Position numbers and translations under genes: made by a program. From Halorussus vallis (GTDB lineage Archaea; Halobacteriota; Halobacteria; Halobacteriales; Haladaptataceae), in the NCBI RefSeq assembly GCF_024138165.1, contig NZ_CP100000.1:1922001-1986000 (forward strand): a DNA stretch of 64,000 nt, in the 5' to 3' direction. Below are positions 1-64,000 of the stretch, one piece after another. The first letter of the stretch is position 1. Each line of letters opens with the position of its first letter. The notes beneath the pieces were generated by a model that was not told the DNA's origin, ran no database searches, and saw only the letters and a program-made list of their open reading frames with translations.

Positions 1-74
1 GGCGGGCGAATCGGCCGGCGGCGACCGAGCGACGCGGCTCCCGCGGCCCGCCGCGTCGACCCGGCGAAAGCGGC

Positions 75-971
75 TCAGCCGACGAATCCGTCGTACCGCA
101 GCGTCACCCAGTACGACTGACCTCGGTAGTCGACGATCCACCTCCCCGAGTACTCGTCCTCCTTGTACGCCTTGTGTCGCCGGAATCGCTCGACCACCGA
201 GCGAAACGCCTCGTCGTCGTCGCTCTCGGCGTAGTAGGTGTCGTTCGTCGCGCTCTTCACGACCTTCCGTTCGGCGTCGGTGAGTCCCGTCAGTTCGAAC
301 AGATAGGTCTGCTTCAGTCGGTCGCCGAACGCCGCCGCGCTTTCGGCGACCTCGGTGGCGGTGTACCGATAGCGCTCGATGGTCACGTTCCGGGTTCGGG
401 CGGCGTCGACGAGGTATCGCTCGCCCTCGTAGACGACGGCGTCGTACTCCGAGTCGGACGCGAGCACGGACGCCTCGAACTCCGCGGGCGTGTGGGTCAC
501 GCCGACGCCGAAGTCGTACCCCTCGGTCCGGCGGTCGGAGCGCGGCGGTAACAGGTCGTCGAGCGCGCGCCGGTCGGGGGCCGGCAGGCGCTCGTACTCG
601 ACCGCGCGCCCGCTCGCAGTCGACTCGGTCGCGTTGTAGTCGATCTCGTAGCTCACGTGGACGGCCTGCCGGGTTCCCGTGACCTCCGAAGACAGTTCGT
701 AGAAGCGGCCGTCGTACCGGTATATCTGCTCGACGTCGACGGATGGCCTTCTCCCCTCGCCGGTCGCCGACCCGTTCTCGATGGCGCTCCGCACGATGGC
801 GTCGGCCGCCCTCGGTTTCGCGGCCTCGGACGGAGCGACGGAATGGCTCGCGTAGCGGGCGAGTTCCGTCTCGTTCACGGGTCGCATCTCCAGCGACCCG
901 ACGGACGAACAGCCGGCGAGGAGCGCGAGCGCGAGGAGGAGGCCGCTGGCGAGGACCAATCGTCGGTTCAT
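75..971 (-). CDS. Putative membrane-anchored lipoprotein, function unknown
   Basis: About 298 residues. I start it at the ATG at 971 because the first residues then read MNRRLVLASGLLLALALLAGC, a basic n-region, a hydrophobic core and a lipobox ending in Cys; the longer in-frame extension upstream is basic and looks non-coding. The mature part is acidic and soluble, with Tyr-rich strands (for example YDGRFYELS near residue 85), so it probably sits outside the cell attached by a lipid-modified Cys. No domain is recognised. On the minus strand a CATAAAAC-like TATA box lies about 30-36 bases before the start, which fits a short or absent leader. It is divergent from the MBL hydrolase at 1094. Confident as a gene and as a lipoprotein; no function is proposed. 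Confidence 0.8.
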   Translation of the reverse strand: MNRRLVLASGLLLALALLAGCSSVGSLEMRPVNETELARYASHSVAPSEAAKPRAADAIVRSAIENGSATGEGRRPSVDVEQIYRYDGRFYELSSEVTGTRQAVHVSYEIDYNATESTASGRAVEYERLPAPDRRALDDLLPPRSDRRTEGYDFGVGVTHTPAEFEASVLASDSEYDAVVYEGERYLVDAARTRNVTIERYRYTATEVAESAAAFGDRLKQTYLFELTGLTDAERKVVKSATNDTYYAESDDDEAFRSVVERFRRHKAYKEDEYSGRWIVDYRGQSYWVTLRYDGFVG

Positions 972-1093
972 ACCCGCCGGATGCGCCGTCGTGGCAAGTG
1001 TTTTATGGAACCTGCGACGGAGAACCGACGAAACCGACGAGGTAGATTTCCCCGAACGAACCACTTTTCTCCCGGCCCGACCACCCACGGGAT

Positions 1094-2008
1094 ATGCACG
1101 CAGGCGACTTGGCCGAGGTCACGCAGGGCGACTGCTCGGACCTCTACTACCTCGACACCGGGATGTACGACACCGACGAGTACGGCGCGGTCTACATCTA
1201 CGACGCCGAGCGCCCGGCCGTGGTCGAAACCGGCATCGGCACCCACGTCGACTACATCTTCGACGCGCTTGACGAACTCGACATCGCGCGGGAGGACGTG
1301 GAGGTCATCGCGCCCACGCACGTCCACCTCGACCACGCCGGCGGCGCGGGCTTCCTCGCGGAGGCCTGCCCGAACGCCGACGTCTACGTCCACGAAATCG
1401 GCGCGCCCCACCTGGTCGACCCCTCCCGGCTGGTCGAGGGGACCAAGGCGGCGGTCGGCGACCAGTGGGAGTACTACGTCGAACCCGAACCCGTCCCCGA
1501 GGACCGCATCGTCGAACTCACCGACGGCGACAGCATCGACCTCGGCGACCACAACCTCGACGTTCACTACGCGCCGGGCCACGCGCCCCACCAGGTCGTC
1601 TTCCACGACACCGACGACGACGCGCTGGTCGCCGGGGACGCCGCGGGCATCTGGGTCCCCTCCGAGGAGATGATCCGCCAGACCTCGCCGCCGTCGAACT
1701 TCGACCTCGAACGGTGCATCGAGGACGCCGAGATGATTCGCGACCTGGACCCCGAGGTGTTGCTGTACACCCACTTCGGTCCGCGCGAGAACGAACCGGG
1801 CGCGATGGACGAGTACGTCACGGTGCTGTCGGGGTGGGTCGAGCGCGTCGAGGCCAAGCGCGAGGAACTGGGCGACGACGAGGCGGTCGTCTCGTTCTTC
1901 GCCGACGAGACCCAGATGATAGACACGTGGGGCGAACGGAAGGCGGCCGAGGAGGAGAAACTCAACACTCGCGGCGTGCTGGCGTATCTCGACTACCGCG
2001 AGGAGTAG
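1094..2008 (+). CDS. MBL-fold metallo-hydrolase
   Basis: 304 residues with the metallo-beta-lactamase metal-binding signature THVHLDHAGG near residue 76. Later ligand-type residues are seen in HYAPGHAPHQ, VAGDAAG and YTHFGP, all in the expected order for a dinuclear zinc hydrolase. The length and the HxHxDH spacing match the glyoxalase II-like branch of cytosolic MBL hydrolases. The sequence does not show whether the substrate is a thioester, a phosphodiester or something else. It starts at the first ATG after a divergent promoter region shared with the lipoprotein gene. It is convergent with the DUF7504-like gene downstream, with a hairpin between them. The family call is firm; the substrate is unknown. 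Confidence 0.9.
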   Translation: MHAGDLAEVTQGDCSDLYYLDTGMYDTDEYGAVYIYDAERPAVVETGIGTHVDYIFDALDELDIAREDVEVIAPTHVHLDHAGGAGFLAEACPNADVYVHEIGAPHLVDPSRLVEGTKAAVGDQWEYYVEPEPVPEDRIVELTDGDSIDLGDHNLDVHYAPGHAPHQVVFHDTDDDALVAGDAAGIWVPSEEMIRQTSPPSNFDLERCIEDAEMIRDLDPEVLLYTHFGPRENEPGAMDEYVTVLSGWVERVEAKREELGDDEAVVSFFADETQMIDTWGERKAAEEEKLNTRGVLAYLDYREE

Positions 2009-2104
2009 GCGTTCCGCGGCGGTCGTCGGGGAGAAAGCGTCGCTCGCAGGAAGCCGACGGCTGTCCGTGCGGTCTATCCGGAAAGGCAAAAGAGCAGAAG
2101 GAAA

Positions 2105-2126
2105 CCGCGAGCGGGACGGCTCGCGG
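2105..2126. terminator. Hairpin between convergent genes
   Basis: Perfect 8-bp stem CCGCGAGC / GCTCGCGG with a six-base loop. It lies between the converging ends of the MBL hydrolase and the DUF7504-like gene, and probably serves as a two-way transcription end signal. Confidence 0.45.
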
Positions 2127-2180
2127 CTCTCCTGCCGAAGCCCTCAGCCGTGATGGCCTCATCGGGCGGCGTCGTTGTCA

Positions 2181-2918
2181 CTACTTCTGGCTCTCCGACC
2201 AAGTATCTTCGGACCCGCGCCGGTCGACCGACCGCCCGGACGACCCCTCGGAGTGCAGGAGCGACTGGGTCGACTGGAGTTTCAGTCGAATCTCGCCGTC
2301 GCGCCGCCGGGTGGCCCAGACGATGGCGTCGACGGCGGCGGCGAGTTCGTTCAGCGTCGCCTCGTCGTGGGCCGTGTAGTCGAACCCGAAGAGGGCGAGT
2401 CCGCTCTCGGTGCGGAGCCCCGCAATTCGCTCCAGCACCGTCGACACCCGACTCGCGGGCGTCGATTCCAGGAGGGGACCGAGCGACCGGACGACGAGGT
2501 GGCGGCGACCGGCCGACGGGACGCTCGCGTCGGTCAGGTCCGACAGCGCGAGCACGAGGCGTTCGAGGTCGTCGGCTCTCGGGAGCGATACCGTCGGGAC
2601 GTCCCGGTAGAGCGCGGAGACGTACTGCTGGGACGCCGCGTCCACGAGTCTGAGTTCCGGGGTGCCTTCAGGCGGATACGCACGCCGATACCTCCGGACG
2701 GTCTCGGCCGCGCCTTCGGTCGTCGTGACGACGACCGCGGTCCCGTCGCCGTCGTCGCACTGTGATAACGCGCGCAAGCAGAGGCCGCTGGTCGCCGGGT
2801 CGACCGTGCCGGCCAGCAGCACCACCGCACCGTCGGCTATCGCGTCCGGGAAGTCGTCGATCTGTGGGTCCGTCGCATCCTCGCGGTCCGTGTCAGGGAG
2901 GTCTGTTTTAGGTGTCAT
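2181..2918 (-). CDS. DUF7504-like RecA-fold haloarchaeal protein
   Basis: 245 residues, acidic. The pattern is a buried strand AVVLLAGTVDP near residue 32, a second strand TAVVVTTTEGA near 60, a conserved 'LRLVDAASQ' segment, then LVVRSLGPLLE and GLALFGFDYTAHDE. This resembles the haloarchaeal DUF7504 (HTR-like) proteins, which keep a RecA/KaiC-type core but lack a proper Walker A motif; I see no GxxxxGK[ST] here. In such proteins the usual guess is a signalling or regulatory role rather than ATP hydrolysis. It stands alone, divergent from the Gfo/Idh/MocA gene with a 295-bp gap, and convergent with the MBL gene. The family assignment is from memory of the pattern and is moderately sure. Confidence 0.7.
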   Translation of the reverse strand: MTPKTDLPDTDREDATDPQIDDFPDAIADGAVVLLAGTVDPATSGLCLRALSQCDDGDGTAVVVTTTEGAAETVRRYRRAYPPEGTPELRLVDAASQQYVSALYRDVPTVSLPRADDLERLVLALSDLTDASVPSAGRRHLVVRSLGPLLESTPASRVSTVLERIAGLRTESGLALFGFDYTAHDEATLNELAAAVDAIVWATRRRDGEIRLKLQSTQSLLHSEGSSGRSVDRRGSEDTWSESQK

Positions 2919-3213
2919 GGGTTCTCCGGGGGCGCCGGCCGTCCGTCGAGGTACCCAGCGTTCGCTGGGGACGGGGCCACCTGCGGCACGGCGCGTCTCA
3001 GAGCAGTGCCATCGGCGGACGCCCCCGGTGGGTGGCGAACCGATGGGTGAGCGGAGAAAGGACGGGACGGAACCCCGAGTACGGTTTCGGGTTCTACCGT
3101 CCGCGGTAAATAGGTTTCGTCGGCAGGTTTCCGAAACGGCGGACTCGCGGTCGAACGACCCGCGACCGTCAGCGATTTACCCGCCCGTACCGACACGTAT
3201 TCTCGATTCTCGA

Positions 3214-4452
3214 ATGGGGGACAAGGTAAGCGAGACTGTCAGAATCGGCATCGTAGGTGCAGGAAACAGAGGACAGAACCACGCCGCACGATACGAGAAG
3301 ATACCGGGCGCGGACATCGTCGCGGTCGCGGACGTCGACGTGCCGAAGGCGCGGGCGCTCGCCGAGGTCGAGGGCGCCGAGAGCTACGCCGACCACCGGT
3401 CGATGCTCGACGAGGCCGACCTCGACGCGGTGAACCTCTGCGTCCACGCGAGCCTCCACGAGTCCATCGCGGTCGACGCGCTGGAGGCCGGCACCGACGT
3501 CTTCTGCGAGAAGCCGATGGCCGACGGGTACGCGGCCGCCCGGGGGATGTACGAGGCCGCCGAGCGCACCGGCAACCGCCTCGCGGTCCAGAACCAGTTG
3601 CTCTACACCAAGGAAACCCGCGCGGCGAAGGCGCTCGTCGAGGCGGGCGAACTCGGCGACATCTATCACGGCGTCGCCGCCAGGTCCCGAGGGTGGGCGT
3701 TCGGCGACGACCCCGAGGAGATCGCGCTGGGTGCGCGCCAACGCGGGACACCCTACGTGGACGGCTACGGCACGCCGGCGTTCGTCCGCGAGGAGAGCGC
3801 GGGCGGCGGCGCGGTCTACGACCTCGGGAGCTACACGGTCGGTCAACTGCTCTACCTGCTGGGGTCGCCGACCGTCGAGCGCGTGCGCGGGGCGACCTTC
3901 GACACGACCGGCGACCGCTACCGACCCGGCGACCCGGCCGGCGAGGAGTACCGCCGCCGGGTCGAGGAGAGCGGCTTCGACGTCGAGGACGTGGGCGTCG
4001 GCTTCGTCACCTTCGAGGACGGGACGGTGCTGTCGGTCCGCGCCAGTTGGTCGCGCTACCTCGACGAGGAGGGGAGCGCGCTCGTCGGCACGCGGGGCGG
4101 CGTCCGCCTCGACCCCTTCGAGTTCTTCACGACGATAGCCGACGTCGAGATGCGCGCGAGCCCCGACCTGGAGGAGTACCTCTTCCGGCGGCAGTACCTC
4201 GACGGCGAGCGCGGAGAGGCGGCCTACGAGGCCGGTATCACGGCCGACCCGCTCTACCACTGGGTCGAGGAACTGCTGGGCCGGGCCGAACCGACGCCGA
4301 CCGCGGAACTCGCCTTGGAGGCGATGGCCGTCGCCGACGGCATTGCGCTGTCGTCGGAACTCGGCCGCGAGGTCACCCGCGACGAGGTGGTCGAATCCGA
4401 CGAGTTCGAAGCCGAGGAAGCTGTCGACTCGGCGGCGGAGCAGTCGGAGTAG
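3214..4452 (+). CDS. Gfo/Idh/MocA family NAD(P)-dependent oxidoreductase
   Basis: 412 residues. The N-terminal Rossmann motif is GIVGAGNRGQNHAARY near residue 11, followed by the EKP signature (DVFCEKPMA near residue 94) that places the catalytic Lys typical of this family. The C-terminal part has the expected beta-sheet substrate domain (GGGAVYDLGSY, residues about 195-205). Family members oxidise sugars or inositols, or reduce related ketones; the substrate cannot be read here. The start is taken at the ATG at 3214 because the upstream in-frame extension lacks acidic codon bias. It is a single gene ending before a very strong hairpin. The last 20 residues are very acidic, a halophile trait. 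Confidence 0.9.
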   Translation: MGDKVSETVRIGIVGAGNRGQNHAARYEKIPGADIVAVADVDVPKARALAEVEGAESYADHRSMLDEADLDAVNLCVHASLHESIAVDALEAGTDVFCEKPMADGYAAARGMYEAAERTGNRLAVQNQLLYTKETRAAKALVEAGELGDIYHGVAARSRGWAFGDDPEEIALGARQRGTPYVDGYGTPAFVREESAGGGAVYDLGSYTVGQLLYLLGSPTVERVRGATFDTTGDRYRPGDPAGEEYRRRVEESGFDVEDVGVGFVTFEDGTVLSVRASWSRYLDEEGSALVGTRGGVRLDPFEFFTTIADVEMRASPDLEEYLFRRQYLDGERGEAAYEAGITADPLYHWVEELLGRAEPTPTAELALEAMAVADGIALSSELGREVTRDEVVESDEFEAEEAVDSAAEQSE

Positions 4453-4509
4453 CAGGGCGGAGAGCGGTCCGGGTAGGCCGACGGCCGAGCGGTCCGGATA
4501 GCCAGATGT

Positions 4510-4548
4510 CGAGCGACCCGGCGGCGCATCGCGCCGCCGGGTCGCTCG
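4510..4548. terminator. Very strong perfect hairpin after the Gfo/Idh/MocA gene
   Basis: An 18-bp perfect stem (4510-4527 with 4531-4548, outermost bases CGAGCGACCC / GGGTCGCTCG) closed by the three-base loop ATC. It sits 57 bases after the stop codon. No T-tract follows immediately. Probable terminator or transcript-stabilising hairpin. Confidence 0.55.
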
Positions 4549-4650
4549 GTCGCGTTTCGATGAACGCTTTCAATGAACGTGTTCGAGGAACGCGGACGAA
4601 CCTCCGCGGCCGCGATAAACGCGGATGAACCGCCGCGGCGTTCTACAGTA

Positions 4651-4659
4651 GCTTAATGC
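4651..4659 (+). promoter_or_regulatory. TATA-like box of the acyl-CoA synthetase gene
   Basis: GCTTAATGC lies 23-31 bases before the ATG at 4682, the spacing expected for a leaderless haloarchaeal transcript. Confidence 0.45.
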
Positions 4660-4681
4660 CGCGGGACCCTCATTCGGTGGT

Positions 4682-6655
4682 ATGGAGTGGCGTGACGCGG
4701 AGCGGGCCTACGACGACCCGGTCATCGGCCGGTCGACGGTGCCCCGAATGTTCGAGGAGAGCGCGGCCCGGCACGCGAACCGCCCGGCCCAGCAGTACAA
4801 GGGCGGCGTGTACGACCGCTCGCTCGCCGGGAGTGCCGTCGCCGCGGCCCCCGACGGCGAGTTCCGGGCCATCGCCTACGCCGAGATGCGCGACGTCGTG
4901 CGCTCGCTGGCGGCCGGGTTCCGCGAACTGGGCGTCGGCGCGGGCGACCGCGTCGGCATCTTCGCCGACACCCGGATGGAGTGGGCCCAGTGCGACTTCG
5001 GCGTGCTGGCGGCCGGCGGCGTCGTCACCACCGTCTACCGCGGGTCGTCGCCGAGTCAGGTCGAGTACCTGCTAGGCGACCCCGACGCCGACGGCGTGGT
5101 CGTCGAGAACGCCGAACTGCTCGACCGGGTACTGTCGGTGGCCGACGGCCTCGACCTGGAGTTCGCCGTCGTGATGGACGAACTCGCCGAGGAACCCGAG
5201 GCCCCCTTCGACGTGCTGACGCTGGGTGAACTGTACGAGCGCGGGAGCGAGGCCTACGACGACGAGTCCTACGAGTCGTGGCTCGACTCCCGCGACCCCG
5301 AGGACCTGGCGACGCTCATCTACACCTCCGGGACGACCGGCAGGCCGAAGGGCGTCGAACTCACCCACGCGAACTTCCGGGCGAACGTCAACCAGTGTTA
5401 CCGGCGGTTCGGTCCCCGGCCGGACAAAGGCGGCCTGCCGGTCATCGACGAGCACTCCCGGACCGTCTCGTTCCTGCCGCTGGCCCACGTGCTCGAGCGA
5501 CTCGCGGGACACTTCCTGATGTTCGCGGCCGGCGCGACGGTCGCGTACGCCGAGAGCCCCGAGACGCTCCAGGAGGACTTCGGGAAGGTGCGGCCGACCA
5601 CCGGCACCAGCGTCCCCCGGGTGTACGAGCGCATGTACGACGCCATCCGCGAGCAGGCCGAATCCTCGCCCGCCAGGGAGCGGTTGTTCAACTGGGCGAC
5701 CGAGGTCGGCCGGGAGTACTTCGAAGCCGACTCGCCCGGCCCCGCGCTCCGGGCCAAATGCGCGGTCGCCGACAGACTCGTCTTCCGGAAGGTTCGTGAG
5801 GGACTCGGCGGCAACATCGACTTCCTCATCAGCGGGGGCGGTAGCCTCTCGCCCGACCTCTGTGCGCTCTACCACGGCATGGGGATGCCCATCCTGGAGG
5901 GCTACGGCCTCACCGAAACCGCGCCGGTCGTCTCGGTCAACCCCATCGAAGAGCCGAAGGTCGGCACCATCGGCCCGCCGGTCGAGGACGAGGAGGTGCG
6001 GGTCGACGAGTCGATGGTCTCCCAGGAAACCTTCGCCGACGCCGAGGGCGATGTGGGCGAACTCCTCGTGCGCGGGCCGAACGTCACCGCCGGCTACTGG
6101 AACATGCCGGAGGCGACCGAGAACGCGTTCGTCGAGGCCGACGACGGGGGCGACCCGTGGTTCCGCACGGGCGACATCGTCGAGATTCGGCCGGACGGCT
6201 ACATCCGCTTCCGCGAGCGCGCCAAGGAACTGCTGGTACTGTCGACGGGCAAGAACGTCCCGCCCGGACCCATCGAGGACGCCTTCGCCGCCAGCGAGGT
6301 GGTCGAGCAGTGCGTCGTCATCGGCGACGGCCACAAGTTCGTCTCGGCGCTCCTCGTCCCTAACTTCGAGGAGGTGCGCCGCCGGGCCGACCGGGAGGGT
6401 ATCGACCTGCCCGACGACGACCGCGAACTCTGCCGGAACGACCGCGTCCGCGAGTGGCTGGAGGCGGAGGTCGAGGCGGTGAACGAGCGCTTCGAGTCCT
6501 ACGAGCGCATCAAGCAGTTCCGGGTCGTGCCCGAGGAGTTCACCGAGGACAACGACCTGTTGACCCCGACGATGAAGAAGAAGCGCCGGAACATCCTGGA
6601 GCGGTTCGCCGACGACATAGACGAGATATACGAGCGCGAGTACGAGGCTGCCTGA
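4682..6655 (+). CDS. AMP-forming long-chain acyl-CoA synthetase
   Basis: 657 residues. The adenylation-enzyme P-loop YTSGTTGRPKG is near residue 214, the A5-type segment GYGLTETAP near 410, and the hinge region WFRTGDIVEIRPDGYIRFRERAKEL near 495, with a following Lys-rich segment (LLVLSTGKNV). It activates a fatty acid to acyl-AMP and then acyl-CoA in the cytoplasm. Length and the long linker (about residues 185-205) match the FadD15/FACL6-type long-chain synthetases found in archaea and actinobacteria. It is monocistronic, with its own TATA-like box and a strong hairpin upstream that isolates it from the preceding gene. Chain-length specificity cannot be told from the sequence. Confidence 0.92.
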   Translation: MEWRDAERAYDDPVIGRSTVPRMFEESAARHANRPAQQYKGGVYDRSLAGSAVAAAPDGEFRAIAYAEMRDVVRSLAAGFRELGVGAGDRVGIFADTRMEWAQCDFGVLAAGGVVTTVYRGSSPSQVEYLLGDPDADGVVVENAELLDRVLSVADGLDLEFAVVMDELAEEPEAPFDVLTLGELYERGSEAYDDESYESWLDSRDPEDLATLIYTSGTTGRPKGVELTHANFRANVNQCYRRFGPRPDKGGLPVIDEHSRTVSFLPLAHVLERLAGHFLMFAAGATVAYAESPETLQEDFGKVRPTTGTSVPRVYERMYDAIREQAESSPARERLFNWATEVGREYFEADSPGPALRAKCAVADRLVFRKVREGLGGNIDFLISGGGSLSPDLCALYHGMGMPILEGYGLTETAPVVSVNPIEEPKVGTIGPPVEDEEVRVDESMVSQETFADAEGDVGELLVRGPNVTAGYWNMPEATENAFVEADDGGDPWFRTGDIVEIRPDGYIRFRERAKELLVLSTGKNVPPGPIEDAFAASEVVEQCVVIGDGHKFVSALLVPNFEEVRRRADREGIDLPDDDRELCRNDRVREWLEAEVEAVNERFESYERIKQFRVVPEEFTEDNDLLTPTMKKKRRNILERFADDIDEIYEREYEAA

Positions 6656-6886
6656 CGGGACCCGCCTTCTGACGCCGTCACCCAACTCTCGCGTCGATTT
6701 CGTCGGATACCCCTTCGACGTCGGGGAGGTGTGCGAGCGTGAACGTCCGGTCGACGCGCATCTTCCTCTCCTCTCTCGCACCCCTACAAGTATCGCCCGG
6801 TCGCGCAGAACGATTCGGCGGCCGTCAGTCGACCTGTCAGCCGACGGCCGGCACCCTTATCCGACCGGTCGTACCCCGCTCGAACG

Positions 6887-7708
6887 ATGCCGGACGAATC
6901 GACTCGACGGCGGTTCCTCGCGGCCGGCGCGACCGGACTCCTCGGATTCGCGGCCGGGTGTACCACCGACCTCCCCGTGCGAATCCGCGAGGGCGAACCC
7001 GCGCCCGAGACGTCCCGGAGTTCGTCGAACTCCGGGGCGTCTCGGCCGACCGGCGAGAGCGCGTCGCAGGGGTCGTCGGGCGGCGACTTCTCGGCGAGCG
7101 TCCGCGAGCGCGCCCGAAAGACCGGCGCCGAAACCCAGCGGTCGGTGGTGAAACTCCGGCGCGGAAACCGCGGCGGCACCGGGTGGGTCGTCGACGAGGG
7201 GTACGTGGTCACGAACTCCCACGTCGTCCGGGGCGGCGATACCTTCGAGGTCGAAACCTACGACGGGCAAACCGCGACCGCGACCCGAGTCGGCTACCAC
7301 CGGGACCTCCGCCCCGACGTGGCGCTGCTCCGGGCCGACCTGCCCGACGTCCCGGCGCTCTCGCTCGGGTCGGTCGACGCCCTCGACGCCGACCAGCCGG
7401 TCGTAACGGTCGGTCACCCCGCGCGGTTGGGCGACTGGGTCATCAGCCTCGGCCGGTTCGCGGGCTACCGCGAGTCCGTCGACTGGGTGCTCTCGACCGT
7501 CCCGGCCGACAATGGCAACAGCGGCGGCCCGCTGGTCACGCTGGACGGCGAGGTGGTCGCCTGCGTCAGCGGGACGACCAGGCGCGCGAGCAGCCGTCTC
7601 GACCGACCGGAGAAGGTGTTCACGTCGTTCCCGCGACCTGACGACCTCACGGCCGGCGCGCCCGCCGGCACGGTCGAGCGGTGGGTCCGAGAGTGGCGGT
7701 CCGAGTGA
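6887..7708 (+). CDS. Tat-exported trypsin-like (S1) serine protease, lipoprotein
   Basis: 273 residues. The N-terminus has a twin-arginine motif (STRRRFLAAG) and a lipobox (GFAAGC, Cys near residue 25), so the protein is probably exported folded and lipid-anchored outside the membrane. A Ser-rich linker follows. The catalytic triad is complete: His in VVTNSHVV, Asp in DVALLRAD, Ser in GNSGGPL (near residue 208). This is the trypsin/DegP-type protease fold without a visible PDZ domain, so it is shorter than HtrA. A probable TATA box (CCCTTATCC) lies about 30-38 bases upstream. It may act in envelope protein quality control or secreted-protein processing; that role is inferred. Confidence 0.9.
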   Translation: MPDESTRRRFLAAGATGLLGFAAGCTTDLPVRIREGEPAPETSRSSSNSGASRPTGESASQGSSGGDFSASVRERARKTGAETQRSVVKLRRGNRGGTGWVVDEGYVVTNSHVVRGGDTFEVETYDGQTATATRVGYHRDLRPDVALLRADLPDVPALSLGSVDALDADQPVVTVGHPARLGDWVISLGRFAGYRESVDWVLSTVPADNGNSGGPLVTLDGEVVACVSGTTRRASSRLDRPEKVFTSFPRPDDLTAGAPAGTVERWVREWRSE

Positions 7709-7842
7709 CGCCGGTCGTCGCGATGCGGCGGTCGTCGTCGCTCGGACCGCAAAGAGGCAACTCCTGCCCCGACCGCCGGCCAGCAACCGACCGGTTTTAA
7801 ATCCCCCAGCCCCATGCAAACGCACGTGGAGGAACACGGAAC

Positions 7843-9738
7843 ATGAGCGCAGCGGGAAGCGGTGGAGCGGAGCTCGTCACGCTCGTAGCCGCGATTATCG
7901 GCCTGGGCGTCGCCGCGCAGGTGCTCGCCGACCGGTTCCAGGTGCCGAGCGTGCTGTTTCTCATCCTCGCGGGCATCCTGTTCGGCCCCGAGGGCATCGG
8001 CCGCTGGCTCCCGTACGTCGACCCGCTCATCCGCCCGAACTCCTTCGGCGGCGCGCTGGGGGCCATCGTCGGCCTCTCGGTCGCCATCATCGTCTTCGAG
8101 GGTGCGTTCCACCTCACCGCCGAGAAACTCAGGGAAGCGCCGGCGGCGACGTTACGACTCGTCACCGTCGGGGCGCTGATAGCGTTAGTCGGCACCGCGG
8201 TGACGGTGCGGTACGCCCTCGACCAGCCGTGGGACGTCTCGGTGCTCGTCGGGTCGCTGCTGGTCGCCACCGGCCCGACGGTCATCACGCCCATCCTGGA
8301 GGTCGTCCCGGTCCGCGACCGGGTCGAGGCAGCCCTCGAAACCGAGGGCGTCGTGAACGACGTGACCGCCGCCATCCTGGCGGTCGTCGCGTTCGAAGTG
8401 GTTCAGACGCCGAACCCGACGCTCAACTTCGTCATCACCGACTTCTCACGCCGACTCGGTATCGGCGTCGTCATCGGCATGGCGGTCGCGGGCGTCGTCT
8501 GGTACCTGCTGCACCACGTCGACCTCTCGCCGGACAACGCACCCCAGAACGCTCGACTCATCACCCTCGCGGGCGCGCTCATCTCCTACGGCTTCGCCAA
8601 CGCGCTCGCCTCGGAGTCGGGCATCGCGGCGGTCGCGACCGCCGGCATCCTGCTCGGCAACGGCGACCTGCCCTACGAGGATGAGATCACCGCGTTCAAG
8701 GGCGACATCACCCTGCTGGTGCTGTCGTTCGTCTTCATCGCGCTGGCGGCGCTGCTCCGGTTCGAGGACCTGCTCGCGTTGGGCATCGGCGGCATCGTCG
8801 TTGTGGTCGCGGTGGCGCTCCTGATTCGACCGCTCGGCGTGCTCATCGCGACTCGGGGCGACCGCTACACCTTCAACGAGCGGTTGTTCATCAGCGCGGT
8901 CGGGCCGCGCGGAATCATCCCGGCGTCGGTCGCCACGCTGTTCGCGGTGCAGTTGCAGGCCGACTTCCCCGAAGCGGCGAACGTGCTCGTGGGGACCGTC
9001 TTCCTGGTCATCCTCACGACCGTCGTGTTCGAAGGCGGGTTCGCCCGTCACATCGCGGAGTACCTGGAAGTGATACCCATGCGTGTAATCGTCATCGGAG
9101 GCGGGAAGGTGGGCCGCGCGCTCGCCGAGCGCCTCGAAGACCGCGGCGAGAACGTGGTACTGGTCGAGAAGGAAACCGAGATGGTGAAGCTCACCCGCGA
9201 CGCGGGCTTCACCGTCCGGAAGGGCGACGGGACCGACACCGAAGTCCTGCGGAAGGCGGGCGCCGACAACGCCAAAATCGTCGTGGCCGCGACCGGCGAC
9301 GACGACGTGAACCTGCTGGTCGCCCAGTTGGCCGAGTCGAAGTTCGACGTCGACACCATCATCGCCCGGGCGAACAACCCGGACAACGTCGACGCCTTCG
9401 AGGACCTCGGGGTTCGGACCATCGACGCCTCGATGGCGACGGCGTGGGCCATCGACAACGTCATCGAGCGGCCCGCGCTCTCGAACTGGATGACCGAACT
9501 CGGCCGGACCGGCGACGTCCAGGAGATAGAGGTGACCGCCGAGGACCTTGTGGGCAAGACCATCGAGGAACTCGACGACGAACTCCCGAACGGCGTCCTC
9601 ATCGCACTGGTGGGCCGCGACGGCAACAGCGAGGTCCCCAACGAGGATTTCACCCTGCAGGACGGCGACCACATCACCTTCCTCGGCCGGACCGAGGCGG
9701 TCCGGGAGGCCATCAACCGCTGTCATCCGCACGCCTGA
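7843..9738 (+). CDS. CPA-family cation:proton antiporter with C-terminal TrkA-N/TrkA-C domains
   Basis: 631 residues. Residues 10-405 form a polytopic Na+/H+ exchanger module with about 12 membrane spans; GFAN, ATGPTVITP and SAVGPRGIIPAS are typical of NhaP-type CPA1 antiporters. At residue 413 a Rossmann regulatory domain begins (MRVIVIGGGKVGRAL), ending with a TrkA-C (RCK-C) domain from about 555. The fusion suggests that nucleotides or ions bound by the RCK domains gate Na+ or K+ exchange for H+, which suits salt-in osmoadaptation. It is a single gene, ending 12 bases from the convergent HalOD1 gene. The family is firm; the transported cation is not determined. Confidence 0.92.
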   Translation: MSAAGSGGAELVTLVAAIIGLGVAAQVLADRFQVPSVLFLILAGILFGPEGIGRWLPYVDPLIRPNSFGGALGAIVGLSVAIIVFEGAFHLTAEKLREAPAATLRLVTVGALIALVGTAVTVRYALDQPWDVSVLVGSLLVATGPTVITPILEVVPVRDRVEAALETEGVVNDVTAAILAVVAFEVVQTPNPTLNFVITDFSRRLGIGVVIGMAVAGVVWYLLHHVDLSPDNAPQNARLITLAGALISYGFANALASESGIAAVATAGILLGNGDLPYEDEITAFKGDITLLVLSFVFIALAALLRFEDLLALGIGGIVVVVAVALLIRPLGVLIATRGDRYTFNERLFISAVGPRGIIPASVATLFAVQLQADFPEAANVLVGTVFLVILTTVVFEGGFARHIAEYLEVIPMRVIVIGGGKVGRALAERLEDRGENVVLVEKETEMVKLTRDAGFTVRKGDGTDTEVLRKAGADNAKIVVAATGDDDVNLLVAQLAESKFDVDTIIARANNPDNVDAFEDLGVRTIDASMATAWAIDNVIERPALSNWMTELGRTGDVQEIEVTAEDLVGKTIEELDDELPNGVLIALVGRDGNSEVPNEDFTLQDGDHITFLGRTEAVREAINRCHPHA

Positions 9739-9750
9739 GTCGCCCCAACG

Positions 9751-10077
9751 TCACCCGTCGCGACCCGCGACGGGCCGGACGGCGACCGTCCCGTCGGCCT
9801 CCACCCGAATCCGGTAGCCGGCGTAGTCGAACTCGACTCGACCGACGACTTCGCGTCGAGTCCCGTCGAACGACGGTCCAAAGAGACGGTCCAGTGCGTC
9901 CGGGTCGACGAAGCGCGCGAGGGGCGGGAGTTTTAGCGGGTCCGTGTCTTCGAGTTCGGCGACCGTCTCGACCACCGATCGGCTCACCGACTCGGCCTCC
10001 GGGTCGCCGGCAGCGTCGCGGTGGTTCTCGTTCGTACGGGTGCGGTTCCGGTTCGTATCGCTATTCGGTTTTGACAT
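9751..10077 (-). CDS. HalOD1 output domain protein
   Basis: 108 residues. The start is set at the ATG at 10077 (MSKPNSD), giving an Asn/Arg/Thr-rich N-terminus of about 35 residues. One compact domain follows: SVVETVAELEDTDPLKLPPLARFVDPDALDRLF, then a strand pair FDYAGYRIRVEADGTVAV (each quoted in part). This is the pattern of HalOD1, a small domain found alone in haloarchaea or as the output part of response regulators. Its molecular role is not established. It stands alone, 79 bases downstream of the FAD oxidoreductase gene on the same strand, so it may be read through from the amino-compound operon; no separate promoter was pinpointed. Confidence 0.8.
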   Translation of the reverse strand: MSKPNSDTNRNRTRTNENHRDAAGDPEAESVSRSVVETVAELEDTDPLKLPPLARFVDPDALDRLFGPSFDGTRREVVGRVEFDYAGYRIRVEADGTVAVRPVAGRDG

Positions 10078-10156
10078 GGTTCGAGATTTCAGCGTAGCGT
10101 GAACGTTCGGCGTGCGATCGGGAACCCGGGCGACGGCCGGTCGAAACGGCCGCTGC

Positions 10157-11353
10157 TTAGTCGCCCGCGCTGATGCTCCGGAACTCGAAGTCGGGCGACC
10201 GCGATTCGAAGCGGTCGAGCGCGAAGGCGTCCAGCGGGAACGGCGCCGGCTCACCGTCGACCAGCGCTCGAACCGCCGTCGCCGCGACCGGCGCGGTCAT
10301 CACGCCCCGGCCGTGGAACCCCGTGGCGACGACGAGCCCCTCCGGACCCGCTTCCGGGCGGTCGATTATCGGGCGGGTGTCGGGCGTCGCACCGTCGACG
10401 CCCGCCCACCCGTTGACGAAGCGGGCGCGGTCGAACCGACGGAGGAACGACGGGACGAGTTGCGCGACGTGGTCGCGGAACGCCTCGTCTTCGCTCCCGC
10501 TCGCAGATTCGGGGTCGTCCTCGGCGAACGACCAGCCGCCGACCAGCAGGTCGCCGTTGTGCTCGGGTCGGAAGTAGACGTGCTCGCCGGGGACCCAGCC
10601 CATCGGGAAATCGGCCGCCAGTGCGTCGCCGGGGTCGAGGACGACGCACTGGGTCCGGTAGGGTCGCACGGGGAGCCGGACGCGCTCGCGGAGGAAACGC
10701 TCGGTCCGCCAGCCGGCGGCGACCACGACGTGCGGCGCGTCGAAGTCCCCGGCGTCGGTTCGGACGCCGGCGATTCGACCGTCGTCGACCCGTAACCCGG
10801 TCACTTCAGTGTCGGTCAGCACGGTCGCGCCGCGGTCCTCGGCGTCGTCCTTCAGCGTCACCGCGAAGGTGTAGGGGTCGACGAATCCGGTGTCGTCGTG
10901 GCGCACCGCGCCCGCGAACGCCGAGCAGTCGAACCGGGGGTGACGGTCCTCGACCGCGTCCGGGTCGAGGAACGAGACGGAGACGCCCTCGCCGTCGAGT
11001 CGCTCGACCCGCCGGCGGGCCTCGCCCTCGCGCTCCGACGGGACGAGTTCGAGGCTCTCGCGCTCGGCGTACGAGAAGTCGCCGGTGCCGTCGTACTCCC
11101 GGAAGAACTCGTTGGCGTGGTCGGCTATCGACGGTTCGTCGCTGTACGACGGCGACATCGTCACCTCGCCCGCCGCGAGCGCCGTCGCTTCCGCGGCGAC
11201 CCGCCCGCGCTCGACGACCAGCACGTCCCGGTCGGCGGCCAGTTCCCGCGCGACGGCGCAGCCGACGACGCCGCCGCCGACGACTATCGCGTCGTAGGCT
11301 TCCCCGACCGGGGAGTCCGGTCTGGCCGCGGCGGTCGCATCCGCGTCGGTCAT
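10157..11353 (-). CDS. FAD-dependent amine/amino-acid oxidoreductase (DAO family)
   Basis: 398 residues. The dinucleotide-binding motif GGGVVG is at residues 26-31, with the conserved acidic end of strand 2 (LVVERG). A C-terminal GFHGRGVMTAPVAA segment binds the FAD in DAO-fold enzymes. Relatives include glycine and sarcosine oxidases, D-amino-acid dehydrogenases and amine-oxidising proteins. It is the last gene of a tight minus-strand group: its ATG overlaps the stop of the aminotransferase gene by 4 bases (11350-11353), implying translational coupling. With two aminotransferases upstream, the likely job is oxidation of an amino acid or amine intermediate. The exact substrate is open. Confidence 0.85.
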   Translation of the reverse strand: MTDADATAAARPDSPVGEAYDAIVVGGGVVGCAVARELAADRDVLVVERGRVAAEATALAAGEVTMSPSYSDEPSIADHANEFFREYDGTGDFSYAERESLELVPSEREGEARRRVERLDGEGVSVSFLDPDAVEDRHPRFDCSAFAGAVRHDDTGFVDPYTFAVTLKDDAEDRGATVLTDTEVTGLRVDDGRIAGVRTDAGDFDAPHVVVAAGWRTERFLRERVRLPVRPYRTQCVVLDPGDALAADFPMGWVPGEHVYFRPEHNGDLLVGGWSFAEDDPESASGSEDEAFRDHVAQLVPSFLRRFDRARFVNGWAGVDGATPDTRPIIDRPEAGPEGLVVATGFHGRGVMTAPVAATAVRALVDGEPAPFPLDAFALDRFESRSPDFEFRSISAGD

Positions 11354-12702
11354 CGCGACTCGATCGCCCGAATGCCATCTTCGAGCGCGTCGACCGCCCG
11401 TTCGAGTTCCTCGTAGGTGATGGTCAGCGGCGGCTGGAACCGAATCACGTTCTTGTAGAAACCGCCGACCCCGACGAGCACGCCGTGTTCCTCGCGGGCG
11501 TGGTCCTTGACCGCGTCGGCGACCTTCTTCGCGGGTTCACCCTCCGCGGTACCGGCGTCGCGGTCGCTCGCGTCGGTCTCCTCGTCGGCCATCGGGCCGA
11601 CCAGTTCGACGCCGTACATCAGCCCGAGGCCGCGCGTCTCGCCCACGAGGTCGTACCGGTCTTCGAGTTCGGCGAGGCGGTCGCCGAGCCACGCGCCCTG
11701 TTCGGCGGCGTTGTCGACGATGCCGTCCTCCAGGGCGTCGATGTTCGCGAGCGCGGCGGCGCAGCAGACCGGATTGCCGCCGAACGTCGAGAGGTGGTCG
11801 CCCGCCTCGAAGCTGTCGGCGACCTCGGCGGGCGCGGTGAACGCCCCGAGCGGCAGGCCGTCGGCGATGCCCTTCGCCTGCGTGAGGATGTCCGGCTTCA
11901 CGTCGAACTGCTCGCACGCGAACATCGTCCCGGTCCGGCCGTAACCGGTCTGGACCTCGTCGAGCACCAGGAGCGCGCCGTGGTCGTAGGCGATGTCCCG
12001 CACGCGTTCGAGGTAGCCTTCCGGCGGGACGACGATACCGCCCTCGCCCATCACGGGTTCGACCACGACGGCCGCGACGTCGTCGGACGTCTGGGTGGCA
12101 ATGACCCGTTCGAGTTCCGCGGCGGCCGCCTCGGCGAACTCCGCCTCGGGGAGGTCGCAGTACGGCGACCGATATCGGTAGGGCGCGGGCGCGTGGACCA
12201 CGTCGTTGATGGTCGGGGCCATCCCGTCCTTGTACGCTTTGTTGCCGGTGAGCGCGAGGCTGCCGAGCGTCCGGCCGTGGAACGACATCTCCAGGGCGAC
12301 GACCTCTTTGCTCCCGGTATGTTTCCGCGCGAGTTTTATCGCGCCCTCGACCGCCTCGGTGCCGGAGTTGCAGAAGAACGTCTTCTGCAAGTCGCCGGGC
12401 GTTATCTCGGCGATGCGCTCGGCGAGGTCGGCCACCGGCCGGTTGCGATAGAGGTACGAACACGTGTGGACGAGGTCGTCGAGTTGATCCTTGGCGGCCG
12501 CGACCACCTCGGGGTTGTTGTGCCCGGCGTTGGTCACCGAGATACCCGAGAAGCAGTCGAGGTACCGCTCTCCGTCGGTCGTCTCCATCGTGGTTCCCGA
12601 CGCTCGCTCGACCGTGAACGGGTCGTACCCCTTCGCGATGGGCATGACGTACTCGTCGTACTTCTCGGCCGCGTCGCCGCCGGGTCGCTCCTGCTCGGTC
12701 AT
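11350..12702 (-). CDS. Class III PLP aminotransferase (4-aminobutyrate/omega-amino acid type)
   Basis: 450 residues. It has the class III fold with a phosphate-binding CNSGTEAVEGAIKLAR segment at 111-126, the cofactor Asp in LVLDEVQTGYGRTG (Asp248) and the Schiff-base Lys277 in TQAKGIADGLPLGA. Spacing and the FHGRTLGSLA segment resemble GABA, ornithine and omega-amino acid aminotransferases. An acidic insert at about 378-392 (ETDASDRDAGTAE) looks like a halophilic loop. It lies 3 bases after the stop of the preceding aminotransferase gene and overlaps the FAD gene, so it sits in the middle of a three-gene operon. GABA or a C4-C5 omega-amino acid is the likely donor, by family and context. Confidence 0.85.
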   Translation of the reverse strand: MTEQERPGGDAAEKYDEYVMPIAKGYDPFTVERASGTTMETTDGERYLDCFSGISVTNAGHNNPEVVAAAKDQLDDLVHTCSYLYRNRPVADLAERIAEITPGDLQKTFFCNSGTEAVEGAIKLARKHTGSKEVVALEMSFHGRTLGSLALTGNKAYKDGMAPTINDVVHAPAPYRYRSPYCDLPEAEFAEAAAAELERVIATQTSDDVAAVVVEPVMGEGGIVVPPEGYLERVRDIAYDHGALLVLDEVQTGYGRTGTMFACEQFDVKPDILTQAKGIADGLPLGAFTAPAEVADSFEAGDHLSTFGGNPVCCAAALANIDALEDGIVDNAAEQGAWLGDRLAELEDRYDLVGETRGLGLMYGVELVGPMADEETDASDRDAGTAEGEPAKKVADAVKDHAREEHGVLVGVGGFYKNVIRFQPPLTITYEELERAVDALEDGIRAIESR

Positions 12703-12705
12703 GGT

Positions 12706-14097
12706 CTACTCGTACCGGTGGTTCACCGCGCGGAAGGCGTCCTCCGCCACCTCGAGCGCGTGCTCGATCTCCTCGTCGGTGTGGGTGTAGGTGGTGAAGA
12801 AACGCTCGCCCTGCATCGGGTTCCCGAACAGCACCCCGTCGGCGGCGGCTTCGAGCCACCAGTCGGCGAACTGCTCCTCGTTGGCCTTCCAGGAGTCGCG
12901 GTAGAAGTGGATGTCCTCGTCGGTCATGTACACCTGGCCCATCGAGCCGACGTGCTGGACGTTGGCGTCGATACCGACGTCGTCGGCGACCTCTTGGAGG
13001 CCGTCGAACAACTTGTCGCCCAGTCGGTCGATGTGCTCGTACACGTCGCGTTCGTCGAGTATCTCGAGGGTCTTCAGGCCGGCCGCGGCCGACACCGGGT
13101 GGCCGTTGTACGTGCCGCCGTGGAACGCCGAGGAGTTCCACTTCGAGGCTTCTTCTTTTTTCGGCGGGATTATCTCCTCCATTATCTCGGCCTTGCCGCC
13201 GAAGCCGGCCATCTGGTAGCCGCCGCCCGCCGCCTTCGCGAACGTCGTCATGTCGGGCGTGACGCCGAACCGGCCCTGGGCGCTCTGGGGACCGAGTCGG
13301 AAGCCGGTCATCACCTCGTCCCAGATGAGGACGATGCCGAGTTCCTCGGTCAGGTCGCGGAGGAACTCGTGGTAGCCGTCGCGGGGCTTGAGACAGCCGC
13401 AGGAGAACATCACCGGTTCGATGATGACCGCCGCGACGTCGTCAGCCTGCTCACGGAGGATGCGTTCGGTCGCCTCCTTGTCGTTGAAGGGGAACGCGAC
13501 GACCGTCTCGCTCACCGCGTCCGGGATGCCGGTGCCGTACGAAACCGTGTTGGGCGCGTCGGCCGGGCCGAGCGCCTCCTCGCTAGCGTAGACGCTCTGG
13601 AGCGCGTAGTCGTGCGCGCCGGCGTACCCACCCTCGGGCTTGGCTATCTTGTCCCGGCCCGTGTACGAGCGGGCGACCCGCATCGCGTGCATGGTCGCCT
13701 CGCTCCCGCTGTTGGCCAGTCGAACCTTCTCGATGCTGGGGGTCATCTCCGCGACCTTCTCCATGAACTCTATCGCCACCGGCTGAGGCGTGGCGGTCAG
13801 GTCGCAGGTGTCGACCTGCTCCTTGACGGCCTCGCGCACTTCGGGGTGGCCGTGGCCGAGGATGACGGGACCGAGCGCCAGCAGGAAGTCGAGGTACTCG
13901 TTGTCGTCGACGTCGTAGAGGTACGATCCGTCGGCGCGGTCGACGTAGAACGGGTACGGGTCGAACGCCCTGACGTTCGACTCGACGCCGAGGGGCGTGA
14001 CGCTCGCCGCCCGCTGGTGGAACTGCTCGCTGGCCGGCGTCCGCTCCCGCAGTCGCTCCGCGTGGTCCGTATCTTGCTCTTTGTCACCGAGACTCAT
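12706..14097 (-). CDS. Class III PLP aminotransferase, glutamate-1-semialdehyde aminomutase-like
   Basis: 463 residues. The start is at ATG 14097 (MSLGDKEQ); the longer in-frame extension belongs to antisense sequence. The PLP Lys is K288 in TFAKAAGGGYQMAGFGG, with the cofactor Asp260 in IWDEVMTGFR and the phosphate-binding SGSEATMHAMRVAR at 130-143. These features place it nearer to HemL-like aminotransferases than to GABA-AT, but a haem-pathway role is unlikely in this setting. Two hairpins and an AT-rich promoter region separate it from the upstream amidinohydrolase gene, so it starts a new transcript with the next two genes. It probably transaminates an amine or beta/omega-amino acid; the specificity is inferred from its neighbours only. 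Confidence 0.82.
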   Translation of the reverse strand: MSLGDKEQDTDHAERLRERTPASEQFHQRAASVTPLGVESNVRAFDPYPFYVDRADGSYLYDVDDNEYLDFLLALGPVILGHGHPEVREAVKEQVDTCDLTATPQPVAIEFMEKVAEMTPSIEKVRLANSGSEATMHAMRVARSYTGRDKIAKPEGGYAGAHDYALQSVYASEEALGPADAPNTVSYGTGIPDAVSETVVAFPFNDKEATERILREQADDVAAVIIEPVMFSCGCLKPRDGYHEFLRDLTEELGIVLIWDEVMTGFRLGPQSAQGRFGVTPDMTTFAKAAGGGYQMAGFGGKAEIMEEIIPPKKEEASKWNSSAFHGGTYNGHPVSAAAGLKTLEILDERDVYEHIDRLGDKLFDGLQEVADDVGIDANVQHVGSMGQVYMTDEDIHFYRDSWKANEEQFADWWLEAAADGVLFGNPMQGERFFTTYTHTDEEIEHALEVAEDAFRAVNHRYE

Positions 14098-14161
14098 CGT
14101 CTCACACGACGGAGCATGACCCAATAAATCTTTGGTGGAAAGGCCAGAAATACGAAAATGT

Positions 14162-14177
14162 TCTGGGAAAACCCAGA
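14162..14177 (-). terminator. Hairpin with T-rich tail after the amidinohydrolase gene
   Basis: Stem TCTGGG / CCCAGA with loop AAAA, 20 bases past the stop at 14198. On the minus strand it is followed by T-rich sequence (ACATTTTCGTATTTC). It partly overlaps a second inverted repeat, CCAGAA (14144-14149) and TTCTGG (14161-14166), just upstream of the aminotransferase promoter. It probably ends the amidinohydrolase transcript; the second repeat could be an operator. Confidence 0.55.
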
Positions 14178-14197
14178 GAGACGAGTAAGTGTCGCGG

Positions 14198-15076
14198 CTA
14201 CGAGCGCGAAAGCGGGAGTACGAGCCCCTTGAGACCGCCGCCCGTCTTGCGAATTTCCCGGACGTCGAGTTCGACCACGTCGATGTCGCGGTCCCGCAGC
14301 GCGCCTCGGACGCGGGGGTTGCCCGACGGCAGCAACACCCGACCCGGTTCGACGACGATGGTGCTGGTCGCCCGGTTTCGCTGTTCGCGCATCGGCACCT
14401 CGACGGTCTCGATTCCCCGGTCGTGGAGCACCTGAAGAAAACTCGACGGGACGGCCTGGGGGTAGACGAGCGCGAGATCGGGCGCGACCATCCCGAACAC
14501 GAGCGCGAGGTGGGTCTGTCCCGTGCTGTCGGTGCTGCCGAAGATGGGCACCTCCACCACCTCGATGTCGTAGGTTTCCAGCACGGTTCGGACCTGCCGG
14601 ATGCCCTCGGTGTTGGCCGTCCGCGAGCGGCCGATGGCCACCGTCTCGTCGTCGATCCACACCATGTTGCCGGCTTCGAACCCGCCCGGCCCGTGGACCG
14701 TGTGATAGATGGGGATGCCGAGTTCGACGCCGCGCTCGGTGATGCGCCGCTCCTCGCCGTGGCGCGTCTCCTCGACCATCTTCCCGACCACGAGACCACC
14801 CTCGACGGCGAACCCCACGTCCCGGACGAACAGCGACTCCGCGAGGTTCTCGCAGGCGTCGCCGAGTCGGTAGACGGTCACGCCGCTGTCCTCCAGTTCC
14901 TCGACGAGCGCCTCGTGTTCGGCCGCCGCCGACTCCTGTCTGGGAAGGCCGTCCCAGTTCCACGCGTCGGGGTCGACCACGGTGCTGAATTCGGGACCGG
15001 GTTCGTGAACGAGCGCGCTCTCCAGGCAGCCAACCTCCGAGCGTACCGACGGCGAGAGGTCCCAGCCGTCGGTCAT
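14198..15076 (-). CDS. Guanidine-hydrolase-fold protein (DDAH/arginine deiminase family) lacking the usual nucleophilic Cys
   Basis: 292 residues of the amidinotransferase/arginine deiminase fold. I see LFVRD (Asp86), the GGFEAGNMVW segment with Glu134, SRTANTEG near 151-158, and THLALVF with His189. In arginine deiminases and dimethylargininases the C-terminal motif is GGG-x-x-C; here it reads GGGLKGL, with Gly284 (codon GGG) where the Cys should be. The Asp usual in the 'HLD' motif is Ala191. The protein may be catalytically dead, or it may use different chemistry. It overlaps the Lrp gene by 4 bases (15073-15076), so the two are coupled. Context suggests handling of a guanidino or ureido compound, as an enzyme or as a sensor. 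Confidence 0.75.
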   Translation of the reverse strand: MTDGWDLSPSVRSEVGCLESALVHEPGPEFSTVVDPDAWNWDGLPRQESAAAEHEALVEELEDSGVTVYRLGDACENLAESLFVRDVGFAVEGGLVVGKMVEETRHGEERRITERGVELGIPIYHTVHGPGGFEAGNMVWIDDETVAIGRSRTANTEGIRQVRTVLETYDIEVVEVPIFGSTDSTGQTHLALVFGMVAPDLALVYPQAVPSSFLQVLHDRGIETVEVPMREQRNRATSTIVVEPGRVLLPSGNPRVRGALRDRDIDVVELDVREIRKTGGGLKGLVLPLSRS

Positions 15077-15534
15077 TCGGGGAGGTTGAGCCGCTGTTCT
15101 TCTTTGACGCTCCGGAGCGCCACGTCGGTCGCCGTGGAGATGACGCCCTCGTAGGTGCCGATGCGACTCAGCAGGTCCGTGAGGTCCGACCGGTCGCCCA
15201 CCCGGACCTTCAGCAGCAGGTCGGCCTCGCCGGTGAGTTCGTGAATCTCCTGGATAGCCGACTCCTCCGCGAGCCGTTCGGCGACCTCCGAGAAGTGACC
15301 CGCCTCGGTGTGTATCCTGATGAACGCCACGTCGTCGAGTCCCAGCAGTTCGGGGTCGAGCACCGCCCGGTAGTCCCGGATGTACCCCTCGGCCTCGAGC
15401 GAGTTCACCCGCTCGTGGATGGTGGCGCTCCCCATGTCGAGCCGGCGGGCGATCTCGGACAGCGCCGTCCGGCCGTCGGCCTGGAGTATCTTGAGTATTT
15501 TCACGTCGATGTCGTCGAGGGTCATGTCGGTCAT
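15073..15534 (-). CDS. Lrp/AsnC family transcriptional regulator
   Basis: 153 residues from the ATG at 15534; a second in-frame ATG is three codons later, and a longer start at 15588 would overlap the upstream gene. The N-terminal helix-turn-helix is VKILKILQADGRTALSEIA then MGSATIHERVNSLEAEGYI. The C-terminal RAM/AsnC ligand domain contains HELTGEADLLLKVRVG, the typical 'G-E-x-D' ligand region. These regulators bind an amino acid and switch oligomeric state on DNA. It lies between the amidinohydrolase (4-base overlap) and the carbon-nitrogen hydrolase (43-base gap), so it most likely controls this catabolic island, perhaps through the palindromes at 16447-16528. Confidence 0.92.
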   Translation of the reverse strand: MTDMTLDDIDVKILKILQADGRTALSEIARRLDMGSATIHERVNSLEAEGYIRDYRAVLDPELLGLDDVAFIRIHTEAGHFSEVAERLAEESAIQEIHELTGEADLLLKVRVGDRSDLTDLLSRIGTYEGVISTATDVALRSVKEEQRLNLPE

Positions 15535-15577
15535 TTGTTTTCCAGCGTTCGTATTCGTTATGTTTTCTCTCACGGTA

Positions 15578-16423
15578 TCACGTCCCACTCTCGTCCGCCT
15601 CGCTCCGACTCCCGTCCGCGAACGGTCGCACCGCGGCTTCCTCCCGCGAGGTCCGGAGGGCGTCGACGTCGACCGAACAGGTCGCCGCGGTCCCCTCGTC
15701 CCGGGGGAGCGAGAGCCGGGTCCCGTGGGGTCCCACCACGTCGTCGCAGGGTGCGAACACCGCCGAGCGTCCCGTTCCGGTCAGGTCGCCGTCCGAGCGC
15801 GCGCCCACGACGCTGACCTGCGCCACGTACAACTGGTTCTCGACGGCTCTGGCGGCCGCACACCGGCTGACGCGCTGGTAACCCGCTTCGGTCGCGGTCC
15901 ACGACGGGACCGCCACGACCTCCGCCCCGCGGGCCGCGAGGCTCCGGACAGCCGCCGGGAACTCGACGTCGTAGCAGACCGCGACGCCGAAGCCGACGTC
16001 CCCGTACTCGACGACCGGAAGCGGACCGTCGCCTGGACGCTTGCCCGCCCGCCGCTCCTCGGGGATGAGGTTGGCCTTGTCGTAAGTCCGGACGTCCCGA
16101 CCGGGAACCGCGACGGGACACCGATTGTACGTCTCGCCGCGCTCGACGATGTTGTACGACCCGCCGACGACGACGGCGTCTCTGTCGGCCGCCGCGTCGG
16201 CCAGGAACGCGTGGAGTCGGTCCCGACCGTCCGGGCCGAGGGTCGCGACCGCGTCGCCGTCGGTCCGGAGGCAGTCGCTCACGAACAGTTCGGGGAGGAC
16301 GTACAGGTCCGCCCGGCCCGCCCGGTCGAACAGCGACTCGGTCCGGTCCAGGAGCGCGTCGAGCGACGTCGCACTCCCGAGTTCGTACTGACAGAGTCCG
16401 ACTTCGACGTTCCCGGGACCCAT
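15578..16423 (-). CDS. Carbon-nitrogen hydrolase (nitrilase superfamily amidase)
   Basis: 281 residues. The Glu-Lys-Cys triad is complete: Glu45 in LPELFV, Lys116 in YDKANLIP, Cys150 in VAVCYDVEFP. The family includes N-carbamoylputrescine amidase, beta-ureidopropionase and omega-amidase. Its place beside a guanidine-hydrolase-fold gene, omega-aminotransferases and a polyamine importer favours a carbamoyl-amine or omega-amide substrate, but this is inference. It is the first gene of the minus arm and diverges from the importer operon. A palindrome GGACAAA-aac-TTTGTCC lies 24-40 bases upstream, over the expected TATA/BRE position. The C-terminal tail is Ser/Glu/Asp-rich. Confidence 0.87.
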   Translation of the reverse strand: MGPGNVEVGLCQYELGSATSLDALLDRTESLFDRAGRADLYVLPELFVSDCLRTDGDAVATLGPDGRDRLHAFLADAAADRDAVVVGGSYNIVERGETYNRCPVAVPGRDVRTYDKANLIPEERRAGKRPGDGPLPVVEYGDVGFGVAVCYDVEFPAAVRSLAARGAEVVAVPSWTATEAGYQRVSRCAAARAVENQLYVAQVSVVGARSDGDLTGTGRSAVFAPCDDVVGPHGTRLSLPRDEGTAATCSVDVDALRTSREEAAVRPFADGSRSEADESGT

Positions 16424-16446
16424 CTACCGCGTACCTACGACCGCCG

Positions 16447-16463
16447 GGACAAAAACTTTGTCC
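16447..16463. promoter_or_regulatory. Palindromic operator candidate over the carbon-nitrogen hydrolase promoter
   Basis: GGACAAA and TTTGTCC form a perfect 7-bp inverted repeat with a 3-base centre. It lies 24-40 bases upstream of the minus-strand gene starting at 16423, where TATA and BRE should be. It shares the ACAAA...TTTGT core with the second palindrome at 16513-16528. A candidate binding site for the neighbouring Lrp/AsnC protein. Confidence 0.5.
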
Positions 16464-16512
16464 GAACCAGCGAGTATCTCACGAGAAATCATCGGCTCAC
16501 TACCGAGATAGA

Positions 16513-16528
16513 ACAAAACTTATTTTGT
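16513..16528. promoter_or_regulatory. Second palindrome, over the ABC importer promoter
   Basis: ACAAAA and TTTTGT are separated by CTTA. The centre contains the only good TATA-like stretch (ACTTATTTT) before the importer start at 16558. Its likeness to the 16447 palindrome suggests one regulator acts on both arms. Confidence 0.5.
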
Positions 16529-16557
16529 GGGGCCGTGATGACACGGTACGGAAACGC

Positions 16558-17574
16558 ATGGCAAGCGAACACAACACGCGAGAGCGGGGAGAGCCGAGGT
16601 CCGCGCTCCTCGGGCGGATACGCCGAAACCGCTGGACCGGCCTGTTGGTGAACGTCACCCCCAGCGCGGTCTGGCTGTTCCTGTTCTTCCTCGTTCCCCT
16701 GGCCGTGATGTTCTACTACAGCTTCGGGCAACGCGGGGCGTTCGGCGAAGTGCTCGTCGCCCCGGAGTACCTGGGCCTCCAGCAGTACCGGCTCTTCTTC
16801 GTTCCCGACGACGCGTCGGTCTTTGAGGCGATCTGGTTCACGGTCGCGTGGGTCGTCGAGGCGGTGTTGCCCTTCGGGATCGAACTCGCCGCGGGCGAAC
16901 CCACGCCCTACGTCCAGTTGACGCTGAAGAGCATCGGGTTCGGCCTGGTGGCGACGCTGGTGGCGTTCGTCGTCGGTTATCCCGTCGCCTACTACGTGGG
17001 CCGCGTCGCGCCCGAGGAGTACCAGGACCTGCTACTGGTGCTGATAATCCTCCCGTTCTGGGCCTCGTTCCTCGTTCGAATCTACGCGATACAGATACTG
17101 CTGTCGGGCAACAGCGTGCTCACGAACGCTCTGGGCTTTCTCCCGTGGTTCCAGGCGGGTCAGTCGCTGATGAACTCCCGGTTCGCGGTTCTGGTCGGGT
17201 TGGTGTACATCTGGATTCCGTTCATGATACTCCCCGTGTACGCGAGCATCGAGGAGATAGACTTCACGCTGCGGGAGGCCGCCATGGACCTCGGCGCGAC
17301 GCGGTTCCAGGCGTTCCGTCGCGTGGTGTTCCCGCTGTCGATGCCGGGCGTCGTCGCCGGGAGCCTACTGGTATTCATCCCGAGCACCGGCGCGTACGTC
17401 ATCCCCGACCTGCTCGGGGGGACCGACAGCCAGATGATCGGTAACTTCATCGCCAACCAGTTCGGCGCCGCGGGCAACTGGCCGCTCGGCGCGGCCGGGT
17501 CGTTCACGCTGATGGGAATCATGCTGTTGGCCATCGCCATCTATCAGCGGTACGGGAGCGCTGATCTGGCGTGA
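16558..17574 (+). CDS. potB: Spermidine/putrescine-type ABC transporter permease (PotB-like)
   Basis: 338 residues; the start is at ATG 16558 (MASEHN), as an upstream GTG-type extension is short and unsupported. It is a six-span inner-membrane permease with the EAA loop ATPase-contact motif (LREAAMDLGATRFQAFRRVV at about 245-265). A loop of about 60 residues between spans 1 and 2 contains PDDASVFEAIWFTVAWVVE. It forms the membrane channel together with PotC. The gene heads a four-gene importer set and overlaps potC (GTGA at 17571-17574). The family is firm. Whether the solute is putrescine, spermidine or agmatine cannot be decided from the sequence. Confidence 0.9.
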   Translation: MASEHNTRERGEPRSALLGRIRRNRWTGLLVNVTPSAVWLFLFFLVPLAVMFYYSFGQRGAFGEVLVAPEYLGLQQYRLFFVPDDASVFEAIWFTVAWVVEAVLPFGIELAAGEPTPYVQLTLKSIGFGLVATLVAFVVGYPVAYYVGRVAPEEYQDLLLVLIILPFWASFLVRIYAIQILLSGNSVLTNALGFLPWFQAGQSLMNSRFAVLVGLVYIWIPFMILPVYASIEEIDFTLREAAMDLGATRFQAFRRVVFPLSMPGVVAGSLLVFIPSTGAYVIPDLLGGTDSQMIGNFIANQFGAAGNWPLGAAGSFTLMGIMLLAIAIYQRYGSADLA

Positions 17575-18416
17575 GCACCGAATCGAACCGGAGTCCGTTT
17601 GCGCGGTTGCGCTCGCGGGTGTTCGCCCGGAGCGGCGCGCTCCTGGCGGCCGAGACGGCGCTCGTCTACCTCTTCCTCTACGTCCCCATCGTGGTGCTCA
17701 TCGCGTTGTCGTTCAACGACTCGCGGTACGCCCTCGTCTGGCAGGGGTTCACGACGGAGTGGTACGAGGCGCTGCTGGCGGGCGAAACCGTCGCGCGCGT
17801 CAACCCCGATGCGGCCTGGTCGGCGTTGGTCCACTCCGTCGAGATAGCGCTCGTCACCGTGGTCGTCAGCGTCGTCTTCGGAACGATGCTGGCGTTCGCG
17901 CTCGACCGCTACGAGTTCCCCGGCAAGGCGTTGTTCACGGGCGTCGTCTACATGCCCATCATCATCCCGAGCATCGTGATGGGCATCTCGCTGCTGCTGT
18001 TCTTCAACATCGTCGGGATGACACTCGGCCTCCACACCGCCGCCATCGGTCACATCGCGTTCGACATCAGTTTCGTGGCCATCGTCGTCCTCGCGCGACT
18101 CCAGAGCTTCGACCGGACGCTGGAGGAGGCCGCCAAGGACCTCGGAGCGAACGAACTAGAGACGTTCCGGCACGTCACGCTGCCGCTGTTGAAACCCGGC
18201 ATCATGGCCGGCGCGCTGCTCGCGTTCGCGATGAGCTTCGACGACTTCGTGGTCACCTTCTTCATCATCGGCAACCAGAACACGCTCCCGATATTCTTCT
18301 TCTCGATGGTGCGTCAGGGCATCACGCCCGGCGTCAACGTCGTGGCGGCGCTCATCATCGTGGTCACGATGGGAATCGTGGCCGTCGCGCAGTGGTTCGA
18401 GGGGCCCATCTGGTAG
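17571..18416 (+). CDS. potC: Spermidine/putrescine-type ABC transporter permease (PotC-like)
   Basis: 281 residues starting at a GTG that overlaps the potB stop, a translational-coupling arrangement. It has six predicted membrane spans and the EAA loop LEEAAKDLGANELETFRHV near residue 185. The sequence TLPLLKPGIMAGALLAFAMSF is typical of PotC/PotI-type permeases, as is SFDDFVVTFF. It pairs with the PotB subunit in the membrane. It is followed by an A-rich stretch and then a TATA-rich region that may begin a separate transcript for the binding protein, a common arrangement that allows extra synthesis of the solute-binding subunit. Confidence 0.92.
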   Translation: MSTESNRSPFARLRSRVFARSGALLAAETALVYLFLYVPIVVLIALSFNDSRYALVWQGFTTEWYEALLAGETVARVNPDAAWSALVHSVEIALVTVVVSVVFGTMLAFALDRYEFPGKALFTGVVYMPIIIPSIVMGISLLLFFNIVGMTLGLHTAAIGHIAFDISFVAIVVLARLQSFDRTLEEAAKDLGANELETFRHVTLPLLKPGIMAGALLAFAMSFDDFVVTFFIIGNQNTLPIFFFSMVRQGITPGVNVVAALIIVVTMGIVAVAQWFEGPIW

Positions 18417-18453
18417 AAAAAATTTCGGAGTACCACCCTCAATATCCACAATC

Positions 18454-18464
18454 TTTATGTTATA
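18454..18464 (+). promoter_or_regulatory. Internal TATA-like promoter before the binding-protein gene
   Basis: TTTATGTTATA lies 29 bases before the GTG at 18493 and 38 bases before the ATG at 18502. It could give potD its own leaderless or short-leader transcript inside the importer operon. Confidence 0.45.
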
Positions 18465-18501
18465 CACGCGCATTTAGCCGAAAAGAGTCGGTGTGACAAA
18501 G

Positions 18502-19737
18502 ATGGTCAAGCAAGATAAGACTCGGGGCGACAGGCGAAGGTTCCTCAAGACGACGGGTTCGCTCGCGGCGGTCGGGCTGACCGGACTCGCGGGTTGTACC
18601 GGCGGCAACGGCGGCGAGGGCGGGCAGAACACCACGACCTCGACGACCGCCGGCGGGACGACCACGGCGGCGTCCGACGGCACGACCACCGCGGCCAGCA
18701 GCGACCCGCGTCAGAAGTACAACCTGAAGGAACTCGACTACAAGCTCGAGAATCAGCTCAACATCTTCCAGTGGGGCGACTACTGGCCGGACGGGACGGT
18801 CCAGGACTTCGAGAAGGCCTACGGCGTGAAGGTCAACGTCTCGAACTACGCCTCCAACGAGGAGATGTTCAACAAGCTCAAGGCCGGCGGAACCGCGCAG
18901 TACGACCTCATCTTCCCCAGCGACTACATGATCAACGTCCTGGTGAAACAGGGGATGATTCAGAAGCTGGACAAGAAGAAGATTCCCAACTACGGCAACC
19001 TCAGCAAGAAGTTCACCGACACGCCGTACGACCCCGACCCCGGGACGTACTCCGCGCCCTACCAGTGGGGAACTTCGGGCATCGGGTACAACAAGGAGAT
19101 GCTCGGCGGCGACGTGAGCATCAACTCCTGGGACGCGATGTGGAACCAGCAGTGGAAGGGCCAGATGACGATGCTCAACGACATGCGCGAAACCATCGGG
19201 GCGGCCCTGAAGCGACTCGGTTACTCGCTCAACACGAAGGACGAGGCCAAAATCGAGGAGGCGAAGGAGATGCTCGTCAAGCAGAAGAGCCTCCTGAAGA
19301 CCTACGACTCCTCGAACTTCACCACCAACCTCATCAACAAGCAGGCCAGCCCGGTCCACGGGTGGTCCGGCGGCGTGTTCCAGGCGTACTGGGAGACGCA
19401 CAAGAACGGCTCCTCGCCCATCGGCTACACGGTGCCCAAGGAGGGCGGAGTCATCTGGGTGGACAACGGCGCCATCACCAAGAAGGCCAAGCACCCGAAC
19501 GCCGCCCACGCGTTCATCAACTACTACCTGAACGCCAAGATAGGTGCTCGCATCACCAACTGGACCTACTACGGCAGTCCGAACGAAACCGCAGAGAAGC
19601 ACATCAGCGAGGACATCCTCAACAACAAGAGCATCTACCCGAGCCAGAAGACGATGAACCAACTCGAGTACATCCAGAACATCGGGCAGGCGACCCAGCT
19701 ATACAGTCGCGCGTGGACCGAGATACAGAACGCCTGA
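18502..19737 (+). CDS. potD: Tat-exported solute-binding lipoprotein of the polyamine importer (PotD-like)
   Basis: 411 residues from ATG 18502; a GTG nine bases upstream is an alternative start. The twin-arginine motif GDRRRFLKTTG and lipobox TGLAGC (Cys32) show export by Tat and lipid anchoring. A Gly/Thr-rich linker of about 35 residues follows. The mature domain begins near LNIFQWGDYWPDGTVQDFEK, with SDYMINVLVKQGMIQKLDK, the usual spermidine/putrescine-binding type I substrate-binding protein pattern. It captures the solute outside the cell for PotBC. It is less acidic and more Lys- and Asn-rich than its neighbours. The ligand could be putrescine, spermidine or a related cation. Confidence 0.9.
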   Translation: MVKQDKTRGDRRRFLKTTGSLAAVGLTGLAGCTGGNGGEGGQNTTTSTTAGGTTTAASDGTTTAASSDPRQKYNLKELDYKLENQLNIFQWGDYWPDGTVQDFEKAYGVKVNVSNYASNEEMFNKLKAGGTAQYDLIFPSDYMINVLVKQGMIQKLDKKKIPNYGNLSKKFTDTPYDPDPGTYSAPYQWGTSGIGYNKEMLGGDVSINSWDAMWNQQWKGQMTMLNDMRETIGAALKRLGYSLNTKDEAKIEEAKEMLVKQKSLLKTYDSSNFTTNLINKQASPVHGWSGGVFQAYWETHKNGSSPIGYTVPKEGGVIWVDNGAITKKAKHPNAAHAFINYYLNAKIGARITNWTYYGSPNETAEKHISEDILNNKSIYPSQKTMNQLEYIQNIGQATQLYSRAWTEIQNA

Positions 19738-19741
19738 TAGC

Positions 19742-20926
19742 ATGACGAGTTACGACGTTCGGCTCGACGGAATCACCAAGCGCTTCGGCGACGTAATCGC
19801 CGTCGACGACGTGAGCATCGACATCGAGTCGGGGAAGTTCCTCACGCTGCTCGGCCCGTCGGGTTGCGGCAAGACGACGCTGCTGCGGTGCATCGACGGG
19901 TTCGAGACGCCGTCGGAGGGCGGCGTGTACATCCGGGGCGAGCGGGTCAACGACGTCCCGCCGTTCGAGCGCGACACCAGCATGGTGTTCCAGTCCTACG
20001 CGCTGTTCCCGCACATGACGGTGGGCGAGAACGTCGCGTTCGGACTCCAGATGCAGGGCCTCCCGAAGAACCGGGCGACCGACGGCGGCACCGCGACCGA
20101 CGGCGGCACCGCCGCCGAGACGAGGTCCTCCCGACGGGGCGGCGTCGGCGGCGCGCTCAGGCGACTGGTCAGTCGAACCGGCAGCGAGGAGATAGACGCC
20201 CGCGTCGCCGAAGCGCTCGAACTCGTCGAACTGCCGGGCTACCAGGACCGGGACATCAGCGAACTCTCCGGCGGCCAGCAACAGCGGGTCGCGCTCGCGC
20301 GGGCGCTGGTGACGGAGCCGACCGTCCTGCTGCTCGACGAACCGCTCGGGGCGCTCGACCTGAAGCTCCGCAAGAACATGCAGGTCGAACTGAAGAACCT
20401 CCAGGAGGAGCTGGGAACCACCTTCGTCTACGTGACCCACGACCAGGAGGAGGCGCTGACGATGAGCGACGAGATCGCGGTGATGAACGACGGTCACCTC
20501 GAACAGCTCGGCACCGCGACCGAGATCTACGAGGAACCGGAGACGGAGTTCGTCGCGGACTTCATCGGCGAGACGAACCTCGTCCGGGGCTCGTACGCCG
20601 AGACGGCCGACGGCCCGGTCGTCGAGTCGAACGGATTCGAGTTCCGCGTCCCCCGCGAACCCGAGGCCGACGGCGAGGTTTCGTTCGCGGTCCGACCGGA
20701 GAAGATACGCCTCGGCGCGGAGGCCGAGGGGCTCGACAACGCCTTCGAGGCGGAGGTGGTCGACGAGATATACAAGGGCAACCTCGGGAAGTTCGAGGTG
20801 ACCCTGGAGAACGGCCAGCCGCTGACCGTCGACATGCAGATAACCGACCGCGGCGAGTACCTCTCGACCGGCCGCACGGTGACGGTCGGCTGGACGGCGG
20901 ACAATGCGGTCGTGCTGACCCGGTGA
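19742..20926 (+). CDS. potA: ABC transporter ATPase of the polyamine importer (PotA-like) with a linker insertion
   Basis: 394 residues. Walker A GPSGCGKTT is at 38-46, the Q-loop Gln at 84, the LSGGQ signature at 175-179, Walker B LLLDE at 196-200, and the switch His in THDQEEAL. After about residue 270 comes the TOBE/OB-fold regulatory domain of the MalK/PotA type (SFAVRPEKIRLG). It energises solute uptake by PotBC. Residues 111-148 are a Gly/Thr/Arg-rich low-complexity insertion, including a duplicated TDGGTA unit, in the helical subdomain just after the Q-loop, where PotA proteins normally have a short linker. It starts 4 bases after potD. Confidence 0.92.
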   Translation: MTSYDVRLDGITKRFGDVIAVDDVSIDIESGKFLTLLGPSGCGKTTLLRCIDGFETPSEGGVYIRGERVNDVPPFERDTSMVFQSYALFPHMTVGENVAFGLQMQGLPKNRATDGGTATDGGTAAETRSSRRGGVGGALRRLVSRTGSEEIDARVAEALELVELPGYQDRDISELSGGQQQRVALARALVTEPTVLLLDEPLGALDLKLRKNMQVELKNLQEELGTTFVYVTHDQEEALTMSDEIAVMNDGHLEQLGTATEIYEEPETEFVADFIGETNLVRGSYAETADGPVVESNGFEFRVPREPEADGEVSFAVRPEKIRLGAEAEGLDNAFEAEVVDEIYKGNLGKFEVTLENGQPLTVDMQITDRGEYLSTGRTVTVGWTADNAVVLTR

Positions 20927-20984
20927 CCGAGGAACCGACTTCGAATCGTTTCGGACGCAGTTATCGAACGACACCAGTTTTCAG

Positions 20985-22496
20985 ATGACAGAATACGACG
21001 ACTCACTGGCAGCGAATCACGAATCGGCCATCGAAGAGGCGACCCGCGACGTCGAGTTCGGCGTCGTGGTCGGCGGCGAAACCGCCGCGGCGGCGGACGG
21101 CGAGACGTTCGCCCCCGAGGACCCCGCCGTCGGGCGACCCATCGCCGACGTCGCGCGGGGCCGCGAGGCGGACGTCGACGACGCGGTGGCGGCCGCGACG
21201 GACGCGTACGAGGGCGAGTGGGGCGAGACGACGGCGATGGAGCGCGGCGACGCCATCCGGGAGTGGACGGCCGTCCTCCGGGACCACCTCGACGAACTCG
21301 CGCTCCTGGAGACCCTCGAAGTCGGAAAACCGCTGTACGCCGCGCGGGCGGACGTCGAAACCGGCATCGACTTCTTCGAGTACTACGCCGCGGCGGCGGC
21401 GGGCGAAGAGGGGTCGGTTCCCGAAGTCGGCGACGACTCGTTCGCGTACGTCCGCCGGGAACCCTACGGCGTGACCGGCCAGATACTCCCGTGGAACTAC
21501 CCGGTGCTCCTGATGGGCTGGAAGGTCGGCGCGGCGCTCGCGGCGGGCAACACGTCGGTGACCAAACCCGCCGAGCAGGCGCCGCTGGCGGTGATTCGGG
21601 CGGCACAGCTCGCCGAGGGTATCCTGCCGGACGGCGTGCTGAACGTCGTCCCCGGCTTCGGCGAGGAGGCCGGGGCGGCCGTCTCGGGCCACCGGGGAAT
21701 CCGAAAGGTGTCGTTCACCGGTTCCGTCCCGGTCGGCAGCGAGGTCATGCGGGCGGCGGCCGACGACGTGACGCCGGTCACGCTCGAACTCGGCGGCAAG
21801 AACCCGTTCGTGGTGTTCCCCGACGCCGACGTCGAGTCCGCCGCCGAAACCGCCGCGGTCGCCGGCCTCTACAACAACGGGCAGTCCTGCGACTCGGGCA
21901 CTCGCCTGCTGGTCCACGAGGACGTCGAAGACGAGTTCCTCGACCACTACCTCGACGCCGTCGAGTCCCGGACGGTCGGCGACCCCCTGCGGGACGCGAA
22001 CCAGGGGCCGCTCTGCTACGAGGCCCACCGCGAGAAAGTCGAGGAGTACGTCGAACTCGGCAAGGAGGAGGGCGCGACGGTGCTCGCCGGCGGCGGTCGG
22101 CCCGACGACGAGGAACTCGCCGACGGCTACTACGTCGAACCGACGGTTTTCGGCGACGTCGACCCGGAGATGCGCATCGCCCGGGAGGAGGTGTTCGGGC
22201 CGGTCCAGTTCGTCACCACCTTCTCGACCTACGACGAGGCCGTCGACATCGCCAACGACGTCGACTACGGTCTCACGGCCGGCGTGTTCACGACCGACGC
22301 CTCGCGGGCCCACCGCGCGGCCGCGGATATCGAGGCGGGGAGCATCTGGGTGAACCAGTACTTCGGCACCGTCCCCGGCACCCCGTTCGGCGGGTTCAAG
22401 CAGTCCGGCATCGGCCGGGAGTGCGGCAAAGAAGCGCTCTCGGAGTACACCCAGAGCAAGTCCGTCCACCTGGCGCTCGACGGCCCCGAACTCTGA
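20985..22496 (+). CDS. Aldehyde dehydrogenase (betaine aldehyde/aminobutyraldehyde type)
   Basis: 503 residues. The NAD-dependent aldehyde dehydrogenase fold is clear: ILPWNYPVLLM near 167, KPAEQAPL near 194, catalytic Glu268 in LELGGKNP, nucleophile Cys302 in NNGQSCDSG, and PFGGFKQSGIGRE near 465. The last segment and the overall length are typical of ALDH9-like betaine- or gamma-aminobutyraldehyde dehydrogenases. It directly follows the importer genes (58-base gap), so it probably oxidises the amino-aldehyde formed by deamination of the imported amine. A hairpin after the stop closes the importer transcript. The reaction is inferred from family plus context. Confidence 0.88.
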   Translation: MTEYDDSLAANHESAIEEATRDVEFGVVVGGETAAAADGETFAPEDPAVGRPIADVARGREADVDDAVAAATDAYEGEWGETTAMERGDAIREWTAVLRDHLDELALLETLEVGKPLYAARADVETGIDFFEYYAAAAAGEEGSVPEVGDDSFAYVRREPYGVTGQILPWNYPVLLMGWKVGAALAAGNTSVTKPAEQAPLAVIRAAQLAEGILPDGVLNVVPGFGEEAGAAVSGHRGIRKVSFTGSVPVGSEVMRAAADDVTPVTLELGGKNPFVVFPDADVESAAETAAVAGLYNNGQSCDSGTRLLVHEDVEDEFLDHYLDAVESRTVGDPLRDANQGPLCYEAHREKVEEYVELGKEEGATVLAGGGRPDDEELADGYYVEPTVFGDVDPEMRIAREEVFGPVQFVTTFSTYDEAVDIANDVDYGLTAGVFTTDASRAHRAAADIEAGSIWVNQYFGTVPGTPFGGFKQSGIGRECGKEALSEYTQSKSVHLALDGPEL

Positions 22497-22524
22497 ATCC
22501 GTTCGGTCCGTCTCCGGTCCGGGT

Positions 22525-22555
22525 GTCACGCCCCGGGCCCGGTGCGTTGCGTGAC
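22525..22555 (+). terminator. Hairpin after the first aldehyde dehydrogenase gene
   Basis: GTCACGC (22525-22531) pairs with GCGTGAC (22549-22555) around a GC-rich loop containing the nested palindrome CCGGGCCCGG. It is probably the end of the importer/ALDH transcript. Confidence 0.45.
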
Positions 22556-22679
22556 GAAACGCCGAGCGGTCCGGGACGACTTCGACCCTTCGCCACGATA
22601 GACGAAGTCTTTCCGACTTATGCGCGTTTTCTCAGAAAGATTTTTGGCTCCGGTGCCCATTCGATAGAGTGACTCACGC

Positions 22680-24104
22680 ATGAGACAGCTCTACATAGAC
22701 GGCGAATGGGTCGACGCCGAGTCCGGCGAGGGCATCGAGGTCGAATCGCCCGTCGACGGCGAGGTCATCGACACCGTCCCCGATGCGTCCGCCCAGGACG
22801 TACGGAAGGCGGTCGAAGCCGCGCGGCGCGCCGAGCGCGAACTCCAGGAGATGACCGCGTTCGAACGCGCGGCGGTGCTCGACGAGGTGACCGACTACTT
22901 CGAGGAGCACGAGGACGAGATCGCCGAGCTCATCACCCGAGAGGAGGGGAAACCGCTCCACGAGTCCTACGAAGAAACCGAGTACGTCATCGAGTCGAGC
23001 GACGACTACGCCCACGACGCCATCCGGCTGTTCGGCGACGTGGTTCCCTCGGAGTTCCGGGGCCGGTTCGCCTACACCCAGCGCGAACCCTACGGCCCCT
23101 GTGCGGTCATCAGCCCGTGGAACTTCCCGCTGGAGGTGCCGGGTGGCTCCATCTACTCGGCCATCGCCACCGCGAACCCCGTGGTGTTCAAGCCCGCCGA
23201 GGAGACGCCGCTGACCGCCTACCACATCGCGAAGGCGTTCGACCAGTCGAGTCTCCCGGACGGGGCGTTCAACCTCGTCACGGGCGCGGGCGAAACCGGC
23301 CAGTCGCTGGTCGAACACCAGGATATCCGGCTCATCGCGTTCACCGGGAGCACGGAGGTCGGCCAGCAGATCGCCAGGACCGCGGCCGACCGAAACGCCC
23401 AGTGCCTGCTGGAGATGGGCGGCAAGGACCCCATCCTCGTACTCGACGACGCCGACGTCGACCACGCCGCCGAGAGCATCGTGATGGGGAGCAACTGGAA
23501 CGCCGGCCAGGTCTGCTGCGGCACCGAGCGCGTCATCGCCACCGAAGGCGTCCACGACGAACTCGTCGACGCGGTGGTCGAGAAGACCGAGGCGCTCGAA
23601 CTCGGCGACCCCTTCGAGGAGGGGACCGACGTCGGCCCGATGGTGTCCGAGCGCATCCAGCGGAAGGTCAAGGACCACGTCGACGCCGCGGTCGAGCAGG
23701 GCGGGAAACTGCTGACTGGCGGCGGCACCGACGGACTGTTCTTCGACCCGGCGGTCGTCGACGGCGTGACCGAGGAGATGGACATCGCCCGCGAGGAGAC
23801 GTTCGGGCCGGTGACGCCCGTCATCTCCGTCGACAGCTACGAGGAGGCCATCGAGGTGGCCAACCGGTCGCGGTACGGCCTCCAGGCCGCCATCTTCACC
23901 GACTCGCTCGAGCGGGCGCACGACGCGGCGAATCGGCTCAAGGCGGGCGGCGTGTTCGTCAACGAGACCAACAACTACTGGGAGCGACTGCTCCCGTTCG
24001 GCGGCTACGGCGAGAGCGGGTCGGGCGGCCGGTACGGCAGCAAGTGGCACCTCGAAGCGATGACCCAGACGAAGGCGGTCATGATGAACTACAAGGATTA
24101 CTGA
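22680..24104 (+). CDS. Aldehyde dehydrogenase (succinate-semialdehyde/aldehyde type)
   Basis: 474 residues. Motifs: SPWNFPLEVPGG near 145, FKPAEETPLTAYH near 170, catalytic Glu245 in LLEMGGKDP, nucleophile Cys279 in NAGQVCCG, and LLPFGGYGESGSGG near 440. The length, the compact N-terminus and the C-terminal segment resemble archaeal glyceraldehyde-, lactaldehyde- and succinate-semialdehyde dehydrogenases. It begins a new transcript (T-rich TATA-like stretch AGATTTTT about 26-33 bases upstream). The next gene starts one base after its stop, so the pair is tightly coupled. Oxidation of a semialdehyde from aminotransferase action is the likely role; the exact semialdehyde is unknown. Confidence 0.87.
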   Translation: MRQLYIDGEWVDAESGEGIEVESPVDGEVIDTVPDASAQDVRKAVEAARRAERELQEMTAFERAAVLDEVTDYFEEHEDEIAELITREEGKPLHESYEETEYVIESSDDYAHDAIRLFGDVVPSEFRGRFAYTQREPYGPCAVISPWNFPLEVPGGSIYSAIATANPVVFKPAEETPLTAYHIAKAFDQSSLPDGAFNLVTGAGETGQSLVEHQDIRLIAFTGSTEVGQQIARTAADRNAQCLLEMGGKDPILVLDDADVDHAAESIVMGSNWNAGQVCCGTERVIATEGVHDELVDAVVEKTEALELGDPFEEGTDVGPMVSERIQRKVKDHVDAAVEQGGKLLTGGGTDGLFFDPAVVDGVTEEMDIAREETFGPVTPVISVDSYEEAIEVANRSRYGLQAAIFTDSLERAHDAANRLKAGGVFVNETNNYWERLLPFGGYGESGSGGRYGSKWHLEAMTQTKAVMMNYKDY

Positions 24105-24105
24105 G

Positions 24106-25242
24106 ATGAAGGTAGCTGCACTCGGTGGCTGCGGCGCGATGGGCCGGGCCACCTCCTGGGAACTGGCGACGAACGACGCGGTAGACGACCTGCTCATCGC
24201 CGATGCCGACGTCGACGCCGCCGAGGAGTTCGCCGACGAACTCCCCGGCGACGTCGACACCGCGAGGGTCGACGTGACCGACCACGACGCGCTCGTGGAA
24301 GTACTCGCGGACGCCGACGTGGTGGCGAACGCGCTCCCCTACGCGTTCAACCTCGACGTGATGGAGGCCTGCCTGGAAGCCGACGCCCACTACCTCGACC
24401 TGGGCGGCCTCTACCACAAGACACAGGACCAACTCGAACTGGACGAGGCGTTCGACAAGGCGGACCTGACCGCCGTCCTCGGCATCGGCGCGAGTCCCGG
24501 CCTGACGAACGTCGCGGCCGCGTGGGGCGCGAGCCACCTCGACCGGGTCGACGCGGTCCACATCCGAACCGGCGCGAAGGGCGGCGGCGAGGGGTTCGCC
24601 TACTCGGCGAAGACCATCCTGGACGAACTCACGATGAACCCCATCGTCTGGGAGGGCGGCGAGTACGAGGAGCTAGAACCGCTCTCGGGCCGCGAGACGT
24701 ACACCATGCCCGACCCCGTCGGCGAAGTCGAGGGGTTCCACAGCATCCACTCCGAACTGGCGACGATGCCATACACCTTCGAGGGCGTCGAGACGGTCGA
24801 CTTCCGGGTGGCGTTCTCGCCCGACCTCGTCGATATCTGCGACGTGCTCATCGGCCTGAACCTCACGAGCGAGGAGGAGATCGAGTTCGAGGGCGCGACG
24901 TTCAGCCCCCGGGAGTTCCTCGACTGGCACCTCGACCGCCAGCCCAAACCCGGCGCGGTCGAGGAGTGGAAGTCGTTCCGCGTCGACGTGACCGGCGAAG
25001 AGGACGGCGCGGACGCCCACTACCGGTACGAAGTCGTCGTCGAGTCCCGACTCGACGACTGGGGCCTGAAGGCCACCGCCGTCTGGACCGGCGTCCCGAT
25101 GGGCATCGCGGCCGAAGTGGTCGGTCGCGGGGAGGCGCTCGACACCGGCGCGAAACCCCCCGAGGAACTGCTCGCCCCCGAGGATTTCGTCGACGAACTC
25201 CGCGAGCGCGACATCGACATCCGGGAGACGAGGGTGGAGTGA
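24106..25242 (+). CDS. Saccharopine dehydrogenase-fold oxidoreductase (lysine 6-dehydrogenase-like)
   Basis: 378 residues. The N-terminal Rossmann motif is KVAALGGCGAMGRATSWEL, with LIADADV binding the adenine ribose. A conserved SPGLTNVAA segment lies near 130. This is the saccharopine dehydrogenase/lysine 6-dehydrogenase/carboxynorspermidine synthase superfamily, all acting on amino-acid C-N bonds. At about 380 residues it fits lysine 6-dehydrogenase best, but carboxynorspermidine-type enzymes are also possible. It is coupled to an aldehyde dehydrogenase on each side (gaps of 1 and 3 bases), which fits production of an amino-semialdehyde followed by its oxidation. The substrate is inferred. 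Confidence 0.8.
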   Translation: MKVAALGGCGAMGRATSWELATNDAVDDLLIADADVDAAEEFADELPGDVDTARVDVTDHDALVEVLADADVVANALPYAFNLDVMEACLEADAHYLDLGGLYHKTQDQLELDEAFDKADLTAVLGIGASPGLTNVAAAWGASHLDRVDAVHIRTGAKGGGEGFAYSAKTILDELTMNPIVWEGGEYEELEPLSGRETYTMPDPVGEVEGFHSIHSELATMPYTFEGVETVDFRVAFSPDLVDICDVLIGLNLTSEEEIEFEGATFSPREFLDWHLDRQPKPGAVEEWKSFRVDVTGEEDGADAHYRYEVVVESRLDDWGLKATAVWTGVPMGIAAEVVGRGEALDTGAKPPEELLAPEDFVDELRERDIDIRETRVE

Positions 25243-25245
25243 GCC

Positions 25246-26721
25246 GTGACCGACCTCACACCGATTTCGCCGGTCGAGCGAGCGCGTAACTACGCCGCGG
25301 GCGAGTGGCGCGACCCCGCCGGGAACGACGAGGCCGACGTGGTGAATCCGGCGACCAACGAAACCATCGCGGTCACCCCCTTCAGCGACGAGTCCGACGT
25401 CGACGAGGCCGTCCGAGCCGCCGACGAGGCGTTCGAGACGTGGTCGCGAAAGCCCGTCGAGGAGCGAATCCAGCCGCTGTTCGAACTCAAACGACTGCTG
25501 GAGGAGAACCAGGACGACCTCGCGGAGGTGCTGGTGAGCGAACACGGCAAGACGTTCGCGGAGGCGAAGGGCGAACTCCGGCGGGGCATCGAGAACGTCG
25601 AGGTGGCCTGCGGCATCCCCTCGATGATGCAGGCCGGCCACGTCCAGAACGCCGCGCCCGACATCGACGAGACGGCGGTCCGCCAGCCGCTGGGCGTGTT
25701 CGCGGCGATAACGCCGTTCAACTTCCCCGGGATGATACCGCTGTGGTTCCTGCCGTACGCGGTGGCGACCGGCAACGCCTTCGTGCTCAAACCCAGCGAG
25801 CGCACGCCGCTGACGGCCGTTCGAATCCTCGAACTCGTCGAGGCGGCGGGCTTCCCCGACGGCGTCGTCAGTCTGGTCCACGGCGGTCCGGACACCGTGA
25901 ACGGCCTGCTCGCCCACGACGACGTGGTGGGCGCGTCGTTCGTCGGGTCCACGCCCGTCGCGAGACACGTCTACGAAACCGCCGCGAAACACGGCAAACG
26001 CGTCCAGGCCCAGGGCGGCGCGAAGAACCACGTCGTGGTTTCGGAGTCGGCGAACCTCGACTTCGCGGTCGAACAGACCGTCTCCTCGGCGTTCGCCAAC
26101 TCCGGCCAGCGGTGTCTCGCCAACCCGGTCGCGGTGGTCGAAGACGCCATCTACGACGAGTTCGCCGACCGAGTCGTCGAGGCGGCGGCCGACCTCGAAG
26201 TCGGTTCCGGACTCGAAGACGGCACCGAGATGGGGCCGCTCATCACCGCCGAACACGCCGACGCCGTGCTCGACTACGTCGAGGTCGGCGTCGAGGAGGA
26301 CGCGACGCTGCTGCTCGACGGCCGCGAGCGCGACTTCTCCGGGGCGGGCAACTTCCTCGGGCCGACGGTGTTCGGCGACGTCGACCCGGAGGCGACCGTC
26401 GCCTGCGAGGAGATCTTCGGGCCGGTGCTCGCGCTGATTCGGGCCGAGGACTTCGACGACGCCCTCTCGATAGTGAACCGCAGCGAGTACGGTAACGCCG
26501 CCAGCCTGTTCACCGAGCGCGGCGGCGAGGCCCGGCGGTTCCGCCACGAGGTCGAGGCGGGCAACCTCGGGGTCAACGTCGGCACGGCCGCGCCGATGGC
26601 GTTCTTCCACTTTGGCGGGCGCAAGGGGTCGTTCTTCGGCGACCTCCACGCCCAGGGCGACGATATGATTCGGTTCTACACCGACGAGACGGTGTACATC
26701 GAACGCTGGCCCTCGGAGTGA
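25246..26721 (+). CDS. mmsA: CoA-acylating methylmalonate/malonate-semialdehyde dehydrogenase
   Basis: 491 residues from a GTG at 25246. The cofactor-binding and catalytic segments are ITPFNFPGMIPLWF near 155, nucleophile Cys290 in ANSGQRCLA, and the C-terminal GSFFGDLHAQGDDMIRFYT block that is diagnostic of MmsA. At 256-261 it reads QGGAKNH; the general-base Glu of other aldehyde dehydrogenases is absent, as in CoA-dependent MmsA. It converts malonate- or methylmalonate-semialdehyde plus CoA and NAD+ to acetyl- or propionyl-CoA. It is the last gene of a three-gene coupled unit and provides a route from beta-amino acids to CoA esters. The GTG start lies 3 bases after the upstream stop. Confidence 0.9.
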   Translation: MTDLTPISPVERARNYAAGEWRDPAGNDEADVVNPATNETIAVTPFSDESDVDEAVRAADEAFETWSRKPVEERIQPLFELKRLLEENQDDLAEVLVSEHGKTFAEAKGELRRGIENVEVACGIPSMMQAGHVQNAAPDIDETAVRQPLGVFAAITPFNFPGMIPLWFLPYAVATGNAFVLKPSERTPLTAVRILELVEAAGFPDGVVSLVHGGPDTVNGLLAHDDVVGASFVGSTPVARHVYETAAKHGKRVQAQGGAKNHVVVSESANLDFAVEQTVSSAFANSGQRCLANPVAVVEDAIYDEFADRVVEAAADLEVGSGLEDGTEMGPLITAEHADAVLDYVEVGVEEDATLLLDGRERDFSGAGNFLGPTVFGDVDPEATVACEEIFGPVLALIRAEDFDDALSIVNRSEYGNAASLFTERGGEARRFRHEVEAGNLGVNVGTAAPMAFFHFGGRKGSFFGDLHAQGDDMIRFYTDETVYIERWPSE

Positions 26722-26836
26722 GGTAGGGCGGGCGGTTCCTTTTCTTTCCTCCGGAGACGGAACGGCGAACTGCGCTCCCACGACGGCGAGTAGACCGCAA
26801 CCGCGACGGTAACACCAATCGCTTCTGCGACCGCTA

Positions 26837-27161
26837 CTCGCACGATGCAAGTGAGTAATCGCAACCGCACCGCCACCGCAGGCCACACGCCTCCCCAGCC
26901 AACTCCGTCGCGCCCCTCCGGGGCGCTCGGTCGTCCCTCGCACGAAGATGTCGCCGCATGAAGCGGCGACTGCGCGCGCCATGTCGGCCGTGAGGCTGCA
27001 CGAAACTTTCCTTGGTTAACGGCGCGCGCTGGCGCGACCCCGTGTCGCGCCGTCTCCGCGCGAGGGATGACCGAACGCCGAAGGCGTGAGGGAGTCGGCT
27101 GGGGAGGCGTGTGGGCGTCGCGGTGCGGTGGCGGTGCGGTTGCTCATATGAGTCGTGCGAG
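26837..27161. repeat. 325-bp imperfect inverted-repeat element with internal hairpins
   Basis: The outermost arms CTCGCACGA (26837-26845) and TCGTGCGAG (27153-27161) are followed inwards by CAACCGCACCGCCACCGCA and its complement. Further in, CACACGCCTCCCCAGCC and its complement pair, for about 85 bases per arm. Each arm tip carries a different small hairpin: GCGCCCC-tcc-GGGGCGC on the left, ACGCC-gaa-GGCGT on the right. Inside are TCGCCGC...GCGGCGA and GGCGCGAC-cccgt-GTCGCGCC. The left and right arms differ mainly where base pairing is kept, as in structured RNA or a cruciform. It fills most of a 631-bp gene-free stretch between mmsA and the aldehyde ferredoxin oxidoreductase gene; I see no convincing gene in it. 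Confidence 0.75.
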
Positions 27162-27320
27162 TGGCGGTCACAGAATCCGCCCTGTAGTTGGACGTTGCAA
27201 CTCACCCGAACCCCCACGCGGAGAACATCGAGGGACTCCTCGCAGTCGCAACCATCGTGACAACTACATCGACGTTACGCTCGAGAATTCCCGACCAGGC
27301 TCGCTGTCGGACCTCACCAT

Positions 27321-27327
27321 TTTATAG
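27321..27327 (+). promoter_or_regulatory. TATA box of the aldehyde ferredoxin oxidoreductase gene
   Basis: TTTATAG ends 26 bases before the ATG at 27353, the classic spacing for a leaderless haloarchaeal transcript. Confidence 0.6.
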
Positions 27328-27352
27328 CATACAATCCCCAACGATTGCACAT

Positions 27353-29041
27353 ATGCTCCACAGCGAGGGCCCGCTGCTTACCATCGACGTGGGCGAGCGC
27401 GAGACGACCACCGAGGACATCGACGACGTGCTGGCGTCGTTCGTCGGGGGCCGGGGCGTCGGCACGAAACTAGCTCACGACCGGATTCCGTTCGACGCCG
27501 ACCCGCTCGGCCCCGACAACCGCCTCTTCTTCACGACCGGGCCGATGCAGATGTCGAACATGAGTTTCACCGGTCGGATGAACGCCACCGGCGTCTCGCC
27601 GCTGACGGGCGGCCTGCTGTCGTCGAACGCCGGCGGATTCATGTCCCGGAACTTCGCCGACACCGGCTACTCCGCGGTCGAGGTTCGCGGAGAGAGCGAC
27701 GACCTGGTGGTGCTCCACGTCACCGACGAGGGCGTCGAGTTCGAGGAGGTCGGCGACCTCGAAGGCGCGACGGTGCCCGAAACCTGCGAGTACGTCGAGG
27801 AGACTCGGGGGCTGAGTTCCGAGCACGTCGCCTGCATCGGGCCGGCCGGCGAGAACCGGGTCCGGTTCGCCTCCATCATGACCACCGAGGAGCGGGCGTT
27901 CGGCCGCGGCGGCCTCGGCGCGGTGCTGGGCGCCAAGAACGTCAAGGCGGTCACCTTCGAGGGCGACTCCCGGCCCGAGGTCGAGGTTCCCGCGACCCAG
28001 ATGGAGATCCACCGCGAGGCCGCCACCACCGACCACATCATGAAACGCCAGGGGACGGTGGCGGTGATGGACATGGCCAACGAGATAGACGGCCTGCCCT
28101 CGTACTACTTCTCCGAGCAGTCGTTCGAGGGCGCCGACGGCATCAACGGCGACTCCGTCGAGGAGAAGAAGTACAAGAAGGGCACCTGCTCGGCCTGCGC
28201 GTTCGCGTGCAAGCTTCCGACCAGGGACGAGGAAGCGGGCGTCGAAACCGAAGGCCCCGAGTTCGAGACGGCGATGGCGTTCGGGTCCAACGCTGGCATC
28301 GACGACATCGTCGACGTGATGAAGTCCAACGAGTTGTGCGACCGCTACGGCCTGGACACCATCTCGGCCGGCAACACGGTTTCCGCGTACCTCGCCAGCG
28401 AGGACGCGTTCGGCGACGAGGAACTCATCCTCGAAACCGTCGAGAAGATCGCCCACCGCGAGGGCGTCGGCGACCTGCTGGCGGAGGGCATCGACCGCGC
28501 CCACGAGGAACTGGGCGTCGAGAACTTCACCGTCAAGGGCATGGACTTCGCCGCCCACGAAGGCCGCGTGCTCCACGGCCAGGGGCTCTCGTACGCCGTG
28601 GCCAACCGCGGCGGCGACCACATGTACGCGACCTTCTACTCGGTCGAGTACCCGCTGGTCCCCCAGGACGAGGCGATGGACCCCGAGGGGCTGGAGGGCA
28701 AGCCCGAGCGACTCGTCGAGCGCGAGAACCTGATGGCGCTCAACGACGCGGGCGTGGTCTGTAAGTTCTCGCGGGACTTCATGAGCCCCGAGCGCTACGA
28801 GGCGCTGTTCGGCGCGGACTTCGAGGAGTTGCTGGAGATGGGCGAACGCGTGGTCGAGATGGAGCGCCACTTCAACAACCAGCGCGGCATCGCCCGCGAC
28901 GCCGACCGCCTGCCCTACGACATCCCCGGCATCGAGGAGGCGCTCGACGAGTACTACGCGGTCCGGGGCTGGAACGAGGACGGAACGGTGCCGGACGCGA
29001 AGCTCTCGGACGGCTCGGGTGCGGCGAGCGCCGACGACTGA
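27353..29041 (+). CDS. aor: Tungsten-dependent aldehyde ferredoxin oxidoreductase
   Basis: 562 residues from the ATG at 27353, chosen because a TATA box lies 26-32 bases upstream. The N-terminal domain binds the bis-pyranopterin tungsten cofactor (GGRGVGTKL near 32, GRMNATGVSPLTG near 72). Four cysteines ligate a 4Fe-4S cluster: C279-x2-C282-x3-C286 and the distal Cys470 in GVVCKFSRD. The enzyme oxidises aldehydes to acids and reduces ferredoxin. It follows the dehydrogenase cluster and could detoxify or salvage aldehydes from the amine pathway at low redox potential. Several AOR paralogues occur in haloarchaea, so this one's substrate is not certain. A 62-residue acidic protein gene lies 76 bases downstream. 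Confidence 0.92.
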   Translation: MLHSEGPLLTIDVGERETTTEDIDDVLASFVGGRGVGTKLAHDRIPFDADPLGPDNRLFFTTGPMQMSNMSFTGRMNATGVSPLTGGLLSSNAGGFMSRNFADTGYSAVEVRGESDDLVVLHVTDEGVEFEEVGDLEGATVPETCEYVEETRGLSSEHVACIGPAGENRVRFASIMTTEERAFGRGGLGAVLGAKNVKAVTFEGDSRPEVEVPATQMEIHREAATTDHIMKRQGTVAVMDMANEIDGLPSYYFSEQSFEGADGINGDSVEEKKYKKGTCSACAFACKLPTRDEEAGVETEGPEFETAMAFGSNAGIDDIVDVMKSNELCDRYGLDTISAGNTVSAYLASEDAFGDEELILETVEKIAHREGVGDLLAEGIDRAHEELGVENFTVKGMDFAAHEGRVLHGQGLSYAVANRGGDHMYATFYSVEYPLVPQDEAMDPEGLEGKPERLVERENLMALNDAGVVCKFSRDFMSPERYEALFGADFEELLEMGERVVEMERHFNNQRGIARDADRLPYDIPGIEEALDEYYAVRGWNEDGTVPDAKLSDGSGAASADD

Positions 29042-29117
29042 GTTCCGGACGAACCCACTTTTTCCGCGCCGCCGTTCGGCCTTCGAGACTAAGGACCACC
29101 GCGTCGAACGGAAAGAC

Positions 29118-29306
29118 ATGACCCAGGACCCGGGCACCACTTCCGGCGAGGGGCCGCTGGTCGGCGACCCCGACGGTATCCGCATCGACGACGGCGAGGA
29201 GTTCGACTACGTGCTCTCGCGGCCGGACGGCGACGAGTTCGGCTTCGACGCCGTCGACGTGCCGGAACTCCGCGAGATGTTCGGCGAGATGCAGGGCGAC
29301 GGGTGA
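29118..29306 (+). CDS. Small acidic hypothetical protein downstream of aor
   Basis: 62 residues from ATG 29118. It is highly acidic, with an 'EEFDYVLSRPDGDEFGFDAVDVPELREMF' core quoted in parts: EEFDYVLSRPDG and ELREMFGEMQ. There is no Cys, membrane span or known domain. It follows the aldehyde ferredoxin oxidoreductase gene by 76 bases on the same strand and could be co-transcribed. Acidic composition and haloarchaeal codon usage support a real gene. Its stop codon lies inside the first unit of a 14-bp tandem repeat. A role as a small partner of the tungsten enzyme is only a guess from position. Confidence 0.6.
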   Translation: MTQDPGTTSGEGPLVGDPDGIRIDDGEEFDYVLSRPDGDEFGFDAVDVPELREMFGEMQGDG

Positions 29307-29360
29307 AGAGCGACAGGTGAGGAGCGACGGGCGAGGAGTGTCGGGCGAAGAGCGACGGGC
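29305..29360. repeat. Four tandem 14-bp units
   Basis: Units GAAGAGCGACAGGT, GAGGAGCGACGGGC, GAGGAGTGTCGGGC and GAAGAGCGACGGGC run head to tail, starting within the stop codon of the small acidic gene. Consensus GARGAGYGWCRGGY. Probably a simple repeat; no function is seen. Confidence 0.7.
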
Positions 29361-29433
29361 GAGCGGCGAGCGCGGTAGTCGAGGCGCCACGGAGGAGCGT
29401 CGAACGGTCCAGAGAACCGGTGATGAATCCGCG

Positions 29434-29468
29434 ATTAGTCGGTGGTCTATAATACGAAATTAGTCGGT
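29434..29468. promoter_or_regulatory. TATA-like box bracketed by two ATTAGTCGGT direct repeats
   Basis: ATTAGTCGGT occurs at 29434-29443 and 29459-29468, with TATAATA (29448-29454) between them. No open reading frame begins at the right distance on either strand. It could drive a short RNA that ends at the hairpin 29499-29532, or it may be a chance AT-rich spot. Confidence 0.3.
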
Positions 29469-29498
29469 CCGCAATCGGTTCGCCTCGTCGGTTACCGT

Positions 29499-29532
29499 CC
29501 GGGAGAACCCTGCCAGGCGAGGGTTCTCCCGG
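29499..29532. terminator. Perfect 13-bp hairpin abutting the 29534 gene
   Basis: CCGGGAGAACCCT (29499-29511) and AGGGTTCTCCCGG (29520-29532) flank the eight-base loop GCCAGGCG. It begins one base beyond the stop codon of the minus-strand gene, so it probably ends that transcript. Confidence 0.55.
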
Positions 29533-29533
29533 T

Positions 29534-29884
29534 TCACTCCGCCTTCTCGTCCGCGTTCGTGTTCGCGCTCGCGTTCGCATTCACATTCGTCCTCGTGGCC
29601 GATTCGACTCTGTTCTCGATGCGCAGGAGTTCGAGCGCCTCGCGCACGAAGAAGTCGGCCTCGTCGGTGCCCTCGGCGTCCAGCGCTCGATTCGTCAGTC
29701 TCGTCACCTCCTTCCGGTCCTCGATGTGGAGGAGTTGGAGCGCCTCTCTGAGGTAGTAGTTCTCGGTGTCGGCGTCCTCGGCGTCGAGTGCCAACTGCAA
29801 CACGTCGAGTACCGGCGCACGGTCGTCTCCCACGGAGGCCACGTCGTCGCGGCCGTGACGGCGGTCGTTACCGGTATGTGTCAT
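29534..29884 (-). CDS. Hypothetical protein with two tandem about-35-residue repeats
   Basis: 116 residues from the ATG at 29884. Two related helical repeats are visible: LQLALDAEDADTENYYLRE-ALQLLHIEDR, then LTNRALDAEGTDEADFFVRE-ALELLRIENR. Both share the pattern ALDAExxDxxxxxxREALxLLxIExR. The N-terminus is His/Asp/Arg-rich and the C-terminus ends in an Asn/Ala-rich tail. The repeats suggest a small helical bundle. I do not recognise a named family. A 9-bp inverted repeat (29904-29936) lies just upstream of the start and a 13-bp perfect hairpin directly after the stop. Function unknown. Confidence 0.7.
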   Translation of the reverse strand: MTHTGNDRRHGRDDVASVGDDRAPVLDVLQLALDAEDADTENYYLREALQLLHIEDRKEVTRLTNRALDAEGTDEADFFVREALELLRIENRVESATRTNVNANASANTNADEKAE

Positions 29885-30209
29885 AGGTGGTGTGGTCGCT
29901 GTTGCGGAACACGTGTACCCGTGCGGAGTGTTCCGCGTGCCGGTCGCACGAACGGCGTAAAATCGGAGCGAATCGCACGCGTCCCGTGCCACCGGCCCTC
30001 CGTCGTCGGGGCGTGGTTCGGGCACTCGGCGGGACCGTTGTTCCGTCCGAACAACGAGACGCGCCAGTCGGATACATCTGGTGGGCGTTCGTCGGTCGGA
30101 GTCCCGCGCGGTCGATACCACGGAACCGAACGCCGGTCACGCCGACGGTACCGGGTCGACGACCGCGCCACCGACCACCGTTAACTACGTCTCCACCGAA
30201 CCACCGGCC
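29885..30209. other. 325-bp divergent intergenic region with two palindromes
   Basis: No gene seen. GCGGAACAC (29904-29912) pairs with GTGTTCCGC (29928-29936), 20-52 bases upstream of the minus-strand gene at 29884. CGTTGTTC (30036-30043) pairs with GAACAACG (30049-30056). Both share a GTTC/GAAC core, so they could be operator sites; a GATTTTAC TATA-like stretch is near 29955. Confidence 0.4.
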
Positions 30210-30713
30210 ATGCCCATCCACGGCCTCCACCACGTCGTGTTGAGAATCCCGAACCTCGCCGAAGCCGAGGCGTTCTACCGCGAACTGTTCGACCTGGACG
30301 TGCTGTTCCGCGAGGGAACCTACGAGGGGACGTTCGGGAAGGTCCCGGACGACCTCGACTGGGAAGACGCGACCGCCAGGGGCGTCGAACCCGGCATGTC
30401 GTTTCTCGGCCGCGACGAGTTCGCGCTGGCGCTGTTCGAACCCGAAGGCGAGAAAGACGCCGAGGAGGGGCAGCCGTCTCGCGGCTCCGCCGCTCGACAC
30501 TCCGCGGAACTTCGTTCCGCGCTACTGGACCACATCGCGCTCGCCCTCGACCCCGACGACAGGGACGCCGTCCGCGACCGGGCGGCCGACCTCGACTGCG
30601 AATACGAGGAGAAATCGGACGCCGTGTTCGTCACCGACCGCTACGGCGTCGAGTGGGAACTCAACGCCTCCTCGCCCCCGCCGCAGACCCCGTTCGACGA
30701 ACTGGACGTGTAG
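30210..30713 (+). CDS. VOC superfamily (glyoxalase/bleomycin-resistance) protein
   Basis: 167 residues from ATG 30210. The VOC pattern is clear: GLHHVVLRIPNLAEAEAFYRE at the N-terminus, LDVLFREG, then a second half with LDHIALALDP and VFVTDRYGVEWEL. Metal-ligand positions include His7 or His8 and the Glu in VEWEL. Between the two halves is a poorly conserved linker (about residues 84-108) encoded by sequence containing a perfect 8-bp palindrome (30503-30521), which looks inserted. The substrate is unknown; family members act on glyoxal adducts, catechols or antibiotics. It is convergent with the PQQ-type dehydrogenase gene, with a strong hairpin between. Confidence 0.85.
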   Translation: MPIHGLHHVVLRIPNLAEAEAFYRELFDLDVLFREGTYEGTFGKVPDDLDWEDATARGVEPGMSFLGRDEFALALFEPEGEKDAEEGQPSRGSAARHSAELRSALLDHIALALDPDDRDAVRDRAADLDCEYEEKSDAVFVTDRYGVEWELNASSPPPQTPFDELDV

Positions 30714-30743
30714 GGGTGCGAATCGGAGCCGGGAGCGCCCGGC

Positions 30744-30779
30744 CGGCCAGCGCGGCGACTACGGTCGCCGCGCTGGCCG
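30744..30779. terminator. Perfect 16-bp hairpin between convergent genes
   Basis: Stem 30744-30759 with 30764-30779 (outer bases CGGCCAGCGC / GCGCTGGCCG) and loop TACG, between the VOC gene and the minus-strand sugar dehydrogenase. Probable two-way terminator. Confidence 0.6.
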
Positions 30780-30792
30780 ACGAGCGGTCGAA

Positions 30793-32862
30793 CTACCTGT
30801 CCTCGGCGACCTTTTCGAGGTCGTCGTCGAGCGCGGGCGACCGGTCGCCGGCCGCGTCGGTCGTCGTTCCTCCTTCGCCGGTGTCGCCTCCGGTCTGGGT
30901 TCCGGCGGTCCCCGTGGTCGTTTGGCTGGTCGTCGTCTGCTGGCCCGCACCGCTTCCGTCGCCCTGGCCCGGCGGCACCAGTTTCAGCACCGCGCCGGTG
31001 TCGCCCTCGGGGACGCCGCGCTTGTTCACGAGGACGTAGATCTCGCCGTCGGCGCCGCGGCCGAACATCCGGACGAACCAGTCGAACCCGCCGCGGATGA
31101 CGAGCTCCTCCATGTCCCAGAGTCGGTCGCGCGGGACGACCTGCGGGCCCTCGGGCGGGACGTTCTCCTGACCGCCGGCGGTCGTGGTTTCGCCCGGCGT
31201 GCCGGTTTCCGCGGGTGCCTTCTCGACGTTCTCCCCCTCGGCAGGTTCGACCGTCGCGGTTCCGTTTGCGGTGGTCGTCTCGTCCTGAAGGGCGGCCTCC
31301 TGGACCGTCGTCTCGCCGCCTTCGGCTGTCGTCCCACCGCCTCCGGGGGTCGTCCTACCGGCTTCGGTCGCGGTTTGTCCCGTCGTCTGCCCCCCGCCGT
31401 CGAAGCCCTGCGGGGGCGCCGCCGCCAGGATTCGCCCGGCGGGTTCCTCCCGGAGCGGGTCTTCGGTCCACGCGCCGAAGACGTACTTACCCTGGAGGCC
31501 GGAGATGGTCGGCTGCTCGTAGCGGTGACCCCCGATGACGGTGATACCGACGGGGTTACCCCGGTACTCGTGGGGGAACTCCACGATGGGGTCGCGAAGC
31601 GGTTCGCCGCCGTAGGGCTGGTCGGGCGCGTTCGAGGGACAGTCGGTGATGGCGCCCGGAGTGCTGGGCCGTTCCGTGCTGAAGCAGTGGGTACCCTCCT
31701 TGACGTTCCAGCCGTAGTTGCCCCCGCGCTCGACCACGTTCGCCTCCTCCCAGAGGTTCTGGCCGGCGTCGGCGACGAACATGTTCCCCTGGCTGTCGAA
31801 CGAGATACCGAACGGGTTGCGGAACCCGTAGGCGTATATCTCGTCGCGGCCCGGCGCCTCCCCGGCGAACGGGTTGTCCTCGGGGATGCCGTAGGGCGTG
31901 TTCTGGCCCTGACTATCCACGTCGATGCGGAGCACGTCGCCCAGCAGGTTGTGAACGATGTCCTGGCCGTTGCCGCCCGTGTTGGCCTCGTACCAGTCGG
32001 GGACGTGGCCGTACATGTTGTCGTTCGCGCCGCCGCCGTCGCCCATCGGGACGTAGAGGTAGCCGTCGGGGCCGAACGCCATCGGGCCAGCGTCGTGGTT
32101 GTACTGCGGCGACGGAATCCGGAGCAGTTGGCGCTCGGAGTCCGGATTCCCCGACGAGAAGTCCTCGGTCGCCTGGAACTCCGAGACGACCTCGATGTGG
32201 TCCCAGTTGATGGTCCGGAGTTCGTCGGTCGGCGGCGCGCTGTAGTGGAGGTAGAACCGCCGATTCTCCTGGAAGTTCGGGTGGAAGTCGATACCGAGCA
32301 ACCCGCGCTCGTCGTAGTTCTGCTGGGCGTCGGCGTACAGACCGTAGAACCGGCCGAGTTCAACCATCCGGTCGGTGATGTCCATGAACGGTTCGTCGCG
32401 GAGTCCGTTCTGGGTGATGACGTACACCTGGCCGGTCTGGTCGGTGACGTACTGGCGCTGGTTCTGGCCCTGCGCGACCGCGAAGTCGGTCGGCGCGGTC
32501 AACTGGCCGTCGGCGACCATCTGGACGCCGACTTCGGTGCCGCGCTCGAAGAAGCTCTGGCGCTGGCCGCCGGCCTGGGTCGTCGTCTCCTGGCCGGCGG
32601 TCGTCTCCTGTTCGGTAGTCGTGTCTTGGGCGCTACCGAAACCGGTGACGCCGGCCAGCGACCCCGCCGCGACACCCTGGAGGATTCGCCGTCGCGAGGT
32701 GTTGGCCCGGTCGCGTACGCCGTCCGAATCCGTCACGTCGATCGGTTCGGCCACGTCGTCGACCGGTTGCGCCGAATCGTCCGCGCGGTCCTCGGCCTCC
32801 GCCCGCTCTCGTTCGTCCGTGCGTTCTCGCTCTGTTCGTTTCTCTGCGTCTTCGTCGCTCAT
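30793..32862 (-). CDS. Tat-exported PQQ-dependent sugar (aldose/sorbosone) dehydrogenase
   Basis: 689 residues from ATG 32862. An acidic N-tail of about 55 residues precedes a late Tat motif (TSRRRILQGVAAG) and a signal ending in GSAQ. The catalytic part is a six-bladed propeller of the soluble glucose dehydrogenase type: LLGIDFHPNFQ, MAFGPDGYLYVPMGDGGG, EIYAYGFRNPFGISFD and GNYGWNVKEGTHCF. It would oxidise sugars outside the cell with PQQ or another electron acceptor. A Thr/Gly/Glu-rich insert of about 100 residues splits the last blade (near residues 505-605). The C-terminus is again Thr/Gly-rich. No transmembrane anchor is seen. Confidence 0.88.
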   Translation of the reverse strand: MSDEDAEKRTERERTDERERAEAEDRADDSAQPVDDVAEPIDVTDSDGVRDRANTSRRRILQGVAAGSLAGVTGFGSAQDTTTEQETTAGQETTTQAGGQRQSFFERGTEVGVQMVADGQLTAPTDFAVAQGQNQRQYVTDQTGQVYVITQNGLRDEPFMDITDRMVELGRFYGLYADAQQNYDERGLLGIDFHPNFQENRRFYLHYSAPPTDELRTINWDHIEVVSEFQATEDFSSGNPDSERQLLRIPSPQYNHDAGPMAFGPDGYLYVPMGDGGGANDNMYGHVPDWYEANTGGNGQDIVHNLLGDVLRIDVDSQGQNTPYGIPEDNPFAGEAPGRDEIYAYGFRNPFGISFDSQGNMFVADAGQNLWEEANVVERGGNYGWNVKEGTHCFSTERPSTPGAITDCPSNAPDQPYGGEPLRDPIVEFPHEYRGNPVGITVIGGHRYEQPTISGLQGKYVFGAWTEDPLREEPAGRILAAAPPQGFDGGGQTTGQTATEAGRTTPGGGGTTAEGGETTVQEAALQDETTTANGTATVEPAEGENVEKAPAETGTPGETTTAGGQENVPPEGPQVVPRDRLWDMEELVIRGGFDWFVRMFGRGADGEIYVLVNKRGVPEGDTGAVLKLVPPGQGDGSGAGQQTTTSQTTTGTAGTQTGGDTGEGGTTTDAAGDRSPALDDDLEKVAEDR

Positions 32863-33079
32863 CGGAAACCCCACGGGCGAGTCGCCGAACGGGGAGAAAA
32901 GCGAGTGTGATAGTTCGCAGAGTAGGCCGGCGTTCTCGGCGAGTAGCGGGGATTACCTCTCGTACGGAACGTCGCAACGGCCGCGTTCGCCGAGCGGGCG
33001 AACGCGGCCGACGAGAAAGGTTAGGTTTCTAAAAATTTGACGCGGGTCGTCCGCTCGCGATTCGGCGGTTCGAATCCCG

Positions 33080-33113
33080 GTTACTTCCGCTCGAACGTGA
33101 TGGCCGCGCCCTG
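33080..33113. repeat. 34-bp direct repeat, outer copy of the thiolase 3' end
   Basis: Matches 33320-33353 at 33 of 34 positions and lies exactly 240 bases from it. Read on the minus strand it encodes the same C-terminal residues GAAITFERK and stop as the thiolase gene. Confidence 0.85.
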
Positions 33114-33118
33114 ACGCG

Positions 33119-33306
33119 ACGACCTTTTTCTACGCTCGGTTCGAGCCGGGACCGTACCGGTCCCGGTCTCCTCGCTCGAAAAACGTCGACGAAAAGCACG
33201 TCGTTACCGCCTCGTCGGACGCCTTCGGCGTCCTCCTCGACGGTTCCTCGGCCCGCTCGCATCTTCGAGGCCCGGGCAGTTCCCTTCGGCAACCTTCCGC
33301 GCCTCG
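33119..33306 (-). repeat. Structured intergenic element, family B copy 1
   Basis: A 62-bp core (33197-33258) matches 51727-51788 on the other strand at 60 of 62 positions. It is followed by the shared CTTTTCGTCGACGTT motif (33182-33196, minus strand) and ends with a shared AAAAGGTCGT motif. A GAGGC...GCCTC stem opens the element. A 9-bp hairpin at 33146-33166 (CCGGGACCG / CGGTCCCGG) replaces the unrelated 11-bp hairpin of copy 2, so pairing is kept while sequence changes. It lies just after the thiolase stop, between two copies of that gene's 3' end, within a 458-bp gene-free stretch. Not recognised as a named RNA family. Confidence 0.75.
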
Positions 33307-33319
33307 CTGCTCGCGGCGA

Positions 33320-33353
33320 GTTACTTCCGCTCGAACGTGATGGCCGCGCCTTG
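33320..33353. repeat. 34-bp direct repeat, inner copy at the thiolase 3' end
   Basis: Contains the functional end and stop codon of the thiolase gene. It is duplicated at 33080-33113 with one mismatch. Confidence 0.85.
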
Positions 33354-34463
33354 GCCGAAGCCGACGCAGAGCGTCGCCAGGCCCTTCTCCGCGTCGCGCT
33401 TCTCCATCTCGTGGACGAGCGTCACGGGCAGGCGCGCACCCGACGCGCCCAGCGGGTGGCCGAGCGCGATGGCGCCGCCGTTGACGTTGAACTTCTCGGG
33501 GTCGACGCCGAGTTCGTCCCGGGAGTAGACGGTCTGGCTGGCGAACGCCTCGTTGAGTTCCACCAGGTCGAACTCGTCGATGGACTCGCCGGTGCGTTCG
33601 AGCAGGCCGCGGGTCGCCGGCACCGGACCGATGCCCATCACGGTGGGGTCGACGCCTGCGACGTTGTTGTCGCCGACGTAGGCCATGATTTCGAGGTCGT
33701 GGTTCTCGGCGAACGCCTCGCTCGTGACGAGGGTCGCGGACGCGCCGTCGGAGATCTGGGAGGCGTTGCCCGGCGTGACCGTCCCGTCGCTCCGGAACAC
33801 CGTCGGAAGCCCCGCGAGGGCTTCCATGCTGGTATCACGGCGGATGCCCTCGTCCTCCTCGACCAGGCCCTCGTCGGTTTCGATGGGGACGATTTCGTCG
33901 TCGAACCGTCCGGAGTCGGTGGCCTCGGCGGCGCGGCGCTGGCTCTCGAGCGCGTACTCGTCCTGCTGTTCGCGCGAGATGCCGTACTCCTCGGCGACCT
34001 TCTCGGCGGTCATCCCCATCGAGAGTTCGCCGACGTTGTAGAGTTCGGACATCCGGGGGTGGACGTTGCCGTACCCCTGGCTCATCGGGGTTCGGCTCAT
34101 GTTCTCGACGCCGCCGGCGATGATGGCGGTGCGCTGGCCGGCGCGAATCGCGTCGCTCGCGCTGATGATGGCCTGCATCGAGGAGGCGCACCAGCGGTTG
34201 ATGGAAGCGGCGGGGACGCTCTCGCCGAGGTCCGAGAGGAGCGCGATGACCCGCGCGACGTTGTTGTCCTGCTCCTCGCGCTGCTGGGCGACGCCCCACA
34301 TCAGGTCGTCAATGTCCTCGCCGGAGAGGCCGGTTTCCTCCAGGATGGTGTTTATGAGCGGAACCGAGAGGTCCTCGCTACGCACGTCCGCGAACACGCC
34401 GTCCTCCTTGCCCTGGGGCGTTCGGACGGCCTTCGCGATGACTGGAGTGGTATCGTCTGCCAT
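33321..34463 (-). CDS. Thiolase (acetyl-CoA C-acyltransferase)
   Basis: 380 residues from ATG 34463. The active-site Cys92 is in [11 protein letters not shown], His336 in [17 protein letters not shown], and Cys366 in CVGFGQGAA, all in standard thiolase positions. NEAFASQ near 304 is also conserved. It cleaves 3-ketoacyl-CoA with CoA, or runs the reverse condensation, in fatty acid or branched-chain breakdown. A TATA box (ATTTATAG on the minus strand, 34487-34494) lies 24-31 bases upstream, giving a leaderless mRNA. Its 3' end is duplicated 240 bp further on, flanking a structured repeat element. No partner genes of beta-oxidation lie next to it. Confidence 0.93.
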
Positions 34464-34486
34464 GCACGTTGTTCGGGGCCGGACGC

Positions 34487-34494
34487 CTATAAAT
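34487..34494 (-). promoter_or_regulatory. TATA box of the thiolase gene
   Basis: ATTTATAG read on the minus strand, 24-31 bases before the start codon. Confidence 0.55.
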
Positions 34495-34628
34495 GTCCGT
34501 AGAACCGAAGGCACGCGGCGAAGAGTTTCTCCAGAAACTATTAGTTCGAACACACGGCTATTCAGGGTAATGCGACCCTCCACCCGCACCGGGAGTCGAC
34601 CGTACGCCGAACGGAGTCCGCGCTGAGC

Positions 34629-36452
34629 ATGGCATCGGAAACGAAATCGTCGCTGTCGGCGGAGTCGGCCCGCGAGACGCTGACCGGCTACGCCAACCGG
34701 ACCGTCCTGATAGTCGGCGCCATCACCGTCCTCGCGCTGGCCGCGCGCTTCTTCGCGCTCGGCTACCGCGTCGCCCACCAGGACGAGGCCCGCGTCGCCT
34801 ACTGGGCCTACCGGTTCATGGTGAACGGCGTCTACGAGTACCGACCCATCGTCCACGGACCGTTCCTCACCATCGTGAACGGCCACCTCTTCGGCCTGTT
34901 CGGGGCGTCCGACTTCGTCATGCGACTCGTTCCGGCGCTCTTCGGCGGTCTGCTTCCGCTGACCGCGCTGTTGCTCCGCGAGCGACTGCGCGCGTCCGAG
35001 ACGGTCGCGCTCGCCCTCGTGCTGGCGTTCAACCCGCTCCTGCTCTACTACTCGCGGTTCTACCGCAACGACGTGCTGCTGGCGGGCTTCATGCTGGTCG
35101 CGTTCGCGTTCTTCGTCCGGGCCTACGACGACCGGCGTCCCGCCTACCTCTACGCCGGCACCGCGGCGTTCGCGCTGGCGTTCACGACCAAGGAGAACTC
35201 GCTCGTCTACCCGGTCACGTGGGCGGGCGCGGCGGTCCTGCTCTGGGACTACCGACTGCTCCGCGACCGCGCGGACGAGCGCGGCCTGTTCGCGGCCGTC
35301 TGGGAGCGCGTCGAGCGGACCGCTCGGGGCGTCTGGAATTGGGGACTCCACTTCGCGCTCGCGGTCGTGGAGTTCTTCGCCATCGTCGTGTTCTTCTACG
35401 CGCCGCGGAACACCGACCTGATGACCGAGCCGTCGCCGCCCAGTCCGTACGTCGACGTCGGCGTTCCGGGACTCTACGAGGCGCTCGGCGATCCGACGCT
35501 GCTGCCCGCGGTGGTCGGACACGCGACCCTCGGGTCGTGGCACGACTTCGTGGGCCAGTGGGGCGGCGGCAACGAGGGGTCGTACCTCTCGGCGTTCAAG
35601 CCGCTGATGGCGGTCCTCGAAGCCGGCGCCATCATCCTGCTCGCGCTGGCGCTCGTCGGATTCGTCCTCGACCGCTACACCGGCGAACACCCCAGCGACG
35701 TGGTGTCGTTCGCCACCTACTGGGGCGCGGCGAGCATCCTCGGCTACCCCGTCATCGTGGACAACCCGTTCCCCTGGGAGACGATTCACATGATAATGCC
35801 GCTGGTCGTCCCGGCGGCGGTCGGCCTCGCGTTCATCGGACGACTCGGACTGGAGAGCCTCGCCGACGGCGACGCGCTCTCGGCGACCGCGGCGGCGCTG
35901 TTACTGGTGGTGATGGCCGCGCAGGTCGGCGCGACGGTCGCCGACACGACGTACATCAACCCCCAGAGCGACGACAACGAACTCGTCCAGTACGCCCAGT
36001 CCTCCTCGGAGATGAAGCCGCTCCTCCACGAGATTCGGCGGGTGGTCCGGTCGAACCAGGGCATCGACGTGCTGTACTACGGTAGCGAACCCGACGGCGG
36101 CGGGTTCCACGCGCCCAACCCCGACTCGCACGAGATTCCGCCGGCCGGGACCGGGTGGTTCGCGCGCCTGCCGTTCGCGTGGTACATGGAGGCCTACGGC
36201 GCGGAAACCGACAGCGTCAGCCGCTCCCAACTGGTCGGCGACGTGGTCCGGGGCGACAACGCGCCGCCGGTCGTCATCACGTTCGGCAACTCGACCACCT
36301 GCTCGGACGACTACGAGAACGCCGCCGACATCCAGCAGTACATGGACGGCTACGAGCGCCACGAGGTCCAGCGGTTCAGCCACGACAGCGGGTGCACCGT
36401 CAGTAGCGTCGTGGTGTACGTGAACGACGGGACGAACTCGACCGCGTCGTAG
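34629..36452 (+). CDS. Agl23-like (TIGR03663 family) multi-span membrane protein
   Basis: 607 residues with about 9-11 hydrophobic spans in the first 430 residues and an extracytoplasmic C-terminal domain of about 160 residues. Signatures include HQDEARVAYWAYRFMVNGVYEYRPIVHGPF near 57 (quoted in parts: HQDEARVAYWAY, YRPIVHGPF) and FYRNDVLLAGFMLV. These match TIGR03663, a GT-C-like family named flippase activity-associated protein Agl23 in Haloferax. The N-terminal acidic DE pair resembles the catalytic loop of GT-C glycosyltransferases. It may handle lipid-linked glycans for N-glycosylation; no other agl gene is in the window. Confidence 0.82.
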   Translation: MASETKSSLSAESARETLTGYANRTVLIVGAITVLALAARFFALGYRVAHQDEARVAYWAYRFMVNGVYEYRPIVHGPFLTIVNGHLFGLFGASDFVMRLVPALFGGLLPLTALLLRERLRASETVALALVLAFNPLLLYYSRFYRNDVLLAGFMLVAFAFFVRAYDDRRPAYLYAGTAAFALAFTTKENSLVYPVTWAGAAVLLWDYRLLRDRADERGLFAAVWERVERTARGVWNWGLHFALAVVEFFAIVVFFYAPRNTDLMTEPSPPSPYVDVGVPGLYEALGDPTLLPAVVGHATLGSWHDFVGQWGGGNEGSYLSAFKPLMAVLEAGAIILLALALVGFVLDRYTGEHPSDVVSFATYWGAASILGYPVIVDNPFPWETIHMIMPLVVPAAVGLAFIGRLGLESLADGDALSATAAALLLVVMAAQVGATVADTTYINPQSDDNELVQYAQSSSEMKPLLHEIRRVVRSNQGIDVLYYGSEPDGGGFHAPNPDSHEIPPAGTGWFARLPFAWYMEAYGAETDSVSRSQLVGDVVRGDNAPPVVITFGNSTTCSDDYENAADIQQYMDGYERHEVQRFSHDSGCTVSSVVVYVNDGTNSTAS

Positions 36453-36539
36453 TCCGGCGACGCCGCCGAACGAAATCCGAGCGCGGTGAAGTCGAGACGG
36501 GCCGCCGGCTTGGTGGCCCGCGGGAACTGCTTCGACGCG

Positions 36540-36545
36540 CTTAAG
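36540..36545 (+). promoter_or_regulatory. TATA-like CTTAAG before the AAA ATPase gene
   Basis: CTTAAG ends 27 bases before the ATG at 36572, consistent with a leaderless start there rather than at the GTG six bases upstream. Confidence 0.4.
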
Positions 36546-36571
36546 CCGCTCTGGGCTCAATTCTCGTGAGA

Positions 36572-37963
36572 ATGAGCGACGCGGCCCTGGACGTCGTCGA
36601 ATTTCTGCTGACCGCGAGTCTGTACAACGACAATCGAGAACTGGACGAGAACGACCTGCTCCCGCGCTACCGGCAGGTGTTCTGGCCCGACGGCGCGGGC
36701 GGCGACGCCTCGGGTCGCGGCGACGGTCCGGACGGGCCGCCGGGCATCGAGCGGCCCATCCGGCCGTCCGTCGAAACCGCCCGGCGAGCGACCGGAATCG
36801 ACGACCCCTGGAGCGCCATCTCGGGGCTGATGTTCACCGACCGCGACGAGTTCTCGGGGTCGCTCGAACTCGCCCAGCCGGACATGGCCGAGGAGTGGTT
36901 CGTCCAGCGCGGCGAGGACCGAATCGTCCACAACCCGGTGCTCGCCTACGCCTTCGAGGACGAGGTCGACGGCGCCGACTATGAGGCCGCCCGCGACGCC
37001 AACCGGCCCATCCAGGCCGACCGCGCCTGGATAGACGGCCTCCTCGCGGAGTACTTCGCCGACGAGGAGGAAGAGGAGATGCTCGACCTCGTCGACATCC
37101 GGGCGCCCGAGGAGATAGAAACCACCCTCGACGACCTGGTGCTGACCCACGACCAGGAGGCCGAGATCCACAAGATCGTCAAGGCCATCGAGCACCGCGA
37201 GTACCTCGCGCAGATCGGCCTGCGCGAAATCGGCAAACTGCTGTTCGTCGGCCCGCCGGGCACCGGCAAGACCTCGACCGCGCGAGCGCTGGCCTACGAC
37301 CTGGACCTCCCGTTCGTCGAGGTCAAGCTGTCGATGATCACCAGCCAGTACCTCGGCGAGACCGCCAAGAACGTCGAGAAGGTGTTCGAGGTCGCGAAGC
37401 GACTCTCGCCCTGCATCCTGTTCATGGACGAGTTCGACTTCGTGGCCAAGACCCGCGCGAGCGACGAGCACGCCGCCATCAAGCGCGCGGTCAACACCCT
37501 CCTCAAGAGCATCGACAACATCAGCCTCATCCAGGACGACGTGTTGCTCATCGGCGCGACCAACCACCCCGACCAGCTAGACGCGGCGGCGTGGCGGCGC
37601 TTCGACGAGATCGTCAACTTCCCCAAGCCCGACGAGCCGATGCGCTCGGACATCCTCAGGCTCATCACCCGGCCGATGGACATCTCGGACTTCGACCCCG
37701 ACGCGCTGGCCGCCGAAACCGAGGGGCTGACCGGCAGCGACCTCCGGATGGTGCTCCGGGAGGCGGTGCTCGACGCCCTGACCGAGGGCCGGACCGCGCT
37801 GACCCAGCAGGACTTCTTCGACGCCATCAAGGACTTCGAGGAGCGCGACCACCTGAAGGACATGGACATGATAGAGGGCGACCACGACGCGCTGGTCGCG
37901 GGCGGCGACATCTCCGGCAGCGCGAGCGCCGACGGCGGCCACAGCCACGACCACGACCACTGA
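36572..37963 (+). CDS. AAA-family ATPase with unique N-domain and His-rich tail
   Basis: 463 residues from ATG 36572. An N-terminal helical domain of about 180 residues (ALDVVEFLLTASLYNDN, ENDLLPRYRQVFW, with a Gly/Asp-rich loop near 45-55) has no family I recognise. One AAA module follows: Walker A GPPGTGKTST near 227, Walker B ILFMDEFDFV near 285, sensor 1 LIGATNHPD, an Arg-finger region DAAAWRRFDEIV, and a C-terminal helical lid with TGSDLRMVLREAV. It is most like single-ring unfoldase/MoxR-distant CDC48-type ATPases. The protein ends in HSHDHDH, a possible metal-binding tail. The likely role is remodelling of a protein complex; the client is unknown. Confidence 0.8.
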   Translation: MSDAALDVVEFLLTASLYNDNRELDENDLLPRYRQVFWPDGAGGDASGRGDGPDGPPGIERPIRPSVETARRATGIDDPWSAISGLMFTDRDEFSGSLELAQPDMAEEWFVQRGEDRIVHNPVLAYAFEDEVDGADYEAARDANRPIQADRAWIDGLLAEYFADEEEEEMLDLVDIRAPEEIETTLDDLVLTHDQEAEIHKIVKAIEHREYLAQIGLREIGKLLFVGPPGTGKTSTARALAYDLDLPFVEVKLSMITSQYLGETAKNVEKVFEVAKRLSPCILFMDEFDFVAKTRASDEHAAIKRAVNTLLKSIDNISLIQDDVLLIGATNHPDQLDAAAWRRFDEIVNFPKPDEPMRSDILRLITRPMDISDFDPDALAAETEGLTGSDLRMVLREAVLDALTEGRTALTQQDFFDAIKDFEERDHLKDMDMIEGDHDALVAGGDISGSASADGGHSHDHDH

Positions 37964-38033
37964 GCGCCGCCGGTCCTTCGCGGGACGTTCTCGCGGCCGT
38001 AAAACCATCCTACTCGCAGACCGGACGGGCGAT

Positions 38034-38879
38034 ATGCGATTTCCGGAGACCGGCCACCTGCTCGACCGATTCCCGTACGTCCGCGTCGGCGACGGTCCGC
38101 GAACGCTCGTCGTCGTCCCCGGCGTCGACGACGCGATGTTCGACGGCGAGTACCCCGTCGCGGCCGGGTGGTTCGCCCGGGCGTACTTCTCGCGGTTCCT
38201 CGACGACCACACCGTCTACGTGCTGAGCCGACCGCGCGGACTGGCCGACGGGACCACCATCGCCGACATGGCCGACGACTACGCCCGCGCGCTCGACGAG
38301 CGACTCGGTGCGGCCGATGTCCTCGGAATCTCGATGGGCGGGTTCGTGGGACTGGAGTTGTGTCTCCGCCACCCCGAACTGGTCGAGCGCCTCGCGCTCG
38401 CCAACTCCGGTTGTCGGATGGCCGGGCCGGGGCTGGAGGCCGTCGAGCGGTTCCTGGAGTACACCCGCGACCGCGACTGGGCCAGAATCCGGGCCGAACT
38501 CGCGGCGGCGTCGTTCACCGACTACAGGGCGTTGTCGTACCCGCCGTTGCTCCTGTCGGTCGGCCGGTTCGCGCTCCCCCGGCCGGCCGACCCCGACGAC
38601 GTTCGAATCTCGCTCGAAGCCATCGAGGCGTTCGACGTCACCGACCGACTCGGCGACGTCGATTCGCCGACGCTGGTGTTCGGCGGTGCGGCCGACCCCT
38701 ACTTCCCCGAACCCATCCTCGCGGAAACCGTGGCCGGAATCCCCGACGCGGAACTCGCCTCGATTCCCGGGGCCAAACACGGGGCGTTCCACGAGCGCAA
38801 GCCGGAGTTCGACGACCGACTCGCAGCGCTCCTCGACCGGCCGACGCACGCGAGCGAACGGTCGGCCGTGCCGGAGTAG
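38034..38879 (+). CDS. Alpha/beta-fold hydrolase
   Basis: 281 residues. The nucleophile elbow GISMGG (Ser near residue 100) follows the GAADVL strand. Asp in FGGAADPYFPE and His in PGAKHGAFHE complete a plausible Ser-Asp-His triad in the right order. The oxyanion region is VVVPGVDDAMF near the start. This is a general esterase/lipase/haloperoxidase-like hydrolase; the substrate cannot be told. It starts 70 bases after the AAA ATPase gene, so co-transcription is possible. It is convergent with a cupin gene after a short region containing two 20-bp direct repeats (38881-38920). Confidence 0.85.
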   Translation: MRFPETGHLLDRFPYVRVGDGPRTLVVVPGVDDAMFDGEYPVAAGWFARAYFSRFLDDHTVYVLSRPRGLADGTTIADMADDYARALDERLGAADVLGISMGGFVGLELCLRHPELVERLALANSGCRMAGPGLEAVERFLEYTRDRDWARIRAELAAASFTDYRALSYPPLLLSVGRFALPRPADPDDVRISLEAIEAFDVTDRLGDVDSPTLVFGGAADPYFPEPILAETVAGIPDAELASIPGAKHGAFHERKPEFDDRLAALLDRPTHASERSAVPE

Positions 38880-38936
38880 CGCGGGTCGAGCCAAGTCGAG
38901 GCGGGTCGAGCCGAGTCAGGGCGGCCGACTCAGAGG

Positions 38937-39545
38937 TCACCGGCGCCCGTCGCCGTCGGTCCGGGCGTCCGGACGGGACGACGCCGGACTCTCGCCGTAC
39001 CTCGGATACCGCGACCGGTAGCCCGCAAGTCGGCCCGCGGGAGCCAACGCCGTAGCTAGCGCCCGCTGGAGCGGGGCCGGGACGGCCGCGAACCGGAACT
39101 TATCGCCGAACGCGTCGGCGAGCACCGCGAACTGGAGGAGTCCCGGGTTCCCGTTCTTCGTCGTCTTCCCGTCGCGGGCTAGGCCGAACGTCGTCTCGAA
39201 GAACGCCTCGGCGTCGAGCGCGGGGCGGAGTTCCACCACCGCGTGCATCTCCGTGTCGCCGGCGTTCCACACGGTGTGGGCCGTCCCGGGGAGGACGGAG
39301 AACTTCGTTCCCGGAGTCGCGGTCCACTCGTCGCCGTCGATGCGAACCCCGAGCGCCCCCGACTCGACCGACAGTCGCTCCTCCTGTCGGGGATGGACGT
39401 GGGCGCGCTTGCCGGTCGCGAAGCCGCCCGGTTCGAGGTAGTAGTCGAACCGCACCGCCTCGCCGTCGGTGTCGCTGGCGGTCGCTCGAAACTCGATTCG
39501 CTCGCCGGTCGCCGGATTCGCTATCGTCTCGCCTCGTCGTGCCAT
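38937..39545 (-). CDS. Cupin domain protein
   Basis: 202 residues. One cupin barrel is visible: motif 1 is about HVHPRQEERLSVESGALGVRI (HVHPRQEERL, with two His and a Glu as metal ligands) and motif 2 is PGTAHTVWNAGD (His). A C-terminal extension of about 90 residues has PGLLQFAVLADAF and a hydrophobic helix VPAPLQRALATALAPAG, ending in a charged Ser/Arg/Asp tail. Single-domain cupins can be isomerases, dioxygenases or ligand-binding regulators; none is favoured here. It stands between two convergently or divergently placed enzymes with no operon partner. Confidence 0.8.
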   Translation of the reverse strand: MARRGETIANPATGERIEFRATASDTDGEAVRFDYYLEPGGFATGKRAHVHPRQEERLSVESGALGVRIDGDEWTATPGTKFSVLPGTAHTVWNAGDTEMHAVVELRPALDAEAFFETTFGLARDGKTTKNGNPGLLQFAVLADAFGDKFRFAAVPAPLQRALATALAPAGRLAGYRSRYPRYGESPASSRPDARTDGDGRR

Positions 39546-39674
39546 CGTTCTCCCCCGCGTCCCGTTCGGTCGGGGCCGCCTTAGACTTGCTCGCAGGCGC
39601 CGGTCGATTGCGACCGGCGCCCGCTGTTCCCGTCCCCGAAAGCTTTCTATCCCGAGTCCCTACCGCTTCGACAG

Positions 39675-40499
39675 ATGCAGGTCACCCTCCTCGGCACCGG
39701 CGATACCACGGGCACCCCGACGCCGGGCTGCGACTGCGACACCTGCGAGGAAGCCAGAGAGCGCGGCGTCGAGCGCACCCGCTTTTCGGTCCACGTCCGC
39801 AACGACCGCACCGGCGAGTGCCTGCTGGTCGACGCCAGCCCCGACTTCCGCCACCAGTTCCTCCACCGCGACGTCGCCCTGCCCGACGAGGCGATAGTGA
39901 CCCACATTCACTTCGACCACTTGGACGGCCTCGGAAACGTCTACCGACTGCTCGACGACCTGCCGGTCCACGCGGCCGACGAGACGGACCCCGCGACCGG
40001 CGAGAGCGTCGCAGACACCGTCCGGCACAAGTACGACTACCTCGACCGGGTGACCGTCCACGGCCGCGCACCACACGAGACGTTCGCGGCCTGCGGGTTC
40101 GAGGTGACGCTCGTGCCGGTCGACCACCCGCCGCTGGTGTGCTACGGCGTCGTCGTCCGCGACCCCGAGACGGGCGCGAAGCTCTCCATGACCGGCGATA
40201 CGAGTTACGGGATTCCGGACCGCTCGCGCGAAGCCCTGGCCGACGCCGACCTCCTGCTGGCCGACGCCATCGTCCCCGCCGACCTCTGCGAGTACCACCC
40301 CGCGGGCGGCGACCACCACGGTCCCGACGGCGTCCCCCGGACCTTCGGTACGAAGCACATGACGCGAGAGGGAGCGCTCGCGCTCGCCGATGACCTCGAC
40401 GCCGCCGAAACCCGACTGGTCCACCTCGCTCATTACTACCCCGTCGAGGAGGCCTTCGAGGAACCGCTCGCCGTCGACGGCGAGCGGTATCGGCTGTAG
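39675..40499 (+). CDS. MBL-fold phosphodiesterase (PhnP-like)
   Basis: 274 residues. It starts MQVTLLGTGDTTGTPTPGC with CDCDTCEEA, the Cys-rich zinc-structural loop seen in PhnP-type 5-phosphoribosyl 1,2-cyclic phosphate phosphodiesterases. The metal-binding motif THIHFDHLDGL is near residue 76, followed by PVDHPP, MTGDTSYG and a terminal LVHLAHYYP His. The fold and metal site are certain. The natural substrate may be a cyclic phosphate nucleotide derivative, but archaeal relatives (RNase Z/PhnP group) are untested as far as I can tell. It is divergent from the cupin gene and convergent with the ASST-like gene. Confidence 0.87.
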   Translation: MQVTLLGTGDTTGTPTPGCDCDTCEEARERGVERTRFSVHVRNDRTGECLLVDASPDFRHQFLHRDVALPDEAIVTHIHFDHLDGLGNVYRLLDDLPVHAADETDPATGESVADTVRHKYDYLDRVTVHGRAPHETFAACGFEVTLVPVDHPPLVCYGVVVRDPETGAKLSMTGDTSYGIPDRSREALADADLLLADAIVPADLCEYHPAGGDHHGPDGVPRTFGTKHMTREGALALADDLDAAETRLVHLAHYYPVEEAFEEPLAVDGERYRL

Positions 40500-40514
40500 T
40501 CACGGCCGACGGTT

Positions 40515-40531
40515 CCCGCGGCGAACGCGGG
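40515..40531. terminator. Hairpin between convergent PhnP-like and ASST-like genes
   Basis: CCCGCG and CGCGGG with loop GCGAA. It is followed on the plus strand by GAGGAAAATC. Probable terminator. Confidence 0.45.
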
Positions 40532-40548
40532 AGGAAAATCGATTGTCT

Positions 40549-42066
40549 TCAGTCCCGCCGGGCCAGCAGTGCCGCGGCGACCAGCGCCGCGAGCGCCGCG
40601 GGGACGCCGAAGCCCGGAACCGACGCGCCGGGGTCGCCGTGGGCGGTCGTGTCAGACGCGTCGGTCGTCTCGGACCCCGCGTCCTGCATCGCGCCCTCGT
40701 CGGTTTCGTTCGTCGTCAGGCCCTGGTCGCCGACCCTCCCGCTCGCGTTCTGGAGCGCGGCGTGGCAGGCGGACAGTTTCGAGTCGTTCTTGTGGAGTCC
40801 CGCACCGCTTCCGACCTTGTAGGTGCCGGAGGCGTTGATGTCGCGCATGGTCGGGCCGCCGCTCTCGTTCGGGTCAGTCACCCGGGCGGCGTCGTAGACC
40901 AGCCACGGCGCGTAGAACTCCCAGACGATGTCGCCCTTCGGCGTGACCTCGACCACGCGGTTGTGGCTGGAGTCGGAGACGAGCGTGTTGCCGTTGGGCA
41001 GGCGGTCGGCGTCGCGGGGCCACTTCAGGTCGCCCTTGAGCGTCCAGACGGGGTTCCAGCCCTGCCCGTTCTTCAGGTCGCCGTCAGACTCGTCTGACGA
41101 GCCTCCACTCGCTTCGCTCGCGGAGACGCCGTCCGGATTCGCGTACTCGACGATGCGGCCGTTCTCGCTGTCGGCGACCAGGATGGTCGGCGTGCCGTTC
41201 TCGCTCCGGAGGAAGTCGGGGTTGTGCTGCTGGTTGAGGATGTTCTTCTTCCCGTCCTCGCCGAGTTTCATCACGATCTCGTTCGACGAGCGGTCGACCA
41301 CGATGGCCTGGTCGAAGTTGCGGGGCGAGAGGAGGAAGCGGTCCTCGCCCACCTTGTCGACGTCGTTGAGGTGGGTCCAGTCGTGGGTGTAGTTCTCCTC
41401 CAGGTTCTTCGGGTCGTAGTGGTCGTCGAAGCGCCACTGCCACGTGATGTTCTGGGTCGTGCGGTTGTAGACGAACACCCGGTCGTCGTTGGTCTGGTTA
41501 CTCGGGTGGTAGTTGCGCATGTTCGCCACCGCGATGGCGGTGCCGTTGTTGATGAGGTCGGCGTCGTGGGTGTCGGCGACGTCGAACATCTTCGACCAGA
41601 CCCGCTCCTGGGTTCGGGGGTTGAGTTCGTAGACGACCGTTTTGTGGCCCTTCACGGTCGCGGTGACGAACACGTTGCCGTTGGCCATCGGGTCGACGTC
41701 GTACCCCCAGACCACGTCGTACTTCGCGGCGCTGTGGTGGACCCACTCGACGTTCCCGCGCGGGCCGACGCCGACCAGTTTCGCCGGGCGCTTGCCGCCG
41801 TTTTTGCCGAACTTGTACCCCTGGACGCTGACGACCGTCATCCCATTCGCGGGCGATTTGATGACGCCCGTGCAGGGACCGGTCGCGTTCTGGAGGGTCG
41901 CCGGACTCGACTCCGGATGGACGCCCGGCGCAGTGGCGGCGTTCGGAGCGGTCGCGCCGTTTTCGGCCGTTCCGGTCGGCGCGACGGCCGCGGCGGGCGT
42001 CATCACCGAGAGGCAACACAGTAGCGTCGCGACGGCGGCGAATCGCCGCCGAGAGGACGGTAACAT
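40549..42066 (-). CDS. Exported arylsulfotransferase-like (ASST) protein with PGF-CTERM anchor
   Basis: 505 residues from ATG 42066. An N-terminal signal (RRRFAAVATLLCCLSVMTPAAAVA) is followed by an NxT/NxS-rich exported domain. The repeated-blade propeller has motifs GYDVDPMANGNVFVT, THDADLINNGTAIAVANM, NQQHNPDFL and RDADRLPNGNTLVSDS, as in ASST-type proteins. The C-terminus ends GVPAALAALVAAALLARRD after PGF, a PGF-CTERM sorting signal cut by archaeosortase. So it is a cell-surface protein, perhaps a sulfotransferase, but the catalytic His residues are not confidently assigned. Residues SEASGGSSDESDGD form an insert encoded by a palindrome (41082-41099). Confidence 0.82.
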   Translation of the reverse strand: MLPSSRRRFAAVATLLCCLSVMTPAAAVAPTGTAENGATAPNAATAPGVHPESSPATLQNATGPCTGVIKSPANGMTVVSVQGYKFGKNGGKRPAKLVGVGPRGNVEWVHHSAAKYDVVWGYDVDPMANGNVFVTATVKGHKTVVYELNPRTQERVWSKMFDVADTHDADLINNGTAIAVANMRNYHPSNQTNDDRVFVYNRTTQNITWQWRFDDHYDPKNLEENYTHDWTHLNDVDKVGEDRFLLSPRNFDQAIVVDRSSNEIVMKLGEDGKKNILNQQHNPDFLRSENGTPTILVADSENGRIVEYANPDGVSASEASGGSSDESDGDLKNGQGWNPVWTLKGDLKWPRDADRLPNGNTLVSDSSHNRVVEVTPKGDIVWEFYAPWLVYDAARVTDPNESGGPTMRDINASGTYKVGSGAGLHKNDSKLSACHAALQNASGRVGDQGLTTNETDEGAMQDAGSETTDASDTTAHGDPGASVPGFGVPAALAALVAAALLARRD

Positions 42067-42157
42067 GGATTCGAATATCGACGGTATCACTTTTGAATGT
42101 TTAGCATCGAACGACGGCGGCGAGCTGTCGTCCGGACGGACAGTCAGAAATCAAATC

Positions 42158-42166
42158 ATAAATATA
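42158..42166 (+). promoter_or_regulatory. TATA box of the duplicated-domain lipoprotein gene
   Basis: ATAAATATA lies 24-32 bases before the ATG at 42190, so the transcript is likely leaderless. The surrounding DNA is notably AT-rich. Confidence 0.6.
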
Positions 42167-42189
42167 GGTCTGCGAGTAGACATATATGC

Positions 42190-42969
42190 ATGGATGAAAG
42201 TCCATTCAGTCGACGTCGGTTTCTGATGGCTAGCGGAACGACTCTCTCACTTACACTCTCAGGCTGTTCGGGCGGCGGCGACACGACGACCGACGACGGT
42301 AGCAGTGACGCGACGACGGTCGAGAACGCGGATACGACGACGGCGAACGAGGACGGTGACGCGACGACGAGCGGCGGCGAGACGACCGAACCCGCTAAAT
42401 CGTCGAAGGGAACGTTCGCAGTCAAGGTCGTCTACGACGGCGAATGGCAGGGGTCGATTTCCGCCGACGGCAGTTCGAAGTCGATTCAGGGAACCGGACC
42501 GAAAACAGTTGAAGTGAAAGGGAACCCCTCCATCATTTCAGCGAACGCCCAGAAGAAGGACAAAGGTGCAGGGAAAGATCTGACCGTCAAGATTTTGAGA
42601 GATGGAGAAATCCTCGAAGAGAGTTCCACCGAAGCCGAGTACGGACTCGCGCAAGTCACCGCCTCCGAGTACAACTCGGAATCGAGTGGCAGTCAATCCG
42701 GGGGTGCGAAGCTCTCGGTCGAGGTCGTCTACGACGGCGAGTGGCAGGGGTCGATTTCCGGCGACGGAAGCTCTAGGTCGGTCCAGGGGACCGGACCGAA
42801 GACGCTCGAAGTGAAGGGTTCTCCTTCCATCGTCTCGGCGAACGCCCAGAAGAAGGACAAAGGCGCGGGCAAGAAGCTAAGCATCAATATTATGAAAGAC
42901 GGTGAGATTCTCAAGGAGTCCAGCACCACCGCTGACTACGGAATGGCTCAGGTCACCGCCTCGGTGTAA
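42190..42969 (+). CDS. Tat lipoprotein with an internal tandem domain duplication
   Basis: 259 residues from ATG 42190. The Tat motif is FSRRRFLMASG and the lipobox LTLSGC. An acidic Thr/Asp-rich linker follows, then two near-identical domains of about 88 residues. The first begins TFAVKVVYDGEWQGSIS and ends YGLAQVTAS; the second begins KLSVEVVYDGEWQGSIS and ends YGMAQVTAS. The shared block GTGPKT-EVKG-PSI-SANAQKKDKGAGK suggests a recent tandem duplication, also visible at DNA level. Codon use is less GC-biased than its neighbours, which hints at transfer or fast evolution. It is a surface-anchored protein; the domain is not one I recognise and no function is proposed. Confidence 0.85.
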   Translation: MDESPFSRRRFLMASGTTLSLTLSGCSGGGDTTTDDGSSDATTVENADTTTANEDGDATTSGGETTEPAKSSKGTFAVKVVYDGEWQGSISADGSSKSIQGTGPKTVEVKGNPSIISANAQKKDKGAGKDLTVKILRDGEILEESSTEAEYGLAQVTASEYNSESSGSQSGGAKLSVEVVYDGEWQGSISGDGSSRSVQGTGPKTLEVKGSPSIVSANAQKKDKGAGKKLSINIMKDGEILKESSTTADYGMAQVTASV

Positions 42970-43020
42970 GACCAACTCCTGGCGGGTGAGCTAATGGGGG
43001 TCGGCGTCGTAGCCGAAGCC

Positions 43021-43524
43021 ATGGCAACGACGACGCTCAGGCGACGGTTCGCCGAGTCGGAGTTCTTCTGGGACCGCCACGCCAACCCCGCCAGCGGGTG
43101 GTCGCGCGTGCCGACCGGACCGCTGCTCGTCTACGCGCTCTACCGGCGGAACTGGGCGCTCCTCGGCGCGACGGTGGCGTTCGTGTTGGTCAACCCGGTG
43201 CTCTTCCCGGCCCGTGAGGCCGACGCGTCGGGGCCCGACGGCGCCGAGGAAGGGTGGATGACGAAGGGCGTCCGCGGCGAGCAACTGTGGTTGCGGGGCG
43301 CCGACGCCGGCCTGGCCAACTGGTTGAACGTCCTCAACGTTCCCGTCTTCGCCTACGCGCTGTACGCGGCGGTCCGCCGGAAACCGCGGGCGGCCGCCGC
43401 GGCGACGGCGGCCGCGATGGCGCTGAAACTCGCGTTCGTCGGCCGGATGGCGAGGCTCTACGAGCGAGAGCCGGGCTGGACGGTCGGCATCGCCGACCGT
43501 CCGGCCTCGGAGGAAACCCGATGA
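43021..43524 (+). CDS. DUF6653-like small membrane protein
   Basis: 167 residues from ATG 43021. The conserved N-terminal block SEFFWDRHANPASGWSRV precedes three or four hydrophobic segments (VYALYRRNWALLGATVAFVLVNPVLF in part, WLNVLNVPVFAYALYAAV, and an Ala-rich span). This fits the DUF6653 family of small integral membrane proteins, as far as I recall it. The role is unknown. Its stop overlaps the start of yqeC (ATGA at 43521-43524), so the two are translationally coupled, although a functional link is not obvious. Confidence 0.72.
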   Translation: MATTTLRRRFAESEFFWDRHANPASGWSRVPTGPLLVYALYRRNWALLGATVAFVLVNPVLFPAREADASGPDGAEEGWMTKGVRGEQLWLRGADAGLANWLNVLNVPVFAYALYAAVRRKPRAAAAATAAAMALKLAFVGRMARLYEREPGWTVGIADRPASEETR

Positions 43525-44330
43525 CGAAGGACCTCGCCGACGCGCTCGACGCTCGCGAGTTGACCTGCATGGTCGGCGCGGGCGGGAAGAAGACGACCCT
43601 CTACGCGCTGGCCGACCGCCTCTCGCGCGCGGTGGTGACGGCGACGGTCCGCATCCCCATCTTCGACGGCGAGGTCGCCGACCTCGCCGTCACCGACGAA
43701 CCGGTTTCGGCGCTGTCGGACGCCGATGCCGATAGTTGGCCGCTCGGCCTCGTGCCCGAGCGCGAGCGCCCGGACCGCTACCGCGGCTACGACCCCGAGA
43801 CGGTCGCGGCGCTCGCCGACGCCCACGCCGGGCCGGTGCTCGTGAAGGCCGACGGGGCGCGCACCCGCTGGCTGAAGGCGCCCGACGAGCGCGAACCGCA
43901 GGTCCCCGCGGCGGCCGACACGGTGGTTCCCATCGCCAGCGCGAAGGTCGTCGGCGAGCGCCTCTCGGCCGAGCACGTCCACCGGCCCGAGGTGGTCGCC
44001 GAACTCACGGGCCGCGAGTTGGGCGACCCGATTCGGCCCGAGGACGTCGCCGCCGTCCTCGCCCACGAGGCGGGCGGCCTGAAGGGCGTGCCGGCCGACG
44101 CGACCGCGGTCCCGGTCGTCAACATGGTCGACGACGCCGACCTCCGCGAGACGGCCCGCGAGGTTGCCGACGAGGTGCTCGACCGGACGGCCGAGTCGCG
44201 GTCGCCCGCCAGTGATTCGACCGCCCGCGGGTCGACCGACTCCGACTCGACCGATCGCGGTCCGACCGTGCCGAGGGTCGTCCTCGCCCAGATGGTAGCC
44301 GACGACCCCGTGGTAGAGGTCGTGGAGTGA
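43521..44330 (+). CDS. yqeC: YqeC-like putative selenium/molybdenum hydroxylase accessory protein
   Basis: 269 residues. The N-terminus has a nucleotide-binding-like loop MVGAGGKKTTLYALADRL near residue 17, then VRIPIFDGEV and VLVKADGARTRWLKAP near 110, which match the YqeC family linked to selenium-dependent molybdenum hydroxylases. It probably binds a nucleotide during cofactor maturation. No selenoprotein or Mo-hydroxylase gene is adjacent; an aldehyde ferredoxin oxidoreductase (tungsten) lies 15 kb away. A Ser/Asp/Arg linker at about 225-250 is low complexity. It is coupled to the DUF6653-like gene by a 4-base overlap. Confidence 0.75.
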   Translation: MTKDLADALDARELTCMVGAGGKKTTLYALADRLSRAVVTATVRIPIFDGEVADLAVTDEPVSALSDADADSWPLGLVPERERPDRYRGYDPETVAALADAHAGPVLVKADGARTRWLKAPDEREPQVPAAADTVVPIASAKVVGERLSAEHVHRPEVVAELTGRELGDPIRPEDVAAVLAHEAGGLKGVPADATAVPVVNMVDDADLRETAREVADEVLDRTAESRSPASDSTARGSTDSDSTDRGPTVPRVVLAQMVADDPVVEVVE

Positions 44331-44372
44331 ATTCGGAACCGCGAGCGAGCGAAATTCTCGGCGGAGCGGCCG

Positions 44373-45014
44373 CTACCGGCGAATCCTGGCGAGGCGCGCC
44401 TCGCCCGTGTTGGCGTCGATGTGGACGTTGAACGCCTCGCCGCCCTCGGTCCGCGCCCGGACGAGCCAGGTGTTGCTCTCGCGGTACGGTTCTTCGGGGA
44501 ATTCGGCAACGGCGCGGCCCTCGTCTTCGAGCGCACGCCGGGCGCGCTCGCGGGCGGACTCGTCGTCCCGGACCGCCCGACCCTGGCGCGCGAGGTTCAC
44601 CGTCAACACCGGCACGTCGCTCGCGCGGACCACTCGCTCGGTGACGCTCCCGAGGACGTAGCGGTCGACGCCCGACCGGCCCTGGGTCCCCATCACGAGC
44701 AGGTCGACGTCCCGCTCGTCGGCGTACTCGCCGATGACGCCCGCGGGGTCGCCCTCCTCGACGGCGGTGACGACTTCGACGCTCCGCTCGGCCCCTTGCC
44801 GAGCGATATCGTCGGTGGCTTCGCCGCCCTCCTGGCGCCGGCGCTCGCGGGCCTCCTCGCGGCCCTCCTTCGACGGCTGGTAGTCGAGGGCCTTCCTGTC
44901 CACGACGTAGAGCGCGTGGACGGTCGCACCGGTCAGTTCGGCGAGGTCGAGGGCGTGTTCGACGACCGGACGCTGTTCGCTCCCGTCGGTCGGCACCAGG
45001 ATTCGGTCGTACAT
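44373..45014 (-). CDS. Universal stress protein with C-terminal PepSY-like extension
   Basis: 213 residues from ATG 45014. The UspA fold is clear: MYDRILVPTDGSEQ at the start and the ATP-binding signature GTQGRSGVDRYVLGSVTERVVR near 110 (quoted as GTQGRSGVDRYVLGS). The last 65 residues (RARRALEDEG, FNVHIDANTGEARLARI) form an extra small domain that resembles a PepSY-type fold. A TATA-like ACTATTTCC lies about 31-36 bases upstream of the start. A structured repeat (family A) sits 119 bases upstream on the same strand. The role is probably stress adaptation by nucleotide binding. Confidence 0.88.
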   Translation of the reverse strand: MYDRILVPTDGSEQRPVVEHALDLAELTGATVHALYVVDRKALDYQPSKEGREEARERRRQEGGEATDDIARQGAERSVEVVTAVEEGDPAGVIGEYADERDVDLLVMGTQGRSGVDRYVLGSVTERVVRASDVPVLTVNLARQGRAVRDDESARERARRALEDEGRAVAEFPEEPYRESNTWLVRARTEGGEAFNVHIDANTGEARLARIRR

Positions 45015-45133
45015 GTGCGGGCGTTCGATGCTCTCGTGGAAATAGTCTTGTTTCGCTCGTTGAGCGGAACTTCCTCGAAAGCCTCCGACCACTCGCTCCG
45101 AGCCGCGACAGCGACAGCAGAGGGAAGCACTTC

Positions 45134-45246
45134 GAAAGCCCCCGCCCGCTCGCGGTCGCTGGCCGGGATATTCACGCCTCGCTGCCGCTCGGCGAGAATA
45201 GTGCCCGCCCAGGCGACCACGTGAACGCGAGCGGGCGGCCCCTTTC
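45134..45246 (-). repeat. Structured intergenic element, family A copy 1
   Basis: Read on the minus strand it begins GAAAG and ends CTTTC, which pair. A 3x3 G/G internal loop follows, then a 13-bp stem (CCGCCCGCTCGCG / CGCGAGCGGGCGG). Inside, GGTCGC-CTGG pairs with CCAGCGACC, and a conserved TATTCTCGC...GCGTGAATA hairpin closes the top. Copy 2 at 58038-58157 keeps all of these pairings, with changed bases in the second stem. The rest of this 416-bp gene-free stretch holds a hairpin at 45254-45274 (stem CGTCGGACC / GGTCCGACG) and two AGCGCTTCCGG direct repeats, but no gene. Confidence 0.8.
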
Positions 45247-45430
45247 AGTCCACCGTCGGACCTCCGGTCCGACGAGCTCTCGTTCGCTTCGCTCACGAGA
45301 ACCACCCTGCCGGTTGGTCGGCCGAGCGTTTGCGGTTGTTCGTGTCGCAAAGCGCTTCCGGTGGACTAGTTCACCGAGCGCTTCCGGCTGGTGATTCGGT
45401 CGGCTATCGCACCTGAAAACACGCTCCTCG

Positions 45431-46402
45431 CTACCAGAACTTGTCCAAGCCCGACTGCTTTCGCGCCCGGCCGTCGGGGTCGGCGACCCACGGCGTCCGG
45501 CCGTCTCGGGCCGCCACGGCGTCGAACTCCGGCGGGTCGGCGGGGTCGTGGCCGGGGCAGTCAGGGCCGCACTCGACGGGATTCACGAGACTCCCCTTCC
45601 ACCGGCAGAAAGGCAGGCCCTCGCTCCCTTCGCGGGTTGTGCTCTCGGCCTCCGCGCACGCCGGAAAGTCGTAGGTCCGCCAGCCCTTGCCGTACGCGCG
45701 TTCGGCCATCCGGCGGCGCTGGCGGGCCTTCTCGGCGGCCGAGACCACGGCGACGTCGGTCCGGCCGGTGTGGGTTTCGAGGAGTTCGACGCCGGCCTCG
45801 TCGGTCGGGAGCGGCCGGGCCTCGCGGACCACCTCGCGCTCGCCGGTTTCGGGGTCGAAGCGCCAGACGCCGACCTCCTCGGGGATGCGGTTGAGGTGGG
45901 CGCCGGTCACGTAACTCTCGGTGGCGAGCACCACCTCGTCGACGACCGCGAGACTGACGTCCTTGCGGAGTTGCACTTCGAGGTCGCCGGGGTCGCCGAG
46001 GTCGGGTTTGTTCTCAACGCCGACGAGGCGGCCGAACCAGTCGTCGGGGTAGCGGGCGACCTGCCGAATGCGGCCGTCGAGTTCGCGCTCGAAGAAGCCG
46101 ACCTCGACCGCGCGCTCGGCGAGTCGTTCGGCCCGCTCGGGGTGGCAGTCGAACACCTCACGCGGGCGTCGGGCGCGCCCGACGCCCGCGTCGCTCTCGA
46201 CGGCGGCCGGGGGAATCGTCTCGGCGGTCAGGGCCGCCCGGGCGTCCATCTCCGGGCCGGGTTCGACTCGGAGTACGTCGAGAATCCGATTGCCGGGGTC
46301 ACGGACGCCGCCGCCGATCTGCCTGGCGACGACGGCGTCGCCGCGGGCTTCGAGGTGGGCGCACAGGGCCAACTCGAAGGGGAACTCGCGCACGGCCGTC
46401 AC
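45431..46402 (-). CDS. DUF5787-like protein, candidate PD-(D/E)XK nuclease with Cys cluster
   Basis: 323 residues. It begins FPFELALCAHLEARGDAV, then GNRILDVLRVEPG (Asp) and LVGVENKPDL with an E-N-K motif, followed by LEVQLRKDVSLAVVDEVVLAT. This D...ExK...Q pattern is that of the PD-(D/E)XK nuclease fold. The C-terminal third has four spaced cysteines in FPACAEAE, LPFCRWK, VECGPDCPG, like the iron-sulfur clusters of Cas4/AddB-type nucleases. I recall the haloarchaeal family as DUF5787. The nuclease and Fe-S readings are my inference. It stands alone on the minus strand with no CRISPR or restriction genes nearby. Confidence 0.75.
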   Translation of the reverse strand: MTAVREFPFELALCAHLEARGDAVVARQIGGGVRDPGNRILDVLRVEPGPEMDARAALTAETIPPAAVESDAGVGRARRPREVFDCHPERAERLAERAVEVGFFERELDGRIRQVARYPDDWFGRLVGVENKPDLGDPGDLEVQLRKDVSLAVVDEVVLATESYVTGAHLNRIPEEVGVWRFDPETGEREVVREARPLPTDEAGVELLETHTGRTDVAVVSAAEKARQRRRMAERAYGKGWRTYDFPACAEAESTTREGSEGLPFCRWKGSLVNPVECGPDCPGHDPADPPEFDAVAARDGRTPWVADPDGRARKQSGLDKFW

Positions 46403-46474
46403 TGAGCGCGCCGGGAAGAAAAGTTCGCCGTTCGGCGGGCGGGTCGGTCGCGGTCGGTCAGTAGTGGTCGCCGG

Positions 46475-46789
46475 TCAGTCGTCGGCCGGAACGACCTCGC
46501 CCTTCTCCGACTCGGCGTCCTCGTCGTCCGAGTCGTCTTCGCGCTCGGTGCGCAGGTCCGCCTCGGTCGGATCGGCGTCGAGGATCGGGCGTTCTCGTCT
46601 CTCGCCCGCCTCGTCCGTGTCTGTGGCGGCGTCGCTCCGCCCGGAGACGAGCGCTCTCGCCCCGGCGACGAGGCGGTCCTTCGCGCGCGCCGGCAGCGCG
46701 GGTCGTCCGTCGTCGGTTTCGTCGTCGACGTTCGCCTCGTCGGTCGCTCTGCTCGCGGTTCGTTCCCAGTCGTCCCTCGGGTGGCACAT
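46475..46789 (-). CDS. Small acidic hypothetical protein
   Basis: 104 residues from ATG 46789 (MCHPRDDWERT). It is hydrophilic and very acidic, with a short basic stretch (LPARAKDRLVAGARALVSG) in the middle, and likely disordered ends. Haloarchaeal genomes often carry small proteins beginning MCH-x-R; I do not know a function for them. It lies 72 bases upstream of the DUF5787-like gene on the same strand. Confidence 0.55.
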   Translation of the reverse strand: MCHPRDDWERTASRATDEANVDDETDDGRPALPARAKDRLVAGARALVSGRSDAATDTDEAGERRERPILDADPTEADLRTEREDDSDDEDAESEKGEVVPADD

Positions 46790-46862
46790 GGTAACTCCCC
46801 TCCTGCTCTGGGCGGCCGGACGCGAATAAGGATTTTCGACGCCATCCGACAAAAGGCACCGT

Positions 46863-47144
46863 TCAGTCGAACCGTTCGAGCGCCGCGACGACGCCGCGGA
46901 CCACCGCCAGTGGGAGCGCGAACGCCAGACCGACGGACGCGACCCATCCGACCAGCAGGACCGGGACGGTCGTCGGCACGACGGCCGCCGCGGTGGCGAG
47001 CGTCGCGGCGGCCAGTAGCGCCGCGGCGACCAGCGATAGCACGGTGATCGGAAGCGCGAGGCGGGCGACCAGCGCCGCGACGAGGCCCTCGCCCCGGGTC
47101 GTTCGACCGACCGATGCGGCCGTACCGTGGTTGTCGTACTTCAT
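46863..47144 (-). CDS. Small two-span membrane protein
   Basis: 93 residues from ATG 47144. After a polar N-terminus of about 20 residues there are two long hydrophobic stretches, LVARLALPITVLSLVAAALL and VVPTTVPVLLVGWVASVGLA, with a short C-tail (LERFD). It is probably an integral membrane protein of two or three spans. No family is recognised. The start is supported by acidic/polar N-terminal sequence and by loss of coding character upstream. The 281 bp upstream, to the stop of the winged-helix gene, shows no gene. Confidence 0.65.
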   Translation of the reverse strand: MKYDNHGTAASVGRTTRGEGLVAALVARLALPITVLSLVAAALLAAATLATAAAVVPTTVPVLLVGWVASVGLAFALPLAVVRGVVAALERFD

Positions 47145-47425
47145 CTCTTTCTCCTCGCCTACGAGTAGGGGCGGCGGGGATAAAGTTGTAATCTGAAATA
47201 CACTCCTGCACGGCGAGTTACCGGAATCGGGTTCTGTAAAGCGGTTGTCCATTCGGGGGCGAGCGCCGGGCGAGGAGACGGAACTCGCGGAGAACCCGCG
47301 TGAAACTGGACTCGGTGAAGACGGAACGTGAACGAAGTCGAGCACGAGTAAGACGAAGCGCGAACGAGGCGGACCTCGGAGGGCTCCGAAGAGAGAGCCG
47401 GGACGGCGGCGGAGAAGGGTGAGTC

Positions 47426-48376
47426 TCAGATGGCCTTCGCGCTGCTGGAGGACGCCGACCGGCTCTCGCGTTCGAGTTCCACCACGTCGAGGTTCCCGTC
47501 GAGGGTCACCGACAGCACCTCGTCGTCGAGCGGAATCTCGACCAGAATCTCCCAGGGGCCCTCCGAGACGACCGTGGTGTGCTCGTCGCTCACGCACCAC
47601 TCCAGGTCCCAGTAGGGCCGGGTACAGACGTCGATGCCGTGGTCGCGGTGGAACGTCACCACGTCCGACTGGTCGAGTAGCGACAGGCCCACCGCAGAGT
47701 AGAGCTGGTGGCGACACTGCTCGCAGCGGTGGTCGACCCGGACTTCGAGGCCCAGGAAGTTCTCGGTGTCACGGGTGACCGTGGTGGTCATCCGGCCGTT
47801 GCACTCCGGGCAGACGCCGTCGGCGGCCAGGCAGTGGAGGTGACGGACGCGCTGGTTGAACGCGTCGGCGATTTCGTCGTTCGTGCGGTCGTTGAGGCCG
47901 CCCGGCGGGAACGGGTAGCAGCCGTGGTTCTTGCCGCACTCGGTGCAGTCGATGACGAGTCGCTCATCCTCGTAGCTCGCGCGCAGGGTCCCGTCGCAGG
48001 CCGCGCAGGTGCCCGTCACGTCGAACGGCTCCATCTCGGGGTGTTCGTTGAACGACCCCGCCAGGATGGCGCGGACGACCTTCTTGCCGGCCTGTCGGAA
48101 ATCGTAGCCGTCGTCGGTCTGGACCACGAAGTGGTCGGTGAGCTGTTTCAGGTGGTAGTTGAACTGCGCGCTGTCGCGCATCCCCACCGCGCGTCGGAGT
48201 TCCGAGAAGCTGACGGGGCGCTCGGGGGCCGCCCACAGCGCCTCCAGAATCGACAGTCGCGTCTCGTTCGCGATGACCGAGAACGCCTCGGCCGGGGCGA
48301 CGCAGTCCTCGCACTCCTGGAGCGTGACCTCGTCGGCGTCGGCGAGGTCGGGGTTCGGTTCACTCGTTCCGCTCAT
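47426..48376 (-). CDS. Winged-helix (ArsR-type) regulator with multiple zinc ribbons
   Basis: 316 residues. Residues 30-110 are a winged helix: FSVIANETRLSILEALW, SFSELRRAVGMRDSAQFNYHLKQL (quoted in part: SFSELRRAVGM). Then come zinc-ribbon Cys pairs CAAC and CTEC (near 125-150), CPEC (near 190) and CEQC (near 215), and a C-terminal beta-rich part. An N-terminal CEDC pair is also present. The architecture matches haloarchaeal DUF7351-type regulators, which I recall only roughly. It is likely a DNA-binding regulator sensing an unknown signal, or structured by zinc. It diverges from the aIF2-gamma gene. Confidence 0.82.
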   Translation of the reverse strand: MSGTSEPNPDLADADEVTLQECEDCVAPAEAFSVIANETRLSILEALWAAPERPVSFSELRRAVGMRDSAQFNYHLKQLTDHFVVQTDDGYDFRQAGKKVVRAILAGSFNEHPEMEPFDVTGTCAACDGTLRASYEDERLVIDCTECGKNHGCYPFPPGGLNDRTNDEIADAFNQRVRHLHCLAADGVCPECNGRMTTTVTRDTENFLGLEVRVDHRCEQCRHQLYSAVGLSLLDQSDVVTFHRDHGIDVCTRPYWDLEWCVSDEHTTVVSEGPWEILVEIPLDDEVLSVTLDGNLDVVELERESRSASSSSAKAI

Positions 48377-48445
48377 GTGAGACAGTTGTTATCCGGAGGA
48401 GCTAAAGTGTTCGCTTAATCTCGGTTGTGTAGATGAGTTGTCAAG

Positions 48446-48453
48446 TATATAAT
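48446..48453 (+). promoter_or_regulatory. Strong orphan TATA box far upstream of aIF2-gamma
   Basis: TATATAAT here has no well-placed reading frame. It could start a long (about 210-base) leader for the aIF2-gamma gene or a small RNA between 48476 and about 48640. A second TATA-like box (TTTATC, 48635-48640) lies at the right distance for a short leader. The 312-bp gap holds no other feature. Confidence 0.4.
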
Positions 48454-48676
48454 GGACCGAATCAGACTCGTCAGCCGCCGTACCGAGGGTAAACCGGAAC
48501 GTCCGAGGGCGAACCGGGGATGCTCGCCGACGCCGACGGACGGCCGCGACCGCGAGAGCCGAGTCAGACGATGCCTAGCGGGGACCGCGTTCGTCGCCGA
48601 TTCGGAGTGCGAAGCGGCGAGCGAGAACAGTAGGTTTATCAGTCGTTCGGGCCGAATCTTCCAGTAGAATTACTCC

Positions 48677-48684
48677 AGGAGGTC
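48677..48684 (+). promoter_or_regulatory. Strong Shine-Dalgarno site before a TTG start
   Basis: AGGAGGTC is five bases before a TTG codon at 48689, a near-perfect match to the 16S rRNA 3' end. Most genes in this window lack such a site, and it decides the start of the aIF2-gamma gene. Confidence 0.75.
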
Positions 48685-48688
48685 AACT

Positions 48689-49921
48689 TTGACAGGAAAC
48701 AACGCCCAACCGGAGGTGAACATCGGGCTGGTCGGCCACGTAGACCACGGAAAGACGACGCTCGTGCAGGCGCTTTCCGGCGAGTGGACAGACCAGCACT
48801 CCGAGGAGATGAAACGTGGCATCTCCATCCGACTTGGCTACGCCGACGCCACGTTCCGCAAGTGCCCCGGTATGGACGAACCGGAGTGCTACACGGTCGA
48901 GGAAACCTGCCCCGACGGCACCGAGAGCGACGTGCTTCGGACGGTGTCGTTCGTGGACGCGCCCGGTCACGAGACCCTGATGGCGACGATGCTGTCGGGC
49001 GCGGCCATCATGGACGGCGCGGTGCTGGTCGTCAGCGCCACCGACCCCGTCCCGCAGGCCCAGACCGAAGAGCACCTGATGGCGCTGGACATCATCGGCA
49101 TCGACAACATCGTCATCGCACAGAACAAGATCGACCTGGTCGACCGCGACCGGGCCCAAGATAACTACCAGGAGATACAGGAGTTCGTCGAGGGGACCGT
49201 CGCCGAGGACGCGCCGGTCGTCCCCATCTCCGCCCAGCAGGAGGTCAACATCGACCTCCTCATCGACGCCGTCGAGCGCGAGATTCCGACGCCCGAGCGC
49301 GACCCGGACGCCGACGCTCGGATGCACGTCGCTCGCAGTTTCGACATCAACCGCCCGGGGACGACCTGGGAGGGACTGATGGGCGGCGTCATCGGCGGCA
49401 GTCTGGTCGAAGGTCGACTCACCGAGGGCGACGACCTCGAACTCCGCCCCGGTCGCGAGGTCGAGGAGGGCGGCGAAACCCGCTGGGAGCCCATCCAGAC
49501 CGACGTGCGTTCGCTCCAGGCGGGCGGCGACATGGTCGACGAGGTGACGCCGGGCGGCCTGCTCGGCGTCGGCACCGGACTCGACCCCAGCATCACGAAG
49601 GGTGACGCGCTCGCGGGACAGGTCGCCGGGTCGCCCGGCAGCCTCCCGCCGACGTGGCGCCAGTTCACGATGGAGGTCGACCTGCTCGAACGCCTCGTCG
49701 GCGTCGACAACGAGGACGTCGACGAGATATCGACCGGCGAACCGCTGATGCTCACCATCGGCACCGCGACGACCGTCGGTTCGGTGACGAGCGCTCGCCA
49801 GGGCGAGTGCGAGGTCGCGCTCAAGCGGCCGGTCTGCGCGCCCGTCGGGTCGAAGATCGCCATCAACCGCCGCATCGGTGCGCGCTGGCGGCTGATCGGC
49901 GTCGGCACCCTGCGGGAGTAG
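48689..49921 (+). CDS. eif2g: Translation initiation factor aIF2 subunit gamma
   Basis: 410 residues from a TTG start. The GTPase motifs are GHVDHGKTT (16-24), the switch region [14 protein letters not shown] (43-56), [10 protein letters not shown] near 96, and AQNKIDLVD near 153. Domains II and III follow. It carries initiator Met-tRNA to the ribosome with aIF2 alpha and beta subunits. The zinc-knuckle cysteines are reduced: C59, C67 and C74 remain, but the expected CxxC pairs are broken (CPGM, CPDG). The start is set by a strong Shine-Dalgarno site at 48677-48684. It heads a conserved archaeal set with PIN, Rpo7, Spt4 and ribosomal proteins. Confidence 0.95.
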
Positions 49922-49927
49922 CAGCCG

Positions 49928-50308
49928 ATGGTCGCGGCCGTCGCCATGGACACCAGCGCACTCATGATGCCCGTCGAATCCGACGTGCGGGTCTTCGAGG
50001 AGCTATCGCGGCTGCTCGGCGACTACGAGTGCGCGGTGCCACGCGCCGTCCGCGACGAACTGGAGAAGCTCTCGTCGGGCGCGAGCGCGGAGGCGGTCGC
50101 CGCGAGCGTCGGAGCCGACCTCGCCGACGACCGCTGTCGGCTCGTGGACCACGAAGCATCGTACGCCGACGACGCGCTGGTCGAACTCGCACCCGAGTTC
50201 GACTACGTCGTCACGAACGACGGACCCCTCAAGGCGCGCCTGCTCGAGGTGGGCGCGTCGGTAATTCATATAAGGGGCCGGAACAAACTCGCAATCAGTC
50301 AACCATAG
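49928..50308 (+). CDS. PIN-domain protein
   Basis: 126 residues. The PIN RNase fold is visible: AVAMDTSALMMPVE with Asp8 at the start, acidic residues near 40-46, and VVTNDGPLKARLLEVG with Asp near 98. These are the positions of the metal-binding acidic residues. In archaeal genomes such a PIN gene commonly follows aIF2-gamma and precedes the Rpo7 gene, as here (6 bases after one, 1 base before the other). It resembles Fcf1/Nob1-like or VapC-like nucleases, but no antitoxin gene is present, so a housekeeping role in RNA processing is more likely. Confidence 0.87.
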   Translation: MVAAVAMDTSALMMPVESDVRVFEELSRLLGDYECAVPRAVRDELEKLSSGASAEAVAASVGADLADDRCRLVDHEASYADDALVELAPEFDYVVTNDGPLKARLLEVGASVIHIRGRNKLAISQP

Positions 50309-50309
50309 C

Positions 50310-50879
50310 ATGTACAAACGGGTCAGACTCAAGGATACGGTCGAGGTGCCCCCAGAGCACCTCGCGGACGTATCGCCGCAACTGGTGAAGAAGCTGCTGC
50401 AGGACAAACTCGAAGGGCGGATGGACGAGGACGTCGGGAGCGTCGTCAGCGTCGTGAACGTACACGACATCGGCGACGGGGCGGTGCTTCCCAACCGGCC
50501 GGGCGTCTACTACGAGGCCGACTTCGACGCCGTCACGTACGACCCGAAGATGCAGGAGGTCGTGGACGGCGAGATCGTCGAAGTGGTCAACTTCGGCGCG
50601 TTCGTGGGCATCGGGCCGGTCGACGGCCTGCTCCACGTCTCCCAAATCTCCGACGAGTACCTCGCCTACGACGAGGAGGGCCAGATGCTCGCCTCCCGGG
50701 AGTCCAACCGGACGCTCGGCGTCGGCGACTCGGTCCGAGCGCGCATCGTCACCAAGAGCATCGACGAGCGCAACCCGCGCGAGAGCAAGATCGGCCTGAC
50801 GGCCAAACAGCCCGGTCTGGGCAAGCACGGCTGGCTGAAAGAGGACCGCGAGAAGCGCCAGGCCACCACCGGTGAGTGA
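50310..50879 (+). CDS. rpo7: DNA-directed RNA polymerase subunit Rpo7 (RpoE')
   Basis: 189 residues. The N-terminal tip domain MYKRVRLKDTVEVPPEHL is followed by an S1/OB domain from about residue 82 (GEIVEVVNFGAFVGIGPVDGLLHVSQI, in part GAFVGIGPVDGLLHVSQI). This is the stalk subunit that partners Rpo4 and binds emerging RNA. It ends with a disordered charged tail typical of haloarchaea. Its stop overlaps a GTG just before the Spt4 gene. The gene starts one base after the PIN gene, which implies one transcript. Confidence 0.96.
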   Translation: MYKRVRLKDTVEVPPEHLADVSPQLVKKLLQDKLEGRMDEDVGSVVSVVNVHDIGDGAVLPNRPGVYYEADFDAVTYDPKMQEVVDGEIVEVVNFGAFVGIGPVDGLLHVSQISDEYLAYDEEGQMLASRESNRTLGVGDSVRARIVTKSIDERNPRESKIGLTAKQPGLGKHGWLKEDREKRQATTGE

Positions 50880-50881
50880 GC

Positions 50882-51079
50882 ATGGCGAGTAACCGTCTCG
50901 CGTGCCGCGAGTGCCACGCCGTGGCCGAAGCCGACGCCGACACCTGCCCCATCTGCGGGTCGACCAGCCTCACCGAGGACTGGAGCGGCTTCGTCATCAT
51001 CTCCCACCCGGACAAGAGCGAGATCGCCAAGGAGATGGAAGTGACCCAGCCCGGCCGGTACGCGCTGAAGGTCCGCTGA
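50882..51079 (+). CDS. spt4: Transcription elongation factor Spt4
   Basis: 65 residues from ATG 50882; a GTG at 50876 overlapping the rpo7 stop is an alternative start. Two Cys pairs, CREC and CPIC (residues about 8-11 and 22-25), form the zinc site. The core LTEDWSGFVIISHPDKSEI and the terminal GRYALKVR match archaeal Spt4 (formerly RpoE''). It binds Spt5 and promotes processive transcription. It lies in the usual archaeal order directly after Rpo7. Confidence 0.95.
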   Translation: MASNRLACRECHAVAEADADTCPICGSTSLTEDWSGFVIISHPDKSEIAKEMEVTQPGRYALKVR

Positions 51080-51090
51080 GCGAGGGAACC

Positions 51091-51642
51091 GTGTCGGACG
51101 CCCTCCTCACCCTGCCGGCCGAACTCCGCGGCGAACTCAAGGAGCCGATGGGGCCGATACGCACCGACGTCGAGCGACTGCGCCCGGAACTGGGCGAACC
51201 GCTGGTCGCGGTCGGCGACGTCGTGACCTACCACCTCGAAGCCGCGGGTATCACGCCCGACGTGGCGGTGGTCGACGGCCTCACCGAGCGCGAGGCGGTC
51301 GACGACGACGTCGCCGACGCTGTCGCCGAACTCGGCGAGCGCGCTCGCCGAGTTCGGGTCGAGAACCCGGCGGCGGTCCTGACCCGTGACCTGCTGGCGG
51401 CGCTCCGGGACGCCCTGAGCGCGCCCGAGCCGACCGTCATCGTCGTCGACGGCGAGGAGGACCTCGTGACCCTGCCCGCCGTCGTCGCCGCGCCCACGGG
51501 CGCGAGCGTCGTCTACGGCCAACCCGGCGAGGGTATGGTCCACGCGAGCGTCACAGACGAGACGAAGGCCCGGATGCGTGACCTCCTGACCCGGATGGAA
51601 GGTGACGCCGAGGCGGCCTTCGAAATTCTCGAAGCCGAGTGA
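51091..51642 (+). CDS. GTP-dependent dephospho-CoA kinase
   Basis: 183 residues from a GTG at 51091, 11 bases after the Spt4 stop. The sequence LVAVGDVVTYHLEAAGITPDVAVVDGLTERE and VENPAAVLTRDLLAAL (quoted in short parts: VGDVVTYHL, VENPAAVLT) matches the DUF359 family. That family was shown in Thermococcus to be a GTP-dependent dephospho-CoA kinase, the last step of archaeal CoA synthesis. VIVVDGEEDLVTLPAVV is the typical nucleotide-linked acidic segment. It follows Spt4 in many archaea. The GTG start is favoured by coding bias and spacing. Confidence 0.9.
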   Translation: MSDALLTLPAELRGELKEPMGPIRTDVERLRPELGEPLVAVGDVVTYHLEAAGITPDVAVVDGLTEREAVDDDVADAVAELGERARRVRVENPAAVLTRDLLAALRDALSAPEPTVIVVDGEEDLVTLPAVVAAPTGASVVYGQPGEGMVHASVTDETKARMRDLLTRMEGDAEAAFEILEAE

Positions 51643-51703
51643 GAGGGGTGTTGCGGTGGCGGTGCCGTGCGGAGAGTAGAACCAATTTCTACCGCGAGCG
51701 ACG

Positions 51704-51908
51704 CGAGGCGCTTCGCGCCTCGAACCGAGCGGGCCGAGGAACCGTCGAGGAGGACGCCGGAGGCGTCCGACGAGGCGGTGACGACGTGTCTGCGTGAGCG
51801 AAGTGAACGCAGGCTCGTCAGAGCGAAGCTCTGACGGTGCTTTTCATCGACGTTCTGCCAGCGAGGAAGTTCGCCACAGGCGAACTTCCGAGTGCGGCAA
51901 AAGGTCGT
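51704..51908 (+). repeat. Structured intergenic element, family B copy 2
   Basis: It opens with the hairpin CGAGGCGC-ttc-GCGCCTCG (51704-51722). The 62-bp core 51727-51788 matches copy 1 at 60 of 62 sites and contains GACGCC-gga-GGCGTC. A 51-bp insert not in copy 1 (51789-51839) adds two more hairpins: CTGCGT/ACGCAG, and GTCAGAGC-gaa-GCTCTGAC. The shared motif CTTTTCATCGACGTT follows. An 11-bp hairpin at 51865-51889 (GGAAGTTCGCC / GGCGAACTTCC) takes the place of copy 1's unrelated stem, and the shared AAAAGGTCGT ends it. It fills the 320-bp gap between the DPCK and S24e genes; I see no gene there. Confidence 0.75.
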
Positions 51909-51962
51909 TCGAAATCCTTTTACACGCTACGGGCAGAATTAGAGAGTAACTGAGTGATACAC

Positions 51963-52286
51963 ATGGAAGTCGAAATCCTCTCGGAGGAGCAAAATCCCAT
52001 GCTCCACCGGTCCGAAGTGCGGTTCCAGATAGTTCACGACGAATCGACCCCCTCGCGTCTGTCGGTCCGCGACAGCCTCGCGGCGAAACTCGACAAGGAC
52101 TCGAGCGAGGTCGTCGTCCACGAGATGAACACCAAGTTCGGCATGCGCAAGACGGTGGGTTACGCGAAGGTCTACGACAGCCCCGAGGCCGCCCGCGACG
52201 TCGAGCAGGAGTACATGCTCGAGCGTAACAAGATCGCCGCGGACAACGAGTCCGAGGCCGAGGCCGAAGCCGAGGAGGCCGAATAA
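51963..52286 (+). CDS. rps24e: 30S ribosomal protein S24e
   Basis: 107 residues from ATG 51963; a GTG nine bases upstream is less likely. The sequence [19 protein letters not shown] and the [19 protein letters not shown] segment are diagnostic of S24e. It is a small-subunit protein. The tail is Ala/Glu-rich, as usual in halophiles. A TTTTACAC TATA-like stretch is about 35 bases upstream. Its stop overlaps the S27ae start by one base, so the two are coupled. Confidence 0.95.
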
Positions 52287-52420
52287 TGGCGCGCAACGAG
52301 TACTACAACGACGACGGCACCACCGACAAGGAAACCTGCACGCGCTGTGGCGACTCGTTCCTCGCCGACCACGACGACCGCCTCCACTGCGGCCGTTGCG
52401 GTTACACCGAGTGGAAGTAG
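52286..52420 (+). CDS. rps27ae: 30S ribosomal protein S27ae
   Basis: 44 residues, [20 protein letters not shown] at the start. A four-Cys zinc ribbon is complete: C18-x2-C21 and C35-x2-C38. It shares the last base of the S24e stop as its first base and ends 2 bases before the Kae1-Bud32 gene. The order S24e, S27ae, Kae1 is standard in archaea. Too short to be an obvious reading frame but certain by sequence and context. Confidence 0.95.
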
Positions 52421-52422
52421 GA

Positions 52423-54012
52423 ATGCGCGTCCTCGGCATCGAGGGCACAGCGTGGGCGGCCAGCGCGGCCGTTTACGACGACGAGAACGACCCGAGCGAC
52501 TCCGACTCGGTTTTTATCGAAACCGACGCCTACCAGCCCGAGAGCGGCGGCATTCATCCGCGCGAGGCGGCCGAGCACATGGGCGAGGCCGTCCCGCGGG
52601 TCGTCGAAACCGCGCTGGCCGAAGCCGAGGGCGAAATCGACGCCGTCGCCTTCTCCCGCGGTCCCGGTCTCGGGCCGTGTCTCCGGACCGTCGGTACTGC
52701 CGCCCGCGCGCTGGCCCAGACGCTCGACGTGCCGCTGGTCGGGGTCAACCACATGGTGGCCCACCTCGAAATCGGCCGCCAGCAGTCGGGGTTCGACTCG
52801 CCGGTCTGTCTGAACGCCAGCGGCGCGAACGCCCACGTGCTGGGCTACCGCAACGGCCGGTACCGCGTGCTCGGCGAGACGATGGACACCGGCGTCGGCA
52901 ACGCCATCGACAAGTTCACCCGGCACGTCGGGTGGTCCCACCCCGGCGGCCCGAAGGTCGAGGAGGCCGCGAAGGACGGCGAGTACACCGACCTGCCCTA
53001 CGTGGTCAAGGGGATGGACTTCTCCTTCTCGGGCATCATGAGCGCCGCCAAGCAGGCCTACGACGCCGGCACCCCGACCGAGGACGTCTGTTTCGCCCTG
53101 CAAGAGAACGTCTTCGCCATGCTGACGGAGGTCGCCGAGCGCGCGCTGTCGCTCACGGGGAGCGACGAACTCGTCCTCGGCGGCGGCGTCGGGCAGAACG
53201 CCCGCCTTCGGGAGATGCTCGCGGAGATGTGCGACCAGCGGGGCGCCGACTTCTACGCGCCCGACGCACGGTTCCTCCGGGACAACGCCGGGATGATCGC
53301 CGTGCTTGGCGCGGAGATGGTCCGGGCGGGCGACGCGCTCGACGTTGAGGAGTCGGCGGTGAACCCGGACTTCCGGCCTGACCAGGTGAACGTCACGTGG
53401 AGAACCGACGCGGAGTCGGTGACCGTCGAGCGCGAGGACGAGACGGAAGTGAAGGGCGCGGAAGCCACCGTCACTATCGGCGAGTCGCGCGTGACCAAGC
53501 GCCGCCTGCCCAAGAGTTACCGCCACCCCGACCTCGACGCGCGGCTCCGCCGGGACCGGACCGTGCTCGAGGCGCGACTCACCAGCGACGCGCGCCGCCA
53601 GGGAGTGCCCACGCCGGTGGTGTTCGACGTCGACACCAGCGAGGGGACGCTGGTCTTCGAGCGCGTCGGCGAGGCCGACCTCCGGGACCGACTGACCGAC
53701 ACGCGGGGCCGCGAGGTGGCGCGCCACCTCGCGGCCATCCACGGCGCGGGGTTCGTCCACGGCGACCCGACGACCCGGAACGTCAGAGTCGACTCCGAGC
53801 GCACGTACCTCATTGACTTCGGCCTGGGGTACTACACCGACGACGCGGAGGACTACGCGATGGACCTCCACGTCTTCGACCAGAGCCTCGCGGGCACGTC
53901 GGACGACGCCGACGAACTCCGTCGGGCGTTCGAGGACGCCTACGCCGAGTCGGGCGACGACGAAGTGCTGGAGCGCCTGCGAGAAATCGAAGGCCGCGGG
54001 CGGTACCAGTAA
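52423..54012 (+). CDS. Kae1-Bud32 fusion (tRNA t6A synthesis KEOPS catalytic and kinase subunits)
   Basis: 529 residues from ATG 52423. Residues 1-325 are Kae1 (TsaD-like): GIEGTAWAASAAV, the metal ligands His110 and His114 in NHMVAHLE, GVGQNARLREML. From about 345 the Bud32 small kinase follows, with HGDPTTRN near 446 and IDFGLGYY near 465. The protein makes threonylcarbamoyl-adenosine at tRNA position 37, with Bud32 acting as a regulatory ATPase. The fused form is common in Euryarchaeota. The linker between domains contains an acidic EREDETEVKGAE stretch. It is the last gene of the ribosomal-type operon. Confidence 0.95.
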   Translation: MRVLGIEGTAWAASAAVYDDENDPSDSDSVFIETDAYQPESGGIHPREAAEHMGEAVPRVVETALAEAEGEIDAVAFSRGPGLGPCLRTVGTAARALAQTLDVPLVGVNHMVAHLEIGRQQSGFDSPVCLNASGANAHVLGYRNGRYRVLGETMDTGVGNAIDKFTRHVGWSHPGGPKVEEAAKDGEYTDLPYVVKGMDFSFSGIMSAAKQAYDAGTPTEDVCFALQENVFAMLTEVAERALSLTGSDELVLGGGVGQNARLREMLAEMCDQRGADFYAPDARFLRDNAGMIAVLGAEMVRAGDALDVEESAVNPDFRPDQVNVTWRTDAESVTVEREDETEVKGAEATVTIGESRVTKRRLPKSYRHPDLDARLRRDRTVLEARLTSDARRQGVPTPVVFDVDTSEGTLVFERVGEADLRDRLTDTRGREVARHLAAIHGAGFVHGDPTTRNVRVDSERTYLIDFGLGYYTDDAEDYAMDLHVFDQSLAGTSDDADELRRAFEDAYAESGDDEVLERLREIEGRGRYQ

Positions 54013-54239
54013 TTCCGCGTCGGACTCGGTTAGTGCCTTTCACCGAGGGGTTTCTCGGTACCGACTTCGGTTCGTCGGCGTGCGCTGGCGTCTGCGGGAG
54101 CTTCGCTCTCGCGGCACGACTTCGGCTCGCGCCTTCTTCGCGCTCATCACGAACTCATCGACCTGGAACCCCCGAAACGCCCACTGCCACAGCCCCGAGA
54201 GCCAAAGCACTTTATTCCCGTCCGCCGTACACGTTACCC

Positions 54240-54515
54240 ATGGCAGACAGACCTAGCACCGGTTCGCTGTTCGGCGTTCCGTACAACTTCGAGCGACCGA
54301 GCATCGGACGCATGCTCTCGTCGTACTGGAAACCCGACGAGGGGATGCTGGTGGAGAAGCCGTTCGGCATCGGCTACACGCTCAACCTCGCCAACTGGCG
54401 CTCGTGGATCGTCCTCCTCGTCGCCGGCGCGCTGCTCTGGCACGAGCGCCAGGGCGAACAGCGGCGCGCGACGGCCGAGGAAGCGCCGGTCGAGGTCGTG
54501 GTCGACGACGACTGA
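54240..54515 (+). CDS. DUF5808-like small membrane-associated protein
   Basis: 91 residues from ATG 54240. The conserved block GVPYNFERPSIGRMLSSYWK is followed by PFGIGYTLNLANWRSW and one hydrophobic segment (IVLLVAGALLW). The tail is acidic. It resembles the DUF5808 family as I recall it. It is probably anchored by one membrane span with a small conserved N-domain; function unknown. The 227-bp region upstream of it contains an inverted repeat, GGGAGC/GCTCTC-like, but no gene. It is convergent with the PAN gene. Confidence 0.75.
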   Translation: MADRPSTGSLFGVPYNFERPSIGRMLSSYWKPDEGMLVEKPFGIGYTLNLANWRSWIVLLVAGALLWHERQGEQRRATAEEAPVEVVVDDD

Positions 54516-54599
54516 CCGTCACCGAAGATTGCAGTCGTCGAATCCGAAATCTCGTTTCTCGAAAAGAGTTCGTGGGTCGCCGAGTCGCCGTCGGGTCCG

Positions 54600-55841
54600 T
54601 CAGTAGGCGTAACTGGGTAGCGACCCCGGCGTGACGATGCTGCCGGCGTCGTCGTCGTCGGACTGCAGTTTTTCGAGGGCGTCCTCGAAGTCCTCGCCCC
54701 GGACCTCCGTGCGGCCGTCGCGGATGGCGAACATCCCCGCCTCGGTCGTCAGGCTCTCTATCTCCGCGCCGGAGAAGCCGTCGGTCTCCTTCGCGAGTTT
54801 GTCGAAGTCGACGTCGTCGGAGACGTTCATGTCGCAGGTGTGGATGGACAGAATCTTCCGGCGGGCCTCGCGCTCGGGGTCGGGCACCTCGATGAGGCGG
54901 TCGAAGCGACCGGGCCGGAGGATGGCGCGGTCGAGCATGTCGAAGCGGTTGGTCGCCGCGATGATGCGGATCTCCCCGCGGTCCTCGAAGCCGTCCATCT
55001 CCGAAAGCAACTGCATCATCGTCCGCTGGACCTCCGCGTCGCCCGACGTCTTCGAATCGGTGCGCTTGCTCGCCACGGCGTCGATCTCGTCGATGAAGAT
55101 GATGGCGGGTTCGCGCTGGCTCGCCAGTTCGAAGAGGTCGCGGACGAGTTTCGCGCCCTCGCCGATGAACTTCTGGACCAGCTCGGAACCGGCCATCTTG
55201 ATGAAGGTGGCGTCGGTCTGGTTGGCGACGGCCTTCGCGAGCATCGTCTTGCCGGTGCCCGGCGGGCCGTGGAGCAACACGCCGCTCGGCGGCTCGATGC
55301 CGACTGCTGCGAACTGCTCGGGGTTCTCCAGCGGTTGCTCGACGGCCTCGCGGACCTCCCGGACCTGCTCTTCGAGGCCGCCGATGTCCTCGTAAGACAC
55401 CTCGGGGTTCTCTTCGACCTCCATCGCCTGGGCGCGGGCGTCCTTCTCGGCTTCGAGGATGGTCTGGACGGTGAACGAGTCGTTGACCGCCACGCGGTCG
55501 CCCGACTCTATCTCGTCGCGCAGGCGCGGGGACACCTCCGTCAGCACCTCCTGGTTGTTGCCGTGCTGTTTGATGATGATGCCGTCGTCGGTCACCTCCT
55601 CGGCGGTGGCGACGTACAGCGAGGTGGTCTTGAGGGTCTCGTTCTCGCGTTCGAGGTGGTCGACCTCCTCGCGGAGGTCGTCGCGGCGTTCGCGCGCGTC
55701 GCCGAGGCGGTCTTCCAGCGTGTCGTTGACCTCGACGATCTCCGCGAAGTGCTTTCGAAGCGCCGCGAGCCGTTCACCCTCTGTCATTTCGGGGTCGAGC
55801 TCGAGCGTCGGTTGGTCGGGGAGCGGTGGGCTGCGCGACAT
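54600..55841 (-). CDS. pan: Proteasome-activating nucleotidase (PAN)
   Basis: 413 residues from ATG 55841. A coiled coil (about 25-70, for example ERRDDLREEVDHLERENETL) precedes an OB domain, then the AAA module: Walker A GPPGTGKT, Walker B IIFIDEID, AILRPGRFDR, and FSGAEIESLTTEAG. It unfolds substrates for the 20S proteasome. The C-terminus is LPSYAY; the usual gate-opening HbYX motif needs Tyr as the second-last residue, but here Ala is there and Tyr is last. A TATA box and a palindrome sit directly before the gene. It is convergent with the DUF5808-like gene. Confidence 0.94.
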   Translation of the reverse strand: MSRSPPLPDQPTLELDPEMTEGERLAALRKHFAEIVEVNDTLEDRLGDARERRDDLREEVDHLERENETLKTTSLYVATAEEVTDDGIIIKQHGNNQEVLTEVSPRLRDEIESGDRVAVNDSFTVQTILEAEKDARAQAMEVEENPEVSYEDIGGLEEQVREVREAVEQPLENPEQFAAVGIEPPSGVLLHGPPGTGKTMLAKAVANQTDATFIKMAGSELVQKFIGEGAKLVRDLFELASQREPAIIFIDEIDAVASKRTDSKTSGDAEVQRTMMQLLSEMDGFEDRGEIRIIAATNRFDMLDRAILRPGRFDRLIEVPDPEREARRKILSIHTCDMNVSDDVDFDKLAKETDGFSGAEIESLTTEAGMFAIRDGRTEVRGEDFEDALEKLQSDDDDAGSIVTPGSLPSYAY

Positions 55842-55850
55842 CCTTGCTGT

Positions 55851-55876
55851 GTCCCCATTGGGGACCAGCTTAAAAG
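55851..55876 (-). promoter_or_regulatory. PAN promoter: TATA box plus palindrome over the transcription start
   Basis: On the minus strand CTTTTAAG (55869-55876) is 28-35 bases before the ATG. Between it and the ATG is the palindrome GTCCCC-aat-GGGGAC (55851-55865). This position would let a bound protein block initiation, so it is a candidate operator. Confidence 0.5.
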
Positions 55877-56082
55877 TGCCTTTGGGTCTCGGTCGTTCTC
55901 TCGAAAGAAACACGTACACGGAATCGGCGGACACGGAGGATATCTCCGCCGTTGGTGGCGTTTTCGCTCGGGGCGGAAACGGGCGTTCGCCGTCCTCGCG
56001 GCCGCGGCCGCGAGGACGGTGCACACTGCATCTGCGACCCGAGCGGTTCGGTAGCGGGCCGAGCAGTCGAACAGCGACCCGA

Positions 56083-57876
56083 TCAGTCCAGCAGCGTCTC
56101 CATCTCGTCGAGGTGGTCGTCGTACACGTCGAGCGCGCGCTGGATGGGTTCGGGCGAACCCATGTCGACGCCCGCGGTCTCCAGCAGTTCGAGCGGGTAG
56201 CCCCGCGAACCGCTCCGGAGGAACTCCAGGTACTGTTCGGCGGCGGGTTCGCCCTCCTCGAGAATCTTGTCGGCCAGTGCGACCGCCGCGCTGATGCCGG
56301 TGCTGTACTGGTAGACGTAGTACGCCCGGTAGAAGTGCGGGATGCGCATCCACTCGCGCTCGATTCGGTTGTCGACCACCGCGGGTTCGTAGAACTCGCG
56401 CTTGAGGTCGCCGTAGATCTCGTCGGCCCGGCCGGGGGTCAGCGCCTCGCCGTCCTCGACGACCTGGTGAGCCTGGTACTCGAAGTCGGCGAACATCGTT
56501 TGGCGGTAGAGCGTCGAGCGGAACCGCTCGAGGTACTCGTTGAGGACGTGGCGGCGGAACTCGGGGTCCTCGACGGTCTCGAGCAGGTGGTGGGTCAGCA
56601 GCGTCTCGTTGACGGTGCTTGCGACCTCCGCGACGAAGATCTCGTAGCGCCCGTAGACGTAGGGCTGGGTTTCGCTCGTCAACTGGGAGTGCAGCGAGTG
56701 GCCCAGTTCGTGAGCGAGGGTGAACATCGAGGAGATGTCGTCCTGGTAGTTCATCAGGATGAACGGCTGAGTGTCGTAGGTACCGCCGGAGTACGCGCCC
56801 GAACGCTTATTCTGCGTCTCGTAGACGTCGACCCAGCGGGATTCGAGGCCCTCCGCGACCCGGGACTGGTAGTCCTCGCCGAGCGCGTCGAGGGCGTCGA
56901 CGACGTACTCGGTCGCCTGCTCGTACTCGACGTCGGGCGTCTCGCTCTCGGTCATGGGCATGTAGAGGTCCCACATCTGGAGTTCGTCGACGCCGAGCGC
57001 CCGGCGCTTGAGTTCGGCGTGGCGGTGGAGTTTGTCGAGGTTGTCCCGGACGGTGTCGAGCAGATTGTCGTACACCGCGGTCGGGACGTTGGGGCCGTCC
57101 ATCGCCGCCTCGCGGGCCGAGTCGTAGCCGTGGATGCTGGCGAGGCGCACGTCCGCCTTCACGCTGTTCTTGTAGGCGGTGCCGATGGTGTTGCGCATGT
57201 CGGAGATCTGGTCGTAGAACGTCTCGTGGACGCGCTCGCGGAACTCGCGGTCGGGGTCCTTCAGCAGGGTCGTGAGGTTGTTCTGGGTGATCTCGACCGC
57301 GTCGCCGTCGGGGCGCTCGACGGTCCCGTACTCCATGTCGGAGTTCATCAGCATGTTGTAGATGTCGCCGGCCGCGCCGGTGACCTCGCCGAGTTCGGCG
57401 AGCACGTTCTCGACCTCGGCCGACCGGGTGTGTTCGGCCATCCGGAGCACGTCGTGGAGGTAGTGGTCGTAGGCCTCCAGGCCGTCGGTCTCCTCTATCA
57501 TCCGGTCGAGTTCCTCCTCGGAGAGCGACTGGATTTCGGGGTCGAAGAAACTGCTCGCGCTGTTGGCCTCGGAGGCCAGGGCCATCGCGCGGGAGGTGAG
57601 CGCCTGATAGTGCTGGTCGGCGGTGTTCTCGTCCTTGCGCATCCGGGCGTAGGAGGCGACCATCTCGACCTCCCTGGATATCTCGTCGCTAAGTTCGAGC
57701 GCCGACAGTAGGGTCTCGCCGTCTTCGGTGAGTCGGCCCTCGTAGGCCGCGAGGTCGTCGAGTCGGTCCTGGACCGCCTCGTAGGCCTCCTCCCAGTCGT
57801 CGTCGTCCGTGTAGATGCTCTCCAAATCCCACTTGTATTCGGCGTCGATATCAGAACGTTCGGGAACCGAACTCAT
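56083..57876 (-). CDS. pepF: Oligoendopeptidase F (M3 family metallopeptidase)
   Basis: 597 residues. It begins DIDAEYKWDLESIYTDDDDWEE, typical of PepF. The zinc motif HELGHS lies near residue 388, with the third ligand Glu in FVAEVASTVNE about 25 residues later. The helical N-domain and the C-terminal AYYVYQYSTGISAA segment are conserved. It is a cytoplasmic enzyme that degrades short peptides (about 6-18 residues) and so can work downstream of the PAN-proteasome, whose gene lies 241 bases away on the same strand. It is monocistronic in appearance, with a TTACAGGTTGG region upstream. Confidence 0.93.
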   Translation of the reverse strand: MSSVPERSDIDAEYKWDLESIYTDDDDWEEAYEAVQDRLDDLAAYEGRLTEDGETLLSALELSDEISREVEMVASYARMRKDENTADQHYQALTSRAMALASEANSASSFFDPEIQSLSEEELDRMIEETDGLEAYDHYLHDVLRMAEHTRSAEVENVLAELGEVTGAAGDIYNMLMNSDMEYGTVERPDGDAVEITQNNLTTLLKDPDREFRERVHETFYDQISDMRNTIGTAYKNSVKADVRLASIHGYDSAREAAMDGPNVPTAVYDNLLDTVRDNLDKLHRHAELKRRALGVDELQMWDLYMPMTESETPDVEYEQATEYVVDALDALGEDYQSRVAEGLESRWVDVYETQNKRSGAYSGGTYDTQPFILMNYQDDISSMFTLAHELGHSLHSQLTSETQPYVYGRYEIFVAEVASTVNETLLTHHLLETVEDPEFRRHVLNEYLERFRSTLYRQTMFADFEYQAHQVVEDGEALTPGRADEIYGDLKREFYEPAVVDNRIEREWMRIPHFYRAYYVYQYSTGISAAVALADKILEEGEPAAEQYLEFLRSGSRGYPLELLETAGVDMGSPEPIQRALDVYDDHLDEMETLLD

Positions 57877-58037
57877 ACCACTCCGTTAGGAAAGCCAACC
57901 TGTAAGCCTTTGTCATTCGGTCGGCGGTTCCGGTAGCGGGCGGGGTCGGTAGGGCACGAAGGTGCGGTAAGCCGGCAGAACGGAAAGGGAAACGAACCTC
58001 TGCAGACGCTCGGTGAAACTGACCGCCGGGTAGGACT

Positions 58038-58157
58038 GAAAGGGGCCGGCCGCTCGCGCATCGCTTGGTCGTCTCTGGAGGCGACTATTCTCGCCGAGCG
58101 CCGCAGGCGCGAAGCGTGAATATCCTCCAGAGCGACCGCGAGCGGGCGGGGGCTTTC
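58038..58157 (+). repeat. Structured intergenic element, family A copy 2
   Basis: GAAAG (58038-58042) pairs with CTTTC (58153-58157). A GGG/GGG internal loop follows, then a GC stem ending CCGCTCGCG / CGCGAGCGG with one mismatch. Inside, CTCTGGAGG pairs with CCTCCAGAG, where copy 1 has a different but still paired sequence, and the conserved TATTCTCGC...GCGTGAATA hairpin caps it. It ends 122 bases before the M28 peptidase start; copy 1 ends 119 bases before the UspA start, in the same orientation to the gene. The remaining parts of this 403-bp gap show no gene. Confidence 0.8.
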
Positions 58158-58279
58158 GAGGCGGTTTCGTTTAGTGCGTCGTCGCAGTTCGTCACGAGTG
58201 ACCAGTTCTCGCCTTCCCGTTCGTGCACAACCTCATCTCTGTCCCCACCTTTTTTCCCTCGCTCGCCCCATCTCGTGCC

Positions 58280-59596
58280 ATGACCGACGTGGACCGCGCG
58301 CTCGGCGCGGCGTGGATCGACGACTACCCCTGGGAGTTCATCACCCGACTGACCGAGATCGGCGACCGGATGGGCGGCCACCCCGGCGAGCGCCGGGCGG
58401 CCGAACTGGTCGCGGAGGGGTTCGAGCGGGCGGGCGCCCGTGAGGCGACCGTCGAGTCGTTCGAGATGCGCCGCTGGACGCGGGGCGACGCCGAACTGGC
58501 CGTCACCGACCCCGTCGAGCGCTCGTTCGAAACCATCGCGTTGCCGTACTCGCCGTCGGGCGAGGTCCGGGGCGAACTCGTCGACGCGGGCCACGGCACG
58601 CCCGAGGAAATCGACGAACACGACGTGTCGGGCAAAATCGTCGTCGCCTCGACGACCACCCCGCGCGGGTCGCGGTTCGTCCACCGGATGGAGAAGTTCG
58701 GCCACGCCGCCGCGGCGGGCGCGGCGGCGTTCGTCTTCCGGAACCACAAGCCCGGCCAACTCCCGCCGACGGGGGCGCTCGAGTTCGACGCGGAGGCCGC
58801 GATTCCGGGCGTCGGCGTCAGCATGGAGACGGGCGACTGGCTCACCGAGTACGCGGAGCGCGGCGCTCGCGCCGCGCTCCGCGTGGAGGCCGACACCGAC
58901 CGCGGGACGGGCCACAACGCCCACGCCCTTCTGGGACCCGACACCGACGACGAGATCGTCGTCGTCGGCCACCACGACGCCCACGACATCGCCGAGGGCG
59001 CGCTCGACAACGGCTGTGGCATCACGACCGTCGTCGCCGCGGCGCAGTTGCTCGCCGACATCGACCTCGACACGACGGTCAGGGTCGCGGGCGTCGGCTG
59101 CGAGGAGATCGGCCTGCTCGGCGCGGAGGCGCTGGCCGAGCGCCTCGACCTCGATTCCGTCCGCGCCGTCGTCAACGTCGACGGCGCGGGGCGGTTCCGG
59201 GACCTGCGGGCGCACACTCACGGCTCGGAGACGATTCGGGAGGTGGTCAAGACGGTCGCCGACGAGGCGAACCAGCCGATAGACGTGCGCGACCAGGTCC
59301 ACCCGTTCAGCGACCACTGGCCGTTCTTGAAGCGCGGCGTGCCGGCGCTCCAACTCCACAGCGAGAGCGGCGAGCGGGGCCGCGGATGGGGCCACACCCA
59401 CGCCGACACCCGCGACAAGGTCGACGACCGAAATATACGGGAGCACGCGATACTGACCGCCCTGCTCGTCCGGGAACTCGCCGCGACCGACGAGGTGCCC
59501 CGCCAGAGCGCCGAGAAGGTCGCCGGGAACCTGCAGGCGGGCAACTACGAGGAGGGGTTGCGCGCGGCGGGCATCTGGCCCGAGGGCTGGGAGTAG
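58280..59596 (+). CDS. M28 family zinc aminopeptidase with PA-type insertion
   Basis: 438 residues from ATG 58280. The core metal ligands are seen in VVVGHHDAHD (His and Asp), ALDNGCGITTVV (Asp), VGCEEIGLLGAEAL (Glu pair) and HPFSDHWPFLKRG / HTHADTRDK (late His/Asp). A protease-associated-like insertion occupies about residues 95-190 (VSGKIVVASTTT, AAGAAAFVFRNH). There is no signal peptide, so it is probably cytoplasmic, acting as an aminopeptidase or carboxypeptidase on peptides, together with PepF upstream. A T-rich TATA-like stretch (CCTTTTTT) is about 25-33 bases before the start. Confidence 0.9.
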   Translation: MTDVDRALGAAWIDDYPWEFITRLTEIGDRMGGHPGERRAAELVAEGFERAGAREATVESFEMRRWTRGDAELAVTDPVERSFETIALPYSPSGEVRGELVDAGHGTPEEIDEHDVSGKIVVASTTTPRGSRFVHRMEKFGHAAAAGAAAFVFRNHKPGQLPPTGALEFDAEAAIPGVGVSMETGDWLTEYAERGARAALRVEADTDRGTGHNAHALLGPDTDDEIVVVGHHDAHDIAEGALDNGCGITTVVAAAQLLADIDLDTTVRVAGVGCEEIGLLGAEALAERLDLDSVRAVVNVDGAGRFRDLRAHTHGSETIREVVKTVADEANQPIDVRDQVHPFSDHWPFLKRGVPALQLHSESGERGRGWGHTHADTRDKVDDRNIREHAILTALLVRELAATDEVPRQSAEKVAGNLQAGNYEEGLRAAGIWPEGWE

Positions 59597-59746
59597 CGCC
59601 GAACGACTCCGATTTCCGCTACACCCTTAGTTTCGTCTTGTCAAACTCTTGTTCTTATCGCGCGGTCCGGTAATCGCATCCACGATACCGACGCGATACC
59701 TTAGACCATTGTTAACTACCAGCAGACGGTGTTGGGTATCGTTACC

Positions 59747-61594
59747 ATGGGGCGAGAAAATCGCACGGACGCGATTCGGGGAATCAGCCGGCGACGACTC
59801 CTGGCGGGACTCTGCACGGGTGCGGTCGCCACGGCGACCGTCGGGGACCGTGCAGTCGCAACCGAACGCAGGTCGCAGAACGCGCCGGAACCGGGCAAAC
59901 GGATAACGAACGCGCGACGAATCGGAACGCGAGACGTCTCTGACTACGACTACAAGGCGCTGTGGTCGTACCGCAAGCGCAAGTCGTTGGAGGTGTTGCT
60001 CTCCGACGCTCGCGTGAACGAGGTCGCTCGCGACTGGATCGGGGCGTTCGAGGCCTACGACCCGCTGACCAACCACCTGGATTCGATCAGCGTCCAGGGG
60101 ACCACCGACATGAGCGCCGAAGGAACCGTCGCGTCCGGGACGTTCGACGTCACGGCGAACGACCGGCAGGTCGCCTACGGTCTGGTCGACCGTCGAACCG
60201 ACGAGTTGGTCGCTCTACAGCTCACTGAACCGGAGGACGTCACGTGGGAGCGGAGCTTCGGCGGTCAACCGGGCCGACGCCGCCACGAGTTCGTGCTGTC
60301 CAAAGAACGGGTCTGGCAGCACCTCGCGAACCGGGAGTGGTACCCGCTGGTCAAGGTCGCCGAGAGTATCACCGGATACGCTGACTACCCCCACGGGGCG
60401 GTCACGCCCACCGCGTACTTCTTCAAAGACGACGGGAAGCTCTCGGTCCTGAGCGCGTTCCTCGACGTGCGGAATCCGGACGACCCGAAGCTACTTGACG
60501 TCACCGTCGTCGACCGGTTCGTCGAACACCCGGCGCAGGAGATCGCGCGGTCGATCACGCCCAACGGCGGGACGCGACTCGGACGGATTCCCGAGATTCC
60601 CGAAGATAAGCGGCCGCAGATCACCGGTGTACGGGGGTACCACAACATCGAGCAAGTTTCCCGGACTATCGACCGAGCGGGATGGAACGTCGAGTGGACG
60701 CCGCCGACCACCCAGGGCGCCGAGGTCGCGGCCGGATTCAACGGCAAGCCGGTGTTCGCGAAGGTCGCACCGTACGTCACCTTCACCGGCTACGACCTGC
60801 CGCGGCGGAACGGCCGAAGCACGGCGGAGTGGCTGTTCCCGAACGACGAACCTGTGTTCAGCGGCGAACTCCTCTACTGGGACATCCACAGCCAGTCGTT
60901 CGGCGGACCGGGCGTGCTGAGCCTCACGTCGTATCCCAAGACCGGCCGGCGTCCCGAGGGGTTCCGGTTCCGGACGCACTTCCACACTGGAGCGCTACCG
61001 AACGCGGTCGACTTCCACTCCGGGCACCGGTTCGGCCCGTACAACTACCACATCTCCTACGAGTTCTACGGAGACGGCGTCTTCAGGCCGGTGTGGCAGC
61101 GCCAGGGACCCGGGTACGTGACGGAGTTCATGTTCGAGCGCGAGCGCAAGAACGACGGTCCCGTCCAGTTCTACGTCTCCGCGTGGGCGATAGACGTGAC
61201 GCCCGGCACCGCGAACGGCGTCCGAACCAGGGTCTTCGACGGCCAAGAGTGGACGACGCCGGAGTCGGAGTTCTACCTCCAGGGCAACGAGCACTCGGTC
61301 GTCCAGTTCTCGAACCCGAACGGCTCCGAAACCGTCTCGATTCCGCTCGACGAGACGAAGGAGATGGTGGTGGTCCGCAAGCGGGCCGGCGAAATCGGAG
61401 AGGCGACCAGGGTCGAGAACATGGACGCGGAACTCGCGTTCTACCACCCCGCGCAGTACGTGAGCGGCGACCCGATTCAAGGCGAGCGGGTGTACGCCTG
61501 GTTGCTACTCGAAGCGCCGACGTACGAACTGCCGCACTCCGCGGGCGTCACTACCTACTCCGCGTTCGGGGATATCGGCCTGCAGGGGTACTGA
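59747..61594 (+). CDS. Tat-exported protein with weak copper amine oxidase-like C-terminus
   Basis: 615 residues from ATG 59747; an upstream GTG (59729) is an alternative. The Tat signal is GISRRRLLAGLCTGAVATATV. The C-terminal half reads GPYNYHISYEFYGDGVFRPVW near residue 432, similar in form to the topaquinone NY-D/E motif region of copper amine oxidases. Near the end is YVSGDPIQGERVYAWL. However, Asp/Glu after NY is His here, and the copper His triad is not clearly placed. It might oxidise extracellular amines, which would suit the amine island at 10-29 kb, but this is a weak inference. An unusual count of Arg, Tyr and Trp gives it a less acidic profile than cytoplasmic neighbours. Confidence 0.6.
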   Translation: MGRENRTDAIRGISRRRLLAGLCTGAVATATVGDRAVATERRSQNAPEPGKRITNARRIGTRDVSDYDYKALWSYRKRKSLEVLLSDARVNEVARDWIGAFEAYDPLTNHLDSISVQGTTDMSAEGTVASGTFDVTANDRQVAYGLVDRRTDELVALQLTEPEDVTWERSFGGQPGRRRHEFVLSKERVWQHLANREWYPLVKVAESITGYADYPHGAVTPTAYFFKDDGKLSVLSAFLDVRNPDDPKLLDVTVVDRFVEHPAQEIARSITPNGGTRLGRIPEIPEDKRPQITGVRGYHNIEQVSRTIDRAGWNVEWTPPTTQGAEVAAGFNGKPVFAKVAPYVTFTGYDLPRRNGRSTAEWLFPNDEPVFSGELLYWDIHSQSFGGPGVLSLTSYPKTGRRPEGFRFRTHFHTGALPNAVDFHSGHRFGPYNYHISYEFYGDGVFRPVWQRQGPGYVTEFMFERERKNDGPVQFYVSAWAIDVTPGTANGVRTRVFDGQEWTTPESEFYLQGNEHSVVQFSNPNGSETVSIPLDETKEMVVVRKRAGEIGEATRVENMDAELAFYHPAQYVSGDPIQGERVYAWLLLEAPTYELPHSAGVTTYSAFGDIGLQGY

Positions 61595-61608
61595 GACGGC
61601 CGTCTCAG
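61591..61608. terminator. 18-bp perfect palindrome across the stop codon
   Basis: CTGAGACGG/CCGTCTCAG has no loop and overlaps the TGA of the Tat protein gene. It lies between convergent genes, so it may help end both transcripts. Confidence 0.4.
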
Positions 61609-61639
61609 CCGGCATCCCCCGCTCACACTCCGCTCGCGT

Positions 61640-62434
61640 TCACTCGACTCGCTGGAGCACTTCGTCCGCTACGCGCGCGCCGGTCGCCCGCTCCTCCCAG
61701 AGTGACTCGAACACTTCTCGCGCGCTCTCGGTGGCCGCGTCGTCGACCGAGAACTCCAGTTCCGGATACTCCACGTCCACCAGCACGAGCGGCGCCGCCG
61801 GCGCGGGCGCGACTCCTTCGGGCCCGGTAACCGGTTCGGGGCCGAGAACGCGCGCGACCTTCCCCAACTCGGCGTCGCCGGACGCCACCGCGTGGACGAG
61901 CGAGACGACCCTGCGGACCATCTCGCGGGCGAACCCGCCGGCTCGAAGGCGGAACACCAGGTAGTCGCTGTCCCGCGACACCTCGCCGCGTAGCTCCCGT
62001 ACGGTGTTCTCGTCGTCCGACGTGAGGTTCCGGAAGTCGTTCTCGCCGCGGAGTTCTGCGAGCGCCGATTCCGCACGTTCGAGGTCTGCGTCGGGCGCGT
62101 ACAGGTGGTAGACGTACTCTCGATACTCGGCGTGGTGAGTCGCGTGGAAGCCCGCGGGCGCGTCGGCGCCGGCCCACGCCCGAATCGACGCCGGGAGTTC
62201 GCTGTTGAACGCCCGGGGCGTGAGCCAGTCGGGACACGCGAAAGCGACGGTCTGAGCGACCGCCGAGACGCCGGCGTCGGTCCGGCCCGCCGCGGCGTAG
62301 CCCTCGGGCTTTCCGTCGGCGACGCCGAGACGCCCGAGCGCGGTGAAGATACGTCCCTCGACCGTCGGCACGTCGGGTTGGCGCTGGAAGCCGTGATAGG
62401 GGCGACCGTCGTACGCGACCCGGAACGCTCGCAT
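61640..62434 (-). CDS. truA: tRNA pseudouridine(38-40) synthase TruA
   Basis: 264 residues from ATG 62434. RVAYDGRPYHGFQRQPDVPTVEG at the start and the catalytic Asp in AAGRTDAGVSAVAQ (near 53) are standard. FRLRAGGFAREMVRRVVSLV near 165 is the conserved C-terminal motif. It converts uridines 38-40 of tRNA anticodon arms to pseudouridine. The protein is somewhat short because of halophilic loop trimming. Convergent with the Tat protein gene; a hairpin-rich 297-bp gap separates it from the SHOCT gene upstream. Confidence 0.93.
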   Translation of the reverse strand: MRAFRVAYDGRPYHGFQRQPDVPTVEGRIFTALGRLGVADGKPEGYAAAGRTDAGVSAVAQTVAFACPDWLTPRAFNSELPASIRAWAGADAPAGFHATHHAEYREYVYHLYAPDADLERAESALAELRGENDFRNLTSDDENTVRELRGEVSRDSDYLVFRLRAGGFAREMVRRVVSLVHAVASGDAELGKVARVLGPEPVTGPEGVAPAPAAPLVLVDVEYPELEFSVDDAATESAREVFESLWEERATGARVADEVLQRVE

Positions 62435-62645
62435 GGTGCTCAACTCGGTGTCGGCGGCGGAGGTACTTAGTTTGGCGGAAGGCGCGTCCACCGGAACGTC
62501 TCGACCGCAACCACGGATACCAATGCGACACCGGAGACACTGCCGAACGTTCAAGTACGAAGCCGCGGCCAACCCGCCCCGTGACGTAGCACTCGCCGCG
62601 GAGGGTTCCGCGATTGCACGGTACGTCCCTCCGCGATTCGCTCTT

Positions 62646-62686
62646 CGAGACGCGGGCGGAGACCGAGCGTCTCCGCCCGCGTCTCG
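62646..62686. terminator. Perfect 18-bp hairpin after the SHOCT gene
   Basis: Stem 62646-62663 with 62669-62686 (outer bases CGAGACGCGG / CCGCGTCTCG) and the five-base loop CGAGC. It lies 45 bases after the stop of the SHOCT gene and upstream of truA. Probable terminator. Confidence 0.6.
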
Positions 62687-62731
62687 TTCGTGCCGTCTGT
62701 TCGCCACTCTTCGGACGACCCGGGAGACGCG

Positions 62732-63112
62732 TCACTTGCGGTCGAACGCCCGCTCCCTCGAACCGGCCGCCTCGACGTTCTCGGTTTCCAGCAGTCGTTC
62801 GAGGCGGCGCTCGAACTCGTCGTGGGTCAGTTCGCCGTCGGCGTAGCGCGAGCGGAGCCTCGCCACCGGTTCGTCCGACGCGGGCGTTTGGTCGGCCCGG
62901 GCGCCGTCGCTCTCGTTCTCGCTCTCGACTATCGGCAACTTCTCTCCGATGAGCGCGACCAGCGGGACGGCGATGAAGAAGCCGAGGACGAAGATGCTCG
63001 GGACGAGGAACTCCAGGCCCAGCACCGCCGCGAACGCCGTCAGCCCGAACGTCAGGACGGTCAGGACCAAGAGCAGTCGACTCTTCTCGAACTGCAACGA
63101 ACGCTGGTTCAT
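62732..63112 (-). CDS. Membrane protein with C-terminal SHOCT domain
   Basis: 126 residues from ATG 63112. Two hydrophobic spans, LLLVLTVLTFGLTAFAAVLG and FLVPSIFVLGFFIAVPLVAL, lie in the first 60 residues. An acidic linker follows, then the short helical SHOCT domain (PVARLRSRYADGELTHDEFERRLERLLE, seen as RYADGELTHDEFERRL) near 95-122. Such proteins are common in haloarchaea; the SHOCT piece is an oligomerisation-like motif of unknown role. It lies 45 bases downstream of hisS on the same strand. Confidence 0.85.
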   Translation of the reverse strand: MNQRSLQFEKSRLLLVLTVLTFGLTAFAAVLGLEFLVPSIFVLGFFIAVPLVALIGEKLPIVESENESDGARADQTPASDEPVARLRSRYADGELTHDEFERRLERLLETENVEAAGSRERAFDRK

Positions 63113-63157
63113 GGTCGGCGCTACGAGGGACGCCGACAAAAAGATTCAATCTCGCAA

Positions 63158-64000
63158 CTACTCGAAGTCCTCGTAGGTCGGCCGGTGCTCGTCTTCGGGC
63201 GGGAAATCGTCGACAGGCACCTGGGTCTGGTCGCCGGAGGCCATGTCCTTGATCGTCACGTTCCCGTCGGCGAGGTCCTGCTCGCCGACGATGACAACCG
63301 TCTCGGCGTTGACGGAGTCGGCGTAGTCGAGCTGTGCGCTGAAGCTCCGCCCCGAGACGTCCGTTTCGACGACGAAGCCGCGCTCGCGTAGCTCGCGGGT
63401 GATTTCGGACGCGACGTCGCGGGTGTCGCCGACCTGCAGGACGTAGTAGTCGGTCGTCGCCTCCTCCTCGGGCCAGACGCCCGCGCGCTGACAGAGCAGC
63501 GAGAGCGGCGCGACCCCCGGCGCGACGCCGACGGCGGGCGTCGGCTGACCGCCGAAGCTCTCGATGAGGTCGTCGTAACGACCACCGCCGAACACCGACC
63601 GCTTGACCTCGCCGGTCGAGTCGAAGCACTCGAAGACGACCCCGGTGTAGTAGTCGAGGCCGCGCGCGGTCCGGAGCGAGAGTTCGCAGTACTCCCGCGC
63701 GCCGAAGTCGGCGGTCGCCGCCAGGACGTCCTGGAGGTTCGTGACCGCCGCCTCGACGCGGTCGGTGCCCGCGAACTCGATGAGGTCGTCCAGATCTTCC
63801 TCGCTCTTGTCGAGCAGCGCGTCGAACTGCTCGGCCTGGTCGTAGGAGAGGCCGGCGTCGTTGAGCAGGCCGTGGTATTCGGCTTCGTCGACCTTCTCGC
63901 TCTTGTCGACCGCGCGGATCGCCGCTCGAGCGTCCACGTCGGCGTCGAACGATTCGAGCAGGCCGCCGAGGATGTCGCGGTGGCTGACCCGGAACTCGAA
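63158..64000 (-). CDS. hisS: Histidyl-tRNA synthetase, C-terminal part (runs off the window)
   Basis: 281 residues of the 3' part; the 5' end is beyond base 64000. The class II motifs are present: ARGLDYYTGVVFE (histidine-binding), GGRYDDLIESFGG, and AVGVAPGVAPLSLL (motif 3). The anticodon-binding domain follows from DYYVLQVGDTRD to the end. It charges tRNA-His in the cytoplasm. The reading frame is open to the window edge, starting FEFRVSHRDILGGLLES. It ends 45 bases before the SHOCT gene. Confidence 0.95.
   Translation of the reverse strand, partial: FEFRVSHRDILGGLLESFDADVDARAAIRAVDKSEKVDEAEYHGLLNDAGLSYDQAEQFDALLDKSEEDLDDLIEFAGTDRVEAAVTNLQDVLAATADFGAREYCELSLRTARGLDYYTGVVFECFDSTGEVKRSVFGGGRYDDLIESFGGQPTPAVGVAPGVAPLSLLCQRAGVWPEEEATTDYYVLQVGDTRDVASEITRELRERGFVVETDVSGRSFSAQLDYADSVNAETVVIVGEQDLADGNVTIKDMASGDQTQVPVDDFPPEDEHRPTYEDFE

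Follow-up and report, generated by a model that had tools for sequence, protein, structure and literature searches.

A covarying hairpin family of haloarchaea with the features of an undescribed small mobile element

Two imperfect hairpins in the window (the 64,000-nucleotide stretch of Halorussus vallis DNA that was analysed) belong to a repeat family that is multi-copy, haloarchaea-wide and constrained in structure with a preferred strand, that occupies lineage-specific sites, and whose near-identical hairpins lie in unrelated flanks. The element is probably a high-copy, transposase-less mobile repeat of haloarchaea, in which the hairpin is the part that spreads and most copies have no role in the neighbouring gene. 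It appears to be a small mobile element of a kind not yet described: the literature searched contains no description of this hairpin family, and Rfam 15 has no match on it, either for the window at gathering cut-offs (no family matches) or for eight related loci at E-values up to 0.05. The latter result agrees with the initial annotation, which recognised no named RNA family.

Copy A (positions 45134-45246, minus strand) and copy B (58038-58157, plus strand) are both of hairpin type F1 and match the covariance model R1 with 117 and 130 bits, respectively. As first described, they share GAAAG...CTTTC ends, a GGG/GGG internal loop, a GC-rich stem and a TATTC...GAATA top hairpin. Copy A can be read as GAAAG-GGG-stem-tandem-GA top hairpin-stem'-GGG-CTTTC. 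Predicted RNA folding energies are -76.7 kcal/mol for copy A and -74.3 kcal/mol for copy B (z-scores of -5.5 and -4.9 against 200 dinucleotide shuffles, none of which folds as well), and z is close to -5 whichever strand is folded. Sequence in common with other copies reaches past the hairpin on both sides. The left flank of copy A (45247-45412, minus strand) contains degenerate CCACCGGAAGCGCTCGGTGAACCAA repeats, after which come a small GTCGGACC/GGTCCGAC hairpin and GGTGGACT; it is one of three left contexts found in this genome; its right flank (45073-45133, minus strand) ends, as read from the sequence, in a decayed right-arm repeat (GAGTGGTCGGAGGCTTTCGAGG). Copy B is preceded by a single CGCTCGGTGAA..ACCGCCGGGTAGGACT unit (58002-58037, plus strand) and followed by GAGGCGGTTTCG (58158-58169, plus strand), the start of the right-hand consensus GAGGCGGTCAC.

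The initial annotation counted two copies, which is a large underestimate. About 80 distinct places in the genome match R1 (built from 25 type F1 copies) or R2 (built from 11 type F2 copies) after removal of opposite-strand double calls, and the strict pattern GAAAGGGGCN{70,100}GGGGCTTTC occurs 35 times (0 times when read backwards). Most copies are 112-120 bp long, with a hairpin unit that is usually 100-120 nt. F1 and F2 have the outer GAAAG-GGG-stem-GGG-CTTTC frame in common and differ in their interiors; F2 resembles the general haloarchaeal form, which has the conserved motifs GAHGYAAGSACYGCAG and GAGGASCGCAGCGAG. The conserved top hairpin proposed at first (TATTCTCGC/GCGTGAATA) is present in only a few copies, and elsewhere the top covaries too. 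R1 matches are found in 42 of 59 genomes of the order, and within the genus they range from 0 and 1 up to at least 54 per genome. Among the GTDB matches listed for an exact 17-mer, most are from Halobacteria, the genera including Haloarcula, Haladaptatus, Halorussus, Halobaculum, Halosimplex, Haloglomus, Halopiger and others. Virus and phage collections contain essentially no element, with none in phage records. Viral carriage was rejected: IMG/VR gave four 16-mer matches in which the rest of the element is absent.

The folded shape is under strong selection or constraint. The alignment of 69 distinct R1 matches has 96.5% of its cells paired and double changes at 32 of 43 pairs; for 114 haloarchaeal R2 matches the figures are 91.7% and 31 of 36. 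Covariation is overwhelming: scores are 0.317 for R1 (0.104 shuffled) and 0.375 for R2 (0.107 shuffled), with 0 of 500 shuffles as high, falling to about 0.05 or less when the partners are slid. Because these are structure-fitted alignments, pairing in the outer stem was also counted without alignment in 210 distinct copies; it is 88-90% Watson-Crick at positions unused in choosing the copies. The suggestion that selection acts on structure is supported both by covariation over many copies and by an alignment-free count. Further copies and significant covariation have both been found. Mismatches are asymmetric, with G.T outnumbering A.C by roughly 3:1: among 161 copies without other outer-stem mismatches, counted without alignment, G.T occurs 25 times and A.C 7 times (p = 0.002, a value made optimistic by kinship among the copies), and the fitted alignments with the closing T.G pair omitted agree, with 72 G.T against 20 A.C and 126 against 53. 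This asymmetry points to a hairpin that acts as one folded strand in the GAAAGGGG orientation, as either RNA or single-stranded DNA.

According to a crude gene caller, 67 of 73 copies are intergenic, and for 49 of 73 the following gene lies on the same strand, at variable distances. Element orientation tracks the local gene strand (r = 0.38) and not GC skew (r = 0.04). A replication-direction bias was rejected: orientation had seemed to be blocked along the chromosome, but runs tests are not significant (p = 0.28 and 0.56). Distance-weighted clustering of orientation gives p of approximately 0.003 without inverted pairs; as this clustering follows gene strand rather than GC skew, no link to replication is claimed.

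A multiplied family of expressed small RNAs, in which a folded RNA with a conserved unpaired core acts in trans, is unlikely. Strong covariation, conserved unpaired motifs and a greater number of G.U than of A.C on one strand are consistent with it, as are the bias towards the direction of the next gene and a homologue beside an OB-fold gene that is conserved across families (see below). However, the range across congeners, from 0 to at least 54 copies, marks the element as dispensable, the window copies have no conserved locus in the genus, no consistent promoter is seen, and G.T pairs, at about 2%, are few for a long-lived RNA helix.

Comparison of related genomes argues for mobility. At the UspA locus (copy A), at least five congeners (L108, L114, L117, L118 and L119) carry the same gene pair, whose short intergenic region lacks the element. 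At the M28 peptidase locus (copy B), the element is absent in all 14 congeners with an orthologue, most of which keep the same divergent neighbour. In the sister species G004 and G014 (approximately 95% identical), some copies are common to both and others lie opposite element-free sites, and in the L038/L367 pair the hairpin is missing with the left flank kept. Such presence/absence could partly be due to loss rather than gain, but at the M28 site, where every other congener lacks the element, gain is favoured. The closest filled/empty pairs differ by about 5%, a divergence at which exact insertion ends and target duplications are illegible.

Hairpin and flank also vary independently. Copy A is 97.4% identical to the copy at C1:58416, and the flanks of the two are unrelated. 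Among 56 copies in the genome only ten hairpin pairs are more than 93% identical (range 93-97%); for these, flank identity is 0.57-0.75 upstream (background 0.63) and 0.44-0.60 downstream (background 0.57). F1 hairpins occur with all three left contexts, and so do F2 hairpins. On these comparisons the hairpin behaves like a unit that is moved, or converted, separately from the sequence around it; gene conversion could also give rise to near-identical hairpins in different flanks. Lineage-specific occupancy, the wide range in copies per genome and the mixing of flanks support the non-autonomous mobile element that was one of the options in the initial annotation. Hairpin-less and mini forms are found as well. 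Hairpin-less sites with GGGACTGAAAGGGGCCGGGGGCTTTC or near variants lie at L074 position 4488 (minus strand) and in L207, L256, L279, L297 and L302, and are excision products, slippage deletions or unfilled targets.

The mechanism envisaged for spread is as follows. The spreading unit would be the imperfect hairpin GAAAG-GGG-[stem]-core-[stem']-GGG-CTTTC, carried in at least three kinds of flank. It would be recognised in single-stranded form, most likely as single-stranded DNA and possibly as RNA, through its shape and its conserved unpaired bases (the GGG/GGG loop and the internal core). A putative enzyme supplied in trans would then copy it to new intergenic sites. Most copies, including both in the window, would have no role in the adjacent gene, and the mild bias towards the direction of local transcription probably stems from some insertions being better tolerated or favoured.

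Candidates for the enzyme were sought. No reverse transcriptase (PF00078) is matched in 18 genomes of the genus, where the enzyme could have been lost since; retroposition was rejected on this ground. That the hairpin is a PATE/REP-type element, mobilised in single-stranded form by a Y1 (IS200/IS605) transposase, is improbable. Elements of this type do move as single-stranded DNA hairpins, PATEs (transposase-free derivatives) are abundant in Haloquadratum (PMC3119063), and the inverted pairs described below resemble REPINs. However, no Y1 transposase (PF01797) is matched in G001, G002, G003 or G011, each of which has at least 54 element matches, and the hairpin is much longer than REPs. The Y1 and TnpB loci of the H. 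vallis genome have no ends in common with the element, on which ground an IS605/TnpB origin was rejected.

It is highly improbable that the covariation arose without selection, through template-switching palindrome repair that keeps the arms of a neutral repeat complementary. The arms are almost all Watson-Crick with few intermediates, as such correction would produce, but it would erase both the GGG/GGG mismatch and the unpaired core, which are kept across haloarchaea, and the excess of G.T over A.C also argues against it.

At both window loci, where a TATA-like box had been noted, a T-rich, promoter-like box separates the element from the gene (the AT-rich ACTATTT at 45040-45046, minus strand, for the UspA gene; CCTTTTTTCC at 58248-58257, plus strand, for the M28 peptidase gene), and by inspection it appears position-equivalent in element-free congeners. 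Because the box stands between the two, the element is probably outside the transcript at both loci. Haloarchaeal mRNAs are frequently leaderless. That the element is a cis-acting 5' leader, riboswitch or other regulatory element of the UspA and M28 peptidase genes, an option left standing by the initial annotation, has a probability close to negligible: the sense orientation of both copies, their distances from the start codons (119 and 122 bases, correctly measured) and the mild overall same-direction bias fit it, but congeners carry the same genes with no element conserved upstream, the promoter-like box intervenes, the downstream genes are unrelated, and the common spacing of about 120 bases is a coincidence, since distances to the next gene range from about 20 to several hundred bp (crude gene caller).

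A mobile repeat of this kind is nearest in organisation to the SMR-A and REP/REPIN elements; it works like such elements but is classed with neither group. SMR-A of Haloquadratum walsbyi (HqIRS42/43/55; Dyall-Smith et al. 2011, PMC3119063) is similar in its length of about 110 bp, prominent terminal inverted repeats, lack of coding capacity, tens of copies, unexplained mobilisation and location inside other palindromic elements. SMR-A copies of one type are commonly more than 95% identical, target IS605/PATE palindromes and insert with no target duplication (PMC3119063). In contrast, the stems of the present family vary and covary and the family is haloarchaea-wide, features that set it apart from SMR-A as described; high identity is confined to the ten pairs above 93% among 56 copies, and instead of insertion into near-terminal IS605-type/PATE palindromes, no ends are shared with the genome's own TnpB and Y1 loci, and IS605 ends were not found in the surroundings of the element. 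REP, REPIN and BIME sequences of bacteria are likewise intergenic, high-copy, hairpin-forming, often in inverted pairs and transposase-less. REPs are 20-40 bp long, have tags of the GTAG or CGTC type and are accompanied by a Y1 (RAYT) enzyme (PMC2817692, PMC3116915, PMC3733652), whereas the present hairpin is about 115 nt with GAAAG/CTTTC ends and has no Y1 (RAYT) enzyme in the four genomes with at least 54 matches. MITEs are similar in short length, terminal inverted repeats and lack of coding capacity but differ in that no parent transposon (IS605/IS1341-type loci compared) and, at the divergence of the available site pairs, no target duplication are recognised here. The sense overlapping transcript RNA sot2652 (RF02657) is also a structured haloarchaeal RNA tied to mobile DNA; its near-threshold match is at an annotated transposase gene on a Natrinema plasmid, and none is on the element.

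A homologue of the hairpin has a fixed place on haloarchaeal plasmids. There, a gene for an OB-fold, RPA-like "DNA-binding protein" (a name from record annotation; Pfam has no match for two OB-fold-annotated proteins) is divergent to a conserved non-coding region of about 600 nt, the last 120 nt or so of which have the same core and ends as the hairpin. The region matches 165 plasmid records, though not every record includes the hairpin part; it has no Rfam match in the loci scanned and is probably structured. In the H. vallis genome, two relatives of the OB-fold gene (C4:75108 and C1:3226307) are each arranged alike, with a model match at a distance of about 540-560 bp; the arrangement recurs in G004, G009 and G013. 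The loci of this region are L342:1490-2146, L348, L337, L388-L399 and L467, with C4:75108-76664 and C1:3226307-3227794 in H. vallis. At a locus of the congener G013, 657 bases are identical to a Halorussus limi plasmid. Contig C4 (167,465 bases) carries two Orc1/Cdc6 genes twice each; the equal-scoring copies are separated by about 121.28 kb. This suggests that the contig has a circular overlap or contains an unresolved duplication.

As this homologue lies at a fixed plasmid place, not every copy is freely mobile. It is conceivable, if rather doubtful, that a large undescribed structured RNA, or a locus that acts on single-stranded DNA, beside the OB-fold/RPA-type plasmid gene gave rise to the dispersed hairpins as SINE-like mobile offshoots, its terminal domain of about 120 nt with the common core GAAAG...GCAAGCACCGCAG...GAGGAGCGCAGCG...CTTTC having become mobile in trans. 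The mobile hairpins either derive from the plasmid locus or invaded it.

Small transposase-less repeats account for most mobile-element differences between Haloquadratum strains, and the movement of SMRs has been called enigmatic (PMC3119063). The present family provides copies by the hundred, with a preferred strand and a structural signature that can be measured, and its filled and empty sites in sister species, with the fixed homologue by a gene of single-stranded DNA-binding type, make the question of movement testable. It also cautions that covarying hairpins upstream of genes need not be leaders.

The arrangement of the hairpins varies. At many loci two hairpins stand back to back around a centre of 35-47 nt, CCCACCCG..CGGGTGGG, and in other such pairs the centre is longer and includes the module GAGGGATGA..GAATCGGTTGGGGAGG. 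In several genera the hairpin is often preceded by another repeated module, GGCGCGYGCTGGCGC..GAGGGATGA..GAATCGGTTGGGGAGG..GTGGAT (L006, L023, L031, L034, L095:13800-13920 and L391). Extra hairpins are nested in element loops with the outer stem intact (L330, L198, L226, L306 and L467), for example TTCGAAAGRCG..CGYCTTTCGTGAT..CGAGAGAGC..GCTCTCTCG. On a Halorussus salilacus plasmid (L390:4110-4300), the right arm GAGCGGGCGGGGGCTTTCTAAGCGTTCACG.. is present in several near-identical tandem repeats after one hairpin.
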